From: Lujinxingiaceae bacterium
Lineage (GTDB): Bacteria; Myxococcota_A; Bradymonadia; Bradymonadales; Bradymonadaceae
Assembly: GCA_013697635.1 (NCBI GenBank)
Contig: JACCWM010000068.1
Coordinates: forward strand, 1-61,913
DNA: 61,913 nt
Reading direction: 5' to 3'
Each line of letters opens with the position of its first letter. The stretch's first letter is position 1. Under the pieces are notes generated by a model. The model was not told the DNA's origin. It ran no database searches and saw nothing but the letters and a program-made list of their open reading frames with translations. Both the position numbers and the translations under genes were made by a program. Below are positions 1 to 61,913 of the stretch, piece by piece.

Positions 1-378
1 GCTGTGATGGGCGGCAAAGCTTTGGGCGCGCGCTTCGCTGACCAGGTGTTGGTGAGCCCATCCCAGCGTGTGAGCTTCGTTCAAGAGCGCGCTCGGCAGA
101 TCGTGGGCACGCGCGATCATGGCCAGCGCGTGCTCGCGCAGCTCAGCCGGGCTCTCGAGCCAATCGGCGATGGCAATGCCGCGGGCGTGGCCCATGCAAA
201 CGCTGAGCGCGTCGGTCAGCGCCGCGTAGCTTTGGGCCTCGTCGGTGTCCAAGGCCTGGCGCCAGCCAACGAGCGTGGCAGCCAATGTGCGCTCACCGAG
301 TTCGATGCTTGCGAGCGGCAAATTCCCGCATGGAATAAGCCTGAGTCCCAAGCTTGACGACCAGTCCGTTGTTGACAT
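1..378 (-). CDS. N-terminal part of a leftward gene cut by the window edge; possible Eco57I/PglX-like DNA methyltransferase
   Basis: An open frame runs leftward from ATG 378-376 to the window edge with no stop, giving 126 residues (begins MSTTDWSSSLGLRLIPCG). The codons look like coding sequence, and the rightward frame over the same bases is probably a shadow. The visible part is mostly helical. Near its end a segment with LGWAHQHLVSEARAQSF resembles the LGW-Y/H-Q motif seen ahead of the catalytic domain in Eco57I-type and BREX PglX-type adenine methyltransferases. That family assignment is an inference from one motif, because no catalytic NPPY motif lies inside the window. The gene diverges from the HEAT protein gene, with about 90 bp between the starts. 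Confidence 0.55.
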   Translation of the reverse strand, partial: MSTTDWSSSLGLRLIPCGNLPLASIELGERTLAATLVGWRQALDTDEAQSYAALTDALSVCMGHARGIAIADWLESPAELREHALAMIARAHDLPSALLNEAHTLGWAHQHLVSEARAQSFAAHHS

Positions 379-470
379 CAGGGTGGGGTTGTGGCGAATT
401 AAGGGGCCAGATTGGATTGGTTGAAGTCACACGCCCCAAGAGCTCGGCTGACGACACCTGAGGTCATATC

Positions 471-2372
471 GTGGTAGGTAGTGTCCCGCAAGTCAAAGAC
501 CCACAGGCCCTCGCAGATCAGACGCCCGACGAGCTAAAACGCCAAAAGCGGCTGGTCTCGGAGCTGGCCGGCATCTTCAATATGCTCGATCGCAGCATCA
601 CCATGCTGCGCGTCTATCCGGTGGGCCATCCGCTCGTGGACACTTTTTGTGACCAGATTGCCGAGCGCATGCAGACGGTTTTGGTCACCGAAGAGGAGTT
701 TCACGTCACGCTTCGCGCCAACGAGCTGTTGACCGACTGGGGGCAAAGCTTCTTCACTCAGGAGAGCAGCGAGCGCGAACAATTTTTGTGGTACATGCCC
801 TTCTCCGACGGCGTCTATGGGCTGTGTTTTCATGAGGGCGTCAGCGGCGACGAGATCCAGTCCTTGATGCGCGTGATCGACCGCGTCAATCAGGAGACGG
901 TCGGCCTCGACGATGACACCGTCACCTTGCTCTGGGATCAGGACTTCGATCATATCACCTACTATGCGCTCGACGGCTTCGTCGATTCGGTGATCGCGCG
1001 CGAGTTTGGTGGGCTCAGCGAGCCTGCGGCGCGTGATGTGCTGATTGAGGCAGCCATTGAGCCCAAAAACTCCAAGGATCGCGAGACGCTTCGCTCGATC
1101 TTCAACACCAATGCCATCGACAACCTCGACACCTTCACGGTCCTGCACATCAAGAGTCAGGCCGGCGGCGAACTGCAAAACTTTCGAAAGAGCGATCTGG
1201 CCTACGCCTTCAAGTACGAGCCCTCGCTTGGCCCCAAGCTCTACAAGCAGTGGTCGTCGGGCAACGATCTGGAACATCGCTTCATCGAGGCGTTGATCAG
1301 CATCATTCGGGCCAATCCCGAATCCGAGTCAGGCCGGCGCGCGGGCAACTTGATCGTCGAGATCACCCTGCAGCTGCTCGACATCGAGTCCTATGGTGAG
1401 GCGCTGGCGATCATGGAGATGCTTCGCGACCGGCGCGATGTCTTCGAGCAGACCACGGTCGATCCGCTCAAGGAGATCATCGCACCGTTGATCGAGCCCT
1501 TGCGCCTGGATGCGCTCTTTAACCGCATGCAAAAGTTGCACGATCAGCGCGAGAAGCTGGCCAGCCTGCTGTGCTTTTTGGAAAAGGATCCGGTTCAAAA
1601 GCATGCCCTGGTCATTCTCTGCGATCCCAAGCGTGAGCTGGCCGCGCTGGCCGCGGTGGTCGACGTGCTCTACCGCGTCACCGAGGTCGAGAACGCCAAT
1701 CAGATTACCGCAGCGCGCTATATCGAGCAGCCGATCTACCTCAAGCGCATCATGCCCAATCTGAGCGAGCACGACCTGATCAACTGGCCCGGCACCAGCG
1801 CCATGCTCAAGGCCGCCGTCGCCCATGAGTCCTACGAGGTGCGCCTGCAGGCGTTGAACGTCAAGCATCCGCTCTGGCAAGACGAGCGCGCCGCCGAGAG
1901 CTACGTCGCGCCGCTTTGCTCCGACGACTACGAGGACGTGCGTCGGCGCGCCTTGCAGGTGCTGGGCAAGTCGCACGCAAAACTCTTTCGCGAGGTGATC
2001 GCGCGCGTGCTCAAAAAGGGCGACGTCAAGGGACGCACCAGCGGCGAGCTGCGCTTCTTGATGCGCACCTACATCCAGCACGAGGCCACGGCCCTGGTGC
2101 TCTTGCGCGAGTTGGTCAAGCCGCGCGGCTGGTTCAGCGCCACCAAGGCCGAGCTGGCACGCGCCGCGGCGGTGGTGGTCATCGGCGTCAAAGACCTCGA
2201 GGGCATCGCCCTGGTCAAGAAGCGCTCCGAGAGCTTCTTGACGCGCGCTTCGCTTCGCGAGGAGTACAAAGGCTTGCTTCGCCACATCGATCCGAAGCTG
2301 CTCGGCGCCGCTCCAGCCGCTGACAAGCCCGCCGACAAACCCGGCGAGCAGCCCCCAGGAGGTTCGCAGTGA
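471..2372 (+). CDS. HEAT-repeat-like protein with an N-terminal module shared with the next gene
   Basis: The product is a 633-residue protein without a signal peptide, starting at GTG 471. Residues about 25-160 form a module (helix, then a YPVGHP motif, a strand containing LRANELL, then a GVSGDEIQSLMRVI helix) that recurs in related form at the N-terminus of the downstream protein. Residues about 440-600 contain alpha-helical repeats (for example VRLQALNV and VRRRALQVLGKS) typical of HEAT/armadillo proteins. The C-terminus is Pro/Ala/Lys rich. The gene overlaps the next one by four bases (GTGA at 2369-2372), so the two are probably translated together. A scaffold role in signalling is inferred; no catalytic motif was seen. 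Confidence 0.88.
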   Translation: MVGSVPQVKDPQALADQTPDELKRQKRLVSELAGIFNMLDRSITMLRVYPVGHPLVDTFCDQIAERMQTVLVTEEEFHVTLRANELLTDWGQSFFTQESSEREQFLWYMPFSDGVYGLCFHEGVSGDEIQSLMRVIDRVNQETVGLDDDTVTLLWDQDFDHITYYALDGFVDSVIAREFGGLSEPAARDVLIEAAIEPKNSKDRETLRSIFNTNAIDNLDTFTVLHIKSQAGGELQNFRKSDLAYAFKYEPSLGPKLYKQWSSGNDLEHRFIEALISIIRANPESESGRRAGNLIVEITLQLLDIESYGEALAIMEMLRDRRDVFEQTTVDPLKEIIAPLIEPLRLDALFNRMQKLHDQREKLASLLCFLEKDPVQKHALVILCDPKRELAALAAVVDVLYRVTEVENANQITAARYIEQPIYLKRIMPNLSEHDLINWPGTSAMLKAAVAHESYEVRLQALNVKHPLWQDERAAESYVAPLCSDDYEDVRRRALQVLGKSHAKLFREVIARVLKKGDVKGRTSGELRFLMRTYIQHEATALVLLRELVKPRGWFSATKAELARAAAVVVIGVKDLEGIALVKKRSESFLTRASLREEYKGLLRHIDPKLLGAAPAADKPADKPGEQPPGGSQ

Positions 2373-3832
2373 GCCAGGACACGCTCGGCGCAAAGTCGAC
2401 GACCATTCAAAATACGCGCTTTCTCAAGGAGAGCGCCGGGCGCGCCGACGACGTGCTCACGCGCAAGGTCGGCCCCAAGTTGTGCGGCCATCTGATCAAG
2501 TTGATCAAGGTCTCGAGCATGTTTTCGCTCGACCATCAGCAGACCAGCTCGGCGGCCCTGGAGTTCACCGAGTGGCTTGACGAGCAGCTCAAAGAGCAAA
2601 ACGAAGAGCAGTTTTGCCTGCAGATCTCGGAGAACAGTTTTTTGATCAACGGGCAGCTGATCAAGTTCGACGAGCGTGCCTATGAGCGCGCCAACGTGCT
2701 GCGCCGCCAGTTTGGCAAGTTGGCGGTCAACCAGCTCACCTTGATGCGAGGCTTGGCCGCCGGTGAGATTCGCTCGCTGATTGAGTCCTTCCAGCGCGCC
2801 GGAGGCGACCAGGGTGTGCCCGAGGGCGAAGGCATCCGCCAGCCCCATCTCGAGCTGACCCAGGCCAAGGTCCAGGAGAGCATCAACGCCGTTGCGCGCA
2901 TCGACGAGCGACGCCAGCTCGTCGAGATGTATGCCGGCCTCTTAGTCAAGGTTTCCACCTACTTTCAGCAGCTTACCGGCACGTCGGTGCCCTCGGCGCG
3001 CTTTGTGAAACGCTTTGTGCAGCGCATCGCCGAGGTGCTGCCGCGCCACGGCAACTTCTTTGTCGGCCTGGTCAACTTGCAGCTCGTCGCCGGCAAGAAC
3101 TTCGTGCACGCCGCCAACACCTCGATCTACGCGATGCTTTTGGCCAACGAGATCGGCCTGATGCGCTCGGACATCGTGCGCGTGGGCATGACCGCGATCA
3201 CCCAGGACATTCACCGCCTGCGCACCGAGTTCACCGAGCCCGAGGGCATGACCGTCGGTGATACCCAGCACTTCGAGTCCAACCTCGAGGCCGTGATCAC
3301 GCTGAGCGAGCTCGGCTCGAGCGACGTGCTCTCGGCGCTGCGTCTGGTCACGGCTTACGAGCGCGGCTTTCCCTACAACCGCACGCTGCCCACGGTCTGG
3401 TATCGCGACGAGCTCAAGCCCCACTTGCTCAGCCGGCTGATCGAGCTGGCGCGCCACTACGACGTGCTCACCCAGGGCATCGACGGCGTCAAGGCGATGT
3501 CGCCCGATATGGCGCTCGAGCGCTTGCTCAGCCAGATCGGTTCGCACTACGACGCCGATTTGACCCGCGTCTTCGTCAACCTGATCGGCTTGTTTCCCGT
3601 TGGCGTGACCGTGCAGCTCTCCAGCGGCGAGCAGGCGCTGGTGATTCGCACGCCCAGCGCCGACTCGCGCAAGATGATGGTGGCCAACCTCAATCGCCCG
3701 GTCGTGCGTCTGCTCGACGGCTCGGCGCGCATCATCGATCTCTCGGCGCCTGAGCATCGCGGATTGCGCGTGGCGCGCATCGTGGACAAGGCTCAGATCC
3801 AGGAGACACCGAGCGCCTTCTTCTTGTTTTGA
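2369..3832 (+). CDS. degenerate HD-GYP-type domain protein
   Basis: This 487-residue cytoplasmic protein has residues about 35-135 repeating the N-terminal module of the upstream protein (ISENSFLING, then LAAGEIRSLIESF). From about residue 230 it follows the order of an HD-GYP cyclic-di-GMP phosphodiesterase: HAANTSIYAMLLANEIGL at about 247, a helix where HDIGK is expected, a position where HHE...GYP is expected, then the usual C-terminal VGVTVQLSSGEQALV and VRLLDG strands. The metal-binding residues are altered: HDIGK reads QDIHR (Q279, D280), and the HHE-GYP region reads AYERGFPYNR. It is therefore probably a non-catalytic sensor or adaptor of the HD-GYP fold. The GTG start overlaps the upstream stop. 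Its TGA abuts the convergent neighbour's stop. Confidence 0.88.
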   Translation: MSQDTLGAKSTTIQNTRFLKESAGRADDVLTRKVGPKLCGHLIKLIKVSSMFSLDHQQTSSAALEFTEWLDEQLKEQNEEQFCLQISENSFLINGQLIKFDERAYERANVLRRQFGKLAVNQLTLMRGLAAGEIRSLIESFQRAGGDQGVPEGEGIRQPHLELTQAKVQESINAVARIDERRQLVEMYAGLLVKVSTYFQQLTGTSVPSARFVKRFVQRIAEVLPRHGNFFVGLVNLQLVAGKNFVHAANTSIYAMLLANEIGLMRSDIVRVGMTAITQDIHRLRTEFTEPEGMTVGDTQHFESNLEAVITLSELGSSDVLSALRLVTAYERGFPYNRTLPTVWYRDELKPHLLSRLIELARHYDVLTQGIDGVKAMSPDMALERLLSQIGSHYDADLTRVFVNLIGLFPVGVTVQLSSGEQALVIRTPSADSRKMMVANLNRPVVRLLDGSARIIDLSAPEHRGLRVARIVDKAQIQETPSAFFLF

Positions 3833-4819
3833 TCAGAACGCGCCCGACCAGCCAAGCCCGAGGCCACGGCCGCCGGGGGTGATCGACAGGCCCAGGCCGG
3901 CCGGCGGCTGCACCAGGGCTGCCCTCGAGCGCGCGTTGCGGTCCGGATCGAGCCAGAGCAGCGCCGCCCATCCCAGCGTAAAGACGCTCACGCCCAGCCC
4001 GACCCAGGCCAGGGTCTGATACATCTGGCTGTCCTCGAGATAGGGCTGCTCGCGGCGTTGGCCCTCGTCGCGCCCGTAGGTGGCGCGAATGTCGGCGGCG
4101 GTCTTCTCAGCCCCTTTGTGCTCGACGACGAAGTAGATCGCGGCCAGCCCGCTGACCAGACCGATCGCGGTCAGCGTCAGCGGCAGCACGTTGGAGGGCG
4201 GCTCGGGCGCGCTGGTCGTTCGTACCATCGTGTACTTGAGCACCACGGTCTGGCCTGCAGGCACGTCGATCAGTTCTTCGATGCCGCTGTAGCCTTCCTT
4301 TTGGATGATCACCTTGTAGTTGGCCGCACCCACAGGCAACTCCGTCGGCGTGTAGCCAGCTACGCCGTTGGCTTTGTCGTTGATGTAGACCAGCGCGCCG
4401 CTGGGCTCGGTGAGGATGCGGATCTTGCTGGCCTGGCTGGCCAGGCGCCGCTCGATGACGGTGATCGTATTCTCGATGCGCCCGCGCTCGTCGGCGTCGG
4501 GCACCTCGCCGAGAAACTGACGGTAGAATCGCACGGCTTCGGCATCCTCGCCCAGGCGCTCGTGGGAGAGTGCGATGCGATAGAGCAAGTCCGGGTGTGA
4601 GAAGACGTCGTAGCCATCGCGAAAGTAGCGCAGCGCCCGTTCGAACTCGCCGCGGTCGTAGGCGGCGCGACCGGCGTCGATCAGCCCGATCAACTCACGC
4701 TTTTGAGATTCCGTGAGCTGAGCAAAGCGCTCCTCCAATGATTCTTGGGCGACGGCTGCTGGCGAAAAGGCCAGCGTCAAGGCGAATACAATGGCGAAAA
4801 ACAGGGGGATTTGCTTCAT
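3833..4819 (-). CDS. exported TPR and PEGA-domain protein
   Basis: This 328-residue protein begins with a signal peptide (MKQIPLFFAIVFALTLAF, cleaved after AVAQ). Residues about 40-125 are TPR-like helices (AYDRGEFERALRYFRDGYDVF). Residues about 135-200 form a PEGA domain with ILTEPSGALVYIND and LPVGAANYKVIIQKEGY. Two hydrophobic segments follow, near residues 210-230 and 270-290. It lies 36 bp downstream of the Ser/Thr kinase gene on the same strand, so the two probably form an operon. PEGA proteins are frequent partners of such kinases in Myxococcota, probably at the envelope. The substrate and the link to the kinase are inferred. Confidence 0.9.
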   Translation of the reverse strand: MKQIPLFFAIVFALTLAFSPAAVAQESLEERFAQLTESQKRELIGLIDAGRAAYDRGEFERALRYFRDGYDVFSHPDLLYRIALSHERLGEDAEAVRFYRQFLGEVPDADERGRIENTITVIERRLASQASKIRILTEPSGALVYINDKANGVAGYTPTELPVGAANYKVIIQKEGYSGIEELIDVPAGQTVVLKYTMVRTTSAPEPPSNVLPLTLTAIGLVSGLAAIYFVVEHKGAEKTAADIRATYGRDEGQRREQPYLEDSQMYQTLAWVGLGVSVFTLGWAALLWLDPDRNARSRAALVQPPAGLGLSITPGGRGLGLGWSGAF

Positions 4820-4855
4820 GGTTGCTGAGATCTTCTTGAAGTGGATCGAATGCCT

Positions 4856-6793
4856 TCACTCACCGCGCTGGCCGCGCGGGCCGCCGAAGAGCTCGTTGAA
4901 ACCCGGCGTGTCGCTCTTTTTGGTGGTGTCGGAGAGCGTGGTCTTGGGCTCTTTCTTGGTCGCCGCGTCGTCGGCCTTGGGCTCGTCTTTCTTGGCGGCG
5001 GTCTGCTCGCTGCTCGTGCTCGTCTTCTCTCGAGGTGGCGTCTCTCTGGGCGTGGTCTTGACCGTCTTGAGCGGCTCGCCGGGCGGTGCCTTGGCGGGCG
5101 TGGCCTGGACGGCGGCAGCCATGGCCTGCACTACGGCCATGTTGCCGTGAACGGCGGCCCTGGCGATCGCCTCGCCCGGGTCGACGGGCGCCGGCTCGAC
5201 CACCACATCTTCGACAAGCTCTTCGAGCGCGGGCACGAGCACGAGATCGCCCGGCGTTTTGTGGCCCGGGGCGATCTCGCGCATCCACCACATGCCGCCC
5301 GCAAAGGCGGCGATCGTGAAGATACTCGCGCCGACGGCGATCGCGGCGAGGCTGCGCTTTCGCGGGGCCGGGCGAAGTGAGACCTGAGACTGCTCAGCGG
5401 TCTTGTGCGCGCCTTTGGCAGCGGTTGGCGGCTGCTGGGCCATGGCAGGCTTGGCCGGCTCGGGCTCGGGCGGCGCCTCGACCATCGTTGCCCGAACCGG
5501 TCCGCCCGAGTCGGGTTTTTTTGCGAGCTTGAGCGCGCCCTGCGGGCCCGGCGTCCAACCCTGCACGCCGCCGCCGCGCGTCTCGACGACGGCCACCTTG
5601 GCCACCTGCACGCTTTGCAGGCTCGAGGCGGCCGGCGTGGCCACCGACATCTCCGTGTCGGCGATGGCCAGATCGCTGGTGTTCGAGCCCAGCCCCATGC
5701 TCAACTCGAGTCCAGTCTCGCGGCGCAGCGCCTCGGTCGGGCTGCTCTTGATCATGCTGCCGCCGGGCAGCCTCGGCAAAAGAAAGGGCTCATAGTAGGC
5801 GTCGCTGGCAAAATCACCATCAAAGCGCACTGGCTTGAGGCTGTGGGTGACCCGGATCTCGTCGATCGCATCGCGCACCTTGCGCGCGCTGTCGAGCCGA
5901 TCGCGCGGATTCTTGGCGATGAGCTTGTTGACCAGCTCCTCGATGCCCTCAGGAAGCGCTCCAGGCGGCAGCACTTCCTTGAGCGGGCGAGGAAACTCCT
6001 GGATATGCTTGAGCATGATCTGCAGGCTGCTCGTGCCCACAAAAGGCGGCACACCGGAGAGCATCTCGTAGAGCATCACGCCCAGCGCATAGAGATCGGT
6101 GCGCGCGTCGAGCTCAAAGTTCTGAGCCTGCTCGGGCGCCATGTAGGCCGGCGTGCCGCAGATCATGCCCGTGCCGGTGAGCTGGGTGTTGGCCTCGAGC
6201 ACGCGGGCGATGCCGAAGTCGAGCACCTTGACCTGCACGGTGCCATCGGAGACCGGCATCATCAGCAAGTTGTCCGGCTTCAAGTCGCGGTGGATGATGC
6301 CACGCGCGTGCGGCTCGGTGAGCGCTCCGCAAACCTGGTAGATCACCTCCAGGGCGAGGTTGATGCGAAAGCGCCCGCGGCGCAGCAGATCGCCCAGGTT
6401 GCGCCCGCGCACCAGCTCCATGACCAGGTAGAGCAGGTCGCGCTTTCGATCCTGGCCAAACTCGATCAGGCGCACGATGTTCGGATGCGTCAGCTCCGAG
6501 ACCAGCTTGGCCTCGCGAAAAAAGCGCTCCAGCGCGAGCTCCTTGTCCGCAAGCTCGGTGCGCAGCACCTTGATCGCCACCTCCCGGTTCACCGAGAGCT
6601 GTACTCCTCCGTAAACCGAGCCCATTCCGCCTGCACCGAGCAGCCAATCGACCCGAAAGCGATCGTCGATCGTCGCGCCGAGCAGGGGATCGGTGCCGCC
6701 GGACTCGATCTGAAAGAGCGGGCTACCATCGTGCGGACACGTGGCAAGCTCTTCTTCAAAAGTCGTGCGGCACTCGGGGCAAAACAGCTTCAT
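4856..6793 (-). CDS. membrane-anchored Hanks-type serine/threonine protein kinase with N-terminal zinc ribbon
   Basis: ATG 6793 (MKLFCPECRTTF) is chosen over an upstream in-frame ATG because the protein then begins with its zinc ribbon (CPEC at about 5-8, CPHD at about 19-22). The product has 645 residues. The kinase domain spans about 45-320: glycine loop GAGGMGSVYGG (54-63), Lys75 in AIKVL, HRDLKPDN with catalytic Asp170, DFG at 192-194, and APE from 219. All catalytic residues are present, so it should be active. A Pro/Ala-rich linker, one membrane helix (about 482-503) and a Lys/Thr/Glu-rich extracytoplasmic tail follow. It is divergent from ahcY and upstream of the PEGA/TPR gene. The target is unknown. 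Confidence 0.95.
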   Translation of the reverse strand: MKLFCPECRTTFEEELATCPHDGSPLFQIESGGTDPLLGATIDDRFRVDWLLGAGGMGSVYGGVQLSVNREVAIKVLRTELADKELALERFFREAKLVSELTHPNIVRLIEFGQDRKRDLLYLVMELVRGRNLGDLLRRGRFRINLALEVIYQVCGALTEPHARGIIHRDLKPDNLLMMPVSDGTVQVKVLDFGIARVLEANTQLTGTGMICGTPAYMAPEQAQNFELDARTDLYALGVMLYEMLSGVPPFVGTSSLQIMLKHIQEFPRPLKEVLPPGALPEGIEELVNKLIAKNPRDRLDSARKVRDAIDEIRVTHSLKPVRFDGDFASDAYYEPFLLPRLPGGSMIKSSPTEALRRETGLELSMGLGSNTSDLAIADTEMSVATPAASSLQSVQVAKVAVVETRGGGVQGWTPGPQGALKLAKKPDSGGPVRATMVEAPPEPEPAKPAMAQQPPTAAKGAHKTAEQSQVSLRPAPRKRSLAAIAVGASIFTIAAFAGGMWWMREIAPGHKTPGDLVLVPALEELVEDVVVEPAPVDPGEAIARAAVHGNMAVVQAMAAAVQATPAKAPPGEPLKTVKTTPRETPPREKTSTSSEQTAAKKDEPKADDAATKKEPKTTLSDTTKKSDTPGFNELFGGPRGQRGE

Positions 6794-7022
6794 CGTTGGA
6801 TAAGCCGGCAGAAGAGTATGATGGTGACAGCGCTCAATTCCAGGGAGCAACCATGCATGTTAGTCCCCGCTGCACTCCGGGTCAATCCGGGGCTGAGCAG
6901 GTCGGTCTACGATGTCCAACGTCGGTGGCTCCCAACACCCCGCCCTTGACAGGAATAGCCCATCATGGTCAACGGTTTTGGGAGCGATCAATACCATCCT
7001 CATAAATTTTGGAGAGCACTAC

Positions 7023-8540
<1,518 letters not shown>

Positions 8541-8571
8541 GACCCCTGGCGCTTTGGCGCCGGTGGGAACC

Positions 8572-8591
8572 CCTCCCCACGCGTGGGGAGG
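8572..8591. repeat. 20-bp perfect palindrome in the left arm
   Basis: CCTCCCCAC-GC-GTGGGGAGG is perfectly self-complementary. Versions with slightly different centres recur in the right arm at about 9006-9027 and 9051-9073. It lies 31 bp after the ahcY stop and could act as an RNA stem stabilising or terminating the transcript. There is no U-run directly after it. Confidence 0.8.
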
Positions 8592-8645
8592 TGGCGCTTT
8601 AGCGCCGGTGGGGGCCTTTTCGCGCGTTTGAACACTCACCCAGAT

Positions 8646-8698
8646 GGGTTGGAGCACTTCCCGCACGATCCGATTAAAAATCGAAGTGCTCCAACCCA
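8646..8698. repeat. perfect inverted repeat at the entrance of the tandem array
   Basis: Bases 8646-8660 are the exact reverse complement of 8683-8697 (15 bp; a T-A pair at 8645/8698 makes 16), around a 22-base loop. The right half is the conserved core of the first 42-bp tandem unit, so an outward-facing half unit begins the array. The structure would form a stable hairpin in DNA or RNA. Confidence 0.85.
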
Positions 8699-8890
8699 CC
8701 CGATCGCCGACCCAATTGAAAATCGAAGTGCCCCAACTCACTTATTTTTCGATGCGATTAAAAAACCAGGTGTCCCAACCCACTTGTTTTTCGATCCAAT
8801 TAAAAAACATGGTGCTCCAACCCATTTTTTTTTCGATCCAATCGAAGAGCAAAATGCCCCGGCCCGTTTTTTCGTCGACCCGAGCCCTCG
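8666..8890. repeat. 42-bp direct tandem repeat array, five units plus a partial sixth
   Basis: Units start at 8666, 8708, 8750, 8792 and 8834, with a partial unit at 8876, each exactly 42 bp apart. Each begins CGA(T/C)(C/G)C(A/G)AT and contains GTG(C/T)(C/T)CCAAC or a variant. The first three or four units are most alike and the fifth is more diverged. Because 42 is a multiple of three, several frames stay open (one reads about 14 residues per unit, DPIKNRSAPTH-like). None has a convincing ribosome-binding site or a defined end, so I treat the array as non-coding. Confidence 0.9.
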
Positions 8891-9073
8891 TTCAAGTCCT
8901 GTGCTTCGCGACGTTCGCACGTCGGCCTGGCGGCCCTGACTCTTGGCGTCGTTGCTTGATGAACCGCATGTCAAAGGCCCCCACCGGCGCTAAAGTAAAG
9001 CGCCACCTCCCCACAAAGTGGGGAGGGGTTCCCACCGGCGCTAAAGCGCCACCTCCCCACACAGTGGGGAGGG

Positions 9074-9862
9074 TCAAAAACCCCACTTCAAATCGATCAT
9101 CGGCAACACGTGTAACTGCGTGCCAAACGGGTATTCGCCAAAGACCAGCGTGTAGCCGGCTTGCACCAGGAAGTCGTCGCTTGCATGCCAGGAGAGCATC
9201 GTTGCGTGCTCGAAGGCGAAGCTGCCGTCCATCTCGGGCATGAAGAAGTAGTCAGCGTCGACGGTGTAGGCGAAGGGGCCTGCGATCTTGCCGGCAAAGG
9301 CGATGCCGGCGCGGGCCGTGGCGAAGCTGTGGTAGGCCGCGGTGCGTGCATAGATCAGTGGCAGATCGATCGTCTCGAGTTCGGTGCCGGGGGCGTCACC
9401 GCCGCCAAAGCGCGGGGCGACGCTGATGCCGAGCTTGAGGGTCGTGCTGTGGTTGGCGCCAAGCGCGCGGGTGATGAGCGCCTCGTTGGTCAGGGCCAGG
9501 ATGTGGGGTGCGTTCGTGGTGGGCTGCAAGATGCCGCCGGTGCCCTCGCGAGAGACCAGGCCAAGGAGCAGGGTCGGATAGACCAGGCTGTGGCGTGTGG
9601 CGACCTGAAAGGGGCCGGAGGCCATCAAGGCGTACTTGGCGCTGATGTTGGGGATCACGAAGAAGTAGAGCGGGTAGGCGCTGAGCTCGACGCGCTCGCT
9701 CAGACCATAGCGAAGCGGGCCAAAGAGGCCGAGCTCGAAGCGGCCCTCGGGCAGCGGGTAGGCGCTGTCGGCACGAAATGAGGCGGTCTTGAGCTCGGCT
9801 GTAGCCGGGCTGGCCGCGAGCAGGGCGGCAAAAAGCGTGGCGGCCAGTACACTACGCTTCAT
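9074..9862 (-). CDS. exported protein, possible outer-membrane beta-barrel
   Basis: The product has 262 residues with a clear signal peptide (MKRSVLAATLFAALLAAS, cleavage after ATA). The mature part alternates short hydrophobic and aromatic strands with polar turns (for example GRFELGLFGPLRYGLS) and ends in Phe (DLKWGF), as outer-membrane barrels often do. The ATG overlaps the stop of the upstream EEP gene (ATGA at 9862-9859). A GGAGG site stands four bases before the ATG. The pair should be co-transcribed. No family was recognised. Confidence 0.85.
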   Translation of the reverse strand: MKRSVLAATLFAALLAASPATAELKTASFRADSAYPLPEGRFELGLFGPLRYGLSERVELSAYPLYFFVIPNISAKYALMASGPFQVATRHSLVYPTLLLGLVSREGTGGILQPTTNAPHILALTNEALITRALGANHSTTLKLGISVAPRFGGGDAPGTELETIDLPLIYARTAAYHSFATARAGIAFAGKIAGPFAYTVDADYFFMPEMDGSFAFEHATMLSWHASDDFLVQAGYTLVFGEYPFGTQLHVLPMIDLKWGF

Positions 9863-11016
9863 GGCGCCTCCAGCTTCAAGATTACGGTGAGCGGGGCGTG
9901 GTCGGACAGGGGCATGGTCGCCATGCCGCCTTTGCTCTCGTCCTGGTGCACCATGCCGGAGCCTTTGACGAACTCACCGTTGGTGAACAGGTAGTCGAGC
10001 ATGCGGTTCCAATAGCCGTCCTTGTTGACGGTGTGGGAGTAGTAGCGCTCGTTGTCAGCCTGGTAATCTTCGAGCGTGATCGCCGAGGCGTAATCGTTGT
10101 ACAGCGGCGTCAGCCAGCCGGCTTCGGGCGCATAATCGTCGGCGACAAAGTCCTCGTCGGTGCAGATCGAGTCGTCAAAACCGTTGAGCTTGGTCGTGCC
10201 GTCGGGCACGGTGTTCAAGTCGCCGCCGGCGACGAGCAGCCGGCCGGTAGCCGCGACGCGGTCGAGCTCGGCCTTGAAGGCGTCGATGTGCTTTCGCTTG
10301 GTGCCGTCCTTGCCATAGGCGTCGGTGTGCACGTTGATCACCTGCACCGGACCAAAGCCTGGCACCTCGGTGGCCACCGACAAGATGTTGCGCTTGAGGT
10401 AGAAGTAGCGCGTGAGCGCGTCTTGCTCCTCGCTCAAAGGCAGCGCGATGCGCTGGCCCTCGCTGATGGGCCAGCGCGAGAAGATCGCGTTGCCCGAGTC
10501 CATGCGCCCGATGCCGTCGGTGGGAATGAAGTCGGCCTTCCACTGCGAGGCGTAGGCGCCGTAGTTGAGCTCGGTGTGATCGAGCAGCCACTGGACCTGG
10601 TCGATGTAGGCTGCGCGCTTGGAGTTGGTGTCGATCTCCTGGACGAGCAGGATGTCCGGCTTGACCTGATTGATCTTTTTGGCCAACCCTTCCAGATTCT
10701 CGATGACCTCGCCTCGCCCCATGATCACGCGGTCGCCGTAGCAATCGAACCAAAAATCGATGCGACCGCCGCCAAACTTGGCGTTCCAGTTCATCACCAC
10801 GATCTGGCCGATCGGCTCGGGCACCCGGGTCAGGCGCGTGGACTCGTAGAGCACCGCCTCCTCGGCGTCCTCAAAGCCGGTGTTGAAGGGATCGCAGCCA
10901 AAGAGCGGCAAGGCCAAAAGCTCGATCAGCACCAACCCCGCCAACACCTTCACCAGCCGGCGCGGCTTCAGGTGCGCGCGCGCTCGTCTCAAACCTTGCG
11001 CCAAAGTATCGAACAC
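9859..11016 (-). CDS. endonuclease/exonuclease/phosphatase-family lipoprotein
   Basis: The protein has about 385 residues and probably starts at GTG 11016, five bases after a GGAGG; GTG 11022 is in frame but overlaps that site. An N-terminal hydrophobic stretch ends LALPLFGC, an approximate lipobox, so export and lipid anchoring are likely. The EEP (DNase I-like) motifs appear in order: VVMNWNAKFGGG, LLVQEID, the VINVHTDAYG strand, VAGGDLN and the C-terminal SDHAPL. It should be a metal-dependent phosphodiesterase acting outside the cytoplasm. The substrate (nucleic acid, phospholipid or phosphosugar) cannot be told from sequence. It is translationally coupled to the following beta-barrel candidate. 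Confidence 0.9.
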   Translation of the reverse strand: MFDTLAQGLRRARAHLKPRRLVKVLAGLVLIELLALPLFGCDPFNTGFEDAEEAVLYESTRLTRVPEPIGQIVVMNWNAKFGGGRIDFWFDCYGDRVIMGRGEVIENLEGLAKKINQVKPDILLVQEIDTNSKRAAYIDQVQWLLDHTELNYGAYASQWKADFIPTDGIGRMDSGNAIFSRWPISEGQRIALPLSEEQDALTRYFYLKRNILSVATEVPGFGPVQVINVHTDAYGKDGTKRKHIDAFKAELDRVAATGRLLVAGGDLNTVPDGTTKLNGFDDSICTDEDFVADDYAPEAGWLTPLYNDYASAITLEDYQADNERYYSHTVNKDGYWNRMLDYLFTNGEFVKGSGMVHQDESKGGMATMPLSDHAPLTVILKLEAP

Positions 11017-11103
11017 CTGCACCTCCGTGGGTTAAACCGCCGCCAACGCCGGCAGACTATATCAGCCGTTCGCGACCGGCAACCTGGCTGCACGTCCAAC
11101 AAA

Positions 11104-11137
11104 AAGAGCGGCCCAGACTGATGTCTGGGCCGCTCTT
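11104..11137 (-). terminator. rho-independent terminator after the Asp-rich lipoprotein gene
   Basis: A perfect 15-bp stem (11104-11118 with 11123-11137) has a four-base loop. Read leftward, it is followed directly by a short U-run (bases 11105-11101 and neighbours). It lies about 30 bp beyond the stop at 11167, as expected for that gene. Confidence 0.9.
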
Positions 11138-11166
11138 GGTTCGGGTGTGAACTTGCGCTTACTTGA

Positions 11167-12729
11167 TTAGTTGCAGGAGTTGATGATCAGCTCGCTCAAC
11201 GGGTGGCGCTCCGGCTCGGACTCCCAGCTGCCGTCGTCCTCGTAGATGCAATCGTCGAGGATTTCGTCGTAGATGCACGAAGTGGGCTCGCGGCTGTCGA
11301 ACTCCTGGACGAGGCACTGGTTGGCTTCGACGACGTGGGTCAGGCCGGCCGTGGCTGCGGTCAAGGTGAGCTTTCCGGCGAGCACCTTGATGCCGTCGTC
11401 GAGAAACTGGACGCTGGGCTTGGCGGCTCCGCTGAGGTTGATCGTGAGCACCTCATCGAGGGCCCATTCGGCGACGTTACGAAGCTGATCTTGCACCTGG
11501 GCGAACTTGAGCACGAGGCGAAGGTCGAACGCCGGCGAGACGGTCAGCGTGGGGTTGTCGCCGGTCTTCTCGATGCTCAGGTCGAACTTGCGACCGTTGT
11601 CCTTGTTGAGGTCGACGCTGAGCACGCGCTTGCCATTGATGTCGAGCGTGCTGGTCGTCGAGCCCAGGCCGATATTGGTGACGTTGAGCAGCTCCTTGGT
11701 CGCATCGAAGATGCTTGAGGCGCTCAGGCCGCCCAGCTTGACGCCGTAGGCCACCGGATCGGAGCCCTCGGAGTCGACGTAGATCACGTCGCCGTTCTCG
11801 TCGTAGTCCTCATAGCTGTAGGAGTCGTCGCGGGTGGTGAAGAGCGCCGAGATGGCGCCGAGCGCGGCCGAAGCGGAGACCATCTTGGCAACACCATCGG
11901 TCGTCACGACCAGGGCGTTGGGCGAGGCGGCTGCTTGAAATTCGTAGTCGCCATCGGCGACCAGGATGGCGTGTGTAATCGCGACACTTGCGCTGGCCTT
12001 TTTGTCGCCGTCACGAGCGATCGCCAGGCGCAAGCGGCCTTGCATCGTCGGCAGCTTGGGCGCTTCCTGGTTGAGTGCCTGGGCACTGAAGAGGATCGTC
12101 GAGCGGATCGCCGCAAGATCGGGGCTGGCCGCGAGATGATTGCGGTAAAACTCGAGGTTGACCGGGTTGATCCGGTTGGGTCCGACCTGCACGCTGATAT
12201 CGACGTCGCCTGCAGCTGGCGAGGTCACGACCAGGCGAATCTGCAGCGCCTTGAAGTTGTTGATGCACGACGGTCCATCGTTGTCGAAAGCAGGGCAGAC
12301 CACCTCGCCCTTGAGCAGGTAGGTCACCGAGTTGCCGCTCTCGGACTCGACGTTTTTCTGGGTGAAGATGTAGTTGCTCAAGTACGAGACGGCCTCTGCG
12401 GTCGGCTCGCTGAAGTCCGGATCGAACTTGGCCGGCTCGCCGCCGCAATCGTAGTCGTAGTCGTCTTCGTAAGTGTTATCGTCGTTGTAGGGAGGGGCGC
12501 CACAATCACTGTAGCCGCCAAATGCGCGACCAAAGCCGTCGTTGAACAGGCTCGAGCCCTTCAAGAAGACCATCGAGTTGGAGACCGAGGCCGACACGTT
12601 GGTGACGTTCTGGCCAACGGCCTGTTGTGCGACGCGGTGGTCGACGTCCTCGCCCTCGTCACAAGCCATCAAACTCGTCGAGAGAGCGACGACACCCAGT
12701 GCTGCCCAGATTGGTTTGTTCAAGTTCAT
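11167..12729 (-). CDS. Asp/Tyr-rich lipoprotein of unknown function
   Basis: The ATG at 12729 (MNLNKPIWAALGVVALST) is preferred because GGAGA lies at a normal distance; in-frame starts at 12735 and 12759 are too close to it or lack a site. The lipobox is SLMAC. The 520-residue mature protein has an acidic Tyr-rich stretch near residue 80 (EDDYDYDCGG), a second near residue 310 and a third at the C-terminus (SCIYDEILDDCIYEDDG). It contains several Cys that may form disulfides after export. The middle part is rich in alternating strands. A strong terminator follows. No known family was recognised. Confidence 0.88.
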   Translation of the reverse strand: MNLNKPIWAALGVVALSTSLMACDEGEDVDHRVAQQAVGQNVTNVSASVSNSMVFLKGSSLFNDGFGRAFGGYSDCGAPPYNDDNTYEDDYDYDCGGEPAKFDPDFSEPTAEAVSYLSNYIFTQKNVESESGNSVTYLLKGEVVCPAFDNDGPSCINNFKALQIRLVVTSPAAGDVDISVQVGPNRINPVNLEFYRNHLAASPDLAAIRSTILFSAQALNQEAPKLPTMQGRLRLAIARDGDKKASASVAITHAILVADGDYEFQAAASPNALVVTTDGVAKMVSASAALGAISALFTTRDDSYSYEDYDENGDVIYVDSEGSDPVAYGVKLGGLSASSIFDATKELLNVTNIGLGSTTSTLDINGKRVLSVDLNKDNGRKFDLSIEKTGDNPTLTVSPAFDLRLVLKFAQVQDQLRNVAEWALDEVLTINLSGAAKPSVQFLDDGIKVLAGKLTLTAATAGLTHVVEANQCLVQEFDSREPTSCIYDEILDDCIYEDDGSWESEPERHPLSELIINSCN

Positions 12730-13018
12730 CTGCATTCTCCAGTGTGTGTAATTTAGCATTTGTCAGTAAATCTGGCGTTAGACGGCAATTAGAGGCTCAA
12801 ATTCAATCACCGGGTCCGTACAAGAGCACGTATCGTGCCATCTTGGACCATGTCCGAAAGAATCAGGGCATGTTGGCGATTGTACAGAGCGCGCCGCAAG
12901 ATGCAAGAATCGGCCAGAGCCAGCCGAACAGGGGATTGTGGATAACGGCTACCCCAGAGTGGAGAGTGCACACTCCAGGGTAGCCCGGCCCGAGCAGGCC
13001 GGCGGTGGCGAGGGATTT

Positions 13019-14368
13019 TTAGCGCGGGTCGACGACGCGGCCGACGAAGAGCAGGGCACCGGTCGGCTTGTCCTGGATGAAGAACAAGAAGGGCCGATCG
13101 ACGGTCATCGAGAAGGTCTCGCTGGGAGCCGAGGTGGTGCCGATGACGACGGCGGTCGCCGCGGCGGCCTCGGTGCCTTCCTCGTCGACGGCGACGAAGC
13201 TCTTGTGGATCACGGCCCCGATCGAGAGGCCGCGCGTGCCGTCGATACCCGAGAAGTCGGCGTTTTCGGAGAAGGCCAGCTCCATGCCCAGCTTCTTGAG
13301 CGGGTCCTTGAGCATGAAGTCCGACTCAAAGCTGAACTTGGGAAAGCGAAGCGTGCCGTGCTCGTGGCCGAGCGTGCCGAGCAGCTCAGCATACTTTGCA
13401 CCGTCGAGCTCGGCCTCGAAGCTCTCGAAGCTGCCGTCCTCGGGCATCACGACGATCATCGTCACCTCGTTTCCGACGTAGGGCAGCTCAATGACCTCGT
13501 GGCCATCGAGCTGGCCGTAGCGAAAGCTCGAGGTCTGGCGCATTTGATCGATTTGCACGGATGCACCGTCGAGCAACGCAAAGGGCGCGGGCGCAGTCTC
13601 CGACTTGCTGAACTCGCTCAGCCAGCTCGCTTTGAAGTAGATCGCGTTGGTGAGCACGAGCGTCGTGCCCCGGTTGATCGCGCCCTCCGGGATCAGATCC
13701 TTGATGCGATCGTTGGTCTGGTCCTCGACCCACTGGTTGATGCGCTTGCGCGAGGGCTCTGGCTCGCTCTCAAAATCGAGCAGGCGAAGGCCGGCGCCGT
13801 AATTGACCGCGAGCAGATCGAGGTAGCCGGGCAAAAACGGATAATCGCGCTGGCCCCAGGTCGCGTTGACCACGCTGAGCTGAAAGGGATCGCCGCCATC
13901 GGGCGCGACAGTCGTCTCGGCGCGCTTGGCCAGCTCCAGATCGAGCGCGTTGAAGCGCTTGTGCAGATCGTCACCGGTCACCATGTAGTTCATCGCTGCG
14001 GCGATCTCGGTGGCCGTTTCACCGCGCGCGCCGCCATAGGCCATCGCCAAGGCGATCGAGATGCTGTGCGGCGACATAAAGACGTTGTCGGCGCCCGCAC
14101 CTTCGCTGAGCTCGCGGTAGAGATTGAGCGCGAAGTCGCGGTTGGCTTCGCTCAACGCCTGAGCTTCGGTGGAGCTGACCGCCGGGCTGAGCTCGCGGCT
14201 CAACGACGAGCGTAACAGCTCGCCGACCGGGTCGGGGTTTTTCTGATCATTGTTCTGGGCGTTGTTCTGCTCGGGGTCGTCGGGGGTGGTCCCGCAGGCC
14301 AGGCCAAGTGGCGAGGCCAGCAAGGCAGCTACCAGCAGGCCAGAGATCCAGTGCTTGTTTCCGCTCAT
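13019..14368 (-). CDS. exported serpin (serine protease inhibitor)
   Basis: The ATG at 14368 is preceded by AAGGAG and gives 449 residues. The signal peptide ends ASPLGLAC, so it is probably a lipoprotein, followed by an Asn/Gln-rich linker (NNAQNNDQKN). The remainder is a full serpin fold: NVFMSPHSISIALAMAYGGA, then NAIYFKASW, and the C-terminal RPFLFFIQDKPTGALLFVGR signature. The hinge EGTEAAAATAV has small residues, as in inhibitory serpins. Counting 17 residues from the conserved Glu puts the scissile bond at about Thr-Ser in VVIGTTSAP, suggesting an elastase- or subtilisin-like target rather than trypsin. The function, protection from secreted or prey proteases, is inferred. Confidence 0.95.
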   Translation of the reverse strand: MSGNKHWISGLLVAALLASPLGLACGTTPDDPEQNNAQNNDQKNPDPVGELLRSSLSRELSPAVSSTEAQALSEANRDFALNLYRELSEGAGADNVFMSPHSISIALAMAYGGARGETATEIAAAMNYMVTGDDLHKRFNALDLELAKRAETTVAPDGGDPFQLSVVNATWGQRDYPFLPGYLDLLAVNYGAGLRLLDFESEPEPSRKRINQWVEDQTNDRIKDLIPEGAINRGTTLVLTNAIYFKASWLSEFSKSETAPAPFALLDGASVQIDQMRQTSSFRYGQLDGHEVIELPYVGNEVTMIVVMPEDGSFESFEAELDGAKYAELLGTLGHEHGTLRFPKFSFESDFMLKDPLKKLGMELAFSENADFSGIDGTRGLSIGAVIHKSFVAVDEEGTEAAAATAVVIGTTSAPSETFSMTVDRPFLFFIQDKPTGALLFVGRVVDPR

Positions 14369-14672
14369 TGTGCGTCTCCTTAGTTTGCTTCGAAATCCAG
14401 TGCTCAGATAGGTCAAAGTGCAACGCCACAGACCTATAGCAAGTTGCATGCCGGGGCGCTATTCCACGTAAATACAGGCTTAGCGGCAGCACGTCACTCA
14501 GAAAACTGTGATGGTGCTTGCCTCGGTCACAATAATTTGCGTGGGTTGAGTAATCCCCCTTTGAAAAGCTCGAGAGATTGGAATAATCTTCGCCCAACTC
14601 GCAACAATTTGTCGTTGAATATCGCATTGAACCCTTGTTTTGGCTGTGGCCAAACGCCTGTATGGAGATTGT

Positions 14673-15974
14673 ATGAATGTACCGCTGAAGCGCATCTGGA
14701 TCGCGATACTTGGCCTGAGCTTGAGTGTTGGCTGCGTGCCGGTCGAAGACGACACGACGAACAACAGCAACAACGCCAACAACAACACGAACAACGCCAA
14801 CAATACCTCGCCGCAGGGTTGGCAGACTTTTGAGCTGGAGGTGCCGGGCGACCGCTTCGCCAGCGGGATGCGCGTCACCGGCGTTTGGTGCGACGCCGCC
14901 AATTCGTGCGTCTACTCGGTGGACACCAACGACGGCCACGGCTACCTCGGTAGCGCTTCGAGCGAGGGTGTGACCGGTGTTGTCCTCGACGGCGCGACCG
15001 TTGCCACCGCCAGCGGCGCGAACTTTAATATTCGCTTTTTGGGCTTCAACAAGACCTCGGCCGGCCTGGTGGCGCGCGTCGACAGCGCAGCCTCCTACGT
15101 CTCGGCCGCGGGCGCGATTACGGCCCCGGAAAGCTGGAGCACTTCGACCTTCGGTGTCAACGGAGACGGCGACTTTCGCTTTGGCAACAAGCAGTGGATG
15201 ATCGCATCGGCCGCCGACGGCAAATGGCGCTACATCTACAACGGCGTCTTGTGGGGCGCCGACAGTGCGCCGGGGCCGGAGACGCTGTGGACCGGCCTCT
15301 GGTCGCCGGATCGCAATCCGTCCTTTCCCGCCGATTATCTGACGCGAAAGGGCGCAGATCCCACGCTCTGCGGCGGCGCACCGCAGATGAACATTTTGCC
15401 CAGCGTCACGCAGTTCGCCGCGATAAGTGCCGACATGGGAACCTTCATCTACCCGGCCAACGCGATTAACCAGGGCGGCGGCGACCCGTCAGGCGTTTGT
15501 GTCTCGACCAACGCCGGTGTGACCTTCAATCAGGTGCCCTTCGACGGTCTGGGCGACGAGCTCGGCCCCAAGGCCGTCTACTGCGTGGGCGGCGACAAGT
15601 GCTGGGCCTACAACGCGCTGCCCAATGATGTCGATTCGGTCTTCATCTACTACACGACCAACGCTTCGGCCGGCGCGAACATGACCTGGACGCGCGCCAC
15701 GTTGCCGGTCTCGGTGCCCAATGAAGACGTGCAGTTCAACCACATCTTCTTCGCCCCCGACGCCACCAATGGTTGGATGGTCGGCTCGATCAGAAATAAC
15801 GCCATGCTCTTGAACACCACCGACGGCGGCCAAACCTGGACCAATCTCAGCGGCGGCGTCATGGCCAAGACCGACACGGTCCGGCTGCACAGCGGTTTTG
15901 CGCTTGATGCGAACAAGATCTGGATTGGCGGCGAGAAGGGCACCTTCCTCTACCACGCCAACGGCGGCAAGTAG
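14673..15974 (+). CDS. BNR-repeat-like lipoprotein with Asn/Thr linker
   Basis: The ATG at 14673 follows GGAGATT and gives 433 residues. The signal peptide ends in the lipobox LSVGC. Residues about 25-45 form an Asn/Thr-rich linker (TTNNSNNANNNTNN) typical of this genome's surface lipoproteins. The body has beta-propeller-like features, including a clear Asp-box near the C-terminus (TTDGGQTWTNLSGG) and a W-rich KWRYIYNGVLWG segment. It resembles the BNR/Ycf48-like family of exported propellers. The ligand is unknown. It stands alone, divergent from the serpin gene. Confidence 0.88.
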   Translation: MNVPLKRIWIAILGLSLSVGCVPVEDDTTNNSNNANNNTNNANNTSPQGWQTFELEVPGDRFASGMRVTGVWCDAANSCVYSVDTNDGHGYLGSASSEGVTGVVLDGATVATASGANFNIRFLGFNKTSAGLVARVDSAASYVSAAGAITAPESWSTSTFGVNGDGDFRFGNKQWMIASAADGKWRYIYNGVLWGADSAPGPETLWTGLWSPDRNPSFPADYLTRKGADPTLCGGAPQMNILPSVTQFAAISADMGTFIYPANAINQGGGDPSGVCVSTNAGVTFNQVPFDGLGDELGPKAVYCVGGDKCWAYNALPNDVDSVFIYYTTNASAGANMTWTRATLPVSVPNEDVQFNHIFFAPDATNGWMVGSIRNNAMLLNTTDGGQTWTNLSGGVMAKTDTVRLHSGFALDANKIWIGGEKGTFLYHANGGK

Positions 15975-16253
15975 GCTATGCGTCGCGATGCGGGGAGCGC
16001 GCGCTCGTTGCGCCCCCGCCATCGCCCCTTTTTCAAAAAGCGCTTCGCCACGCTCTCTCATCTGGCCGACAGGCCGCCCATTTGGGCGGGCCTTGTCTTC
16101 TGGCCGGGAATAATCCAAAAAACCGGCGAGGTTTTGAGCCCCGAAAATCAGTAACCGCTCTTGAGGCTTGCGGCCGTCTAAGCACGCGCTGTAAACCTGT
16201 GGTTGGTGAGCGAGTGCGAGACACAATCCACGACGGCATGTGTAGAGGTGAGT

Positions 16254-17360
16254 ATGGTAACCGAAGACGCGAAAGCCGAGCCGGCGGCCCATAGCATCGT
16301 GGTCGATGGTTTATCCAAGACCTATGGGGCGGTCCAAGCGCTGAACAACATCAGCTTTCGGATCAAGCCCGGCGAGATCGTGGGCTTTCTGGGGCCAAAC
16401 GGCGCGGGAAAGACCACGACGATGAAGATCTTGACCTGCTTTATGTCCGCGAGCGCTGGCGAGGCGCAGGTCGCAGGTTTCGATGTGCGCAACGACTCCG
16501 AGGCGGTGCGAAAGAAGATCGGCTATCTGCCGGAGAACGTGCCGCTTTACGACGACATGATCGTGTACGACTACCTGCGCTTTATTGCCGAAGTGCGCGG
16601 CGTGGCGCGAAACAAGCGCGACGAGCGCATCCAGGCCGTGGCCGCGCTGACCGGTTTGCAAAAGGTCATGTCGCGCACGATCTTCGAGCTCTCCAAGGGC
16701 TATCGCCAGCGCGTCGGCCTCGCCCAGGCGATCATCCACGAGCCGGACGTGATCATCCTCGACGAGCCGACGACCGGGCTCGACCCGAATCAGATCATCG
16801 AAATCCGTGACGTGATCAAGACCATTGGCCGCGAAAAGACGGTGATCTTCTCGACCCACATCTTGCAAGAGGTCACGGCGGTCTGCGATCGGATCATCAT
16901 CATCAACAACGGCGAGATCGTGGCCGATGGCACGCTCAGCTCGCTCGAGGCGCGCGCCCAGAGCCTGGAGAAGGGGCTGATTGTGGCATTTGAGGCGCGA
17001 CGAGCCGCCGCTGCGCTCAAGAGCGTCTTGCAGGGCCTGACTGGCGTGACGCGCGTGGTCGAGCTTGCCGGGCGCGGCAGCGAGCAGGTTTTTCGCGTGG
17101 AGGCCTCCGACGAGTCGGCGCTTCGAAAGGCGCTCTTCGAGGAGGAGGCCAAAGGACAGCACGGATTGCGCTCGGTGCGCCACAACGAGCCCACGCTCGA
17201 GGACATCTTTCGCTCCTTTACCGGCGGCGCAACCCAGGAATCCGGGGCCACTTTGGAGCCTGCTGCGCGCGCAGAACGACCTGCAGAAGTAGAAGAGACA
17301 CCCGAAGAAGAGAAGAAAGAAGAGAAAAAAGAAGAGAAAAAGGAGGTGAGCAATGCATAA
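16254..17360 (+). CDS. ABC transporter ATP-binding protein (GldA-like)
   Basis: The ATG at 16254 follows an AGAGGTG site and gives 368 residues. Walker A GPNGAGKTT, the signature LSKGYRQRVGLA, Walker B VIILDEPTTGLD and the switch His in STHILQE are all present, so it should be an active ATPase. The first ~225 residues are the nucleotide-binding domain. About 100 residues of accessory domain follow, then a Glu/Lys-rich tail (EEKKEEKKEEKK). The 3' end overlaps the permease gene by eight bases. With the next three genes it forms an ABC-2 exporter of the gliding-motility GldAFG type, which also occurs in non-gliding bacteria. Confidence 0.95.
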   Translation: MVTEDAKAEPAAHSIVVDGLSKTYGAVQALNNISFRIKPGEIVGFLGPNGAGKTTTMKILTCFMSASAGEAQVAGFDVRNDSEAVRKKIGYLPENVPLYDDMIVYDYLRFIAEVRGVARNKRDERIQAVAALTGLQKVMSRTIFELSKGYRQRVGLAQAIIHEPDVIILDEPTTGLDPNQIIEIRDVIKTIGREKTVIFSTHILQEVTAVCDRIIIINNGEIVADGTLSSLEARAQSLEKGLIVAFEARRAAAALKSVLQGLTGVTRVVELAGRGSEQVFRVEASDESALRKALFEEEAKGQHGLRSVRHNEPTLEDIFRSFTGGATQESGATLEPAARAERPAEVEETPEEEKKEEKKEEKKEVSNA

Positions 17361-18063
17361 CGTGGCCTTTGTCATGAAGCGCGAGCTTGGCTCGTACTTC
17401 AACTCGGTGGTCGCCTACATCGTGGTGATCTTGTTTTTGATGATCACCGGCGCGCTGTTCTGGCTGAGCTTCTTCCAAGAGATCAACGTCTTGTCGCTGC
17501 GCTCGTTTTTCGATCAGGCGCCGCTGTTTTTGGCCTTCTTCGCGCCGGCGATCACCATGGGCCTGTTCGCCACCGAAAAGCGCTCGGGTACGCTCGAGCT
17601 GCTCATGACCATGCCGATCAGCAACTTTCAGATCGTCTTGGGCAAGTTTTTGGCCTCGGTGGTCCTGCTGGCCGTGGTGCTGCTGATGACATTGCCCTAT
17701 GCGGTCACGCTCTCACGGCTGGGGCCGCTGGACTGGGGCAGCGTGTGGGCGGGCTACATCGGACTTTTGCTGTTGGGCTCGTCGTATTGTGCGATCGGGA
17801 TCATGGCCTCGAGTTGGACGCGCGACCAGGTCGTGGCGATTTTGCTGGCCTTCTCGATCTGCTTCTTTCTCTACCTGGTCAACCAACTCGTCGGTCAGCC
17901 GACCGGTACGATGGCGCGTGTGGTCGAGTACATGTCAACGAGCTACCACTTCCAAAACATCGCCCGCGGCGTGGTCGATACGCGTGACGTCTTCTACTAC
18001 TTCTCGCTTATCGGCGTGAGTCTGGTGGTCGCGACGACCAGCATCGGGGCGAGGCGATGGTAG
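17353..18063 (+). CDS. ABC-2 type permease (GldF-like)
   Basis: The product is a 236-residue membrane protein with six predicted helices. The conserved start MKRELGSYFNSVVAYIVV and the ATEKRSGTLELLMTMPIS cytoplasmic loop are typical of GldF/ABC-2 permeases. Its start lies inside the end of the ATPase gene, so expression is coupled. It forms the membrane channel for that ATPase. The cargo is unknown. Confidence 0.95.
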   Translation: MHNVAFVMKRELGSYFNSVVAYIVVILFLMITGALFWLSFFQEINVLSLRSFFDQAPLFLAFFAPAITMGLFATEKRSGTLELLMTMPISNFQIVLGKFLASVVLLAVVLLMTLPYAVTLSRLGPLDWGSVWAGYIGLLLLGSSYCAIGIMASSWTRDQVVAILLAFSICFFLYLVNQLVGQPTGTMARVVEYMSTSYHFQNIARGVVDTRDVFYYFSLIGVSLVVATTSIGARRW

Positions 18064-18129
18064 GCACAGGCGCCTGGCGCCAGCTCTCCTTCGCTTCGGG
18101 TGGGGAGGTTTTTTCAAGGAGTATCGATC

Positions 18130-19839
18130 ATGGCTGATAAAGCACAAAGTCATCGAAAGCTGGTCAGCGGGGCGAACGCCGCGGTGCTGGTGGCGGCAAC
18201 GCTTGCCATTGCGATCGTCGCCAACGCCATCTCCAGCCAGTTTTTTACGCGTTTCGATTTGACCGATAACCAGATATTTACGCTGAGCGAGGCGAGCAAG
18301 CAGGCCGTGAGTGGCCTCGACGAGACCGTGGAGGTGCGCGCCTTCATCTCGCCGAACATGGCGCCGCCCTTTCACAATCTCTCGCAACAGCTCGCTGACC
18401 TGCTCTCGGAGTACGCCGCGGCCAGCGATGGCAAACTGAAGTTTCGCATCATCAATCCCGAGGACGACGAGGCGACCGAGGAGGCGGCGCGCGGCTTTGG
18501 GATCGAGAAGGTCGGCATCGGCCAGCGCACCGAGAACGAGGTATCGCTTCGCGCCGTCTACAAGGGCATCGCCTTTGTAAAGGGCGAGCAGACCGAGGTG
18601 ATCCGCGATCTGCATACGACGGGCAGGCCGGAGTACGACAACTTCGAGTACGAATTTACCAAGTCCTTGTTGAATCTGCGGCGCGCGGCGCCCCAGAAGG
18701 TCGGCTTCTTGGGCGGTTTTGGTGGCCCGGGCGGCCATCCGCAGTTCATCGAGTCGCTCAAGCCGGCCTTTGAGCAGCTCTATGGCAGCCTGATCGAGGT
18801 CGAGATGGTCGATCTATCGGAGGCGACCAGCGTGGCGGCCGACATCGCCGCGCTGGTCGTGCTCAACATCGAGCAGCCGCTCAACGATGGGGCCAAGTTC
18901 GCCGTCGATCAGTTCATCGCGCGCGGTGGCAGCGTGGGCTGGTACCAGTCGTCGTCGGTGATCGATCAGCAGCTTCAGCAGCAGATCATGCAGCAGATGG
19001 GCGTGCAACCCGGCCAGCGCCCGCCGGAGATCCGCAAGGGCGTCGACACCAATCTCAACGATCTCTTTGGCCACTACGGCATTCAGTTTCGCCGCGACGT
19101 GGTGCTCGATCGCGAGAACTCGCTGGCGATGAGCGTGGTGATGACCTCGCAGGGCCTGGCCCAGGTCAGCCATCCGGGCACCTTTGCGCTCACCGACATC
19201 GACTCCTCGCTGCCCTTCTCGCGCGACTTCGGCACGCTGGCCTTGCCGGTGCCCTCGAGCCTGCTGATTCTGCCCAAAGCGCGCGAGAACAAGGATCTGG
19301 AGGTCTTCGAAGTGATCAAGACCTCGGAGAGCGCCGTGCGCAGGCTCAATCCGCCCATCCAGCTTGGCTACGACCAATTCGTCGATCCCGAGCCGGGCGA
19401 GGAGCGCGGGCCGTTTATCCTGGCCGCGGCCATTCAGGGCAAGATCCCAAGCTACTATCAAGACAATCCGCTGCCGGCCGGCGTGACCGAGGCCGACATG
19501 GCCAAGACCAGCGCGCCGGCACGCCTGCTGGTCGTGGGCAGCGGCGAGTTCTTCATGCCGATGCGCCAGGTGGGCTATGACGATAGGCTCTCGAGTCTGG
19601 GCGCGCAGTTCTTCATCGGCAGCATCGAGTGGCTCGTCGCCGACAACTCGCTCACCCAGATCCGGGGCAAGGCGATGCCGCGCCTGATCGGTGAGGTTGG
19701 GCGCGACACGCAGCGGCGCCTGCAGTTTATCAACATCATCGTGGTGCCCGCGCTCTTTGCCGCGATTGGTTCGCTGATGATGATTCGTCGACGCCGCCGC
19801 AAAGAACACATTGCGCGCATCAGCGAGAGGTTGCCATGA
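18130..19839 (+). CDS. GldG-family ABC exporter auxiliary membrane protein
   Basis: The ATG at 18130 follows AAGGAG and gives 569 residues. A membrane helix is present near residues 15-38 and another near the C-terminus (about 535-555, followed by RRRRRKEH). Between them lies a large extracytoplasmic domain of the GldG type, beginning FTLSEASKQAVSGLDETVEVRAFIS and containing KVGFLGGFG. It is the usual third component of GldAF-like transporters and probably acts on the periplasmic side. It overlaps the next gene by four bases. Confidence 0.93.
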   Translation: MADKAQSHRKLVSGANAAVLVAATLAIAIVANAISSQFFTRFDLTDNQIFTLSEASKQAVSGLDETVEVRAFISPNMAPPFHNLSQQLADLLSEYAAASDGKLKFRIINPEDDEATEEAARGFGIEKVGIGQRTENEVSLRAVYKGIAFVKGEQTEVIRDLHTTGRPEYDNFEYEFTKSLLNLRRAAPQKVGFLGGFGGPGGHPQFIESLKPAFEQLYGSLIEVEMVDLSEATSVAADIAALVVLNIEQPLNDGAKFAVDQFIARGGSVGWYQSSSVIDQQLQQQIMQQMGVQPGQRPPEIRKGVDTNLNDLFGHYGIQFRRDVVLDRENSLAMSVVMTSQGLAQVSHPGTFALTDIDSSLPFSRDFGTLALPVPSSLLILPKARENKDLEVFEVIKTSESAVRRLNPPIQLGYDQFVDPEPGEERGPFILAAAIQGKIPSYYQDNPLPAGVTEADMAKTSAPARLLVVGSGEFFMPMRQVGYDDRLSSLGAQFFIGSIEWLVADNSLTQIRGKAMPRLIGEVGRDTQRRLQFINIIVVPALFAAIGSLMMIRRRRRKEHIARISERLP

Positions 19840-20459
19840 AGCGCCCCAGTTGGATTGCCCTCGGGGTTCTGGTGGCGCTCGGGGTGCTCTTTTTTGGAAT
19901 TCGGCCCAAGCCCGTGACCACGGTCGACTCGCCCCGGCTCTTCGTCAACGACGACGTCGCGCTCAGCCGCATCGAGTTTACTGGAGCGGGCGCCCAGGGC
20001 GCGCGCACCGTGCTCGAGAAGCGCGACGGGATCTGGTGGGTCGCCGAGCCTGTCGAAGCGCCGGTGAACAAGCGCGTGGCCGCCCAGATCGAGGCCCAGC
20101 TCTTCCATGGCATCTATGCCGACGATCTGGCCGTGGCCGCTAATCGCGCCGAGCACTTCGAGGTGAGCGACGATCGGGCGGTGATGCTGGCCGTCTTCAC
20201 CCAGCGGGCCGATCAGCCCGCCCTCGAGCTGCTCGTCGGGCGCGAGATCACCGTCGAGCAGACCGGCGCCCGGCGCACCTACGTGCGCCGGCCCGGCAAG
20301 CCCACGATCTTTCGCGCGCAGGCCGCCATCGGCGAGCTGGTGCGTCTGAGTGTCGACGCTCTGCAAGAGAGGCCCGTAGCCGACGAGGTCCACGAGCTCG
20401 AAGTGCCCGATGAGCTCGAAGAGCTCGAGGAACAGCCCGAAGATCAGCCCACTCCCTAA
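19836..20459 (+). CDS. DUF4340-type membrane-anchored protein
   Basis: This 207-residue protein has an N-terminal membrane anchor (WIALGVLVALGVLFFG) and an extracytoplasmic domain with DGIWWVAEPVEAPVNKRV, the pattern of DUF4340 proteins that accompany GldG-like genes. It is shorter than most DUF4340 members (about 300 residues) and ends in an acidic Glu/Pro tail. The ATG overlaps the GldG-like stop (ATGA). Its function is unknown beyond association with the exporter. Confidence 0.88.
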   Translation: MKRPSWIALGVLVALGVLFFGIRPKPVTTVDSPRLFVNDDVALSRIEFTGAGAQGARTVLEKRDGIWWVAEPVEAPVNKRVAAQIEAQLFHGIYADDLAVAANRAEHFEVSDDRAVMLAVFTQRADQPALELLVGREITVEQTGARRTYVRRPGKPTIFRAQAAIGELVRLSVDALQERPVADEVHELEVPDELEELEEQPEDQPTP

Positions 20460-20475
20460 CCCCCCAAGGCCCGAC

Positions 20476-21429
20476 ATGAAGATCGGCTTCGTCATGGATC
20501 CCCTCGAGCACGTCAATGTGCTCGCTGATACGACCTTTGCTCTGATGCTCGCCGCTCGCGCGCGCGGCCACGAGCTCTTCTACATCCGGCCCGAGGATCT
20601 GGCGGCCGAGGGTGACGAGGCCTTTGCCCACATCTACCCGGTCGCGGTGCGTCCCGACCCGGCCGACAAGTTTACGCTGGGCGCGCCGGTGTACGCGACG
20701 TTGCACACGCTCGACTGCGTGATGATGCGAAAAGATCCGCCCTTTGACGTCGCCTACCTCTACGACGTCGCCCTGCTCGAGCTCGCCCAGCAAAAGGGCT
20801 GTCTGATCCTCAACTCGCCGCGCGGGCTTCGCGATGCCAACGAGAAGCTCTACGCGCTGCACTTCAAGGAGGCGATCCCGACCACGATCGTGACCAACCG
20901 GGCGGCGCGCATCAAGGCGTTCATGGCCGAGCAGGGCGGGCGCTGCGTGCTCAAGCCGCTCGATGGCCACGGCGGCAGCGGCGTGCTCGTCGTCGAGCAA
21001 GACGACCGCAATCTCAACGCGCTCATCGAGATCTCCACCGATCTCGAACGCCGCCCGGTGATGTGTCAGGCCTACATTGCGGCCGCACGCGAGGGCGACA
21101 AGCGCATCATCATGCTCAACGGCAAGCCCTTGGGCGCGATCTTGCGCGTGCCCTTGGAGAGCGAGCACCGCAGCAACATCCACGTCGGCGGCCGCGTCCA
21201 CCAGACCACGCTCAGCGAGCGCGACCAACATATCTGCGCGATCGTCGGCCCGCGCCTGGTGCAAGACGGCCTGTTCTTCGTTGGACTCGACGTGATCGGC
21301 GGCCACCTGACCGAGGTCAACGTCACCAGCCCCACCGGCATCCAGGAGCTCGGCCGTCTCAACGGCTTCGATGCCGCCGGAGAGGTGATCGCGGCGATCG
21401 AGGATGCCCACGGCCGGCATCGGCAATAG
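20476..21429 (+). CDS. gshB: glutathione synthetase
   Basis: The enzyme joins gamma-glutamylcysteine and glycine using ATP. The start at ATG 20476 gives 317 residues and the family N-terminus MKIGFVMDPLEHVNV. ATP-grasp features follow: KPLDGHGGSGV, RVPLESEHRSNIHVGG, and near the C-terminus the metal-binding EVNVTSPTG. The length matches the bacterial family (about 315). It lies 16 bp after the DUF4340 gene and may share the transporter transcript. No gshA is visible. The pairing with an exporter is suggestive but not evidence of glutathione export. Confidence 0.96.
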   Translation: MKIGFVMDPLEHVNVLADTTFALMLAARARGHELFYIRPEDLAAEGDEAFAHIYPVAVRPDPADKFTLGAPVYATLHTLDCVMMRKDPPFDVAYLYDVALLELAQQKGCLILNSPRGLRDANEKLYALHFKEAIPTTIVTNRAARIKAFMAEQGGRCVLKPLDGHGGSGVLVVEQDDRNLNALIEISTDLERRPVMCQAYIAAAREGDKRIIMLNGKPLGAILRVPLESEHRSNIHVGGRVHQTTLSERDQHICAIVGPRLVQDGLFFVGLDVIGGHLTEVNVTSPTGIQELGRLNGFDAAGEVIAAIEDAHGRHRQ

Positions 21430-21642
21430 TGTAAATAGTACAACATCTTGACGGGGGGCGTCAGTGCCTAGCTTTATCAGGAGCACGTCGTCTCCTCTTG
21501 TGGAGGCGTGTTGTCCATACGTACTCGGCGGAAGTCGCCAGAAAGTAATGCAGTGCGCGCAGGTCCGATTTTGCCAGGCTGCATTGGCGCTTGTTCTGTC
21601 GTGGACGAGATCATTCTCATCGTGCGACAGGAGATAAAGGAC

Positions 21643-23118
21643 ATGAAAATCAAATACTTGCTGGCTAGTTTGCTGGCTACCTCGCTGACTTTTGCCTGGG
21701 GTTGTCAACCCCGCGATCCGGAGGCTCCGGGGGAGGAGCCGGCCGCGGTTGATGATCGACCCACGGCCACGATTCAAGGCCGCCTCGAGGCCGAGCTTGG
21801 CCCGGTGGCCAATGCCACGATGGTCGTTCAACGCGTTGAGGCCAACGGCGCCCTTCAAAACATCACGATCGGTGACTTTCGCTCCGACGCCCAGGGCAAC
21901 TACGAGGTCACGATCGATGTGACCGGTGGTCCGCTCTGGGATCTGATCGTCGAGGCGCGCGGCCCGCAAACTGCGCCGCCCACCGCCGAGCAGCCCGAGG
22001 GCGTCGAAGATGTGGCCGCCATGCGTCTGGGTCGCGTGATCCTGGTGCGCCAGATCAACGAGGGCGACTCGGTGACCGTGGCCCCGATGGATCTGGAGAC
22101 CACGCTCGAGTCCGACATCTACATCCAGGCGCGCAGCGCCGGCGAGTGGGACGATCGCTGCGATACGGCCGTTTTGCGCGCGGTGATCTCACCGCAGTTG
22201 GCTGCCGCCGTTCGCATGGGCGAGCAGTACGAGCAAGATGTCGAGGCGTTGGCGCGCGCAACGACGGGCTCGATGAAGGCCTATGTTTCGACCTTGATGC
22301 GCGATCCCGGCTTTGAGGGTCAGCCCCAAGATCAGCCGGCGCTCGAAGGTGAGCCGTTTAACACCTTCTCCGAGAACGATATGCAAAACGCGCGCAACGA
22401 GCTGCGCAACGCCATCCAAGACCTCGATCAGCGCCTGCATGATACCACCGAAATCGAGGAGCGCATGGAGGCCCAGCGTGATTTTCACACCACGTTGGTC
22501 GAGGCTTATTCGAACAACAACATCACTATCCATCAGCAAGCGCGCGCCACGCACGCCTCGGTCGAGGCTGCCGTAGTCTTTATGCCCGTGCTGGCCAGTG
22601 CCGCTCAGGCCAGCGCCATGGCGACGGCCGAGTATCACCGCGCCTTCGTCGTCACGCGCGTGATCGAGTCTAACGTCGATACCCTCGGCGTCAGCGGCGA
22701 GAATCTTGGTTCGGTCGAGCAGGCCGGCCTGAGTCTCAAAAACACCTTGCTCTCCTATGGCGGCGGCCAGGGCGACATCAGCGATCAGGTCAACACCGCC
22801 TGGGCGAACTACCGACTCGCCGTCGAGACTCAGCTGCAGGTCACGCTCGACGAGACCCAGCGCGCAGCCTATGCCGAGATGCACGACGTGGTCGTTCAAC
22901 CTCGCACGCAGATGTTCAATGTGGTCGAGGGCCTGAGCCCGGAGACGAGCAGCACGGCCGCAGCCAATGCGTCGTCCGAGGCTGTCCCGAGCTACTACAA
23001 CAACGTCGTATCGCAGCAAAACATTAGCTCGCTCGAGCAGGCTGACATCAGTCAGGATAACGCGCGGGCCATCCTCGATACTCTGTTCAACTTCTCGGTT
23101 GTCACTGTTGAGCAGTAA
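21643..23118 (+). CDS. lipoprotein with a carboxypeptidase-regulatory-like domain
   Basis: The ATG at 21643 follows AGGAG, giving 491 residues; an upstream start at 21508 would hide the signal peptide. The signal MKIKYLLASLLATSLTF ends in AWGC. Residues about 35-110 resemble a carboxypeptidase-regulatory or CNA-B-type beta sandwich (ATIQGRLEAELGPVANATMVV, GNYEVTIDV). The rest is mainly helical and Gln/Glu/Ala rich, without a recognised family. A strong terminator follows immediately. Confidence 0.88.
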   Translation: MKIKYLLASLLATSLTFAWGCQPRDPEAPGEEPAAVDDRPTATIQGRLEAELGPVANATMVVQRVEANGALQNITIGDFRSDAQGNYEVTIDVTGGPLWDLIVEARGPQTAPPTAEQPEGVEDVAAMRLGRVILVRQINEGDSVTVAPMDLETTLESDIYIQARSAGEWDDRCDTAVLRAVISPQLAAAVRMGEQYEQDVEALARATTGSMKAYVSTLMRDPGFEGQPQDQPALEGEPFNTFSENDMQNARNELRNAIQDLDQRLHDTTEIEERMEAQRDFHTTLVEAYSNNNITIHQQARATHASVEAAVVFMPVLASAAQASAMATAEYHRAFVVTRVIESNVDTLGVSGENLGSVEQAGLSLKNTLLSYGGGQGDISDQVNTAWANYRLAVETQLQVTLDETQRAAYAEMHDVVVQPRTQMFNVVEGLSPETSSTAAANASSEAVPSYYNNVVSQQNISSLEQADISQDNARAILDTLFNFSVVTVEQ

Positions 23119-23147
23119 GCGCGTCGTTTAATCACCACCTAAAGTAC

Positions 23148-23178
23148 AAGAGGCGCTCCGTGGAGCGCCTCTTTTTTT
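23148..23178 (+). terminator. rho-independent terminator
   Basis: A GC-rich stem (23150-23159 with 23162-23171, extended by A-T pairs) is followed by seven T residues (23172-23178). It begins 30 bp beyond the lipoprotein stop at 23118. A shorter T-run on the other strand (AA before the stem) may also serve the convergent penicillin-acylase gene. Confidence 0.95.
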
Positions 23179-23197
23179 GTTCTGTCAGCGCGTTCTG

Positions 23198-25891
23198 TCA
23201 GCGCGGCGCGACGGTGATCGTCTCGCTGGCCTGGGGCGCGAGCGCCTCGGGGCTCAAGGCCATCTCGAAGGGTTTGTTCTCGAGGTAGGGATCGAGCAGG
23301 TTGTCGTAGAACTCGGAATCGCGAAAGTGGCGCTGGCCGCCGGGCAACTGAAACCAGCTGCGAAAGCCCGCGTCGGTGTTCTCGACGATCATGCGCATCG
23401 AGGCGCCGTGGGTGTAGTGGAAATCTCCGCTCAGGGGCGCGCGCGGGTTGGCCGGGTTGACGGTGAACTGGCCGCCTGGCGCCGGGCGCGGCGCCAGGTC
23501 GTAGATCGGCACGAAGAGCTCGAGCAGCGGCGCGCCCATGCTGACCTGGTGGAGCTTGCCCCAGCGCCAGTCGTCGCTGTCGGTGCCGGCCAGCTCCTCG
23601 AGCAGGCCGGCGGCTGCAGCGAGCGCGTCGGCGATCACGTGGCCGCGCGTCTCGTCGAAGTCGGTGGTGACGTTGTTCCAATAGACGTCGCCGCCCACCA
23701 GCGCCTCGGGGCGAGTCATGGCGATGTACAGCGTGCGAAGCGCCAAGCCGCCCGCCGGTGAGAAGCCCGTGCCGCGAAGCTCGTCGCCAAAAGTGGCGCG
23801 CCCGAGCTGAGCGAGCAGCACGTGGAAGGCCGCGCAGCCGACCGACTCGCGGGTGGCCGTCAGATCGCTCGATTTGGGCGAGTTGGGGCGATGGCCGTCC
23901 AGACCTGTGGGACAGGTGTACTGCCAGCCCGTGAGCGCCGTGACCACGCGCCCAGCGGGGGCAGCCAGCTCGAGGCCGGCCGCCTCCTCGAGCACGACGG
24001 GCACGATGCCCGCAGCGAGCATGGAGTAGTCGTCGCCCAAAATGGCGAGCATCGACGCGGAATCGTGGGCGTTTGCGCCGGCCTCGATCAGATCGACGAT
24101 GCGCTGGTGGCGAAAGCCGTTGGCCAGCACGGAGGACTGCATCATCGGGTAGCCGTCGTTGGTCGGATCGCCGTCGGCAAACGCGCCGGTCATGTCTTGA
24201 TTGGCCGTAGCGATGAAGCCGGCTGCGGGGTTGAGCAGTTGGGGCAGCTCGTCGAAGGGAATCGGTGCGCCCCACTCGGCGCTGCCGTCACCCGGCAGCG
24301 GAAGCCAGGGCGGCAGATCGAGCGAGGCCCAGGGCCGCTGCGGCACGTGCGTGAAGGGAAACCAGCCGATGTTGTCGTCGCGATCGATCACCGTCCAGTT
24401 TTGATTCGTCGCGCTGGCAAGCTTGAGGGCCTCGCTGGCCTCGGCAATCGTTGTCGCGTGGCTCAAGCCGACGATGAAATCGAGGTCGGTGCGCGCGTCC
24501 TGGCCGCGCCAGCGAAGGGTCAGCGCCGTGCCGGCTGCAGCATCAAAGGCGATCACGGGCCCGTGGTGGGGCACGTAGCGAAACTGCGCCGTCTGGGTGC
24601 CTGCGCCGACCTGGAAGGTGAACTCCTTGATCAGAATGGGCACTTCGGCGCCGTTGAAGATCACGGCCGTGCCGGCGGCGTTGAGCGTCTCGACATAGAC
24701 GTCGACCAGGTCGTAGTAGGCCACGGTCGCCCCCCAGGCCACGTGCTCGTTGTGGCCGAGCACGATGCCGGGAAGGCCGGCAAAGGAGACGCCGGCCACG
24801 TGCAAGTCACCCTGGCCCTTGCTTTTGGAGTCCAGGCGCACCAGGTACCAGAGCGCCGGATTGCTCAAGCCCAGGTGCGGATCGTTGGTCAAAATCGCCT
24901 TGCCGCTGGTGGTGCGGCTTGGGCCGACGGCCCAGCTGTTGGAGCCATTGAGATCTCCGGTGTTCAAGATCGCGCCGTAGTTCTGGCGGGCCTGCTCGAA
25001 GAGGCCGCCAAGCGGCGCCATGCGCTCTTGTGCTGCGCGAAGGCGCCGGGCATCGACCGGGCGGCGAAGCGCGTGCGGATAGGCCTCACCGGCGCTTCCC
25101 ATCGTCGTCGAGCTGGTCGCCGACATCGAGCCGAGGATGTCGAAGGCCGCCTCCGGCGTCATCTTCGAATAGGCCTCGCCAAGCGCGATCTTCGTTCCGC
25201 TGTTGTTCGAGAGCAGCTCGATCAAGCCGAAGACCTGGATGACGCTGTCCTCGGGCTCCCAGTCGCGGATGTTGTCCGATTCGATCGCCGGAAACTTGTA
25301 CTCGTCGCTCAGATCCGCGCCGTTTCGCCCGTTGCGATAGTCGTCGAGCCAGGCGTTGACGCCGACCGTATAGGCCTCGACCCAGGCACGCACGGCCGGG
25401 CTGGCCGCTTGCCACATGGCCTCCTCGAGCGGCTGTCCGTCGCGTGTGGTGAACAGGTGGCGGCGCGCCTTGTCCGAGTCAAGCCCCAGCGCGCCGACAG
25501 CCGCCGCGAGCTCGCCGCGCAGGTTGCGCCGGCGCAGGTCCATCTGCGCAAAACGGTGGGCGGCGTGGTAATAGCCCTGCGCCGTGATGCAATCCAGGTC
25601 GGCCGCACACTCGATATGCAAGACGCCCTGCGCATCAAAGGAGACCTTGACCCGAGCCGTCAGCCCCGGCAGATCCAGGTCAGGCTGTGGCCCGGCATCC
25701 ACGTCAGGGGCAGCGACATCGCTTGTGCCCACATCCGTGGCCGCGTCGCTCGGCGTGGCATCAGCCTCGCTGGTGACGTCTTCGATGCCGACGTCTGCCG
25801 CCGACTTCGGTGGATCGTCGTCGTCGCATCCCAATGTGGTCAACAAGGCCACCCCAAGGAGCAAAACTAAATTGCGGCTGCAGTTTTTCAC
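23198..25891 (-). CDS. penicillin-acylase-family lipoprotein (Ntn-hydrolase)
   Basis: GTG 25891 is preferred to ATG 25912 because GGAGG precedes it with the same four-base spacing seen for the gene starting at 9862. The product has 897 residues. The signal NLVLLLGVALLTTLGC is a lipobox, followed by an Asp/Ala/Pro-rich linker of about 60 residues. The family is shown by the GSNSWAVGPSRTTSGKAIL segment. Ser317 there is the predicted autoprocessing site and beta-chain nucleophile, and ANDPHLGL-like TNDPHLGLSNPALWYL follows. Typical substrates are N-acyl homoserine lactones, aculeacin-like lipopeptides or beta-lactams; which applies is unknown. Its exported lipid-anchored state suggests action on extracellular amides. 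Confidence 0.95.
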   Translation of the reverse strand: MKNCSRNLVLLLGVALLTTLGCDDDDPPKSAADVGIEDVTSEADATPSDAATDVGTSDVAAPDVDAGPQPDLDLPGLTARVKVSFDAQGVLHIECAADLDCITAQGYYHAAHRFAQMDLRRRNLRGELAAAVGALGLDSDKARRHLFTTRDGQPLEEAMWQAASPAVRAWVEAYTVGVNAWLDDYRNGRNGADLSDEYKFPAIESDNIRDWEPEDSVIQVFGLIELLSNNSGTKIALGEAYSKMTPEAAFDILGSMSATSSTTMGSAGEAYPHALRRPVDARRLRAAQERMAPLGGLFEQARQNYGAILNTGDLNGSNSWAVGPSRTTSGKAILTNDPHLGLSNPALWYLVRLDSKSKGQGDLHVAGVSFAGLPGIVLGHNEHVAWGATVAYYDLVDVYVETLNAAGTAVIFNGAEVPILIKEFTFQVGAGTQTAQFRYVPHHGPVIAFDAAAGTALTLRWRGQDARTDLDFIVGLSHATTIAEASEALKLASATNQNWTVIDRDDNIGWFPFTHVPQRPWASLDLPPWLPLPGDGSAEWGAPIPFDELPQLLNPAAGFIATANQDMTGAFADGDPTNDGYPMMQSSVLANGFRHQRIVDLIEAGANAHDSASMLAILGDDYSMLAAGIVPVVLEEAAGLELAAPAGRVVTALTGWQYTCPTGLDGHRPNSPKSSDLTATRESVGCAAFHVLLAQLGRATFGDELRGTGFSPAGGLALRTLYIAMTRPEALVGGDVYWNNVTTDFDETRGHVIADALAAAAGLLEELAGTDSDDWRWGKLHQVSMGAPLLELFVPIYDLAPRPAPGGQFTVNPANPRAPLSGDFHYTHGASMRMIVENTDAGFRSWFQLPGGQRHFRDSEFYDNLLDPYLENKPFEMALSPEALAPQASETITVAPR

Positions 25892-25985
25892 GGCGCCTCC
25901 GGCATCTAACATGTCATTTTAGGTAGTCGTTCGTCTGATGGCCCAAGGGATTAGCACCAAAGGTAGGGAGTGGTCAATTCGCAGG

Positions 25986-26030
25986 CAATTGAGAGCCAGG
26001 AAATTGAGAGCCAGGCAATTGAGAGCCGGC
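25986..26030. repeat. 15-bp tandem repeat, three units
   Basis: Units at 25986-26000, 26001-26015 and 26016-26030 share ATTGAGAGCC and differ at the first base and the last two or three. A fainter copy may precede them. They lie in the 147-bp gap between the LysR stop and the penicillin-acylase start, just downstream of the LysR gene. The repeats could be a residue of slippage or a binding array. They do not form a hairpin. Confidence 0.85.
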
Positions 26031-26038
26031 GTTGCCGC

Positions 26039-26953
26039 TTACAGCCGACTCTCGCTGACCTCGACGATCTGCGCGCGCAGCCAGCGGTGGCCCGGGTCGC
26101 TCTGGGTGCGCGGATGCCAGACCAACGAGACGGTGCCGCGCTCGAGCTCGAGTGGTGGGGCGAGCAGGCGAATCGGCAGGTGGCCCTCGAAGGCGCGAGC
26201 GACGCTGCCAGCCGTGGTGAGCACATGGTCGGTGCAGGCGACCACGTGCGGGGCGATCAGAAAGTGCGGCACGACGAGCGCCACGCGCCGCGTCAAGCCG
26301 AGCTTTGCCAGCGTGATGTCGACCACGCCAACGTCGTCGCCCCTGGCCGAGATCAGGATGTGCGAGAGCGCGGCGTACTGGGCGACGTCGAGCGTGGCGC
26401 CAACCGTGGGATGGTCGCTGCGCACCATGCACACCAGGTCGAGCTGGAAGAGATCGCGCCGGTACAAGGTCTCGGGCACGTGCTCGGGCAGGCCCAGGGG
26501 CAGGGCGATGTCGACCTCGCCAGACTCCAGCCGGGGCGCGGCCGTGAGCTGGCCGAGCTCGCGTACGCGCAGGTTGACGCCAGGCGCGACGCTCGCCAGA
26601 CGCTCGAGCAGCGCCGGCAGGAGCATGAACTGAGCGTAGTCGCTCGCTGCAATCACAAAAGTCTGCTCGCTCGACTCGGGCACGAATGGACAGGGGTCCT
26701 CAATCACCTGCTCGAGGCGGCGCAGCGCCTCGGCCAGCGGGCCGACCATGGACTGGGCGCGTGGGGTCAGGATCATGCCGCGGCCGCTACGAACCAGCAG
26801 GGGATCGGAGAAGATGTCACGCAGCCGGTTGAGCGCGTGGCTCGTCGCCGACTGGCTCAGGCCCACGCGGGCGGCCGCGCGCGTGACGCTGCGCTCATCG
26901 ATCAGGGCGTTGAGGGCTACCAGGAGATTGAGGTCAATGCTTGATAAATTCAT
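26039..26953 (-). CDS. LysR-family transcriptional regulator
   Basis: The start at ATG 26953 (MNLSSIDLNLLVALNALI) gives 304 residues. The N-terminal winged helix-turn-helix is typical: SVTRAAARVGLSQSATSHAL, then LRDIFSDPLLVRS. The remainder is the substrate-binding domain (EQTFVIAASDYAQF, LRVRELGQL). The helix-turn-helix matches the NodD/SyrM-like branch. It is divergent from the YceI-family gene with 129 bp between starts, so that gene is a likely target. The effector is unknown. Confidence 0.95.
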   Translation of the reverse strand: MNLSSIDLNLLVALNALIDERSVTRAAARVGLSQSATSHALNRLRDIFSDPLLVRSGRGMILTPRAQSMVGPLAEALRRLEQVIEDPCPFVPESSEQTFVIAASDYAQFMLLPALLERLASVAPGVNLRVRELGQLTAAPRLESGEVDIALPLGLPEHVPETLYRRDLFQLDLVCMVRSDHPTVGATLDVAQYAALSHILISARGDDVGVVDITLAKLGLTRRVALVVPHFLIAPHVVACTDHVLTTAGSVARAFEGHLPIRLLAPPLELERGTVSLVWHPRTQSDPGHRWLRAQIVEVSESRL

Positions 26954-26959
26954 GGCGCG

Positions 26960-26985
26960 AATGCATAGCATGCCATCAATGCATT
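26960..26985. promoter_or_regulatory. candidate LysR operator
   Basis: Two AATGCAT copies (26960-26966 and 26978-26984), each containing a palindromic ATGCAT core, are spaced 18 bp apart, with a GCATGC between them. They lie just upstream of the LysR start in the divergent region, where autoregulatory LysR sites usually lie. This is inferred from position and symmetry only. Confidence 0.4.
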
Positions 26986-27082
26986 AGGCAAATAGATTGA
27001 AGGCGCCATAATTGGGGGAGCAACAACGGTGGCAAGCCTGCTCGCCATTCGTACCCAACCCCCCTTATCGAGGAACTCTGTC

Positions 27083-27619
27083 ATGACTAATCCCATCTGG
27101 AAATTCGATCCCGCCCACTCGAGTGTCACCTTCAAGGTGCGCCACATGATGTTCGCCAAGGTGCACGGCCGCTTCGCGAGCTGGCAGGGCGACGTGGCCT
27201 TCGATCCTGAGGCACCGGACAACTCACGCGTCGATGTGCGTATCGCCGTCGAGAGCATCGAGACCGGCGTCGCCGATCGCGATACGCACCTTCGCTCGGC
27301 AGATTTTTTCGACGCCGAGAGCTTTCCCGAGATTCGGTTCTCGACGAGCAGCTTTGAGAAGCTCAACGCCGAGACCTATCGCCTTACCGGCGAGTTGACG
27401 ATCCGCGACATCACACGCGAGCTTAGCTTCGATGCCCACTACCACGGAAGCGGCCGCGATCCCTGGGGCAATGAGCGGGTCGGCTTTGGCGCCACGACCC
27501 GAGTCAACCGCAAGGACTTCGGGCTGACCTGGAATCAAGTGCTCGAGACCGGCGGCGTAATGGTCGGCGAGGACATCGCCATCGAGATCGACGCACAGCT
27601 GATTAAACAGGCTACATAA
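27083..27619 (+). CDS. YceI-family lipid/isoprenoid-binding protein
   Basis: The ATG at 27083 follows GAGG at a relaxed distance and gives 178 residues without a signal peptide. YceI features include WKFDPAHSSVTFKVRHMMF, KVHGRF, the DTHLRSADFFDAESFPEIRF stretch and TGELTIRDITRELSF. Family members form a lipocalin-like barrel that binds polyisoprenoids. This one lacks export signals, so it would be cytoplasmic. It is probably controlled by the divergent LysR regulator. Confidence 0.95.
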   Translation: MTNPIWKFDPAHSSVTFKVRHMMFAKVHGRFASWQGDVAFDPEAPDNSRVDVRIAVESIETGVADRDTHLRSADFFDAESFPEIRFSTSSFEKLNAETYRLTGELTIRDITRELSFDAHYHGSGRDPWGNERVGFGATTRVNRKDFGLTWNQVLETGGVMVGEDIAIEIDAQLIKQAT

Positions 27620-27625
27620 CGGGTT

Positions 27626-27657
27626 GCCCGTGGCGCCGCGTTGTTGGTGTCACGGGC
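27626..27657 (+). terminator. weak hairpin after the YceI gene
   Basis: A 7-bp GCCCGTG/CACGGGC stem has an 18-base loop and begins 7 bp after the stop. An AT-rich stretch follows within 10 bases, but there is no clean U-run. It may act as a weak terminator. Confidence 0.3.
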
Positions 27658-27861
27658 ATCGAATATTTTCGGCAATAAAACGTTTCTATCATCTCCGGGG
27701 GTGGTTAATCGCAGCCGGGCAATCACAGCTAATGTGAAAAATTGCACTACCAAATCCTGCTGAGGCCTTGCTTTTTTCAGCAGAAACGGGTAGTAAATCG
27801 CCTCCCTGTTTCCTGGTGTAAACCAGGCTTGGTGCCCACAATCTACCGGAGGATTCATGCG

Positions 27862-29142
27862 GTGAAAAACGTCTCCAATTTCCACCCATCCGTGCTTGCC
27901 GATTCGCTCGTCCCTTGGTGGGAGCGTCCCGGACTCTCCATCCAAGATGACCGTCTGGTCATCGCCGGCCACGATGCTTTGGCGCTGGCAAGCAAATACG
28001 GAACGCCCCTATTCGCCTACGATCTCGATCGACTCGAGGACAACTTCTTTCGGCTCTACAACGCGTTTGCCAGGCAAGAACATCCGTTTCAGGTGTTCTA
28101 TGCGGTCAAGGCCAACCGTTATGCGCCGATCGTCAAGACTTTGCAGGCCCTTGGGTTGGCCGGCATCGACGCAGCCAGTCCGCGTGAAGTTCACGCTGCG
28201 CTGGAAGCGGGTTTTCCCGAAGAACGCATCACCTTTACGAACGTCAGCGTGAGTCGACGCGATGTTGAGCAGCTCAAAGGGCTCAACATTTTGCTCAACT
28301 GCGATTCGATCAGTATGTTGCACAAGGTGGCCGATATCGATCCAGGCCGTAGAGTGGGATTGCGCATCAATCCCCAGGTGGGCGTGGGAATCTCGGAGAA
28401 TCTCACCTATGCCGGTGCCCGAGCCACGAAGTTCGGCGTTTATCTCGACGCTTTGCCCGAGGCACTGCGTGTTATTCAGGACCGCGGCTTGCGCCTGCAA
28501 GGCCTGCATATGCACGTGGGTTGTGGCTGGACGGGCTCGGCGATCACGCAGTTCTTTCAGGCGGTCGATCGTTTGATCAACATCGCCAGTGACATCATCG
28601 CCACCTTCGGCCCGCTGGAGTATCTCAACTTCGGCGGCGGTCTTGGCATCCCGCTCAAGGCCGGCGACAGCAGCGTCGACGTCAACCTGTATGCTCAGGG
28701 CATCGTCGATCGCGTGCGCCAGCTCGGCCTGGGTATCAAGGTCTGCGTCGAGCCCGGTGATTACATGGTCAAGGACACGGCCACGATGCTCTCTGAGGTG
28801 GTGATGGCCGAGAACAAGGGCGGCGTGAACTTTGTCGGCGTCAACACCGGCTTCAACGTGCACTGCGGCGCAAGTCACTACGGGCTCTTCCAAGAGTTCA
28901 TCCACACCGAGCGCGCCAGTCAGTGGCCCACCGATACGGTGAGCATCGTGGGCAACATCAACGAGGTGATCGATGTCTTTGCCGCTGATCGGGCCATGCC
29001 ACCTATTGCCGAGGGCGACATTTTGGCCATGATCAACGCCGGCGGCTACGGCACCTCGATGACCAGCGAGCACTGTTTGCGCGAGGCCGCCGTCGAAGCG
29101 GCTTTTAGCCAGCGGGGCAACCCGTTCGCGACGGGCGAGTGA
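27862..29142 (+). CDS. PLP-dependent fold-III decarboxylase, diaminopimelate-decarboxylase-like with altered substrate residues
   Basis: GTG 27862 is chosen because GGAGG lies nine bases upstream. It gives 426 residues, beginning VKNVSNFHPSVLADS. The alanine-racemase-type barrel is clear: FYAVKANRYAP with the PLP lysine, HMHVGCGWTGSAITQF, NFGGGLGIPLKAGD, and the C-terminal AGGYGTSMTSEH. It differs from LysA where substrate is bound. The LysA CESGD motif aligns with NEVID (Cys replaced by Asn), and the substrate-binding Arg region aligns with NVHCGASHYG. Decarboxylation of another diamino or amino acid is therefore more likely than meso-diaminopimelate. The stop overlaps the next start by four bases. 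Confidence 0.9.
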   Translation: MKNVSNFHPSVLADSLVPWWERPGLSIQDDRLVIAGHDALALASKYGTPLFAYDLDRLEDNFFRLYNAFARQEHPFQVFYAVKANRYAPIVKTLQALGLAGIDAASPREVHAALEAGFPEERITFTNVSVSRRDVEQLKGLNILLNCDSISMLHKVADIDPGRRVGLRINPQVGVGISENLTYAGARATKFGVYLDALPEALRVIQDRGLRLQGLHMHVGCGWTGSAITQFFQAVDRLINIASDIIATFGPLEYLNFGGGLGIPLKAGDSSVDVNLYAQGIVDRVRQLGLGIKVCVEPGDYMVKDTATMLSEVVMAENKGGVNFVGVNTGFNVHCGASHYGLFQEFIHTERASQWPTDTVSIVGNINEVIDVFAADRAMPPIAEGDILAMINAGGYGTSMTSEHCLREAAVEAAFSQRGNPFATGE

Positions 29143-30626
29143 CGGCAAAAAAAACGGCTTCGGCCGTCTTGATTCGAACGCGCGCGGGCCGCGCTGAGCT
29201 CTTCTGGGCTCAGCGCGCGCTCGCGCGTGCGTTTCTTGGGGGCTTTCATGCCTTTTTTGCCGGCTCAAAGCTGCCCGCGGACGCGAGTTTTGTCGCCTGT
29301 GCCGCCCGCGAGCTTTTTGAGGAGGCGGGCGTCTTGGTGACGCGCTCCGGCACCAGGCTCATCGCGCTCGATGAGGACTCAGCGCTTGGTGTGCTGCGCC
29401 GGCGCGCCTGCACGGGCGAGCTCGATTTTGAGAGCGAGCTTGGCGAGCTGGGTTTGCAGCTCGATGCCGCCCGCTTTGAGCCGGTGGGTCACTGGCTGAC
29501 GCCGCCATGGCTGCTACCCACCAGCGAGACCGCGTTTTTTGTTGTGCGCCTTGGCGACGACGACCACGGCATCTTTGATGCGTTGGCCGACCACCTGCAG
29601 GTCGAAGAGTTCGAAGTCGGCAGCTGGATCGAGCCGGCCGCAGCCCTGGCGGCGTGGCAGACTGGCCAGGTATTCATGACGACACCGATCGAGCACATCG
29701 TGCGCGCTTTGGCCGAGGACGCCTCGTCGCCAGGCCGGCTTCTGCCTGGCGAGCAAGAGCAGGCTGTGAGCCAGGCCCACATCGAGATCGTGGCCGGGCT
29801 GCGCGTGCTTCCGCTTCACACGGCGACGCTTTTGCCGGCGACCCACACCAACTGTGTAATCGTCGGCCAGAGCGAGCTCGTGATCATCGACCCGGGCTCC
29901 AAGCCCGGTGCCGAGCTCGACAAACTCTGGGAGCTCGTCGACCGGCTGGTCGATGCGGGGGCACGCCTGAAAGCGATCGTGCTCACCCACCAGCACCCCG
30001 ACCACGTCGGCGGCGTTCGGGAAACCGCGACGCGCTACGCGGCGCCGGTGTGGGCTCATGCGGCGACAGCCCTTGCATTGGAAGGCGCTGGCATCCGCGT
30101 CTCGCGCCTGCTCGATGATGGCGAGCGCCTGGTGTTGGCCGGCGACGCCGGTGGCGAGCACGCCTTGGAGTGCCTGCATACGCCCGGCCACGCCGCGGGC
30201 CATCTGTGCTTCTACCATGAGCGCTCGGGTTGTTTGATCGCCGGAGATCTGGTGGCCTCAACGGGCACGATCGTGATCGATCCACCCGAGGGAAACATGG
30301 GCGATTACCTGGCCAGCCTGCGTCGTGCGCAGCGCGTGGGCGCGCGCATGCTCCTGCCAGCCCATGGCTGGCTGGTCGCCCAACCCGAGCGACTGCTCGA
30401 ACACTTTGTCGAACACCGCCTGGCGCGCGAGCAACTCGTGGTGGCGGCGCTCGAGCAGTGCGAAAATCCTGCTATGTTATTGGAACTTGTGCCTATTGTT
30501 TATGCCGACGTGCCAGAATACGTTTGGCCGCTGGCAGCAAGAAGCTTGCTAGCTCACCTCGAACATCTCGTTGAACAAGGCGTGGCAGGGAGAGAGGGCG
30601 ATCGCTTCTGGCACTGTGGCCAATGA
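29139..30626 (+). CDS. NUDIX hydrolase fused to a metallo-beta-lactamase-fold hydrolase
   Basis: This 495-residue protein is translationally coupled to the decarboxylase gene (GTGA at 29139-29142). Residues about 5-215 resemble a NUDIX domain, with AARELFEEAGVLV as the core of the NUDIX box; the first conserved Glu of the box is not obvious. From about residue 225 a metallo-beta-lactamase domain follows: CVIVGQSELVIIDPGS, LTHQHPDHVGG, HTPGHAAGHLCFY and the Asp-containing LIAGDLVAS. A C-terminal winged-helix-like segment resembles LACTB2-type hydrolases. The joint activity, probably on nucleotide or CoA thioester substrates, is unknown. Confidence 0.92.
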   Translation: MTAKKTASAVLIRTRAGRAELFWAQRALARAFLGGFHAFFAGSKLPADASFVACAARELFEEAGVLVTRSGTRLIALDEDSALGVLRRRACTGELDFESELGELGLQLDAARFEPVGHWLTPPWLLPTSETAFFVVRLGDDDHGIFDALADHLQVEEFEVGSWIEPAAALAAWQTGQVFMTTPIEHIVRALAEDASSPGRLLPGEQEQAVSQAHIEIVAGLRVLPLHTATLLPATHTNCVIVGQSELVIIDPGSKPGAELDKLWELVDRLVDAGARLKAIVLTHQHPDHVGGVRETATRYAAPVWAHAATALALEGAGIRVSRLLDDGERLVLAGDAGGEHALECLHTPGHAAGHLCFYHERSGCLIAGDLVASTGTIVIDPPEGNMGDYLASLRRAQRVGARMLLPAHGWLVAQPERLLEHFVEHRLAREQLVVAALEQCENPAMLLELVPIVYADVPEYVWPLAARSLLAHLEHLVEQGVAGREGDRFWHCGQ

Positions 30627-30708
30627 GCCCCTTTGACATCGCTGCCGCGAACATGGCATGAGGATCACGACCGTCCACTGTCTCGAGCAGTCCGCCAGGA
30701 GAACCAAG

Positions 30709-31266
30709 ATGCAACTGTCCCAAAGCCAAACCCCGCTGGAATTCATTGGCGCGCCCGTAGACGTCTTCTCGATGCATATCGATCACGAGCGCCCGCTCGC
30801 TGAGTTGATCGAGGAGTGCGGCTTTGAATTCGTGCATTTCTTCGTGCTCGAGGCGCTGGCACAGCGCGCAATCCATGAGAACAAGGCCGCCGAGTCGGTT
30901 GGTCGTTACGCGCTGCTCTCCTACAGCCATCCGGGCGGCGAGCTCAGCGGCAATGCCTTTGTCGAGCTCGCCGGGCGAAACCTTCGCCCGGCCACCCTGC
31001 GCGAGCTGTTGCACTACGCGCTGCAAAATCCTGAAGCCCAGTGGACCCAGGACATTTTGGCCCTGGGCACGATGCGTATGCGCATGATTCACCGCGACCG
31101 CGCTGGCGAGACGCTGTGGGGCCAGTTCGACATCGACCACAGCATGTGCCAGTGGGTCGTCGGCCTCTCCAGTCTGGGCAAGCGGCGCACGCTCGTGCCG
31201 ATAGAAATCTTTCTCAAAGACGCGGTCAACCAGCCCGCCACCTTGCTCGTGCGCCTGACCGAGTAG
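30709..31266 (+). CDS. protein of unknown function
   Basis: The ATG at 30709 follows GGAGA and gives 185 residues. No signal peptide or membrane helix is seen. The protein mixes helices and strands, with conserved-looking segments MHIDHERPLAELIEECGFEF, HPGGELSGNAFVELAG and MRMRMIHRDRAG. I do not recognise a family. Its stop (31264-31266) lies exactly where a fragment of another gene begins, so its 3' end may mark a rearrangement junction. Confidence 0.8.
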   Translation: MQLSQSQTPLEFIGAPVDVFSMHIDHERPLAELIEECGFEFVHFFVLEALAQRAIHENKAAESVGRYALLSYSHPGGELSGNAFVELAGRNLRPATLRELLHYALQNPEAQWTQDILALGTMRMRMIHRDRAGETLWGQFDIDHSMCQWVVGLSSLGKRRTLVPIEIFLKDAVNQPATLLVRLTE

Positions 31267-31646
31267 TCGATGGGCGCTCGACGACGAGCGTCGGCATGAC
31301 GTGCATGGAGCTTGGCGCCTTGATGAAGGAGCTGGGCGCGCACAACGCGCTCAACCTCGACGCCGGCGGATCTTCGGCGATGTGGATTCGGGGCAAGGGC
31401 GTGGTCAACAGCCCCTCGGACGGCTCGGAGCGCGTCACGGGCAATCATCTGGCGGTGATCGCCTCGGGCAGCGGCGCTGCAGGCTCCTGCGATCCGACGA
31501 TGGACGAGATCATCCGTACAGCGGCCGTTCGCGGTGGTGGCCGTCTTGCGCAGGCGCGCGCGCGCGGCCTGACTCATTGCTTCTTGAGTACGCCGTACTT
31601 GATACGCAGCGGCAATGTGTTGATCTCGACGCCGGCCTCGGCCTGA
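31263..31646 (+). pseudogene. remnant of a phosphodiester-glycosidase (NAGPA-like) gene
   Basis: An open frame with no start codon of its own encodes a segment typical of the C-terminus of the NAGPA/DUF2233 phosphodiester glycosidase family: VDGRSTTSVGMTCMELGALM, then HNALNLDAGGSSAMW and VNSPSDGSERVTGNHLAV. Recognisable similarity runs to about 31460 and the frame stays open to 31646, overlapping the convergent parvulin gene. The N-terminal two thirds of the gene are missing; the unrelated upstream gene ends exactly at the junction. This looks like a truncated gene. Confidence 0.75.
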
Positions 31647-33190
31647 CGGCTCGAGACAAAGTCCCCCACGATCTGGGTGCGCCGCGAGGCGATGAAGCTC
31701 TCGCGAAAGTCTGCAAGTTCTTGCTTGAAGCCGTCGCGGCTGGGCTGGTCACGCGCGGCCAGGCGAAAGGCGAAGACGCGATCGCGCGCGAGCACCGGTT
31801 CGCCCAGCGTGGGATTCTCGGCCGTCAGCGAGAAGGCCGCGGTGACCGCTTCTTGGGCCAGACCGACGCCGGGCAAATAGCCCTGTTGTGAAAATCCAAA
31901 GGGTCCACTTCGAACCAGCGTGAGGCCCTGAGCGGCGATCTCTTCGCGCAAGCGCTCGACCTGCTCATTGCTCAAGGTTGCGTGTTTGTCGGCCTTGACG
32001 GCGCGCATCGCACTCAGCGCCGGCTCGAGCTTTGCGCGTGCCGAGGCGACGATTCCCTGGCCTCGCAGCAGGTCGGCGGCGATCTCGCGGCGAAGCGGGC
32101 GGGTCAGCGCCAGCGGCTCGGGCTCACGAAAGCCTTCCACCTGCCACGCATAGAAGCCCCGCGCGCCTTCGGCCTCAAAGCCGGTGTCGCCAACCTGGGC
32201 GCCATAGGCGCGCGGGTTCTCGGCAGCGAGCAACACGCTGCCCGTCTCGAGCACCAGCCCCAGTCCGCTGGCGGCGGCTTGAGGTGCCTCGCCGCTGCTC
32301 AGTCGGTTGGCGGCCTGCTGCAGCTTCTCGGTGAGCTCGGCGCCACTCTGGCCCGCTGGCGCCTTGAGCATGGTCAAGCGCACGGCCCGCGGCATCACGA
32401 AGTGCTCGAGGTTGGCGTTGTAGTGCGCCTCGATGAGCGAATTCTCACGAACCGCGTCCTGCTCTAGAAAGCTGTCGAGCTCGCTCGAGGCGGGTGTATT
32501 GGTCATGGTCACCATCACCAGATCGACCGTGTCACGCGCTTGCCGATAGGCGGCCCACAGCTCCTCGTCGGTGATGCCCGCGAGCAGCGATGCTTCGAGC
32601 TTGGTGGTCAGGAGCTCCTCGCAGGCGAGCTCGCGCAGATCCTCGGCGTCAAGCGCGAGTTCTGCGAGCTCCGCGAGCAGCGCGGCGCTCTCAAAACTCT
32701 CGGGGGCCTCAAGCAGCGGCGCAAAGCGTGCCAGCTGCGGATGGCTGACGAGCAGCTTGTGCGCCTCGAACGTCTCGCAGCGGATGCTCCGGCGGGCTGC
32801 CTCGGCGCGCACGATCTCGCGCGCGACCAGGCCCTGGGTCGCCGTGATCTGAACGTGCGACGTTGCCAGCCGCTCCGGTGGAACCTCGTGATAGCGCCCA
32901 CCGTCTTCGCGCTCTGGGGCAAAGAGCAGGCTGCGGCGCATGGCGCCTTCGAAGTCGGCCATGGTGATCTGAATTCCCGATCCCTGGGCGAGCACGGACG
33001 CGTCCGTGGGCATCGCGCCCGGCTCGCGCACGATGATCGGTGCCGTTGGGCTCTCTGGAGTTGGAGAAGCCGGCGCCTGGGCGGGCGCGTTCTGAGGCGC
33101 GATCTCCTCGCGCGGCTCGCAAGCCATCATGCCCAGCGCCAGGCTCAGAAATAGGACTCCGCGCAATTGCGTTTGTTGCCTTGCCTTCAT
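31574..33190 (-). CDS. parvulin/SurA-like peptidyl-prolyl isomerase lipoprotein
   Basis: This 538-residue protein has a lipobox (LALGMMAC) and an Ala/Pro-rich linker. The architecture is SurA/PpiC-like: a helical N-terminal part with repeated helices to about residue 235, then a PpiC-like core. That core includes LIEAHYNANLEHFVMPRAVRL (the usual region before the parvulin beta strand) and GFYAWQVEGFREPEPLAL near its end. Part of the prolyl-isomerase active site is not clearly recognisable, so catalysis is not assured. A chaperone role for outer-membrane or surface proteins is inferred. It is convergent with the glycosidase remnant. Confidence 0.85.
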   Translation of the reverse strand: MKARQQTQLRGVLFLSLALGMMACEPREEIAPQNAPAQAPASPTPESPTAPIIVREPGAMPTDASVLAQGSGIQITMADFEGAMRRSLLFAPEREDGGRYHEVPPERLATSHVQITATQGLVAREIVRAEAARRSIRCETFEAHKLLVSHPQLARFAPLLEAPESFESAALLAELAELALDAEDLRELACEELLTTKLEASLLAGITDEELWAAYRQARDTVDLVMVTMTNTPASSELDSFLEQDAVRENSLIEAHYNANLEHFVMPRAVRLTMLKAPAGQSGAELTEKLQQAANRLSSGEAPQAAASGLGLVLETGSVLLAAENPRAYGAQVGDTGFEAEGARGFYAWQVEGFREPEPLALTRPLRREIAADLLRGQGIVASARAKLEPALSAMRAVKADKHATLSNEQVERLREEIAAQGLTLVRSGPFGFSQQGYLPGVGLAQEAVTAAFSLTAENPTLGEPVLARDRVFAFRLAARDQPSRDGFKQELADFRESFIASRRTQIVGDFVSSRQAEAGVEINTLPLRIKYGVLKKQ

Positions 33191-33405
33191 GGGCTCTCTT
33201 TGCTAGTAGGTCTGCTTGTTGATGACCCCTGCGATCATCGAGATCACCGGTCATCAACCTGCCACGTCGTGTGGCTCACAACAATGATTGCGCGCGGATT
33301 TAGTTCCGCGTGCGGCGCGATTGCTTCAGCGCAACGGCCCTGTCTGCTCCCAGATGCGGCATCTGCCAGAGCGATTCGCGCATCAGCTTTTTAGGGAGAA
33401 TCAAA

Positions 33406-33753
33406 ATGGCAAAACAAAGTCCACTGCAGCGCGTCAAAGCCGAATTCGGCTCCAAAGCCGAGCTCGCCAAGAAGGTTGCCGCGCTCCTCGATCGCCCCGA
33501 GGGCGAGGAGGCCGCCGCTTTTGAGAAGCGCGTCTCGAACTTGAGCAACACCAAGTTGCTGCGTCTGCTCGAGGCCAACAAGCTCGTTCAGAGCAAGTTT
33601 GGCTCCAAAGACAAGCTCGTCGACGCGATCGTGCGCGCGCGCTTTAGCGGCGGAAACGTCGATTACGGCAAGAAGATCTCCGGCTTTACCCTGCCCAAAC
33701 TGCTCGATCTCGCCCGCCAGCACGACCTGGTGCGTCCCAGCGAATTGCGCTGA
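33406..33753 (+). CDS. small protein with two internal FGSK repeats
   Basis: The ATG at 33406 follows a GGGAGA site; an upstream start at 33310 is less likely. The 115-residue basic protein contains two similar helical segments (FGSKAELAKKVAALL and FGSKDKLVDAIVRARF) and two LLDLA/LLRLLE-like helices. The pattern resembles small helix-extension-helix domains such as SAP-like folds, but no family is certain. No export signal is seen. A hairpin follows the stop. Confidence 0.85.
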   Translation: MAKQSPLQRVKAEFGSKAELAKKVAALLDRPEGEEAAAFEKRVSNLSNTKLLRLLEANKLVQSKFGSKDKLVDAIVRARFSGGNVDYGKKISGFTLPKLLDLARQHDLVRPSELR

Positions 33754-33760
33754 GGATCAT

Positions 33761-33786
33761 CTTCGCGGGCCTTCGGGCCCGCGAAG
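33761..33786 (+). terminator. hairpin with TTCG tetraloop after the small protein gene
   Basis: An 11-bp perfect stem (33761-33771 with 33776-33786) closes a TTCG loop, beginning eight bases after the stop codon. The U-run is absent (a GTCACCTTGTA stretch follows), so termination may be incomplete. Confidence 0.6.
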
Positions 33787-34260
33787 TCACCTTGTACTTT
33801 GACCAAATAACCACTACACTGGCCAAGCTGTAATTCCCGCCGGGCCTCGCGGTCTTTTGGCACTTCACGCGCCTCTTTTGCGTGCCGTGAAAGCCACGAT
33901 CACCGCGTACTTGCACGCGCAGTTCGGGGGAGTTGGCCCAGTGGATAACCGTCCAATGGCACCTGATGGCACTTGCCTGCGTCTTGGGCTGTGACCCACC
34001 AGTGATCGAATGTGTGCTGTACATGCCTGAGACCTGGTTTTTGTGTTGAGTACGGAGGTCTGTGGACGGCCCGGACAGTGGTAGTGCCAGGAAATGAATC
34101 CGAGCGCGAAATGGTTTTTAGATCGTGTGGCCCCGAAGGCGTGCTCATCGCCTTATCCCCCACGAGATGAGCCCCACGAAGCCGCGCATGGGTTTGTTGT
34201 CCAGCGAACGCTTCACCCCGTCCCGGACTTCGCATTCCCCGACACGTGTTAAGGAGATTC
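33787..34260. other. 474-bp gene-free leader upstream of carD
   Basis: No convincing ORF, tRNA or repeat was found. The frames crossing it are shadows with poor codon use. A few small stems are visible, for example around 33867-33894 (TTCACG...CGTGAA). The region may hold the carD promoter and a long 5' untranslated leader, or a small RNA, but neither can be shown from sequence. Confidence 0.4.
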
Positions 34261-34752
34261 ATGGTGATCCCGTTCAAGGTTGGAGACAAGGCCGTCTATC
34301 CCGCACAGGGTGTGGCGGAGGTCGTGGGCATCGACACCAAAGAAATCATGGGGACAAGCCAGACATTCTACGTTTTGCGCGTCATGGATTCCGACAAGAA
34401 GATCATGATTCCGGTCAACAACGTGGCCAATGTGGGGCTGCGCAACATTATGACGGATCGCGAGCTTGAGGAGGTCTACGACATCTTGCGTGAGCGCGAC
34501 GTCGACCTCAACCAGCAGACTTGGAACCGGCGCTACCGCGCCTATGTCGAGAAGATTCACACCGGCAGCCCCTACGAGATCGCCGAGGTATTGCGCGATC
34601 TCAATTTGCTCAAGTTCCACAAGACGTTGAGCTTTGGCGAGCGCAAGATGCTCGACACCGCCCGCCGCCTGCTCGTCCAAGAACTCGCTGTGGCTAAAGA
34701 AGCCACCGAAGACGCGATCATGGAAGAGCTCGAGCACATCTTTACCGCCTGA
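34261..34752 (+). CDS. carD: CarD/CdnL-family RNA-polymerase-binding regulator
   Basis: The ATG at 34261 follows AAGGAG at four bases and gives 163 residues. The N-terminal Tudor-like RNA-polymerase-interacting domain is typical (FKVGDKAVYPAQGVAEVVGI, then KKIMIPVNNVANVGLR). The C-terminal helical DNA-binding part is also present (WNRRYRAYVEKI, LSFGERKMLDTARRLLVQEL). CdnL-type proteins stabilise promoter complexes, including rRNA promoters, and are usually essential in Myxococcota. It stands alone with a long upstream region. The stop is close to the convergent Cys-rich lipoprotein gene. Confidence 0.95.
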   Translation: MVIPFKVGDKAVYPAQGVAEVVGIDTKEIMGTSQTFYVLRVMDSDKKIMIPVNNVANVGLRNIMTDRELEEVYDILRERDVDLNQQTWNRRYRAYVEKIHTGSPYEIAEVLRDLNLLKFHKTLSFGERKMLDTARRLLVQELAVAKEATEDAIMEELEHIFTA

Positions 34753-34785
34753 GCAACAGCCTTGGCCCGCCCATGCGCCCAGGCC

Positions 34786-36021
34786 TTACAGGCAGACGCC
34801 GAGCTCCACTTGCTCGGGGTCGTATTGCAGGCAGCGGCGCCCGTCGGTGCAGTCTGCGCTGCCCTGAGAGAGACGACAAACCCTCGAGCAGCGCGTTCCA
34901 ATGCCCGGTGACGGATAGCAGGCCAGGGCGTCTTCGCTGCAGGTCGTGAACAAGGGCTGGCAGGTTTCACCCTCTTTGAAATCGTTGTCTTCGACGCAGA
35001 TACCCAGGGTGGGCGAGAAGGCCAAGCAGTGGCCTTTGCTGCAGTCGGTGTTGCCGCCTCGTTTGGCAAAGGGCCGGCAGACCTCCACGCATCTGCCGCC
35101 CGTATTGGGCTCAAGCTCCAGGCACAGGGCGCGCTCGGTGCAGTCGAGCAGCGAGTTCAGATCACAGCGATCGCCAAGTTGGTTGTTCTCGTTGGTGGGA
35201 ACGCAGAATCCGCCGCCGATCAAGGTCTGGGTGGGCAGGCAAGCCATGCCCGGCTCGCCACAAGACGCTTTGTCGGGATCGCAGCTGCTCAGGCAAAGGC
35301 CACGTTCTTCTTCGCCCAATGTGCACACTGAATTCTGGCCAGGGCAGCTCGCGTCGGGGTTGCTCAGCGTACGGTCGCAGGTGCCATAGCAGCGCAGCTC
35401 GCCGCTGCCGGTGAGCTTGGTGCAGTAGTAGTTGTTGATGAAGCTTCCTTCCTGGACGCAGGGCTGATCTTGAAAGCGGCAAATCTGCTCGTCATAGGCC
35501 TGGCATTTGCAGTTTGAGCAAAACTGATTGCTCCCGCAGCCGCCGTCACAGCAGCCGTCGTTGACGACGGGATCATTGGTGCATACGCCGTTCTCGCAGC
35601 TCTGGTTGGAGCGGCAGCGGGTTGCTTCAACGACCACACCGCCTCCGGGCACGACACGGCAGCGGCCTGCCGTCGCATCGTCCACGCAAAAGCGCTGCCC
35701 GGGCTGGCAATTGGGCGGTGGCTCGACGTCGATGTCGATTCCGATCGGAGAGGCATCTTGCGGTGGCGCGTCCGGCCCGATTGAGATGTCGTCGTTAGGC
35801 TGCTCATAGGCGGTGTCGCCACCGCTGGCGCGGCGAACGTTTCGCGGTGTGCAGCGACGGTCGATGCAAGAGAAGCTGTTGAGACAGTCGCCGTCTTGCA
35901 GGCACTCCTGGCCGCTGAGCTGGGTGCCGGGCGACAAATCCAAGCTGCATCCGCTGAACATGGCGATCGTGAGCAATGCAACCAGACAGACTACGCAGAA
36001 TGCAACGGCTTGATTTTTCAT
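34786..36021 (-). CDS. Cys-rich lipoprotein
   Basis: This 411-residue protein has a lipobox signal (MKNQAVAFCVVCLVALL ending MFSGC). The rest contains more than 30 Cys in repeated EGF-like or disulfide-rich modules (for example CLQDGDCLNSFSCIDRRC and CCDGGCGSNQFCSNCKC). Such modules occur in secreted surface proteins of Myxococcota. They would need periplasmic disulfide formation. No enzymatic motif is seen. It is convergent with carD. Confidence 0.9.
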   Translation of the reverse strand: MKNQAVAFCVVCLVALLTIAMFSGCSLDLSPGTQLSGQECLQDGDCLNSFSCIDRRCTPRNVRRASGGDTAYEQPNDDISIGPDAPPQDASPIGIDIDVEPPPNCQPGQRFCVDDATAGRCRVVPGGGVVVEATRCRSNQSCENGVCTNDPVVNDGCCDGGCGSNQFCSNCKCQAYDEQICRFQDQPCVQEGSFINNYYCTKLTGSGELRCYGTCDRTLSNPDASCPGQNSVCTLGEEERGLCLSSCDPDKASCGEPGMACLPTQTLIGGGFCVPTNENNQLGDRCDLNSLLDCTERALCLELEPNTGGRCVEVCRPFAKRGGNTDCSKGHCLAFSPTLGICVEDNDFKEGETCQPLFTTCSEDALACYPSPGIGTRCSRVCRLSQGSADCTDGRRCLQYDPEQVELGVCL

Positions 36022-36118
36022 GAGTCACTCAGTTTCAGGCGAAGGTTGGGCAAAGTGTGGCAAACTTGCCCATTTGTAGCTCAAAGCCTGAACTGAAGCA
36101 AAAGAAACGCCGGTGGTG

Positions 36119-36859
36119 TCAGTACTCGGTGACCGAGATCTCCTGGCCACTCTGGTTCCAGCGCACCCAGGTGCCCACGCGCTCGCCGCCGGCGAACTCA
36201 CCCTCGAGACGCGGCTCGCCGTTGGTGTGCCACTCGGTCCAGAGGCCATCTTTTTCGCCGTAGGCGTATTCGCCCTCGACGGCGAGCTGACCGTTGGTGT
36301 GCTGGCGCCCAAAGGGCCCATGGCGAAGCCCGCGTGAGGTCGCACACCATTGTTCATTGCCGCTTTGACGAGCAATCGTGTTCACCGGACAGTGCAGATC
36401 GAAGGCTGGCTGGCGCTCGACCTCGACGATCACCACGCGCGGCTGCGCCGAGACGTGGTGATGGTGATGGTGCACCTCATGGTGGTGATGGTAGCGCGTG
36501 TGGACACGCGAGCGATGTACCGGGCTGTGGTAGTAGACGTGCGTCGAGCCGCGGTAGACGCTGCGTCGATGCATCGTCGGCGCTGGTGCGTGCACTCGCG
36601 CGGGGTTGGGCCGTACGTTGCGAACATGGGTGGGCTGGCGCGACGTGGTTGTGGTCGTCGTCGTGGTCGTGGTCGAGCGCTTTGACGGTGACTGAGTGAC
36701 CTTCTGATGGGCCTGATTATGATTGCGCGGTCCGCTCTGGCGAGAGTCTCGCAAGATCGATTGCGCCGAGGCCGTCGGCTGAGCCATGAGCATGGTGGCA
36801 GGCAGCGCCAACAAGATTCCGGTCAAAAGTACGAAGAGGCGCTTGCTGAGTGTTTTCAT
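36119..36859 (-). CDS. exported His/Thr-rich protein with MORN-type repeats
   Basis: The start at ATG 36859 (MKTLSKRLFVLLTGILLALP) gives 246 residues with a signal peptide. Residues about 50-70 include a run of ten threonines. Residues about 85-130 are dominated by histidine (YHHHHEVHHHHHHVSAQP). The C-terminus has repeats of the MORN/YwqK kind (NGQLAVEGEYAYGEKDG, NGEPRLEGEFAGGERVG). The His-rich part may bind Ni, Zn or Cu, and the repeats may bind lipid or protein. Both roles are inferred. Confidence 0.88.
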   Translation of the reverse strand: MKTLSKRLFVLLTGILLALPATMLMAQPTASAQSILRDSRQSGPRNHNQAHQKVTQSPSKRSTTTTTTTTTTSRQPTHVRNVRPNPARVHAPAPTMHRRSVYRGSTHVYYHSPVHRSRVHTRYHHHHEVHHHHHHVSAQPRVVIVEVERQPAFDLHCPVNTIARQSGNEQWCATSRGLRHGPFGRQHTNGQLAVEGEYAYGEKDGLWTEWHTNGEPRLEGEFAGGERVGTWVRWNQSGQEISVTEY

Positions 36860-37039
36860 GTCGTCATCCGATGCCATAAGTGTCATGGGCCAAACTACAG
36901 CGGTTTGACCTGGATATAGGTCGGCTTATTCAAAAATAGCGCAGCAGCCCGAGTTCGCTATGGTCTTCGCCCCACGTCTAAACGAAGATAGCCGACGTAT
37001 CAATTCGTCGATCACCTACAGCCAAGAGAGCGATTGCCC

Positions 37040-37555
37040 ATGTTGAAGCGACTCGTCGATAAAATCCCGATCAACAAAGGTGCGGTCAAGCGGGGCCAAA
37101 AAGCACCGGACTTCACTCTGCCGGACCAGGACGACAATCCAGTGCGCCTTTACGACGTGCTCGAGCGCGGCCCGGTCATGGTGATTTTCTATCCGGGCGA
37201 CTTTACGCCGGTGTGCACGGCGCAGCTCTGCAGCTATCGTGATCAATACGCGGCCTTTCGTGATTTCGGGCTTGAGCTGCTTGGCATCAGCGACGATCCC
37301 GTGAGCAAACATCAACATTTTCGCACCAAACAAAGCCTGCCGTTTGCGCTGCTGGCCGACCCTGAACACAAGGTCGTCGATCTCTACAGCGGTTCGTCGG
37401 TGTTTTCGAGCGGGCGCGCCAACCGTGCGAACTACATCATCGGCAAAGACGCCACCGTGCTCTATGCCCACGTCGAGACCATCTCGACGATGCACCGCAC
37501 GAGCGAGGACATCTTGGTCGCGCTGGGCGAGCTCAAGGCCGCAGGCAAGCTCTAG
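37040..37555 (+). CDS. peroxiredoxin of the BCP/AhpC-TSA family
   Basis: ATG 37040 is chosen over TTG 37034; AGAGAG precedes it. The 171-residue protein has the peroxiredoxin core: APDFTLPDQDDNPVRLYDVL, the peroxidatic motif FTPVCTAQLC, and LLGISDDPVSKHQHF. The second Cys five residues after the first matches the atypical two-Cys BCP arrangement. It should reduce peroxides using thioredoxin or another thiol donor. It is convergent with the FadL gene. Confidence 0.95.
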   Translation: MLKRLVDKIPINKGAVKRGQKAPDFTLPDQDDNPVRLYDVLERGPVMVIFYPGDFTPVCTAQLCSYRDQYAAFRDFGLELLGISDDPVSKHQHFRTKQSLPFALLADPEHKVVDLYSGSSVFSSGRANRANYIIGKDATVLYAHVETISTMHRTSEDILVALGELKAAGKL

Positions 37556-37564
37556 CTTGCTGGC

Positions 37565-38806
37565 TTACTGGCGAAAGCTCAGGCCGGCCGAGACGACGTT
37601 GGCCGAAGATTCGTAGCGCCCCTCAAAGGCCTCGCCAGTGGGCTGGGCGCCTGAGAAAAAGAGATGGCCGTAAGAGAGATCGAGCGTCAAGCCGGCGCCA
37701 AGCTTGTAGCCGGCGCCAATGGTCACCACAAAGCGATCACTGTCCGGCTGGGACGGCGAGAGGGTGTCCGAGGGCGAGGGCGTCGGATCGATCGCAAAGC
37801 CTGTGCGAAGCGAAAGGCCGGGAAAGAGCTCGCCATACTCGTAGCCCACCCGAAGGCTGAGCGTGTCGCGCCAGTTGCGTGGTTGTTTGACGTCGGGCAC
37901 GTCCTCGTCGTCAAAGTCGATCGCGAACTCGTCGAAGGTGCTCCAGGTTACGTACTCTAAATCCAGCGAGAGCGTGCCCCAAAGCGAGGCGTAGGCTGCG
38001 CCGAGCGCCCAGCGATCGGGCAGCGTCAGCGTGGTGCGCGCGCTGCTGTCGTGGGCCTTTTGCGAGAGCTCGATCGGGATGTTCTCGAAGTGAGCGGCGC
38101 CGGTAAAGTTCAAGTCCGCGCGGCTTCGATAGCTCAAGCCGAAGGTCAAATCATCGATCGGGCGATAGAGCAGGGCGGCCTGCGCGGCCAGTGCTCTACT
38201 CGAAGCGCCCAGATAGACCGTGCCCTCGTTTTCGGGGTTGACCGTGTCGATGCCACGTCGGTACTCGACCGTTGCGCTGAGAAAACGCGGCCCGACGGCC
38301 AGCGAGAGCTGCTCGATCGGGCTCCAGGCGACGGTGGGGGCAAGCTCGAAGGCCTGCAAGGCGATCGAGGTTACCTCGAAGCGCCCGTCCCAGTCCTCGG
38401 GCCAACCAAGACCGCTGCCGAAGGGCACGCTCAACGAGAGACCCAGGGCGAACTGGCCAAAGCCATAGGCCCCGTGAAAGTAGGGAGGCAGGCCAACCTT
38501 GGTGATCGCCTCGGTGCGCGCCTGGTCGGTGGGCGCGATGTGGGTGATCGAGCCCATGATCGCGGCCACGCCCAGGCTAAGCTGTGCGCCCTCGTGCCAC
38601 GCCCACGCCGACGGGTTGTAAAAGCCCACCTCGGCACTATCGGCGCGCGCCGTGGCGGCGCCGGCCATGCCGGAGCTGGCAGCACCTTGCATTCCTTGTG
38701 AGAAACCCGCGGCGCGCGCCTCCGTGACGTGAGCGAGGAGCAAGCCGAGCGCCAGGGAGGCGGCCAACCATGCGCTGGGCGTCGATGTTTGGATCTCAGC
38801 GCGCAT
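37565..38806 (-). CDS. FadL/OmpP1-family outer-membrane fatty-acid transporter
   Basis: ATG 38806 follows GGAG by seven bases and gives 413 residues; the neighbouring TTG 38809 is less likely. The signal peptide ends ARAA. The mature N-terminus has the FadL pattern (GMAGAATARADSAEVGFYNP), followed by many aromatic-rich beta strands, as in a 14-strand barrel. FadL proteins move long-chain fatty acids across the outer membrane. The gene overlaps the VolA-like lipase gene by 11 bases, so the two are coupled. Confidence 0.93.
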   Translation of the reverse strand: MRAEIQTSTPSAWLAASLALGLLLAHVTEARAAGFSQGMQGAASSGMAGAATARADSAEVGFYNPSAWAWHEGAQLSLGVAAIMGSITHIAPTDQARTEAITKVGLPPYFHGAYGFGQFALGLSLSVPFGSGLGWPEDWDGRFEVTSIALQAFELAPTVAWSPIEQLSLAVGPRFLSATVEYRRGIDTVNPENEGTVYLGASSRALAAQAALLYRPIDDLTFGLSYRSRADLNFTGAAHFENIPIELSQKAHDSSARTTLTLPDRWALGAAYASLWGTLSLDLEYVTWSTFDEFAIDFDDEDVPDVKQPRNWRDTLSLRVGYEYGELFPGLSLRTGFAIDPTPSPSDTLSPSQPDSDRFVVTIGAGYKLGAGLTLDLSYGHLFFSGAQPTGEAFEGRYESSANVVSAGLSFRQ

Positions 38807-41375
38807 CAAAGAACTCCATCATGTCGTCTCGTGCCGCGCGCGTGCTCTGGGACAGGGGATTGGGATCGAACAAGAAGCCATGATTGGTCACCGACGGCGT
38901 ATAGGTGCGAAACGGCACGCCCATGCGCTCGGAGAGCACGCGTGTTCCCTCATTGGGCACGACGAGATCGCCCTCGGCCATCTGGATGAGCACGCGCTTG
39001 GCCGGCGCGCGCTTGGTGGTGTTGTCGATCGGATCGACGTAGCTCAGCGGGTCGAGCACGGTGTGTTGCACGAGATTGAGCGGATCGATCGGGTCGAGGA
39101 TCCAGCGCACAGCATTGGCAAAGGCAAAATAGTCGTCGGAGCCAGGCGCGATGTTCTTGCTCGCCAGCATCGCCGCAAGCCGGTGCTTGAACAGATCGGA
39201 GTACTCGATCAGGCGCACCATGTCGGCGCCCGGCACGTTGAGCACGAAGCTCTCCAGAGTGGGCTCGACGGCCGAGAGGCTCGCGCCCAGGATGCCGCCA
39301 AGGCTCATGCCCAAATAGACGACGTCGTTGCCATCGAGCGCCAGCCCGGCGTGGGTCTTGGCCACAGCCGAGAGCTCCGGGCCGCGGATCACGCGAAGCG
39401 CTTGACACAAATCGAGCACCGCCTGGCCAAAATGATCGCGGGTTGCGAACAAATTCTCGAATTCGATGAAGTAGGCCCCGCTGGTGATCGGATACGAGAG
39501 CAGCTCCTCGTACTGGGTGCCGCCCAAAAAGGGCAGCAAATAGGGCAGCTCAAAGCGCGCAAGGCTGCCCTTGCTGCCGTCGGCGTTGATGCACTGGCCA
39601 AGATCGTCGCACGTCGCGGCGGACTGACAGTCGCTGTTCGTCTTGCAAATCGCGCGGTCGCCGTGCATCGGCAAATCGAGCGAGAGCGCGGCGAAGCCAC
39701 CCTGGGCAAGCTCGTCGGCGATCAAATAGAGCAGCTCGCGACTGGTCATCAGGCCGTGGCCAAAGAGCACGACCGGCACCGGGCGCGTCGGATCGACGTT
39801 TTTGGGAAGGGTGAGCGAGAACTTGACCAGGCGCTCTTTGGGCTGGCTTCCAGGCTCGATGGCGTGGGTGCGCTCGTCGAGATGATCGAGCACGGTAAGC
39901 TCACCGCGCACGATCGTTTTCACGTTGTTCAAGAGCAGGCGAAGTGCCCCGGAGGGCTCGGTCGTGGTGATGTTGACCACGTCGGTGCGAACGTTTCGCT
40001 TGTAGAGTTCAGCGCGCCTGTCGACCAAAATCGAGGCGGCCGACGTGGTGCGAAACGGCACGGCGGCGGCCAGTTGGCTGCGCCCGACGCCGCTTGCAGC
40101 GAGCTTGTCGAGCAGGGAAGCGGTCGCGTCGCGATGAGGCTCGAGGCGCACGGCTTCGGCGTCGCTCAGACTCGAGAGCTCGGAGTGGCCGTTTGCATCG
40201 ACCAGCGAGGCCTGCAAGCGAAGCAGCGCCGTGAGCGGCTGAGCCTCGTGGTAGACGCCCGATTCGCTGCGAAGGCTTCCGGTGACCACGTAGGCGTACT
40301 GCGAGCTCGGCTCAAAGGCCAGGCGCGGCTTGAGCCAGATGCTATGGCCGTCGTCGAGCAGCCCGCGCACGACGTCGATCTCTTCGACCCAACTGCCGTC
40401 CTCGGCGTGGCGAAAGACGCGAAAGACCTCGGCATCGCGCGCGGCGTCCGGATGCAGGCGGTGCGTGCTCTTGACCACGAGCGGCCCGGAGGTCGAAAAA
40501 CCGTCGTAGTGCGACAGCCCCTCGGCGATCTGGCGGCGCTCTTCGTCGTCACCCGGCGAGCTCGGAAGCGTGACCAGGCCCGTCTCGGCGTCGACCAGCA
40601 GATCGTTGGGCATCGGTATGCGCTTGCTCGCCGGGTCGAACCAGACAGCCGGGCGCGCGGTGGTCGTAAAATGGCTGACGACGGCGACTTGTTCGCGCAC
40701 GATACCGCGCTCACGCATCGCCGCAAAGAGCGGCGCATAGAGCACTTGGACGTCCTCGAGGCGGTCGGCCGTCGCCTGGCGCTCGGCACGCGTCTCACCG
40801 GGCATGGCCGTTGCGTGATCACCGAGCGCATAGGGCGCGCGCACAAAATAGAAGGCGGCGTCGGCGATCACCGGCTCACCGTAGAGCCCGCGTGCGCCGC
40901 CCTCATAACCCCACAGACCAAAGCCGTAGGTGCGACCGGGCAGAAACGAGGCGTTTGCTGCCCCGCTGGCCGAGGCCTTGATCGCTATCGCGTTCGCATC
41001 GAAGCTGGGATCGAGCAAGACAGGCGCGCCCGTGCTCAGATCGGTTGCGATGAGCGTCCCAGGCAAGCTCTGGGCGCTGACTGGCCCCGACAGTGGGATG
41101 GTCAATCCGATCGAGAGCGGATAGCCGTCGAGGCCGTTGAGGTAGCGGCGAAACTCCTGCTCGGCCGCCGTCATCGCGGTGTCGATCGGCAGGTTGAGGC
41201 GGCCTTGCGACGTGTCGCGTACCAGATCGGTGGGCGATGGTAGCGTCGATTCGGCCGGATTCCACAGCGCGCGCACGGCCTTGGGCGCGGCCTGCTGGGG
41301 TACTTCCACCATGCAGCCCGCGATCGCCAAAAACAAACACCCTATTCCCCAAAAACCGATTGATCTCGCTTGCAT
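38796..41375 (-). CDS. VolA/Pla-1-like surface lipase lipoprotein
   Basis: ATG 41375 follows a GGGAG site, giving 859 residues. The lipobox signal ends LAIAGC. The N-terminal part has the pattern known from VolA/Pla-1 extracellular lipases (LWNPAESTLPSPTDLV, then LNLPIDTAM and the LNGLDGYPLS segment). The C-terminal alpha/beta-hydrolase has VVLFGHGLMTSRELL, nucleophile Ser691 in GMSLGG, and plausible Asp803 (MAEGDLVVPN) and His832 (VTNHGF). In Vibrio, VolA is a surface lysophospholipase made with FadL. Here the lipase gene overlaps a FadL gene the same way. The proposed role is fatty-acid release for uptake. Confidence 0.88.
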   Translation of the reverse strand: MQARSIGFWGIGCLFLAIAGCMVEVPQQAAPKAVRALWNPAESTLPSPTDLVRDTSQGRLNLPIDTAMTAAEQEFRRYLNGLDGYPLSIGLTIPLSGPVSAQSLPGTLIATDLSTGAPVLLDPSFDANAIAIKASASGAANASFLPGRTYGFGLWGYEGGARGLYGEPVIADAAFYFVRAPYALGDHATAMPGETRAERQATADRLEDVQVLYAPLFAAMRERGIVREQVAVVSHFTTTARPAVWFDPASKRIPMPNDLLVDAETGLVTLPSSPGDDEERRQIAEGLSHYDGFSTSGPLVVKSTHRLHPDAARDAEVFRVFRHAEDGSWVEEIDVVRGLLDDGHSIWLKPRLAFEPSSQYAYVVTGSLRSESGVYHEAQPLTALLRLQASLVDANGHSELSSLSDAEAVRLEPHRDATASLLDKLAASGVGRSQLAAAVPFRTTSAASILVDRRAELYKRNVRTDVVNITTTEPSGALRLLLNNVKTIVRGELTVLDHLDERTHAIEPGSQPKERLVKFSLTLPKNVDPTRPVPVVLFGHGLMTSRELLYLIADELAQGGFAALSLDLPMHGDRAICKTNSDCQSAATCDDLGQCINADGSKGSLARFELPYLLPFLGGTQYEELLSYPITSGAYFIEFENLFATRDHFGQAVLDLCQALRVIRGPELSAVAKTHAGLALDGNDVVYLGMSLGGILGASLSAVEPTLESFVLNVPGADMVRLIEYSDLFKHRLAAMLASKNIAPGSDDYFAFANAVRWILDPIDPLNLVQHTVLDPLSYVDPIDNTTKRAPAKRVLIQMAEGDLVVPNEGTRVLSERMGVPFRTYTPSVTNHGFLFDPNPLSQSTRAARDDMMEFFDAR

Positions 41376-41543
41376 AGTTGCTCCCGGCCCCTGATCGTTT
41401 CGTACGGTCGAAAAGTATCGCGTTCTGCGCGTAGGATGCAAGTAGGCCTATTGATTCTCCACCACTTCAAAGCTAAGGTGGCGCGCAATATCTTTTGAAA
41501 TTAAGGCGTTTATCCCATCGCCATCAGAAGCCAAGGAGTGATC

Positions 41544-42497
41544 ATGGCAAAAAAGTACTGGAGCAGATCGAAGCGAGCCTCGTCATGGCGCAAGATTTCG
41601 GTGGGTATCTGGGGCAAGCCGGCTGATCCGACCGTCTACGGCTATGAGTGCCTCGACGCTGACGATTTGCTCGACTATCTCGACGAGGTCAGCGAGGCCA
41701 GCGGCGAGAAGGTCACGTTGACGACCTTTCTGGTTAAGATCCTGGCCGACACCTTCGCGGCCTACCCCGATCTCAATTCGATCGTGATTGGCAACCGGGT
41801 CTTGCGCCGCGAGAATGTCGACATCTTCGTTCAGGTGGCGATCGCCAACGAGGGTGACGGCCAGGCCGATCTGAGTGGCGTGAAGCTTCGCGACGTCGAC
41901 AAGATGGATTTCGTCGCGATCGCCAAAAAGCTGCGAAGCCGCGCCACCCAGGTGCGCACCGGCCAGGACGCCGAGATGGAGCAAACCAAGTCGATGGTCG
42001 ACAAGGTGCCACCGATGTTGATGCCGTGGATGCTCAAGATCGTCGACTTTCTGACCTACGCCGTGCCCTTCGAACTCGATGCGATAGGCGTGCGAAGCGA
42101 TCCCTTCGGCAGCGCCATGGTGACCAACGTCGGCCAGTTCGACATCCGCCAGGGCTTTGCCCCACTCGTGCCCGCCAGTCGCTGTCCGCTGGTCTGCATG
42201 CCGTGCGCGGTGCGCGACTATGCCTTCGTCTACGACAAGCAGGTCGTCGTCCGGCGCGGCCTCAATTGCTCCTTTACGCTCGATCACCGCATCTTCGACG
42301 GCTACCAGATAGGCCAGATCGTTCGTGAGTTTCGTAACCGGGTCAATCACCCGCGAGACTACTATCCGCCCGCCGACCATTGGCGCGAGCCGTCACAAGT
42401 TCAAGCAGCCAACACCGATGCGCCCGTCGCCAAAGCCAAGGCTGCTGGCAAACGCACCCCCGAGGCTGCCGCGCCCTCTGGCAGCACCTCGAGCTGA
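41544..42497 (+). CDS. stand-alone 2-oxoacid-dehydrogenase E2-type acyltransferase domain
   Basis: ATG 41544 follows AAGGAG and gives 317 residues. The catalytic domain of dihydrolipoamide acyltransferases is recognisable: TTFLVKILADTFAAYPDLNS, then VDIFVQVAIANEGDG, and the active-site motif FTLDHRIFDGYQIGQI. The lipoyl and subunit-binding domains are missing, and the C-terminus is Ala/Pro/Lys rich. It cannot act as a normal E2 without a lipoylated partner. It may be an acyltransferase for another carrier. No E1 or E3 gene is adjacent. Confidence 0.9.
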   Translation: MAKKYWSRSKRASSWRKISVGIWGKPADPTVYGYECLDADDLLDYLDEVSEASGEKVTLTTFLVKILADTFAAYPDLNSIVIGNRVLRRENVDIFVQVAIANEGDGQADLSGVKLRDVDKMDFVAIAKKLRSRATQVRTGQDAEMEQTKSMVDKVPPMLMPWMLKIVDFLTYAVPFELDAIGVRSDPFGSAMVTNVGQFDIRQGFAPLVPASRCPLVCMPCAVRDYAFVYDKQVVVRRGLNCSFTLDHRIFDGYQIGQIVREFRNRVNHPRDYYPPADHWREPSQVQAANTDAPVAKAKAAGKRTPEAAAPSGSTSS

Positions 42498-42607
42498 GCC
42501 GCGACCCGGTGGCGATTAGGGTTTGAATCAGCTCCCCTATATCGCCTATGATGGCCTCGCTTTGCGCGCCCCCGCTCAGGAGGTGCCCGCCCCTACGAGG
42601 CAGTCCG

Positions 42608-44626
42608 TTGCGTATCCTTTTGAAATCATTATCGATATTTCTTGCCGCGTCAGGGGCCCTGCTGCTCTCATGCTCCGATCCGGTCGACACCAGCGGTCAG
42701 GACACGGGCGACGATCCGCTGGCTGTAACGGACGTAGGCGACGTCGACCAGGCGGACACCAAGGCGTGCACGCCGGGCCGCGGTCGCTGCACCTCACCGG
42801 TGAGCCGTGAGGTTTGCACGGCCGATGGCAGTGGCTGGGTCGAGGATTTTTGTGACTCCCAGGATCGCTGTCACACCGAGAGCGGCGAGTGCACGGCGCA
42901 GCTCTGCTTGCCGGGCTCGTTTCAGGGCTGTCTGGAGAGCGGTCTGCAAAGCTACTGCAACCAGTCCGGCACCGAGGTAATCTCGGGATCGTGTCCGGGC
43001 GGCGCGCCGTGTGTGGGCAGCGGCTGTCAGGCGCCGGAGTGTTCGCCGGGCCTCAAACGCTGTATCGACCGCACGCGTATGGACATGTGCAACGCGGCCG
43101 GCGCCTTCGTCGAAATCGAGCCCTGCGCGATCGGCACCGAGTGCTTCAACGGTGTGTGCGAGGAGCTGTGCGAGCTCAACAAGAAGGTCTCGAGCTACAT
43201 CGGCTGCGAATACTGGTCGGTCGATCTGGATAACTATGGTGAGGCCGTCAGCCAACCGCACGCCATCGTAGTGACCAATCCCAACCCGACGCTGGTCGCG
43301 CGCATCACGCTCACCGAGGGCATCAGCCAAAACCGCATCACCCAGGGCGCCGACGGCCAGCCTTTCGAGCTCTCGATACCGCCTGGCCAGGCACGCATTT
43401 ACTCGATTAAGTCGGGCTACGACCACTCCGGCACCCGGATTTTGAACAATCGCGCGATCCGCGTGGTGAGCTCGATTCCGGTGTTGGCCCACCAGTTCAA
43501 CCCGCTCAACAACGTTGACGTCTACTCCAACGATGGCACGCTCTTGTTGCCGACCAACTCGGTGGGCACCGAGTATTACGGCTTGAGTTGGACCCACCGC
43601 GGCCGCAGCCTTCGCTTGCAGGGCTTCTTGACGATCGTCAATTCGGCCGGCGTCTCCAACCGCGTCACGGTGCGTCCCTCGGCCAAGGTCGTGGGCGGGC
43701 CAGACATCCCCTCGATCGCTGCCGGCGAGACGCGCATCTTCGAGCTACGCGCCGGTGACTCGCTCAACCTGTCGACCGATGGCATTGAGATGATCGAGGC
43801 CGAGGCCAGCGGCTGCCTGGCCAACGCCGAGGGTGCGCCCGAGAACGTCTCGCCATGCCCGGACTTGACCGGCACCTACATCCAGGCCGAGCACCCGGTT
43901 ACGGTCTTTGGTGGCCACCAGTGCGCCAACGTCGTGCTCGGCATCGATCGATGCGATCACATCGAATCGATCCTGTTTCCGATCTCGACCTGGGGCACCA
44001 ACTATGTGGGCTCGAAGTTTAGCCCGCGGGCGACCGGCTCGCTGGTTGAGCCCGATATCTGGCGTGTGATCGCCGCCGAGGACAATACGCGTCTTCAGAC
44101 CGATCCGCCGATCGACGGCGTCCACGGGCGCACGCTCAATGCCGGCGAGTGGCGCCAGTTCGAGGCCCGCGGGCACTTCGAGCTGGCCTCGGACAAGCCC
44201 GTCGCCGTCGCCCAGTACATGGTCGGCTCGAACTGGATCGGCATCCCGCGTGTTTGCAACCAGGGCGTCGACGCCCAGAACCCCACGGGCATCGGTGACC
44301 CGGCCATGGCCGTGGGCGTGCCAAGCGACCAGTTTCGCGACAACTACATCGTGCTCACGCCCCAAAATTACGAGCAGGACTTTCTCAACATCATCGTGCC
44401 CACGGGCAACGACGTCTTTCTCGACGGTCGCCCGCTGGCGGCCAATCTCTACAAGCCCGTGGGTGTGCGTGGTCGCTACGAGGTCGCCGTGGTCGCGGTC
44501 AGTGAGGGCTTTCACACGCTCACCGCCGATGTGCCCTTTGGCGTCGTCGGCTACGGCTACCACTGCCATGTCTCCTACGCCTTTCCTGGCGGGCTCAACC
44601 TCGAGACGATCGTCGTCAGGCAATGA
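42608..44626 (+). CDS. IgGFc-binding-type surface lipoprotein
   Basis: TTG 42608 is preferred because a GAGG lies just upstream and the signal peptide then has normal length; in-frame ATGs at 42548/42551 would add 20 residues. The 672-residue protein has a lipobox (LLLSC), an Asp/Thr-rich linker, Cys-rich modules to about residue 200 (CTPGRGRCTSP, CLESGLQSYC), then an IgGFc-binding-like domain (YWSVDLDNYGEAVSQPHAIV, RVVSSIPVLAHQFNP, LPTNSVGTEYYGLS). Myxococcota encode many such proteins, and they are thought to be adhesins. The ligand is unknown. Confidence 0.88.
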   Translation: MRILLKSLSIFLAASGALLLSCSDPVDTSGQDTGDDPLAVTDVGDVDQADTKACTPGRGRCTSPVSREVCTADGSGWVEDFCDSQDRCHTESGECTAQLCLPGSFQGCLESGLQSYCNQSGTEVISGSCPGGAPCVGSGCQAPECSPGLKRCIDRTRMDMCNAAGAFVEIEPCAIGTECFNGVCEELCELNKKVSSYIGCEYWSVDLDNYGEAVSQPHAIVVTNPNPTLVARITLTEGISQNRITQGADGQPFELSIPPGQARIYSIKSGYDHSGTRILNNRAIRVVSSIPVLAHQFNPLNNVDVYSNDGTLLLPTNSVGTEYYGLSWTHRGRSLRLQGFLTIVNSAGVSNRVTVRPSAKVVGGPDIPSIAAGETRIFELRAGDSLNLSTDGIEMIEAEASGCLANAEGAPENVSPCPDLTGTYIQAEHPVTVFGGHQCANVVLGIDRCDHIESILFPISTWGTNYVGSKFSPRATGSLVEPDIWRVIAAEDNTRLQTDPPIDGVHGRTLNAGEWRQFEARGHFELASDKPVAVAQYMVGSNWIGIPRVCNQGVDAQNPTGIGDPAMAVGVPSDQFRDNYIVLTPQNYEQDFLNIIVPTGNDVFLDGRPLAANLYKPVGVRGRYEVAVVAVSEGFHTLTADVPFGVVGYGYHCHVSYAFPGGLNLETIVVRQ

Positions 44627-44653
44627 CTTGCGCCGTGAGCCGAACCGCTTTTG

Positions 44654-45415
44654 TTACTCACCCTCAGCGGGCTGCTCATCGGAAGGCGCTTCTTCGAGCT
44701 TGACCGCTTTCTCGACCTTGACTGGCGGTGCGGGCTTTGGCGCGATGGTGTGCCAGTTGGCGACCCTGGGAAAGATCTTCTGGTCCTTGATCGAGGAGCG
44801 CTTGATCAGCCCGCTCAGTGTCTTGGAGGGCCAGTCCTTCTGGATGCGGTTGATCAACCAGTTGGGCAGCATACCCTTGGGATCGGTGTGGACCTCGACG
44901 ATCATCTTGGTCTTGTCCTCGCCGGGCACCGCCTCGAAGCGGTAGAAGGTGCCGAAGGTTTCGGCGCGAACGCAGCAGCTGTCCACGGGCTTTCGCTTGT
45001 CGACGATCGACTTAATCTTGGCCGTAAAGACCTTCTTGTCTTCGTCGAAGTTGACGTCGGTGTGCAGCACATAGTCGCGGTTGGAGACGGGGAAGGGCAG
45101 GGCAAACTTGATCCAGTACTTCTCCATCGAGTCGGTGCGCTCGAGGGTCTTGTGGTCGTCGTAGCGATCGACCCAGTGCTTTCGCTGCGAGCCGTCGATG
45201 AAGGTATTGATGATCTTGCCGATGTGCACATTGGCTACCGTCTCGCCGCGAAAGGCCAGCACGCTGCTGCCTTCGACCTCCATGCGTGAAACCTTCACGT
45301 TGTCGGTGGTCCCCACCGTCTCCCACTTGCCGGATTGAGCCGCAGCAGGCGTTGCCAGTCCGAGGCCGGCGAGCACAAATAGAGCACAGATAAAGCGTTT
45401 GAGGGGCGATTTCAT
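44654..45415 (-). CDS. exported START-domain lipid-binding protein
   Basis: ATG 45415 follows GGAGATACT and gives 253 residues with a signal peptide (PLKRFICALFVLAGLGLATP, cleavage after AAAQ). Residues about 25-215 form a START-like domain (FRGETVANVHIGKIINTFID, then WVDRYDDHKTLERTDSMEKY and YVLHTDVNFDED). A short acidic tail follows. START proteins hold lipids or sterols in a hydrophobic pocket. An exported copy could carry lipid across the periplasm. It is divergent from aceB. Confidence 0.9.
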   Translation of the reverse strand: MKSPLKRFICALFVLAGLGLATPAAAQSGKWETVGTTDNVKVSRMEVEGSSVLAFRGETVANVHIGKIINTFIDGSQRKHWVDRYDDHKTLERTDSMEKYWIKFALPFPVSNRDYVLHTDVNFDEDKKVFTAKIKSIVDKRKPVDSCCVRAETFGTFYRFEAVPGEDKTKMIVEVHTDPKGMLPNWLINRIQKDWPSKTLSGLIKRSSIKDQKIFPRVANWHTIAPKPAPPVKVEKAVKLEEAPSDEQPAEGE

Positions 45416-45666
45416 AGTATCTCCAGATTCAAAATAGCGTCCTGATGGTTGTCGCGATCCTACCGTAATACGTGCCACATACAAGCGATATTCATTTGTG
45501 CGCTGCCTGCCCTGGCTCGGCGTGGGGGCGTCAAAGCGTTGACATTGCTCGAAAGTGATTAACTTGGCTCCCACTCGACGCTCGTTGTCTGTCGCCGCAT
45601 CCGATTTGGCGGCCCCGTCGACTACAATCCATTGATGCAGTGATATTTTTTCTAAGAGAGATGATC

Positions 45667-47286
<1,620 letters not shown>

Positions 47287-47334
47287 GCGATATCCATTAT
47301 TGAAGACGATCCCTAATTTTTTACGGAGGATACC

Positions 47335-48618
47335 ATGCATAACGACACCAAACTCATGCGCCAACTCGAGACCAGTTGGGAGAGCGACGCGCGCTGGAAC
47401 GACGTGCGTCGGCCCTACGGCGCCAAGCAAGTCCTGAAATTGCGCGGCTCGATTTTGATCGAGCATACGCTGGCACGCATGGGAGCCGAGCGCCTGTGGG
47501 AGCTCTTCAACGAGCGCCCGTTCGTGCGCGCCTTGAGCGCGGTAACGGGCAATCAGGCGATCCAGCAGGTCGAGGCCGGCCTCGAAGCGATCTACATCAG
47601 CGGCTGGCAGACCGCGGGCGACGCCAACACCAGCGGTCAGGTCTACCCCGACCAGAGTCTCTACCCGGTCGACTCGGTGCCCGTGCTCATCGAGCGCGTC
47701 AACCGCGCGCTGCAGCGAGCCGACCAGATCGCCCATCTCGAGGAGCGCAAGGACGACATCCGGTGGTATGCGCCGATCGTGGCCGACGCCGAGGCCGGCT
47801 TTGGCGGTAACCTCAACGCCTACGAGCTCATGCGTCGCATGATCGAAGCCGGCGCGGCCGCCGTTCACTTCGAGGACCAGCTCTCCTCGGCCAAGAAGTG
47901 CGGGCACATGGGCGGCAAGGTGCTCGTGCCGACCAGCGAGTTCGTGCAAAAGCTCGTCGCCGCGCGCCTGGCCGCCGACGTGATGGGTGTGCCCTCGATC
48001 GTCATTGCCCGCACCGACGCCCACGCCGCGCGTTTGCTCACCAGCGACATCGACGCCGTCGACCAGCGCTTTGTCACCAAAGGCCGCACCTCCGAGGGCC
48101 ACTTCAACATCAAGGGCGGCATCGAATACGCGATCGAGCGCGGCCTGGCCTACGCGCCCTATGCCGACATGGTCTGGTGCGAGACCTCGACCCCGGATCT
48201 GGGTGAAGCCAAAGAGTTTGCTCAGGCTCTCAAAGAGAAGTTCCCCAACAAGATGCTCGCCTACAACTGCTCGCCGTCCTTCAACTGGAAGAAGCACCTC
48301 GATGACAAGACGATCGCCCAGTTCCAGGAGCGCCTGGGCGAGATGGGCTACAAGTTGCAGTTCGTCACCCTCTCGGGCTGGCACTCACTCAACGCCGCGA
48401 TGTTCGAGCTCGCCCGCGAGTACAAGGGCGAAGGCATGGCCGCCTACGCCCGCCTCCAGGAGCACGAGTTCGATCTCGAGCGCAAGCACGGCTACGCCGC
48501 GATCAAGCACCAGCGCTTCGTCGGCGCCGGCTACTTCGATGAGATCCAAATGACGATTACCGCCGGTGAGTCGACGACCACCGCGCTCAAGGGATCGACC
48601 GAAGACGAGCAGTTCTAA
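47335..48618 (+). CDS. aceA: isocitrate lyase
   Basis: The enzyme cleaves isocitrate into succinate and glyoxylate. ATG 47335 follows GGAGGA and gives 427 residues, close to the E. coli protein. The signature [20 protein letters not shown] carries the catalytic Cys. Also present are [11 protein letters not shown]-like ([20 protein letters not shown]), then IVARTDA-like [11 protein letters not shown]. Together with aceB it allows growth on fatty acids and acetate, which fits the neighbouring lipase/FadL pair. Confidence 0.98.
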
Positions 48619-48647
48619 AATGCGTGGCCGACCGTGAGGGGGCGCGG

Positions 48648-48677
48648 TTGACACACAGCGCCGGGCCGGAGTAATTT
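48648..48677 (+). promoter_or_regulatory. candidate sigma-70-type promoter upstream of the nucleotidyltransferase gene
   Basis: A perfect TTGACA (48648-48653) is followed after 18 bases by TAATTT (48672-48677). The start codon lies 54 bp downstream. The -10 box matches only three of six consensus bases, so this is tentative. Confidence 0.4.
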
Positions 48678-48730
48678 TTGCTCTGCCTGCCAAGGGCTCC
48701 TCGCAGTCTCTTTCCTTCGCTGTAGGTCAC

Positions 48731-49483
48731 ATGAACGACTCAACACCTGTGCAAGACGCGATCTTGCTCGTCGCCGGAACCGGCACCCGTCTTAGACCAT
48801 TGACCGACACCCAGCCCAAGTGCCTGCTCGAAGTGGGCGGTCAATCGCTGCTGCTGCGTCTGTTGCGACAGCTTGGCGCGCTCGGCATCGAGCGCGTCGT
48901 GCTGGCGACAGGCTATTTGTCGAGCACGCTTGCTGATGCCGTCGAAGGGGTCGAGGGCCTGCCCGAGATCGTGTTTGCTCACAACGCCGACTACCAGACG
49001 ACGAACAACGCCGAGTCGCTCAAGATCGCGATGCCTGCCGTCGAGGGCCGCGCATTCTTGTTGTGCGATGGCGACGTGCTGCTTCGCGAGGCCGGCTGGC
49101 TCGGAGAGCTCGTGCGCGAGCCGCGCGAGAACGTCTTGTCGATGATCGCGCGCGAGGATCTCGGCGAGGAGGAGATGAAGATCAAGCTTGTTGACGGGGC
49201 GGTGGCCGGCTTGAGCAAAAAGCTCGCGCCGCAGGCCAGCCACGGCGAGTCGCTGGGCTTGCAAAAGCTCGGCGTGAGCATCGCGGCTGACTTGAGCGCC
49301 CGGCTGGCCGCGATGAGCGAGGCCGAGCGCGCGACCAGCTATTATGAGGACATCTTTGCCGAGCTCATCGTGGGCGGGCACACTTTTCATACGCTGAGCG
49401 TGCCGATCGACACCTGGACCGAGATCGACACCATCGAAGATCTCGAAGCGGCGCGCGCGCTGTTTTTGCGCTGGTCGTGCTAG
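48731..49483 (+). CDS. sugar/alditol-phosphate nucleotidyltransferase
   Basis: This 250-residue cytoplasmic enzyme has the nucleotidyltransferase fold: LLVAGTGTRLRPLTDTQPKC with the conserved Lys of PKCLLEVGG, then NNAESLKIAM and the metal-binding LLCDGDVLL. It belongs to the group of small cytidylyl/uridylyltransferases that includes LicC-type phosphocholine and inositol-phosphate cytidylyltransferases. The adjacent CDP-alcohol phosphotransferase gene suggests CTP as donor and an alcohol phosphate as acceptor. The exact substrate is not determined. Confidence 0.9.
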   Translation: MNDSTPVQDAILLVAGTGTRLRPLTDTQPKCLLEVGGQSLLLRLLRQLGALGIERVVLATGYLSSTLADAVEGVEGLPEIVFAHNADYQTTNNAESLKIAMPAVEGRAFLLCDGDVLLREAGWLGELVREPRENVLSMIAREDLGEEEMKIKLVDGAVAGLSKKLAPQASHGESLGLQKLGVSIAADLSARLAAMSEAERATSYYEDIFAELIVGGHTFHTLSVPIDTWTEIDTIEDLEAARALFLRWSC

Positions 49484-49485
49484 CC

Positions 49486-50406
49486 ATGGCCACCCAGAGC
49501 TTTTCTGAGCGCTTCAAGAAAGCGCTCGCCTTCAAGTCGCTCGACGTCGAGGAGCCTATCGACGTGCGTTTTCATCGCCCGATCGCCGCGGCGCTTACCG
49601 CCTTGATCAGCGAGACGTCGATAACGCCTAATCAGGTCACGCTGATGAGCCTGTTGACCGGGTGGACGGGCTCGGCTTTCTTGTTTTTGGCGTTCTTCAA
49701 CCATGCGTTGTTTGGGGTATTGGGCTGGCTGCTCGCGGGCTTTTTCTTGTTCGCCTCGGTGGTGCTCGATTGCGCCGACGGCCAGCTTGCGCGCTCGCGC
49801 GGGGGCGGCTCACGCATGGGCCGCCTGCTCGACGGCTTTGTCGACGTGCTCGTGCTGTTTCCGGCCTATGTGATCTTGGGCTTTGGCATCCGTGCAAGCT
49901 TTGGGGACTTGTGGTTCTACGTTGCAGCCGTTGCCGGTTTTTCGACATGGATTCACTGCGCCGTCTACGACAAACTCAAGAATGTCTATATCGCTCACAC
50001 CATGGCCAACGCCGGCGGTGGTGAGGGAAGCGAGACGATCGAGGAGGTCAAGGCCGAGCTGGCCCTGGCGCGGGCGTCGAACGCGACGACGCTCGATATT
50101 TTCTTGTTGGATCTCTACGTTTTCTACCTCGGCGTGCAGCAACGCTTTGCCCCGGGCACGACCGAGAAGCGCGAGTCCGCCCGCCAGCCCGAAGAGATGG
50201 AAGTCTTCAGGCGCGATAACCGCTTGACCATGCGCCTGACGAGCTGGCTTGGATTAGGCACACACATGTTCCTGATCTACACGGCGATCGCGCTTTGCGC
50301 TGTCTTGCCTGAAGCTTTGTTGGTCCTGCAGCTGGTCTTCGCCGTGGTTTTCAACCTCATTTTGGGCATCGTTCTCGTGCGCAGCCGTTCATTTCGCGCG
50401 GCCTGA
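49486..50406 (+). CDS. CDP-alcohol phosphatidyltransferase-family membrane enzyme
   Basis: ATG 49486 lies three bases beyond the previous stop; GTG 49477 is an alternative that would overlap it. The product has about 306 residues and several membrane helices. The family signature D-x2-DG-x2-AR-x8-G-x3-D-x3-D is complete in DCADGQLARSRGGGSRMG followed by RLLDGFVDV. It transfers a phospho-alcohol from a CDP-linked donor to an acceptor alcohol. With the upstream nucleotidyltransferase it resembles split inositol-phosphate or alditol-type systems (as in IPCT/DIPPS). This combination is inferred from adjacency. Confidence 0.93.
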   Translation: MATQSFSERFKKALAFKSLDVEEPIDVRFHRPIAAALTALISETSITPNQVTLMSLLTGWTGSAFLFLAFFNHALFGVLGWLLAGFFLFASVVLDCADGQLARSRGGGSRMGRLLDGFVDVLVLFPAYVILGFGIRASFGDLWFYVAAVAGFSTWIHCAVYDKLKNVYIAHTMANAGGGEGSETIEEVKAELALARASNATTLDIFLLDLYVFYLGVQQRFAPGTTEKRESARQPEEMEVFRRDNRLTMRLTSWLGLGTHMFLIYTAIALCAVLPEALLVLQLVFAVVFNLILGIVLVRSRSFRAA

Positions 50407-50494
50407 CGCGTTGCGCAAGGTGGTGTAACGTGCAAGAATCGCGCAGTATCGACGCGCTTATTATCTAAAAAGATTGCGATACGGTTTGTGGCTT

Positions 50495-52315
50495 ATGCTC
50501 GAGTTCAAAGAGAAGAAGGGCGACGCGCCGACACCAGCCAGCGCCCCGATCTGGGAGCAGGCTGACGGTGCGGCCGCGGGCTGCGTCATCCATGCAGAGA
50601 GCGAGCGCGGCCCGGGCCGGGTGGTGGCGCCTCATGGCGAGGTGCGCTTTGTCAATGTGAGCGGCTCGCAGGAGGCGATGGCGCGCCAGTTGGGACAGCG
50701 CACCATGGGCGAGGTTCACAAAGGGGCGGCGCCTTTTTTTGCCACCTACCTTGAGCGCGTGCTCAAGAACTCGCCGATCAGCAAGGCCTCGGGCGTCTTG
50801 CACTGGGCCACGCACCGCTGGGTGACGGCGCGGCTTCGCCAGAACATGCCGCGCGAGTTCGAGAAGACCATCGCCGCGTTTGCCGAAGGCGCGCAGATCT
50901 CGGTCGACACGCTCTATGACGCCTACTTGATGCCCGAGAGCTTCTTGTGGCTGGTCGGGACCTACAACAAGACGCTGGGCAGCAAGCGCGCGCTGGGCCT
51001 TGGCGCGCCGCCGCTTTGCGGCTGCACCAGCGCGATCGTCGTGCCGCCCGGCTCGGAGACGACGCTGCACGGTCGCAACTTCGACTATTTTGGCATCGAC
51101 TACTGGGACCAGTACGCCACCGTGGTCTTCTATCATCCCGACGACGGCATCGATTACGTCTCGGTGACGACGGCAGGCTTTATCGGCGGCGGCGTCACGG
51201 CGATGAACGCCGCTGGGCTAACGTTGGCCGTGCATCAGCACTTCGTTGACCGCTTCGATCTCGACGGCGTCCCGGTGGGCCTGGCCGGCGACGAGGTGAT
51301 GCGCCGCGCCCACTCGATCGAGGAGGCCGTCTCGATTCTTCGCGACTATCCGCCGATCGCCGGTTGGACCTACGTGATGAGCGAGGGCGACACCGGTCGC
51401 GCCGCCATCTTCGAAGTCGCTCCGGGCCGCGAGAATTTGCACTTTTTGCCCAACGGCAAGACGGCCATGGGTTATGCGAACGTCTACTGGGGCGCCGACT
51501 TCAAGAAATGCGAGGTCGACTACTATCCCGAGTACCGCCGCTGCAACTACGCGCGCCAGGCGCGCGTCGTCGACTGCCTCAACGCCATCGGCGAGCAAGA
51601 CGCCACGGCCCAGGTGCTCGACATTGCCAAGATCCTCGGCGATTGCGAGGACCCCGACGGCGCCCCCGCGCGCCTCTTTGGCCCGACGATCGCTGCGGCC
51701 AACACCGTGGCCAGCGTCGTCTTCGAGCCCGCAAAGCGTCGCGTCTGGGTGGGCACCGGACGCTCCCCCTCGAGCCGTCGCTGGTTTGTACCGTTTACGC
51801 TTGACCGCGAGGGTGAGGGGCGCCGCGGCGGCCCCGATACAACCGTGGCACCTTTTACGGCCTTTCCCGGCTGGGAGGACGGCCTGCACGGGCGCGCCTT
51901 CGAGCTCTACCGCCACGCTTGCCATCTGTTTTGGGAGGGCGAGAGCGACGAACGCCTGCTGATCATGATCGAGTACGCCCTGGCGCTCTATCCCCAGGAG
52001 CCCAATTTGCACGTCTTGGCCGGCCTGCTGGCTTTACGCATCCAACGTGGCCAGCGCGCAGAAGGCGCCTTTCGCCGCGCCCTCGAGCTCTTCACCGAGT
52101 CCAGCCGGCGCAGCGAAGTCGGCCTCTACCTGGCATGGGCCCTCGACTTGCAGGGCCAACGCACGGCCGCGCGCCACATCTACGGCAAGATCGCCAAGGA
52201 CCCGGCGGCCGAGTCCACCACGGTCACCCGCGCGCGCCAGGGCCGTTGGGTGCGCTTTTCGGCCAATCAGGCGGCAAAAGTGCCGCTGGATTTCATCTAC
52301 GCCGGCGTTCCCTGA
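50495..52315 (+). CDS. C45-type autoproteolytic acyltransferase/hydrolase with TPR tail
   Basis: ATG 50495 is used; a TTG at 50474 is in frame, and neither has a good ribosome-binding site. The 606-residue protein has a C45 Ntn-hydrolase domain to about residue 430. Its predicted N-terminal nucleophile after processing is a Cys in the CGCTSAIVVPPGS segment (Cys177 most likely). It is followed by LHGRNFDYFGIDYW, a typical C45 feature, and by TAGFIGGGVTAMNAAGLTLA. From about residue 470, TPR-like helices follow (LLIMIEYALALYPQEPNLHV). No export signal is visible. Family members act on N-acyl amides or peptides. The substrate is unknown. Confidence 0.9.
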   Translation: MLEFKEKKGDAPTPASAPIWEQADGAAAGCVIHAESERGPGRVVAPHGEVRFVNVSGSQEAMARQLGQRTMGEVHKGAAPFFATYLERVLKNSPISKASGVLHWATHRWVTARLRQNMPREFEKTIAAFAEGAQISVDTLYDAYLMPESFLWLVGTYNKTLGSKRALGLGAPPLCGCTSAIVVPPGSETTLHGRNFDYFGIDYWDQYATVVFYHPDDGIDYVSVTTAGFIGGGVTAMNAAGLTLAVHQHFVDRFDLDGVPVGLAGDEVMRRAHSIEEAVSILRDYPPIAGWTYVMSEGDTGRAAIFEVAPGRENLHFLPNGKTAMGYANVYWGADFKKCEVDYYPEYRRCNYARQARVVDCLNAIGEQDATAQVLDIAKILGDCEDPDGAPARLFGPTIAAANTVASVVFEPAKRRVWVGTGRSPSSRRWFVPFTLDREGEGRRGGPDTTVAPFTAFPGWEDGLHGRAFELYRHACHLFWEGESDERLLIMIEYALALYPQEPNLHVLAGLLALRIQRGQRAEGAFRRALELFTESSRRSEVGLYLAWALDLQGQRTAARHIYGKIAKDPAAESTTVTRARQGRWVRFSANQAAKVPLDFIYAGVP

Positions 52316-52333
52316 AAATGGGCTCTGAAGCGT

Positions 52334-53866
52334 TTACGGCGTAAAGCGCAGCATCAGCACCAGATCGTCGGCGCGCACCTGGGATCCGACCACGCGCAGC
52401 GGGGTGCCCGGGTCAAGGGGCAGCGGCAGGCTGAACTGACCGTCGAGGGCCAGGAAGAGCAGGCGGCGAGCCCAGCGGTTGCGGTCGTTGTCGTCGGGTG
52501 CGTCGGCGAGCCACGGGGAGCTGAGCTGGACGTTTTGCACCTCGACGGTGTCGACGTCGAAGCCGATCAACCCGGGCAAATCGGCGCGCGGGCGCAGGCC
52601 GAGCTCGACGCTGGTCGTGATGCTGACGATGCGCACGAGCACGCCGTAGACCTCGGCGTAGAGATCCACGGTGAGGTTCTCCCAGCTCAAGAGGATGTCG
52701 TTTCGATCGGGGCGAGTTTTGAGCCGGGGCAGCGAGCCGGGGCTGGTCAAGAGGCGCGCCCAGGGGCCGATCGGCACGTGGGCCAGGCCGATGTCTTCGA
52801 GGCGAAGGCTGTCGCCAGGGATGACCTCGCGGTTTTCGTCGGCCGGTCGCGGGTCTTCGAGCCCGCGGCAGATAAAGCCGGCGCTGGTTGCGGCCTGGGC
52901 GGTGCGCTCGAGCAGAGGTGTGGCAATAGCCAGGCCGACGTCGGCCGTGAACTGCTCGAGCAAGGCGACCGGAATCGGGGCGGTCGCGCCGACGTTGGGC
53001 GCGTCAAGGCCCACGGCCGGGGCACAGCCTGCGCGGCGTTGGCTTATCGCCATGTCGAGGCCGGCCTCGAGGCCTCGCGAGCTCAAGCCAATCGGATCGG
53101 TGGCGGCCATCTGACCGATCACCAAGATGTTGCCGCGGCGGTTCTCAAAGGCGCTCACTCGGGAGAGCTCGACGCGGCGGCGAATCAGGCCGAGCGTGTC
53201 CAACGGCGAGTCGCGAAATGCGGCGTTGGCGGAGTGGGTGAGGCCTTCTTCGACGTATTCGAGTAACAAATCATCGAGGGACTCCTCGAGCGTCCAGCGC
53301 TCCCCATCGAGCGGGACGCAGGGGCCGATGGGGCGCGTCTTGACGCCGGAGATTTCGACCTCGGTGTGCGATGCGCCGCCCAGTGTCACGCCCTCGGAGG
53401 TGGTGGCAACGTTGATCGTTGCACGAATGTCGACGGCGTCCATCGTCACGGCAAAGCGGCAAATCTGGACCGAGATGTTGTCCTGGACGCGCACGGGCAC
53501 ATAGATCGTCGGCTTAATCAGCACCAGCGAGGCGATCATCGCCTCGCCAAGCGGCGTCACCGCCCAGCGCTCGATCGCCAGATCTTGCTCGAGCGGGCCA
53601 AAGCGCAGCCGGCGCGTCGCGTCGTCGATCCAGAGCGGCTCATTGTCCAGCCCAAAGCCCGCTGGCGACGAGGTGCGATAGAGCGACTCGAGGCCGCGCG
53701 GGGTGACCAGAACACGCAGCGCGTCGGTTTGCATCACCGGCGCCTGGGTCAAGCCGCCGCCCTCGCGAAAGCGTATTTCGTCGCAACCGGCCGTCGCAAA
53801 AGCGGCGAGCAAGGCGGTCACCAAAGCGGTCATCATCATCGGCCGGCGCAGCGACGAGGGGCTCAT
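52334..53866 (-). CDS. lipoprotein of unknown function
   Basis: This 510-residue lipoprotein has the signal RPMMMTALVTALLAAF ending ATAGC. The body alternates strands and helices, with IRATINVATTSEGVTLGG and LLEYVEEGLTHSANAAF. No family was recognised, though the layout resembles the first half of the giant protein encoded at 55236-59441. The ATG overlaps the stop of the upstream gene (ATGA at 53866-53863). It is the last gene of the surface-protein cluster. Confidence 0.86.
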   Translation of the reverse strand: MSPSSLRRPMMMTALVTALLAAFATAGCDEIRFREGGGLTQAPVMQTDALRVLVTPRGLESLYRTSSPAGFGLDNEPLWIDDATRRLRFGPLEQDLAIERWAVTPLGEAMIASLVLIKPTIYVPVRVQDNISVQICRFAVTMDAVDIRATINVATTSEGVTLGGASHTEVEISGVKTRPIGPCVPLDGERWTLEESLDDLLLEYVEEGLTHSANAAFRDSPLDTLGLIRRRVELSRVSAFENRRGNILVIGQMAATDPIGLSSRGLEAGLDMAISQRRAGCAPAVGLDAPNVGATAPIPVALLEQFTADVGLAIATPLLERTAQAATSAGFICRGLEDPRPADENREVIPGDSLRLEDIGLAHVPIGPWARLLTSPGSLPRLKTRPDRNDILLSWENLTVDLYAEVYGVLVRIVSITTSVELGLRPRADLPGLIGFDVDTVEVQNVQLSSPWLADAPDDNDRNRWARRLLFLALDGQFSLPLPLDPGTPLRVVGSQVRADDLVLMLRFTP

Positions 53867-55212
53867 TGTTTGCCGTCCCAGATCAAGACCAGACGTGAGG
53901 AGAGCCCCTGGGCGGTGGGAACGAGCCGCTCGGCGGCGACGATGTGGCCGATGCTCGCGTCGTAGATCTGGTCGGCAAAAAAGCCCACCGGTCCCTGGGC
54001 GTCCAGCGTGCGCTGCAGCCAGCGGCCGCTGCCATTGGCCTCGGCCAGGCGGTGGGCGCCACGAAGGTGCGTGCGCGTGGCATTCATGTACGCCAGGCGA
54101 GGGGTGCCGCTGTCGTCGAAGACCAGGCGGGTGAATGCGCCGACGAGTTGCTTTTGTTGCTGGGAGAACTCATCGAGCTCGAAGCCCGGGTCGGCGACCT
54201 CACGTTTGAACTGGCCTTCGCGGGCGCTGGCATACATGACGCGCCCGCGCGAGACGTCATGGTAGGCCACGGCGATGCGTCCGGCCTCGTCAAAGGCCAG
54301 CGATGGAAAGCGGCCGACCACGCCGCGCTCGTGCAGGCGCACGGCCTCGACGTCGGCGTCGCCGGTGTCCACGACGCTGACCACCCATTCTTTGTCCACG
54401 CGGCGCGCCAGGCGCAAGTCCCCGCAGTCGGCGTCGTGGTAGGCGACGTAGAGATCTTCGCCGCGCCCGCGCACCGTGGGCTCGATGCCCACGCCCAGGC
54501 GCGCGGCCAGGCGACGCTCGGCGCTGCAGACGAGCTGGGACTGCTGGGAGCTGGCGTCGTCGACCGTCTCGAGTTGCCAGCGGCGCGCGCCATCGGCCCG
54601 GCTCAGCCGGCGCAGGGCGCGCAGCCGGCTGTCGTGAAACACCAGATGCACATGCTCGCGCGCGTCGATCGTCAGATCGAACTCTTCGGAGCCGCTGTAC
54701 TCGAGGGCGGTGTCCTGCTCGGAGAGCGCGATCAGCGTCGCCTCCCAGTGGTCGTTTGCGCCTCGAGCGGCGCGCGTGGCGATCTGGTAGACGCCGCCCT
54801 CATCGAGCCATGCCACGGCCACCGTACGCGGCGACGACGCCAGGGCGATGCGTTTGCCCGCCGGGCGCCCAAAACGGTGCAGCGTGTGAAATGCGCGCGA
54901 GCTCGGCGTTGCCGTGCCAACGAGCAGCGCGCCGGTCTGCGGCTCAATGACGGCCAGCGCAATGCGCGAGCCCTCGGGCGCGATGCGCACCGCGCGGCCC
55001 GGTATGAAGTCGTCAAAGGGCTCGAGCGCGATCTCCTCGCAGATGCCGCTGCTCGCGGTGCAGGCTGTGCCCGCCGGGCAGGGCGGACAGCTCAGCGGCT
55101 TCTCGACCTTGCAGCCGCCAACCGCCATCAACACCGACATCGCAGCCGCTGCCGCCGCAATGCGCCGCCCAGCTTGTCCGTAACCTATCGGTGTGCGTGT
55201 CGCATGGGACAT
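53863..55212 (-). CDS. lipoprotein with sialidase-like/BNR features
   Basis: This 449-residue lipoprotein has an N-terminal basic region, a hydrophobic stretch ending VGGC, and a short Cys-rich segment (CPPCPAGTACTASSGIC). The remainder shows repeats with HLVFHDSRLRALR, then YVAYHDADCGDLRLAR and IAVAYHDVSRGRVMYAS. These are spaced like blades of a beta-propeller. The same pattern (Y/F-HD or Y-x-D followed by aromatic residues) recurs in the second half of the upstream giant protein. It is coupled to the next gene. Confidence 0.86.
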   Translation of the reverse strand: MSHATRTPIGYGQAGRRIAAAAAAMSVLMAVGGCKVEKPLSCPPCPAGTACTASSGICEEIALEPFDDFIPGRAVRIAPEGSRIALAVIEPQTGALLVGTATPSSRAFHTLHRFGRPAGKRIALASSPRTVAVAWLDEGGVYQIATRAARGANDHWEATLIALSEQDTALEYSGSEEFDLTIDAREHVHLVFHDSRLRALRRLSRADGARRWQLETVDDASSQQSQLVCSAERRLAARLGVGIEPTVRGRGEDLYVAYHDADCGDLRLARRVDKEWVVSVVDTGDADVEAVRLHERGVVGRFPSLAFDEAGRIAVAYHDVSRGRVMYASAREGQFKREVADPGFELDEFSQQQKQLVGAFTRLVFDDSGTPRLAYMNATRTHLRGAHRLAEANGSGRWLQRTLDAQGPVGFFADQIYDASIGHIVAAERLVPTAQGLSSRLVLIWDGKQ

Positions 55213-55235
55213 CGGCGCTCGCGGTGTTGATCGAC

Positions 55236-58200
55236 TCAGGGGAGGCGGTGAAAGATCGGACGGGCCTCAATCGGATCACTCTGGTTGTTGATGACCGACT
55301 CGACGGCAATCGACGCGCCCGGCTGCACCAGCATCGTGCCATAGAAACCATGAGCACCCGAATAAGGATTCCCGGCCGTGCCCAGCCCGCTGATCGTCCA
55401 GGCGTTGTTGTCACGCACTGCGCTGTAGAGCACGTGGTGCGTAGCATCCTGGAAGATCACTTGCAGGCGATCTTGGCCCAGTGCGCGAAGCGTCACGCTC
55501 TCGCCAATCTGGGAGACCGTCCAGCCCTGCGCCGTGTCGCGCGCGCCGTCCATGATCACCTGGGGCACGCTGTTGGGCGTCCAGTAGACCAGGGCCGGGA
55601 TCGTCGGCTCCATGTAGGCCAGGTGCAGCGTGCCGTCTGCGTCGATCAACCCGGAGCCGTAAGGCCCCGACGCCACACCCAGAAACTGCGGCATGTCCCA
55701 CTGGCCTTCGGTCTGCTCGACCCAGGCCATCGACTCGAGGTTGTGGTCGTAGAAGACGGCGAGCAGGCCGGTGGGCGTGCGCGTCAGCTGGGTGAACAGG
55801 CCGGTGGCCTTGGGGTAGCCCGGCGGCCCGGCCGCTGCGGCCGTGTCGGGCGCCGTGTAGAGCACGACCGGCTCCGGGGCGAGCGTGGCCAGCGGTGTCG
55901 ACGCCTCAAAGCTCAGGTAGCGAAGCTCGCTTGCGCCCTCGATGCCGCGCGTCGAGTAGACCAGGTGCACCGTGCCATCGACGAGCTGCGCGCTGTTCCA
56001 AAAACCGCTGTCGCCGGCCGTGTCGAGCGTCTTGAACGCGAAGCCGTAGGTGGTGCCCGAGGCCGTGCCACGCGCGTATTTGAGCGCTTTGTTGGTGACG
56101 TCGCGGTAGAAGACATGGAGCACGGCATTGGCGTCGACCAGGATCGCGGTGTGCGTTCCCACGGTGTCGCCGCGCGTGCTGATGCCGCCGCGCGGGCCTT
56201 CGAGATTGCCCGTGACCTCGCCATTGGCCGGTACGCCGTCGACCCAGTACCAGGTCGGCACCAGCGCGGCGTCGAGCGTGGCGACCATCAAGTCGCGGTA
56301 GGTGCGGTTGTAGACGCTGGCTGCGGTGAGCGTGCCGTTGGTCGCCACGGACGCGTAAGGCCCGTGCCAGCCCATCGGCAGATTCGCCAGCGCCTGGCAG
56401 GTGCAGCTTGCGCCGCTGACCTGGCAGGTGTTGGCATCGCCACTGCCGCGGCTTTGCAGGATCGGCTCATAGCCGGTGTCACAGACCAGGCCCACGCAGG
56501 GATCGGCGATGTTCTGGCACTGGTTCTTGCTGTGGCAGCAGAATTGCTCGCTGCCACAGCCCGAGGCGCAATAGCTCTCACAGGCGCAGTAGCCTTCGTT
56601 GCAGATGCCAAAGGCATTGGCGTCGCACGCGGCGTTGCACTCGCTGTTCTCGCGGCAGCCGGCCACGCACTCGCCGTCGCGACAAACGCCGGCGGCGCAG
56701 TCGTCGGTGCTCGAGCAGGGCGCCGGCACGCAGGCGCCGTCCTTGCACTCGAAGCCGTCAAGGCAACCCTCGCTGCACTGTTTGTTGTCGTTGTTGGTCT
56801 TGGTTGCACCGGTGTCGTCGCTGCACGCCATGGTAAAGAGCGTGGCCAGCGCGAGCAGCGCGATGAGGCCGCGGCTGAGCTTGAGGCGGCGGCGACGCCC
56901 GACGAGCAGACCCAGGCCGACGAGCACGAGCAGGCCAAAGTCGCCGGCGCTGCCGGCGTTGCCCGTCGAGGCGCAACCACAGCCTGCCTGGCCGGAGCCG
57001 GTGTCGCTGGCCACGGGGCCTGCGAGCTCGAGCGGCTGGCGGCGCAACGTGCGCGAAGCGCTCGTTACGAAGCCGGCGCGATCGCGCACCTCAGCCTCGA
57101 TGCGCGCAAGCTCGGGAAGCGACATCGCCGACAGCTCCAGGGTGTTCTCGCTCGACCAGTCCGACCAGGCGCCAAGCTCGCCGTCGCCGACCACGCGGTG
57201 GCGGTAGACGAGCTGGTGAGCGGCGTCGACGACATCGAGGCCGCGAAGCACCAGTTGATCGCCGCCGCCTTCGATCTCGAGGCTGGGGGCTTCGTAATCG
57301 ATCCTGACGCCGAGCTCGGTGGCCACGCGCTGGGCCGTCGTCGACTCGCCCTGGTAGCGCGCGCGCAGCTCGATGCGATGCTCGCCCTGCAGCGCAAAGA
57401 GCGGGTCGTCGAGCACGAGCTTGTCGGTGGCCTGAAAGAGGCTCCAGCTGCCGCCGTCGACGCGGTAGCTAAACTCCACGCTGGCCGCATCGATAGTATT
57501 CAGCCCGGCGCCCATGGCGATCATCTCGAGCGTGACCTGCGGGCGAACGATGCCCGAGGCGCTCTTGTGGCTGGTGTCGACCTCGTGGTGGCGCACGATC
57601 GCGTTGAGATTCGAGACCATCGGCTGGCCGACCTTCTCGAGGTCGGCAAAGAGCGCGACGAAGGTGTTGTTGTCGACGCTGGTGATGTCTTGCTGGCGCA
57701 AGGCGACCCGGTAGCCAAAGAACTCCGGCAGCGAGAACGAAGTGTCCAAGGCCTCGGTGAGCGCGGGCAGCGCGAAGCCAAAGAGCGTCGGCAGCAGATC
57801 GATGAGTTTTTGGGGATCTTCGGCGATAAGCTCCGAGCCCACCGGGCGCATGTTGGTCAGCGCCTCGTCGATCTTGCCCAGCACCGGCTTCACCTCACCC
57901 AGGCCGTCGGGCACGATCGCTATGGGCAACAAGATGTCGGTGCGAATCGTGAAGAGGCGAACGTAGCGGTCCTGGACAAAGCCGTACATGTGGATGTCGA
58001 CGTCCTTCCAGTCGAGCGTGATCAGGCCCTCCTCGATCGTGGTCGTCGTGCCCTGGACGCGAATCGTGTTCGCGCCGAGCACCATGTCGGGCGCGTTTTG
58101 CGGCGTCAACTGGATGTAGAGCGCGCTGTTGCCGTCGGCCAGGTTGCGAACGCTGGGCAGCAGCGCGCCGATGGCACCGGTGGAGAGCAGCTCGACGGAC

Positions 58201-59441
58201 TCGCTCGAGACCTTGATGCAAAGCGCTCCGCTGGCCCAGGTCGACCACATCATGTGCTGCAACGCGCGGCGGTGAAGCCCAAAGCCTATCATGAAGGGAT
58301 CGCCCGAGCCCGGACGGGTGTTGCCGGTGATCGTCGTCGAGAGCGGGATCGGCGCAAAGCCGGGGCGCGTGGTCGGATCGACCGGAACGCAGCGCTCCAG
58401 ATGCTCGGGCTGAAAGCCGGTGCGAAGGCCCAGGTTCAGGCCCGTGTTGACGCTGGCGTGGTCGGCGGCGCGCAGCATCACGTCGACGCTGGCCTCGGGG
58501 GTCTGCGTGTAGCCGGTCAAAAGCTCACCGAGCAGCAGCCCGCCCTCGACGCCCAGCACGCGTGGCACGCACTCGGAGGTGGCGTTGTACTGACAGATCT
58601 GGGAGCCCTCGACGCTCTGGCAGGTCGCGTTGTTCGGGCAGGCCTCCTCACCGGCGCCGCAGGGGCGGCAGAGCTGCTCGCGCACGACGTCCTGCACGAC
58701 CGAGTTGAGCTGCTTTTTGAGCTCGTCGTAGATGATGCCGCGCACAAGGCCCTTGAGCAGGTTTGCCCCGACGCACTGCCCGTTGCCCGTGATGTTGAAG
58801 TCGAGCTCGGTCAGGTCGGCTTCGACCTCGCCCACGGCGATCTTGAGATCGCGCGTGGGGCTGTTGGCGTCGATCGTGAAGTCGACCGGGATCGTGGCCG
58901 GGATGGCGGCCGCTACACCCGTGCCGGCGCCGCGCTTGTGCAGCTTGACGTTGCAGCGCGCCGTACCCAAAATTCCCATGTTGTAGTTGACCGAGAGCGT
59001 CTCGTTGACGTCGCCAATGGTCATCTCGACGATCAGACGATTGGGCGGCGACGGCTTGAGCGCGCTCTGATCGATCGTCAGATCGATCTGGCAGCCCTCG
59101 TTGCCATCGCGGCATACCTCGCCATTCATGCACATCTCGGGATTGCCGCCCACGCTCTTGGGAAGACAAAAGCTCAGCCCGCCAGGCACGGCCTCGGTGA
59201 TCAGGTTGGGGATCTCCTTGCCGAGAAAGGCCAGGCCATGCGAGCTCAGGCGCACCTGGCCGCTGACGGGCACGGTCTTGTCGTAGTGCTCTTGAGGAAA
59301 GGCGCGCTGCTCAAAGCCCGAGCAACTGCAGCTATCGGTTGAGCACGCCGCGAGCAGCACGGCGCACATGATCAACGCGTGCGTGGGTTGCCAATGCAAA
59401 TGGAGCTTTGGGAGCCGGTCGATGAGCAACTGGAGTGACAT
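55236..59441 (-). CDS. very large surface protein: MYXO-CTERM-like protein fused in frame to a Cys-rich propeller lipoprotein
   Basis: Using ATG 59441 the protein has 1401 residues and a lipobox signal (ALIMCAVLLAAC). Residues to about 815 form one unit with strand-rich domains and a Cys-rich insert. Next comes a MYXO-CTERM-like segment: AGCGCASTG (Cys821, Cys823), a hydrophobic stretch (FGLLVLVGLGLLVG) and RRRR. Only about 30 residues later a second lipobox-type signal follows (LIALLALATLFTMAC, Cys873), then CSDDTGATKTNNDN, Cys-rich modules and a propeller-like region to the end. There is no stop between the halves and no ATG or GTG right after RRRR. This looks like a gene fusion, or possibly a sequencing artefact. 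Confidence 0.88.
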   Translation of the reverse strand: MSLQLLIDRLPKLHLHWQPTHALIMCAVLLAACSTDSCSCSGFEQRAFPQEHYDKTVPVSGQVRLSSHGLAFLGKEIPNLITEAVPGGLSFCLPKSVGGNPEMCMNGEVCRDGNEGCQIDLTIDQSALKPSPPNRLIVEMTIGDVNETLSVNYNMGILGTARCNVKLHKRGAGTGVAAAIPATIPVDFTIDANSPTRDLKIAVGEVEADLTELDFNITGNGQCVGANLLKGLVRGIIYDELKKQLNSVVQDVVREQLCRPCGAGEEACPNNATCQSVEGSQICQYNATSECVPRVLGVEGGLLLGELLTGYTQTPEASVDVMLRAADHASVNTGLNLGLRTGFQPEHLERCVPVDPTTRPGFAPIPLSTTITGNTRPGSGDPFMIGFGLHRRALQHMMWSTWASGALCIKVSSESVELLSTGAIGALLPSVRNLADGNSALYIQLTPQNAPDMVLGANTIRVQGTTTTIEEGLITLDWKDVDIHMYGFVQDRYVRLFTIRTDILLPIAIVPDGLGEVKPVLGKIDEALTNMRPVGSELIAEDPQKLIDLLPTLFGFALPALTEALDTSFSLPEFFGYRVALRQQDITSVDNNTFVALFADLEKVGQPMVSNLNAIVRHHEVDTSHKSASGIVRPQVTLEMIAMGAGLNTIDAASVEFSYRVDGGSWSLFQATDKLVLDDPLFALQGEHRIELRARYQGESTTAQRVATELGVRIDYEAPSLEIEGGGDQLVLRGLDVVDAAHQLVYRHRVVGDGELGAWSDWSSENTLELSAMSLPELARIEAEVRDRAGFVTSASRTLRRQPLELAGPVASDTGSGQAGCGCASTGNAGSAGDFGLLVLVGLGLLVGRRRRLKLSRGLIALLALATLFTMACSDDTGATKTNNDNKQCSEGCLDGFECKDGACVPAPCSSTDDCAAGVCRDGECVAGCRENSECNAACDANAFGICNEGYCACESYCASGCGSEQFCCHSKNQCQNIADPCVGLVCDTGYEPILQSRGSGDANTCQVSGASCTCQALANLPMGWHGPYASVATNGTLTAASVYNRTYRDLMVATLDAALVPTWYWVDGVPANGEVTGNLEGPRGGISTRGDTVGTHTAILVDANAVLHVFYRDVTNKALKYARGTASGTTYGFAFKTLDTAGDSGFWNSAQLVDGTVHLVYSTRGIEGASELRYLSFEASTPLATLAPEPVVLYTAPDTAAAAGPPGYPKATGLFTQLTRTPTGLLAVFYDHNLESMAWVEQTEGQWDMPQFLGVASGPYGSGLIDADGTLHLAYMEPTIPALVYWTPNSVPQVIMDGARDTAQGWTVSQIGESVTLRALGQDRLQVIFQDATHHVLYSAVRDNNAWTISGLGTAGNPYSGAHGFYGTMLVQPGASIAVESVINNQSDPIEARPIFHRLP

Positions 59442-59510
59442 GGGTGGTTTCTCGTCATGCGGGTGGTTGGCAACACACCAGGACATTGAAGGAACGAATT
59501 CGCTAAAAAA

Positions 59511-60893
59511 TCAGTCGGACAAGAGCTCCGAGGCATTGGCTTTCAAGTAATCGATGTAGTAGCCGGCCTCGCGGCCGCTTTCGATGAGTCCCTCGATGAT
59601 ATGTTCTTCGAGAACACACTTCAACTCCCCGACGCGAGGGCCGGCTTTGAGCCCTAGAGAGGCCATCAGCGCCGCTCCGATGCCGCTGGGCAAAACGGGG
59701 CGCAGGTCGTCGCGGGCGGCCAGGCTCTCGATGCGCTCGGTGAGCTGCTCGATCTTTGCCAGGGCCTCCTTGCGCTTGTCGTCGATGCGCGTGGTCAGAT
59801 CGGCGCGGGCAAACTCGAGCAGGCTCTCGACAAAGGGGTCGAGCTCGCGCACCAGGCGGCGAACGGCGGCGTCCGACCAGCCACTCTCGTATTGCGGGGC
59901 GCGCCCGTGATGGCGGATGATGAAGCCGACCTCCTTGGCCATCGCGTTGTCAAAGGCGAAGCGCTTGGCAATTCCCTCGAAGAGCATTGCGCCTTGTTGC
60001 TCGTGGCGATAGAAGGTCACGCTGGCGTCGTCGTGCACGACGCGCGTCCAGGCCTTTCCGACGTCGTGGAGCAGCGCCGCCCAGCGCAGCGCCTCGCGCT
60101 CGGGGGCCTGCTCGATCACCTGCAGGGTGTGCTCCCAGACGTCTTTGTGGTGCACCGCGCTGCTCTCGTGCAGGCCAACGAGCGAGGCGACCTCGGGCAA
60201 CAAGATCCCCAGCAGGCGCACCTCATGCAAAAAGCGCAGCGCCCTGGCGACGTGCTGGCCCCGCAGCATCTTGTTCATCTCCTGGAGCCAGCGCTCGCGG
60301 CTGATGTCTAGGATATGGTCGGCGCGCTCAAAGGCGGCCAGGCGCAAGCTCTCGTCGACCTTAAAGCCAAGCCGGCTGATGAAGCGCCCGATGCGCAGGA
60401 TGCGCAGCGGGTCTTCGGCCAGCGTCTCGCGCGGATCGCCGACCACGCGCAAGATGCCGTTTCGCAGATCGTCGAGGCCGCCGTAGGGGTCGATGAAGTT
60501 GCCGTCGACGTCGAGCGCCATCGAATTGATGCTGAAATCGCGCCGCCCCAGATCTTGCTCGATCGTGTCGCCGTACTTGACCACCGGGTGGCGGCTGCCG
60601 CGCCGATAGTACTCCTCGGAGCGATAGGTCGTGACCTGGCAATCCTTGGGAAAGCCCTCGGCACGAGAGCCCTGCAAGACGGCGCCGACGGTGCCAAACT
60701 CGATGCCCACCTCATAGTGGGTGAGCCGGGCACCCTTGATGATCTGCAAAGACTCCTGCGGGCGCGCGTTGGTACAAAAATCCAGATCGTCGAGCTCCTC
60801 GAGCGACTTGCCCAACGCCAGATCGCGCACCGCTCCGCCGACCAAAAAGAGCTCCTTGCCCGCGTCGTGAAAGGCTTTGAAAAGTCGTTGCAT
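59511..60893 (-). CDS. cca: CCA-adding tRNA nucleotidyltransferase with HD domain
   Basis: This 460-residue class II nucleotidyltransferase adds or repairs the 3' CCA of tRNA. Motifs: LVGGAVRDLALG, the DD-LDFCTNA catalytic Asp region, DFSINSMALDVDGNFIDPYG, then LRILRIGRFISRLGF. The C-terminal HD-type part has RWAALLHDVGKAWT and HH residues in IIRHHGRAP, so a phosphohydrolase activity is possible. The class of enzyme (CCA-adding, A-adding or poly(A)) cannot be settled by eye. It is divergent from the TetR gene. Confidence 0.95.
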   Translation of the reverse strand: MQRLFKAFHDAGKELFLVGGAVRDLALGKSLEELDDLDFCTNARPQESLQIIKGARLTHYEVGIEFGTVGAVLQGSRAEGFPKDCQVTTYRSEEYYRRGSRHPVVKYGDTIEQDLGRRDFSINSMALDVDGNFIDPYGGLDDLRNGILRVVGDPRETLAEDPLRILRIGRFISRLGFKVDESLRLAAFERADHILDISRERWLQEMNKMLRGQHVARALRFLHEVRLLGILLPEVASLVGLHESSAVHHKDVWEHTLQVIEQAPEREALRWAALLHDVGKAWTRVVHDDASVTFYRHEQQGAMLFEGIAKRFAFDNAMAKEVGFIIRHHGRAPQYESGWSDAAVRRLVRELDPFVESLLEFARADLTTRIDDKRKEALAKIEQLTERIESLAARDDLRPVLPSGIGAALMASLGLKAGPRVGELKCVLEEHIIEGLIESGREAGYYIDYLKANASELLSD

Positions 60894-61099
60894 GGGACGC
60901 CAGTATTTTGCAGGTCAACATCAGGCTCGCCGATGCCTACGTGTTTAACCTACCCCATGGGTTCGGGCAAGCGAGCCCGTGATAATCGGCATAGGGCGTA
61001 GGCTGCCAGCCTGCGATCGGCACGACCGTCGCGCTCGCAAGGCTCGGCCCCTCAAAGCGGCGATTGACGGAGAGTCGAAAGTAGCGGATACCTGGGCCT

Positions 61100-61696
61100 A
61101 TGAGTGATTCGACTACGCTTGAAGAGAGCTCGCCACATCGCCGCAAACAACGCCGCCGCATCCTCGAGGCCTTGGCCGAGGTCGTGCAGAGCGAGGGTGT
61201 CCACGCCTTCTCGATGCAACAGGTCGCCGACCAGGCCGGCCTCTCCCATCGCACGCTCTACCGCTACTTTCCCACGCGCCAGGACCTGCTCGACGGCCTC
61301 GTGACCCACTACGAGGGCTACGTTCACGATCCCGAGATCGACAATCTCGAGGGCCTGCTGCCCCACATGGCCTTGCTCTTTGGCCGCTTCGAGCGCTACC
61401 CCAACGAGAGCGCCGTGGGAGCGATCGGGGCCCTGGTGATGGGCCGACAATTCTCCACGCGCGCGCGCCGCGACGCGCTGGTCTTCGAGTTCGTCGAACA
61501 GCTCCGAGACCCCGAGAGCTCGGTCAGCGCGCGCGAGGCCGGCGCGATCATCCGCTACCTGGCAAATTCGCTCTGCTGGCTGGTCTTGCGACGCCAGCTC
61601 GGCTTGAGCCAGGATGAGAGCGTTCGCGCCGTGCAGTGGGCGCTCGAGACGCTGATCGCCGAGATCAAGAAGGGCAACGGCCCCGGCAAGGCTTGA
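61100..61696 (+). CDS. TetR-family transcriptional regulator
   Basis: This 198-residue protein has the TetR DNA-binding region at about residues 15-60 (RRRILEALAEVVQSEGVHAF, then QQVADQAGLSHRTLYRYFPT). A variable helical ligand-binding domain follows. It is divergent from cca with about 206 bp between starts. The target and effector are unknown. Repeats downstream mark the window edge. Confidence 0.95.
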   Translation: MSDSTTLEESSPHRRKQRRRILEALAEVVQSEGVHAFSMQQVADQAGLSHRTLYRYFPTRQDLLDGLVTHYEGYVHDPEIDNLEGLLPHMALLFGRFERYPNESAVGAIGALVMGRQFSTRARRDALVFEFVEQLRDPESSVSAREAGAIIRYLANSLCWLVLRRQLGLSQDESVRAVQWALETLIAEIKKGNGPGKA

Positions 61697-61753
61697 CCCT
61701 CACCAGATCACCCCTTACCGCGCAAAGTTTGCGATGTGACCCCGGCGAGAGCA

Positions 61754-61896
61754 GCGTTGACGCACAATTTCTGGGCATTGAGCACGAGGAGTTGTGCGCT
61801 CAGGGGTGAAAATGTTCAGGTCTCAGCTGCGCCCGCTCACCTTCGAGGGCTAAAAATGTTCAGGTCGATGCGCGCGCGAGGCGCGTCAACGCACAA
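61754..61896. repeat. interspersed short direct repeats at the right edge
   Basis: Two 14-base copies of AAAATGTTCAGGTC lie at 61809-61822 and 61853-61866. They are flanked by two related 14-base sequences (GCGTTGACGCACAA at 61754-61767 and GCGTCAACGCACAA at 61883-61896, 12 of 14 identical). No gene covers them in the window. Nested short repeats of this kind occur at transposon ends with several transposase sites, such as IS21-type elements, but the window ends too soon to tell. Confidence 0.55.
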
Positions 61897-61913
61897 AAGC
61901 TGAGGGTGGAGTC

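Follow-up and report, generated by a model that had tools for sequence, protein, structure and literature searches.

The window, that is, the whole stretch of 61,913 nucleotides analysed (contig JACCWM010000068.1 of the Lujinxingiaceae bacterium assembly GCA_013697635.1, a draft of 213 contigs), carries on its minus strand one long ORF predicted to encode two lipoproteins in a single chain, followed by two genes for putative lipoproteins. Residue numbers refer to the 1416-aa form; numbers counted from the ATG at 59441 (1401 aa) are lower by 15. The ORF reported in the first-pass annotation was present and had been counted from this later start, hence its Cys873 is Cys888 here. The features of the locus were as follows:

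55236..59486, minus strand: fused ORF of two predicted lipoproteins, 1416 aa from the first ATG, 1401 aa from the ATG at 59441
59331..59357, minus strand: first lipobox LLAAC-STDS, with Cys48 as the predicted start of the first mature lipoprotein; Cys48 is invariant in the alignment
56982..59345, minus strand: N-half, residues 48-835, a BPI/LBP-like (TULIP) region and then FN3/Ig-like beta domains (PF01273 below cut-off, structure comparison)
56880..56987, minus strand: internal MYXO-CTERM, C836-G-C838, hydrophobic 850-863, RRRR 864-867 (TIGR03901 match)
56826..56885, minus strand: second signal segment LKLSRGLIALLALATLFTMA (868-887), without a usable start codon (start-codon inspection)
56808..56825, minus strand: second lipobox cysteine Cys888, predicted N-terminus CSDDTG... 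of the second mature lipoprotein (conservation)
55239..56825, minus strand: C-half, residues 888-1416, Cys-rich modules and a beta-propeller (predicted structure comparison)
53863..55212, minus strand: next gene, 449-aa putative lipoprotein, a stand-alone relative of the C-half propeller (A1 profile, 59 bits)
52334..53866, minus strand: third gene, 510-aa putative lipoprotein, a weak relative of the N-half

The 449-aa gene starts 23 nt after the fused ORF, and the 510-aa gene overlaps it by 4 nt (ATGA). A long plus-strand ORF at 55191-59342 was rejected as an antisense shadow of the GC-rich fused gene.

No stop codon separates the two halves in the ORF. When ATG, GTG and TTG were inspected between RRRR and Cys888, the sole candidate was an ATG two codons before Cys888, which is too late for a signal peptide, so this interval holds no usable start. 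The MYXO-CTERM signature (Cys, hydrophobic helix and Arg cluster) was complete in the window protein, and TIGR03901 matched residues 834-867 at 19.5 bits, just short of its cut-off of 20; the orthologues in G010 and G140 exceeded this cut-off, with 26.3 and 30.2 bits, respectively. Nearly all TIGR03901 matches inspected in the same genome finished 0-17 aa from the protein end; here 549 residues follow the RRRR, and the signal is not C-terminal. The second hydrophobic segment (873-887, preceded by L868-K-L-S-R) closes in the lipobox LFTMA-C888, as in a lipoprotein signal, and the distance from RRRR to Cys888 is 21 residues instead of the approximately 30 given earlier. Signal peptides were called from hydropathy and motif. 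The signal of the second half is internal in the fused forms, not at the translated N-terminus, and N-terminal in the split relatives described below. The NF058595 'lipo-invert' tail was rejected as the identity of the junction, being unspecific: it scored 13.5 bits against a cut-off of 37, and the model also gave sub-cut-off matches in 14 of 14 control genomes. A search with NF038039 (WGxxGxxG-CTERM) gave no match.

Stray matches aside, no Pfam family was found for the A1 members. PF01273 (TULIP/LBP-BPI-CETP) scored 14.1 bits on the N-half, below its gathering score of 28.8. The best Foldseek matches of the predicted N-half were 4m4d (LBP, E 1.7e-12) and 1ewf (BPI), obtained with a model of mean pLDDT only 59.8; from this model, the N-half may be a BPI/LBP-like (TULIP) protein. 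The model of the C-half (pLDDT 74) matched 8q82 with an E of 4.4e-10 and a TM-score of 0.68 by target, and looks like a beta-propeller of the PLL/PHL lectin fold.

In searches that included one of 150 genomes across the phylum, the junction was found in 72 homologous ORFs, which represent 16 family-level groups and many genera of Myxococcota; a scan of genome contigs with the single protein as query gave no matches, and one with a six-row alignment gave six named loci. The MYXO-type Cys was present in all 72 fused relatives, and none of them lacked the MYXO-CTERM. The loop that links the hydrophobic segments had a net charge of at least +2 in 72/72. A G, A or S preceded the second Cys in 70/72, with a poor residue in the other two. 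A lipobox-like Cys was thus found at 70 of 72 junctions, compared with 10 of 1630 Cys elsewhere in the same proteins, which, together with the cationic loop and the MYXO Cys, shows that the motifs did not arise by chance. In an alignment of 20 members with a mean column identity of 35%, C48, C838 and C888 were invariant and R864/R865 were at least 90% conserved. An orthologue, L121, is present in Lujinxingia vulgaris (NZ_VOSL01000023), a cultivable bradymonad. The proposal that a MYXO-CTERM-like segment is followed in frame by a lipoprotein signal within one ORF was therefore borne out.

The first-pass annotation had suggested that relatives be searched for the halves as separate genes. Separate genes were found in few relatives (L074, L135, L155, L156 and L157), fusion was the majority state, and a pattern of always two genes was not seen. 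In the split relatives, gene 1 closes with the MYXO-CTERM, gene 2 opens with the lipoprotein signal, and the two overlap by 4 nt (GTGA/ATGA). As each half has exactly these signals there, the description of the ORF as two exported proteins joined without a stop or start holds. Fused and split forms interchanged at least 6 times on the tree. In two f12 genomes, the halves were also separate genes, with an N-half lacking the MYXO-CTERM.

The host encodes two copies of LspA, three copies of Lgt and one homologue of MrtX (NF040593), which scored 101.9 bits against a cut-off of 180, carries the EExxxR and H motifs (EEFFYR, HASCN) and matched PF02517 above cut-off. MrtX is known to cut the C-terminal MYXO-CTERM of TraA (PMC11980579). 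Of the 'sortase-like' cleavage proposed earlier, the sortase part did not stand, and this myxosortase homologue (CPBP/Rce1-like) is the candidate enzyme.

At the sequence level, the ORF is continuous and under selection, both motifs are conserved, fused and split states are interchangeable, and Lgt, LspA and a candidate MrtX-like protease are encoded. We consider it quite likely, on these grounds and in keeping with the possibility raised in the first-pass annotation, that the gene encodes a natural polyprotein of two lipoproteins, released when myxosortase and signal peptidase II excise a hairpin; the topology, both cleavages, the lipidation, the surface location and the partnership of the halves are what we infer. 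The chain would be exported by Sec via the lipoprotein signal at its N-terminus. Transfer would halt at the internal MYXO-CTERM helix, with the Arg cluster staying cytoplasmic, and the next hydrophobic segment would act as an internal signal for translocation of the second half. Lgt would lipidate Cys888, and LspA (signal peptidase II) would cut ahead of it. The MrtX-like CPBP protease would cut at the MYXO-CTERM cysteine, probably once this is lipidated. A double-spanning hairpin of about 50 residues would thereby be excised, leaving two lipoproteins in a 1:1 ratio: a lipid-binding BPI/LBP-like protein lipidated at both termini, and a beta-propeller protein rich in Cys.

Several observations speak against the polyprotein reading. 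The MYXO-CTERM and the MrtX homologue of the window organism score just below and well below their cut-offs, respectively, and two of the 72 relatives have the poor residue before the second Cys. Furthermore, the n-region of the signal that LspA must recognise is attached to an upstream transmembrane helix, and we know of no published lipoprotein case of this kind.

The sub-cut-off scores would also suit partial processing with one cut only: LspA might liberate the C-half and the uncut hairpin continue to anchor the N-half, or MrtX might liberate the N-half and the second segment hold the C-half in the membrane. TraA is partly surface-located even without myxosortase (PMC11980579), which is in line with this explanation; however, Cys838 and Cys888 are equally invariant, and we regard a single cut as unlikely. 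Slightly more doubtful is a single uncleaved two-domain protein with lipid on the N-terminal Cys only, whose permanent membrane hairpin would hold the two exported domains at the inner membrane. Such a protein would need no second processing event, and the hairpin and its cationic loop are conserved, but it leaves unexplained why the MYXO-CTERM Cys and the G/A/S-C lipobox are retained jointly, why each half can exist as a protein of its own that bears these terminal signals, and why the adjacent genes code for putative lipoproteins that are stand-alone relatives of the halves.

Separate translation of the halves by internal initiation at the junction, with the frame kept open, is very improbable. 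An ATG lies at least 14 codons ahead of the second Cys in 15/72 fused ORFs, and the split relatives employ 4-nt overlaps. However, the absence of a usable start largely refutes it for the window, GTG and TTG were not enriched at the junction (0.465 versus 0.436 and 0.115 versus 0.104, respectively), an SD-like site was present in 2/72 only, and reinitiation is impossible without a stop codon. A sequencing or assembly error (frameshift or chimera) or a recent accidental fusion, both raised earlier and made conceivable by the draft assembly, is practically excluded, since the arrangement is conserved across Myxococcota as a single ORF in the 72 homologues, including those in the single-contig genomes G005, G007 and G010, since paralogue L073 in the same genome is also fused, and since the junction is under purifying selection (dN/dS 0.14-0.28 in five close pairs).

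Cellular polyproteins are unusual in bacteria. In the FbcH cytochrome b/c1 polyprotein of Bradyrhizobium, a bacterial chain is split where signal peptidase cleaves an internal signal peptide; unlike in the fused ORF, the first part of the chain is a polytopic membrane protein, and a single enzyme acts without a sorting signal or lipobox. Our literature search found no described bacterial polyprotein joining two lipoproteins. Like the fused ORF, MXAN_5598 of Myxococcus xanthus, from the same phylum, is exported and carries its MYXO-CTERM mid-protein; its authors suggested a fusion of two genes with processing of the N-terminal part, and regarded it as rare and atypical (Guo, Haft and Wall 2025, PMC11980579). 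Its C-terminal part is an outer membrane beta-barrel with an OmpA domain, and no second signal peptide or lipobox was described, whereas the junction here combines MYXO-CTERM and lipobox and is kept in 72 homologues. MXAN_5598 has been detected in proteomes of M. xanthus vesicles (PMC4158809). The TraA-type substrates of MrtX share the Cys signature, helix and Arg cluster, and an MrtX-like protease is in the genome; they differ in that the signal here is internal. In Haloferax volcanii, the central sorting signal of the domain-fusion protein HVO_0405 is cut experimentally by ArtA into separate halves (PMC7157517). This system is archaeal, uses PGF-CTERM and ArtA, and is called strain-specific; in the passages of that source consulted, the sorting signal is not said to be followed by a lipoprotein signal. 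Viral glycoprotein polyproteins with internal signal peptides, such as bunyavirus Gn/Gc, work in a comparable mode, the internal signal peptide driving translocation of the following protein and signal peptidase separating both (PMC5113920), but the sequences are unrelated, and the eukaryotic signal peptidase acts without lipidation or a sorting protease.

The complete relative G010 encodes 50 MYXO-CTERMs, 41 terminal and 9 internal, and each of the 9 internal ones is immediately followed by a further signal peptide, with a lipobox in 4 cases and of type I in 5. One ORF of 3056 aa links three units in a chain. About one fifth of the MYXO-CTERM proteins in one complete bradymonad are hence of the internal type. 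We lean towards a general modular polyprotein design in Myxococcota, in which a MYXO-CTERM with a further signal peptide of type II or type I right behind it would serve as a cut-out joint and yield two or even three exported, anchored surface proteins per translation product in a fixed ratio. Gene callers and signal-peptide predictors inspect protein ends only, and such proteins are missed. The fused protein would be a ready reporter for myxosortase, covering cut site, Cys lipidation and responsible enzyme, since cleavage of a chain of about 1400 residues would shift its size markedly and visibly, from about 150 kDa to expected products of about 85 and 57 kDa. If its product is cleaved, the fused gene of this predatory bacterium would represent a little-charted kind of bacterial polyprotein, in which myxosortase and the Lgt/LspA route, each a processing system in its own right, meet at one joint, with natural toggling between fused and split forms across the phylum.

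The fused gene lies on the minus strand of the window and joins two putative surface lipoproteins in one chain. The first-pass annotation had described a MYXO-CTERM-like segment followed in frame by a lipoprotein signal within one ORF, and this arrangement was confirmed. Two ATG codons may serve as its start; the shorter version, that annotation's choice, is closer to the relatives. The features are listed below, numbered on the 1416-residue version, with signal peptides called throughout from hydropathy and motif.

ATG 59486 (or ATG 59441) to stop at 55236, minus strand: fused two-lipoprotein ORF, 1416 (1401) residues
LLAAC48, minus strand: N-terminal lipoprotein signal, opening the ORF
C836-G-C838, hydrophobic stretch 850-863, RRRR864-867, minus strand: internal MYXO-CTERM, as read from the sequence
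LKLSR after RRRR, hydrophobic stretch 873-887, end FTMA-C888, minus strand: second signal segment
After Cys888, minus strand: Cys-rich region, then about 400 more residues
52334-55212, minus strand: downstream pair of putative stand-alone lipoprotein genes, overlapping each other by ATGA

About 790 residues separate LLAAC48 from the MYXO-CTERM, where the TIGR03901 match (residues 834-867) scored slightly below the cut-off. A plus-strand ORF of 1383 aa (55191-59342), antisense to the fused gene, is a shadow of high-GC codon usage.

The protein was present in 46 of the 58 nearest genomes, mostly as a single ORF of 1300-1600 aa and including one-contig assemblies. Profile searches gave matches in 47 of 57 genomes at class level and in 72 of 141 in a phylum sample, some covering one half only. 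Named matches included Lujinxingia vulgaris of the Bradymonadales, an order of predatory bacteria in the Bradymonadia, Myxococcota (PMC11509652, PMC7460792); this places the window in or close to that order. In one genome, G027, two fused homologues lay head to tail with slightly overlapping ORFs (L090:329-9522, minus strand).

The fused ORFs gathered number 72 and represent 16 family-level groups. The MYXO-type Cys and a net charge of at least +2 in the loop between the helices (median +4) were found in all 72, and G, A or S directly preceded the second Cys in 70. The two Cys were 37-88 residues apart (median 49.5). As a control, the lipobox test on 1630 other Cys of the same proteins gave 10 matches. 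Most rows had been gathered on condition that a Cys and a further hydrophobic segment were present, so a 20-member alignment made without such a demand (35% mean column identity) served as an independent check; C48, C838 and C888 were invariant in it, and R864/R865 were at least 90% conserved.

Separate production of the halves by internal initiation at the junction is unlikely. An ATG at least 14 codons before the second Cys was found in 15 of the 72 ORFs, but a Shine-Dalgarno-like site was found at the junction in just two, and neither GTG among Val codons (0.465 at the junction versus 0.436 elsewhere) nor TTG among Leu codons (0.115 versus 0.104) was enriched. Between RRRR and Cys888 the window's ORF has a single start-type codon, an ATG that precedes the Cys by two codons and comes too late to yield a signal peptide. 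Sequencing error at the junction, one of the annotation's alternatives, was ruled out by the 72 fused ORFs in 16 groups, the one-contig genomes and purifying selection at the junction (dN/dS 0.14-0.28 in five close pairs).

The annotation had also suggested looking for the halves as separate genes in relatives; a few relatives (such as G051 and G063) carry this two-gene form, but it is not the rule, given the 72 fused ORFs. In G051, gene 1 ends in GGCGGCSAGHG...GLRRRRRGEDQ-stop and gene 2 starts either within a GTGA overlap or 20 nt further on, at an ATG (MSKTRLALLAALAALAFGCDD). G063 was split likewise, and so were three members (in G029, G038 and G051) of a paralogue group further removed; every one had a 4-nt overlap. 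The main gene was fused in G029, a congener of G051. A quick tree of the C-half held at least six fused/split changes, each of which may have gone either way. Two f12-family genomes had an N-half lacking the MYXO-CTERM, and in them the halves were separate genes; no fused protein lacked it. This would fit the predicted topology, as the second signal could not insert into the membrane in the correct orientation unless a helix had stopped transfer before it.

The N-half gave a weak PF01273 signal, under the cut-off, and a poor AlphaFold2 model (mean pLDDT 60), whose top solved matches were LBP and BPI, followed by other TULIP proteins and FN3 domains. The C-half model (pLDDT 74) showed Cys-rich modules and then a beta-propeller, with Photorhabdus PLL/PHL lectins as top matches. 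Downstream of the fused ORF, the first gene encodes a propeller relative of the C-half (59 bits) and the second, overlapping it by ATGA, a protein weakly similar to the N-half. The pair look like stand-alone lipoprotein versions of the halves, in reversed order, so both families also occur separately within one putative operon. Beside this operon lie a Poly(A) polymerase/CCA-adding type enzyme with an HD domain (59511-60893, minus strand) and a TetR-type regulator (61100-61696, plus strand).

The analysis established the anatomy, conservation, fused/split interchange and enzyme presence, and processing by two enzymes is the best-supported model for the predicted chain. Sec would carry the chain across the membrane, the MYXO-CTERM helix would act as stop-transfer with the Arg loop inside, and the second hydrophobic segment would serve as an internal signal. 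Lgt and LspA would act on Cys888, an MrtX-like protease would cleave at the MYXO-CTERM Cys, and the hairpin would be discarded after both cuts. The host genome encodes two LspA and three Lgt copies. It also encodes a single CPBP protein, which has the motifs EEFFYR and HASCN and scores under the MrtX cut-off. This sole MrtX-like protease found (contig C15, L081:1614-3071, plus strand) is unusual in that roughly 100 residues are inserted between its transmembrane parts. MrtX cleavage of TraA at a C-terminal MYXO-CTERM was demonstrated in M. xanthus and E. coli (PMC11980579). Cleavage at a centrally placed sorting signal also has a precedent, in Haloferax HVO_0405 (PMC7157517).

Internal MYXO-CTERMs were already mentioned, as rare, by Guo, Haft and Wall (PMC11980579). 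Nearly all of the 30 matches inspected in the host genome finish 0-17 residues before the stop; the exceptions were the fused ORF and two proteins, with a C79 paralogue likewise fused. The proteins are as follows.

C153, L079:3778-7959, minus strand: M23-peptidase/FG-GAP protein, internal MYXO-CTERM then lipobox and about 280 more residues, RRRWRDKARLLALGLLIFAVGC
C20, L080:1589-4096, plus strand: lipoprotein, internal MYXO-CTERM, type-I-like signal, probable outer-membrane barrel (weak Phenol_MetA_deg match)

The former is of an unrelated family carrying the same joint; the latter is comparable to MXAN_5598, which those authors treat as a potential fusion with processing of its N-part (PMC11980579). 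The complete genome G010 had 50 matches, 41 terminal and nine internal. A second signal directly followed all nine: four lipoboxes and five type I signals with an AxA-like end, then barrel-like sequence. Its large ORFs are given below.

L277, L279, L280 and L281: four large ORFs, MYXO-CTERM then type I signal (AQA/AHA/ARA-like end) and barrel-like sequence
L276:3349-12516, plus strand: 3056-aa ORF, lipobox at the N-terminus, MYXO-CTERM plus lipobox junctions at two internal sites

With two junctions and therefore three units, the L276 ORF apparently holds three exported lipoproteins in one chain. In G140, 53 of the 55 matches examined were terminal, one belonged to the fused-ORF family and in one a tail of 44 residues held no second signal.

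As far as the literature searched shows, several features are new: a conserved joint made of a MYXO-CTERM and a lipobox, the spread of this joint across the phylum, natural interchange between fused forms and split forms with 4-nt overlaps, the triple chain, and the tendency of internal MYXO-CTERMs to precede a new signal peptide of type I or II. Judged from the predicted proteins, the pairing of an internal MYXO-CTERM with a further signal peptide right after it is probably a general pattern beyond the fused-ORF family.
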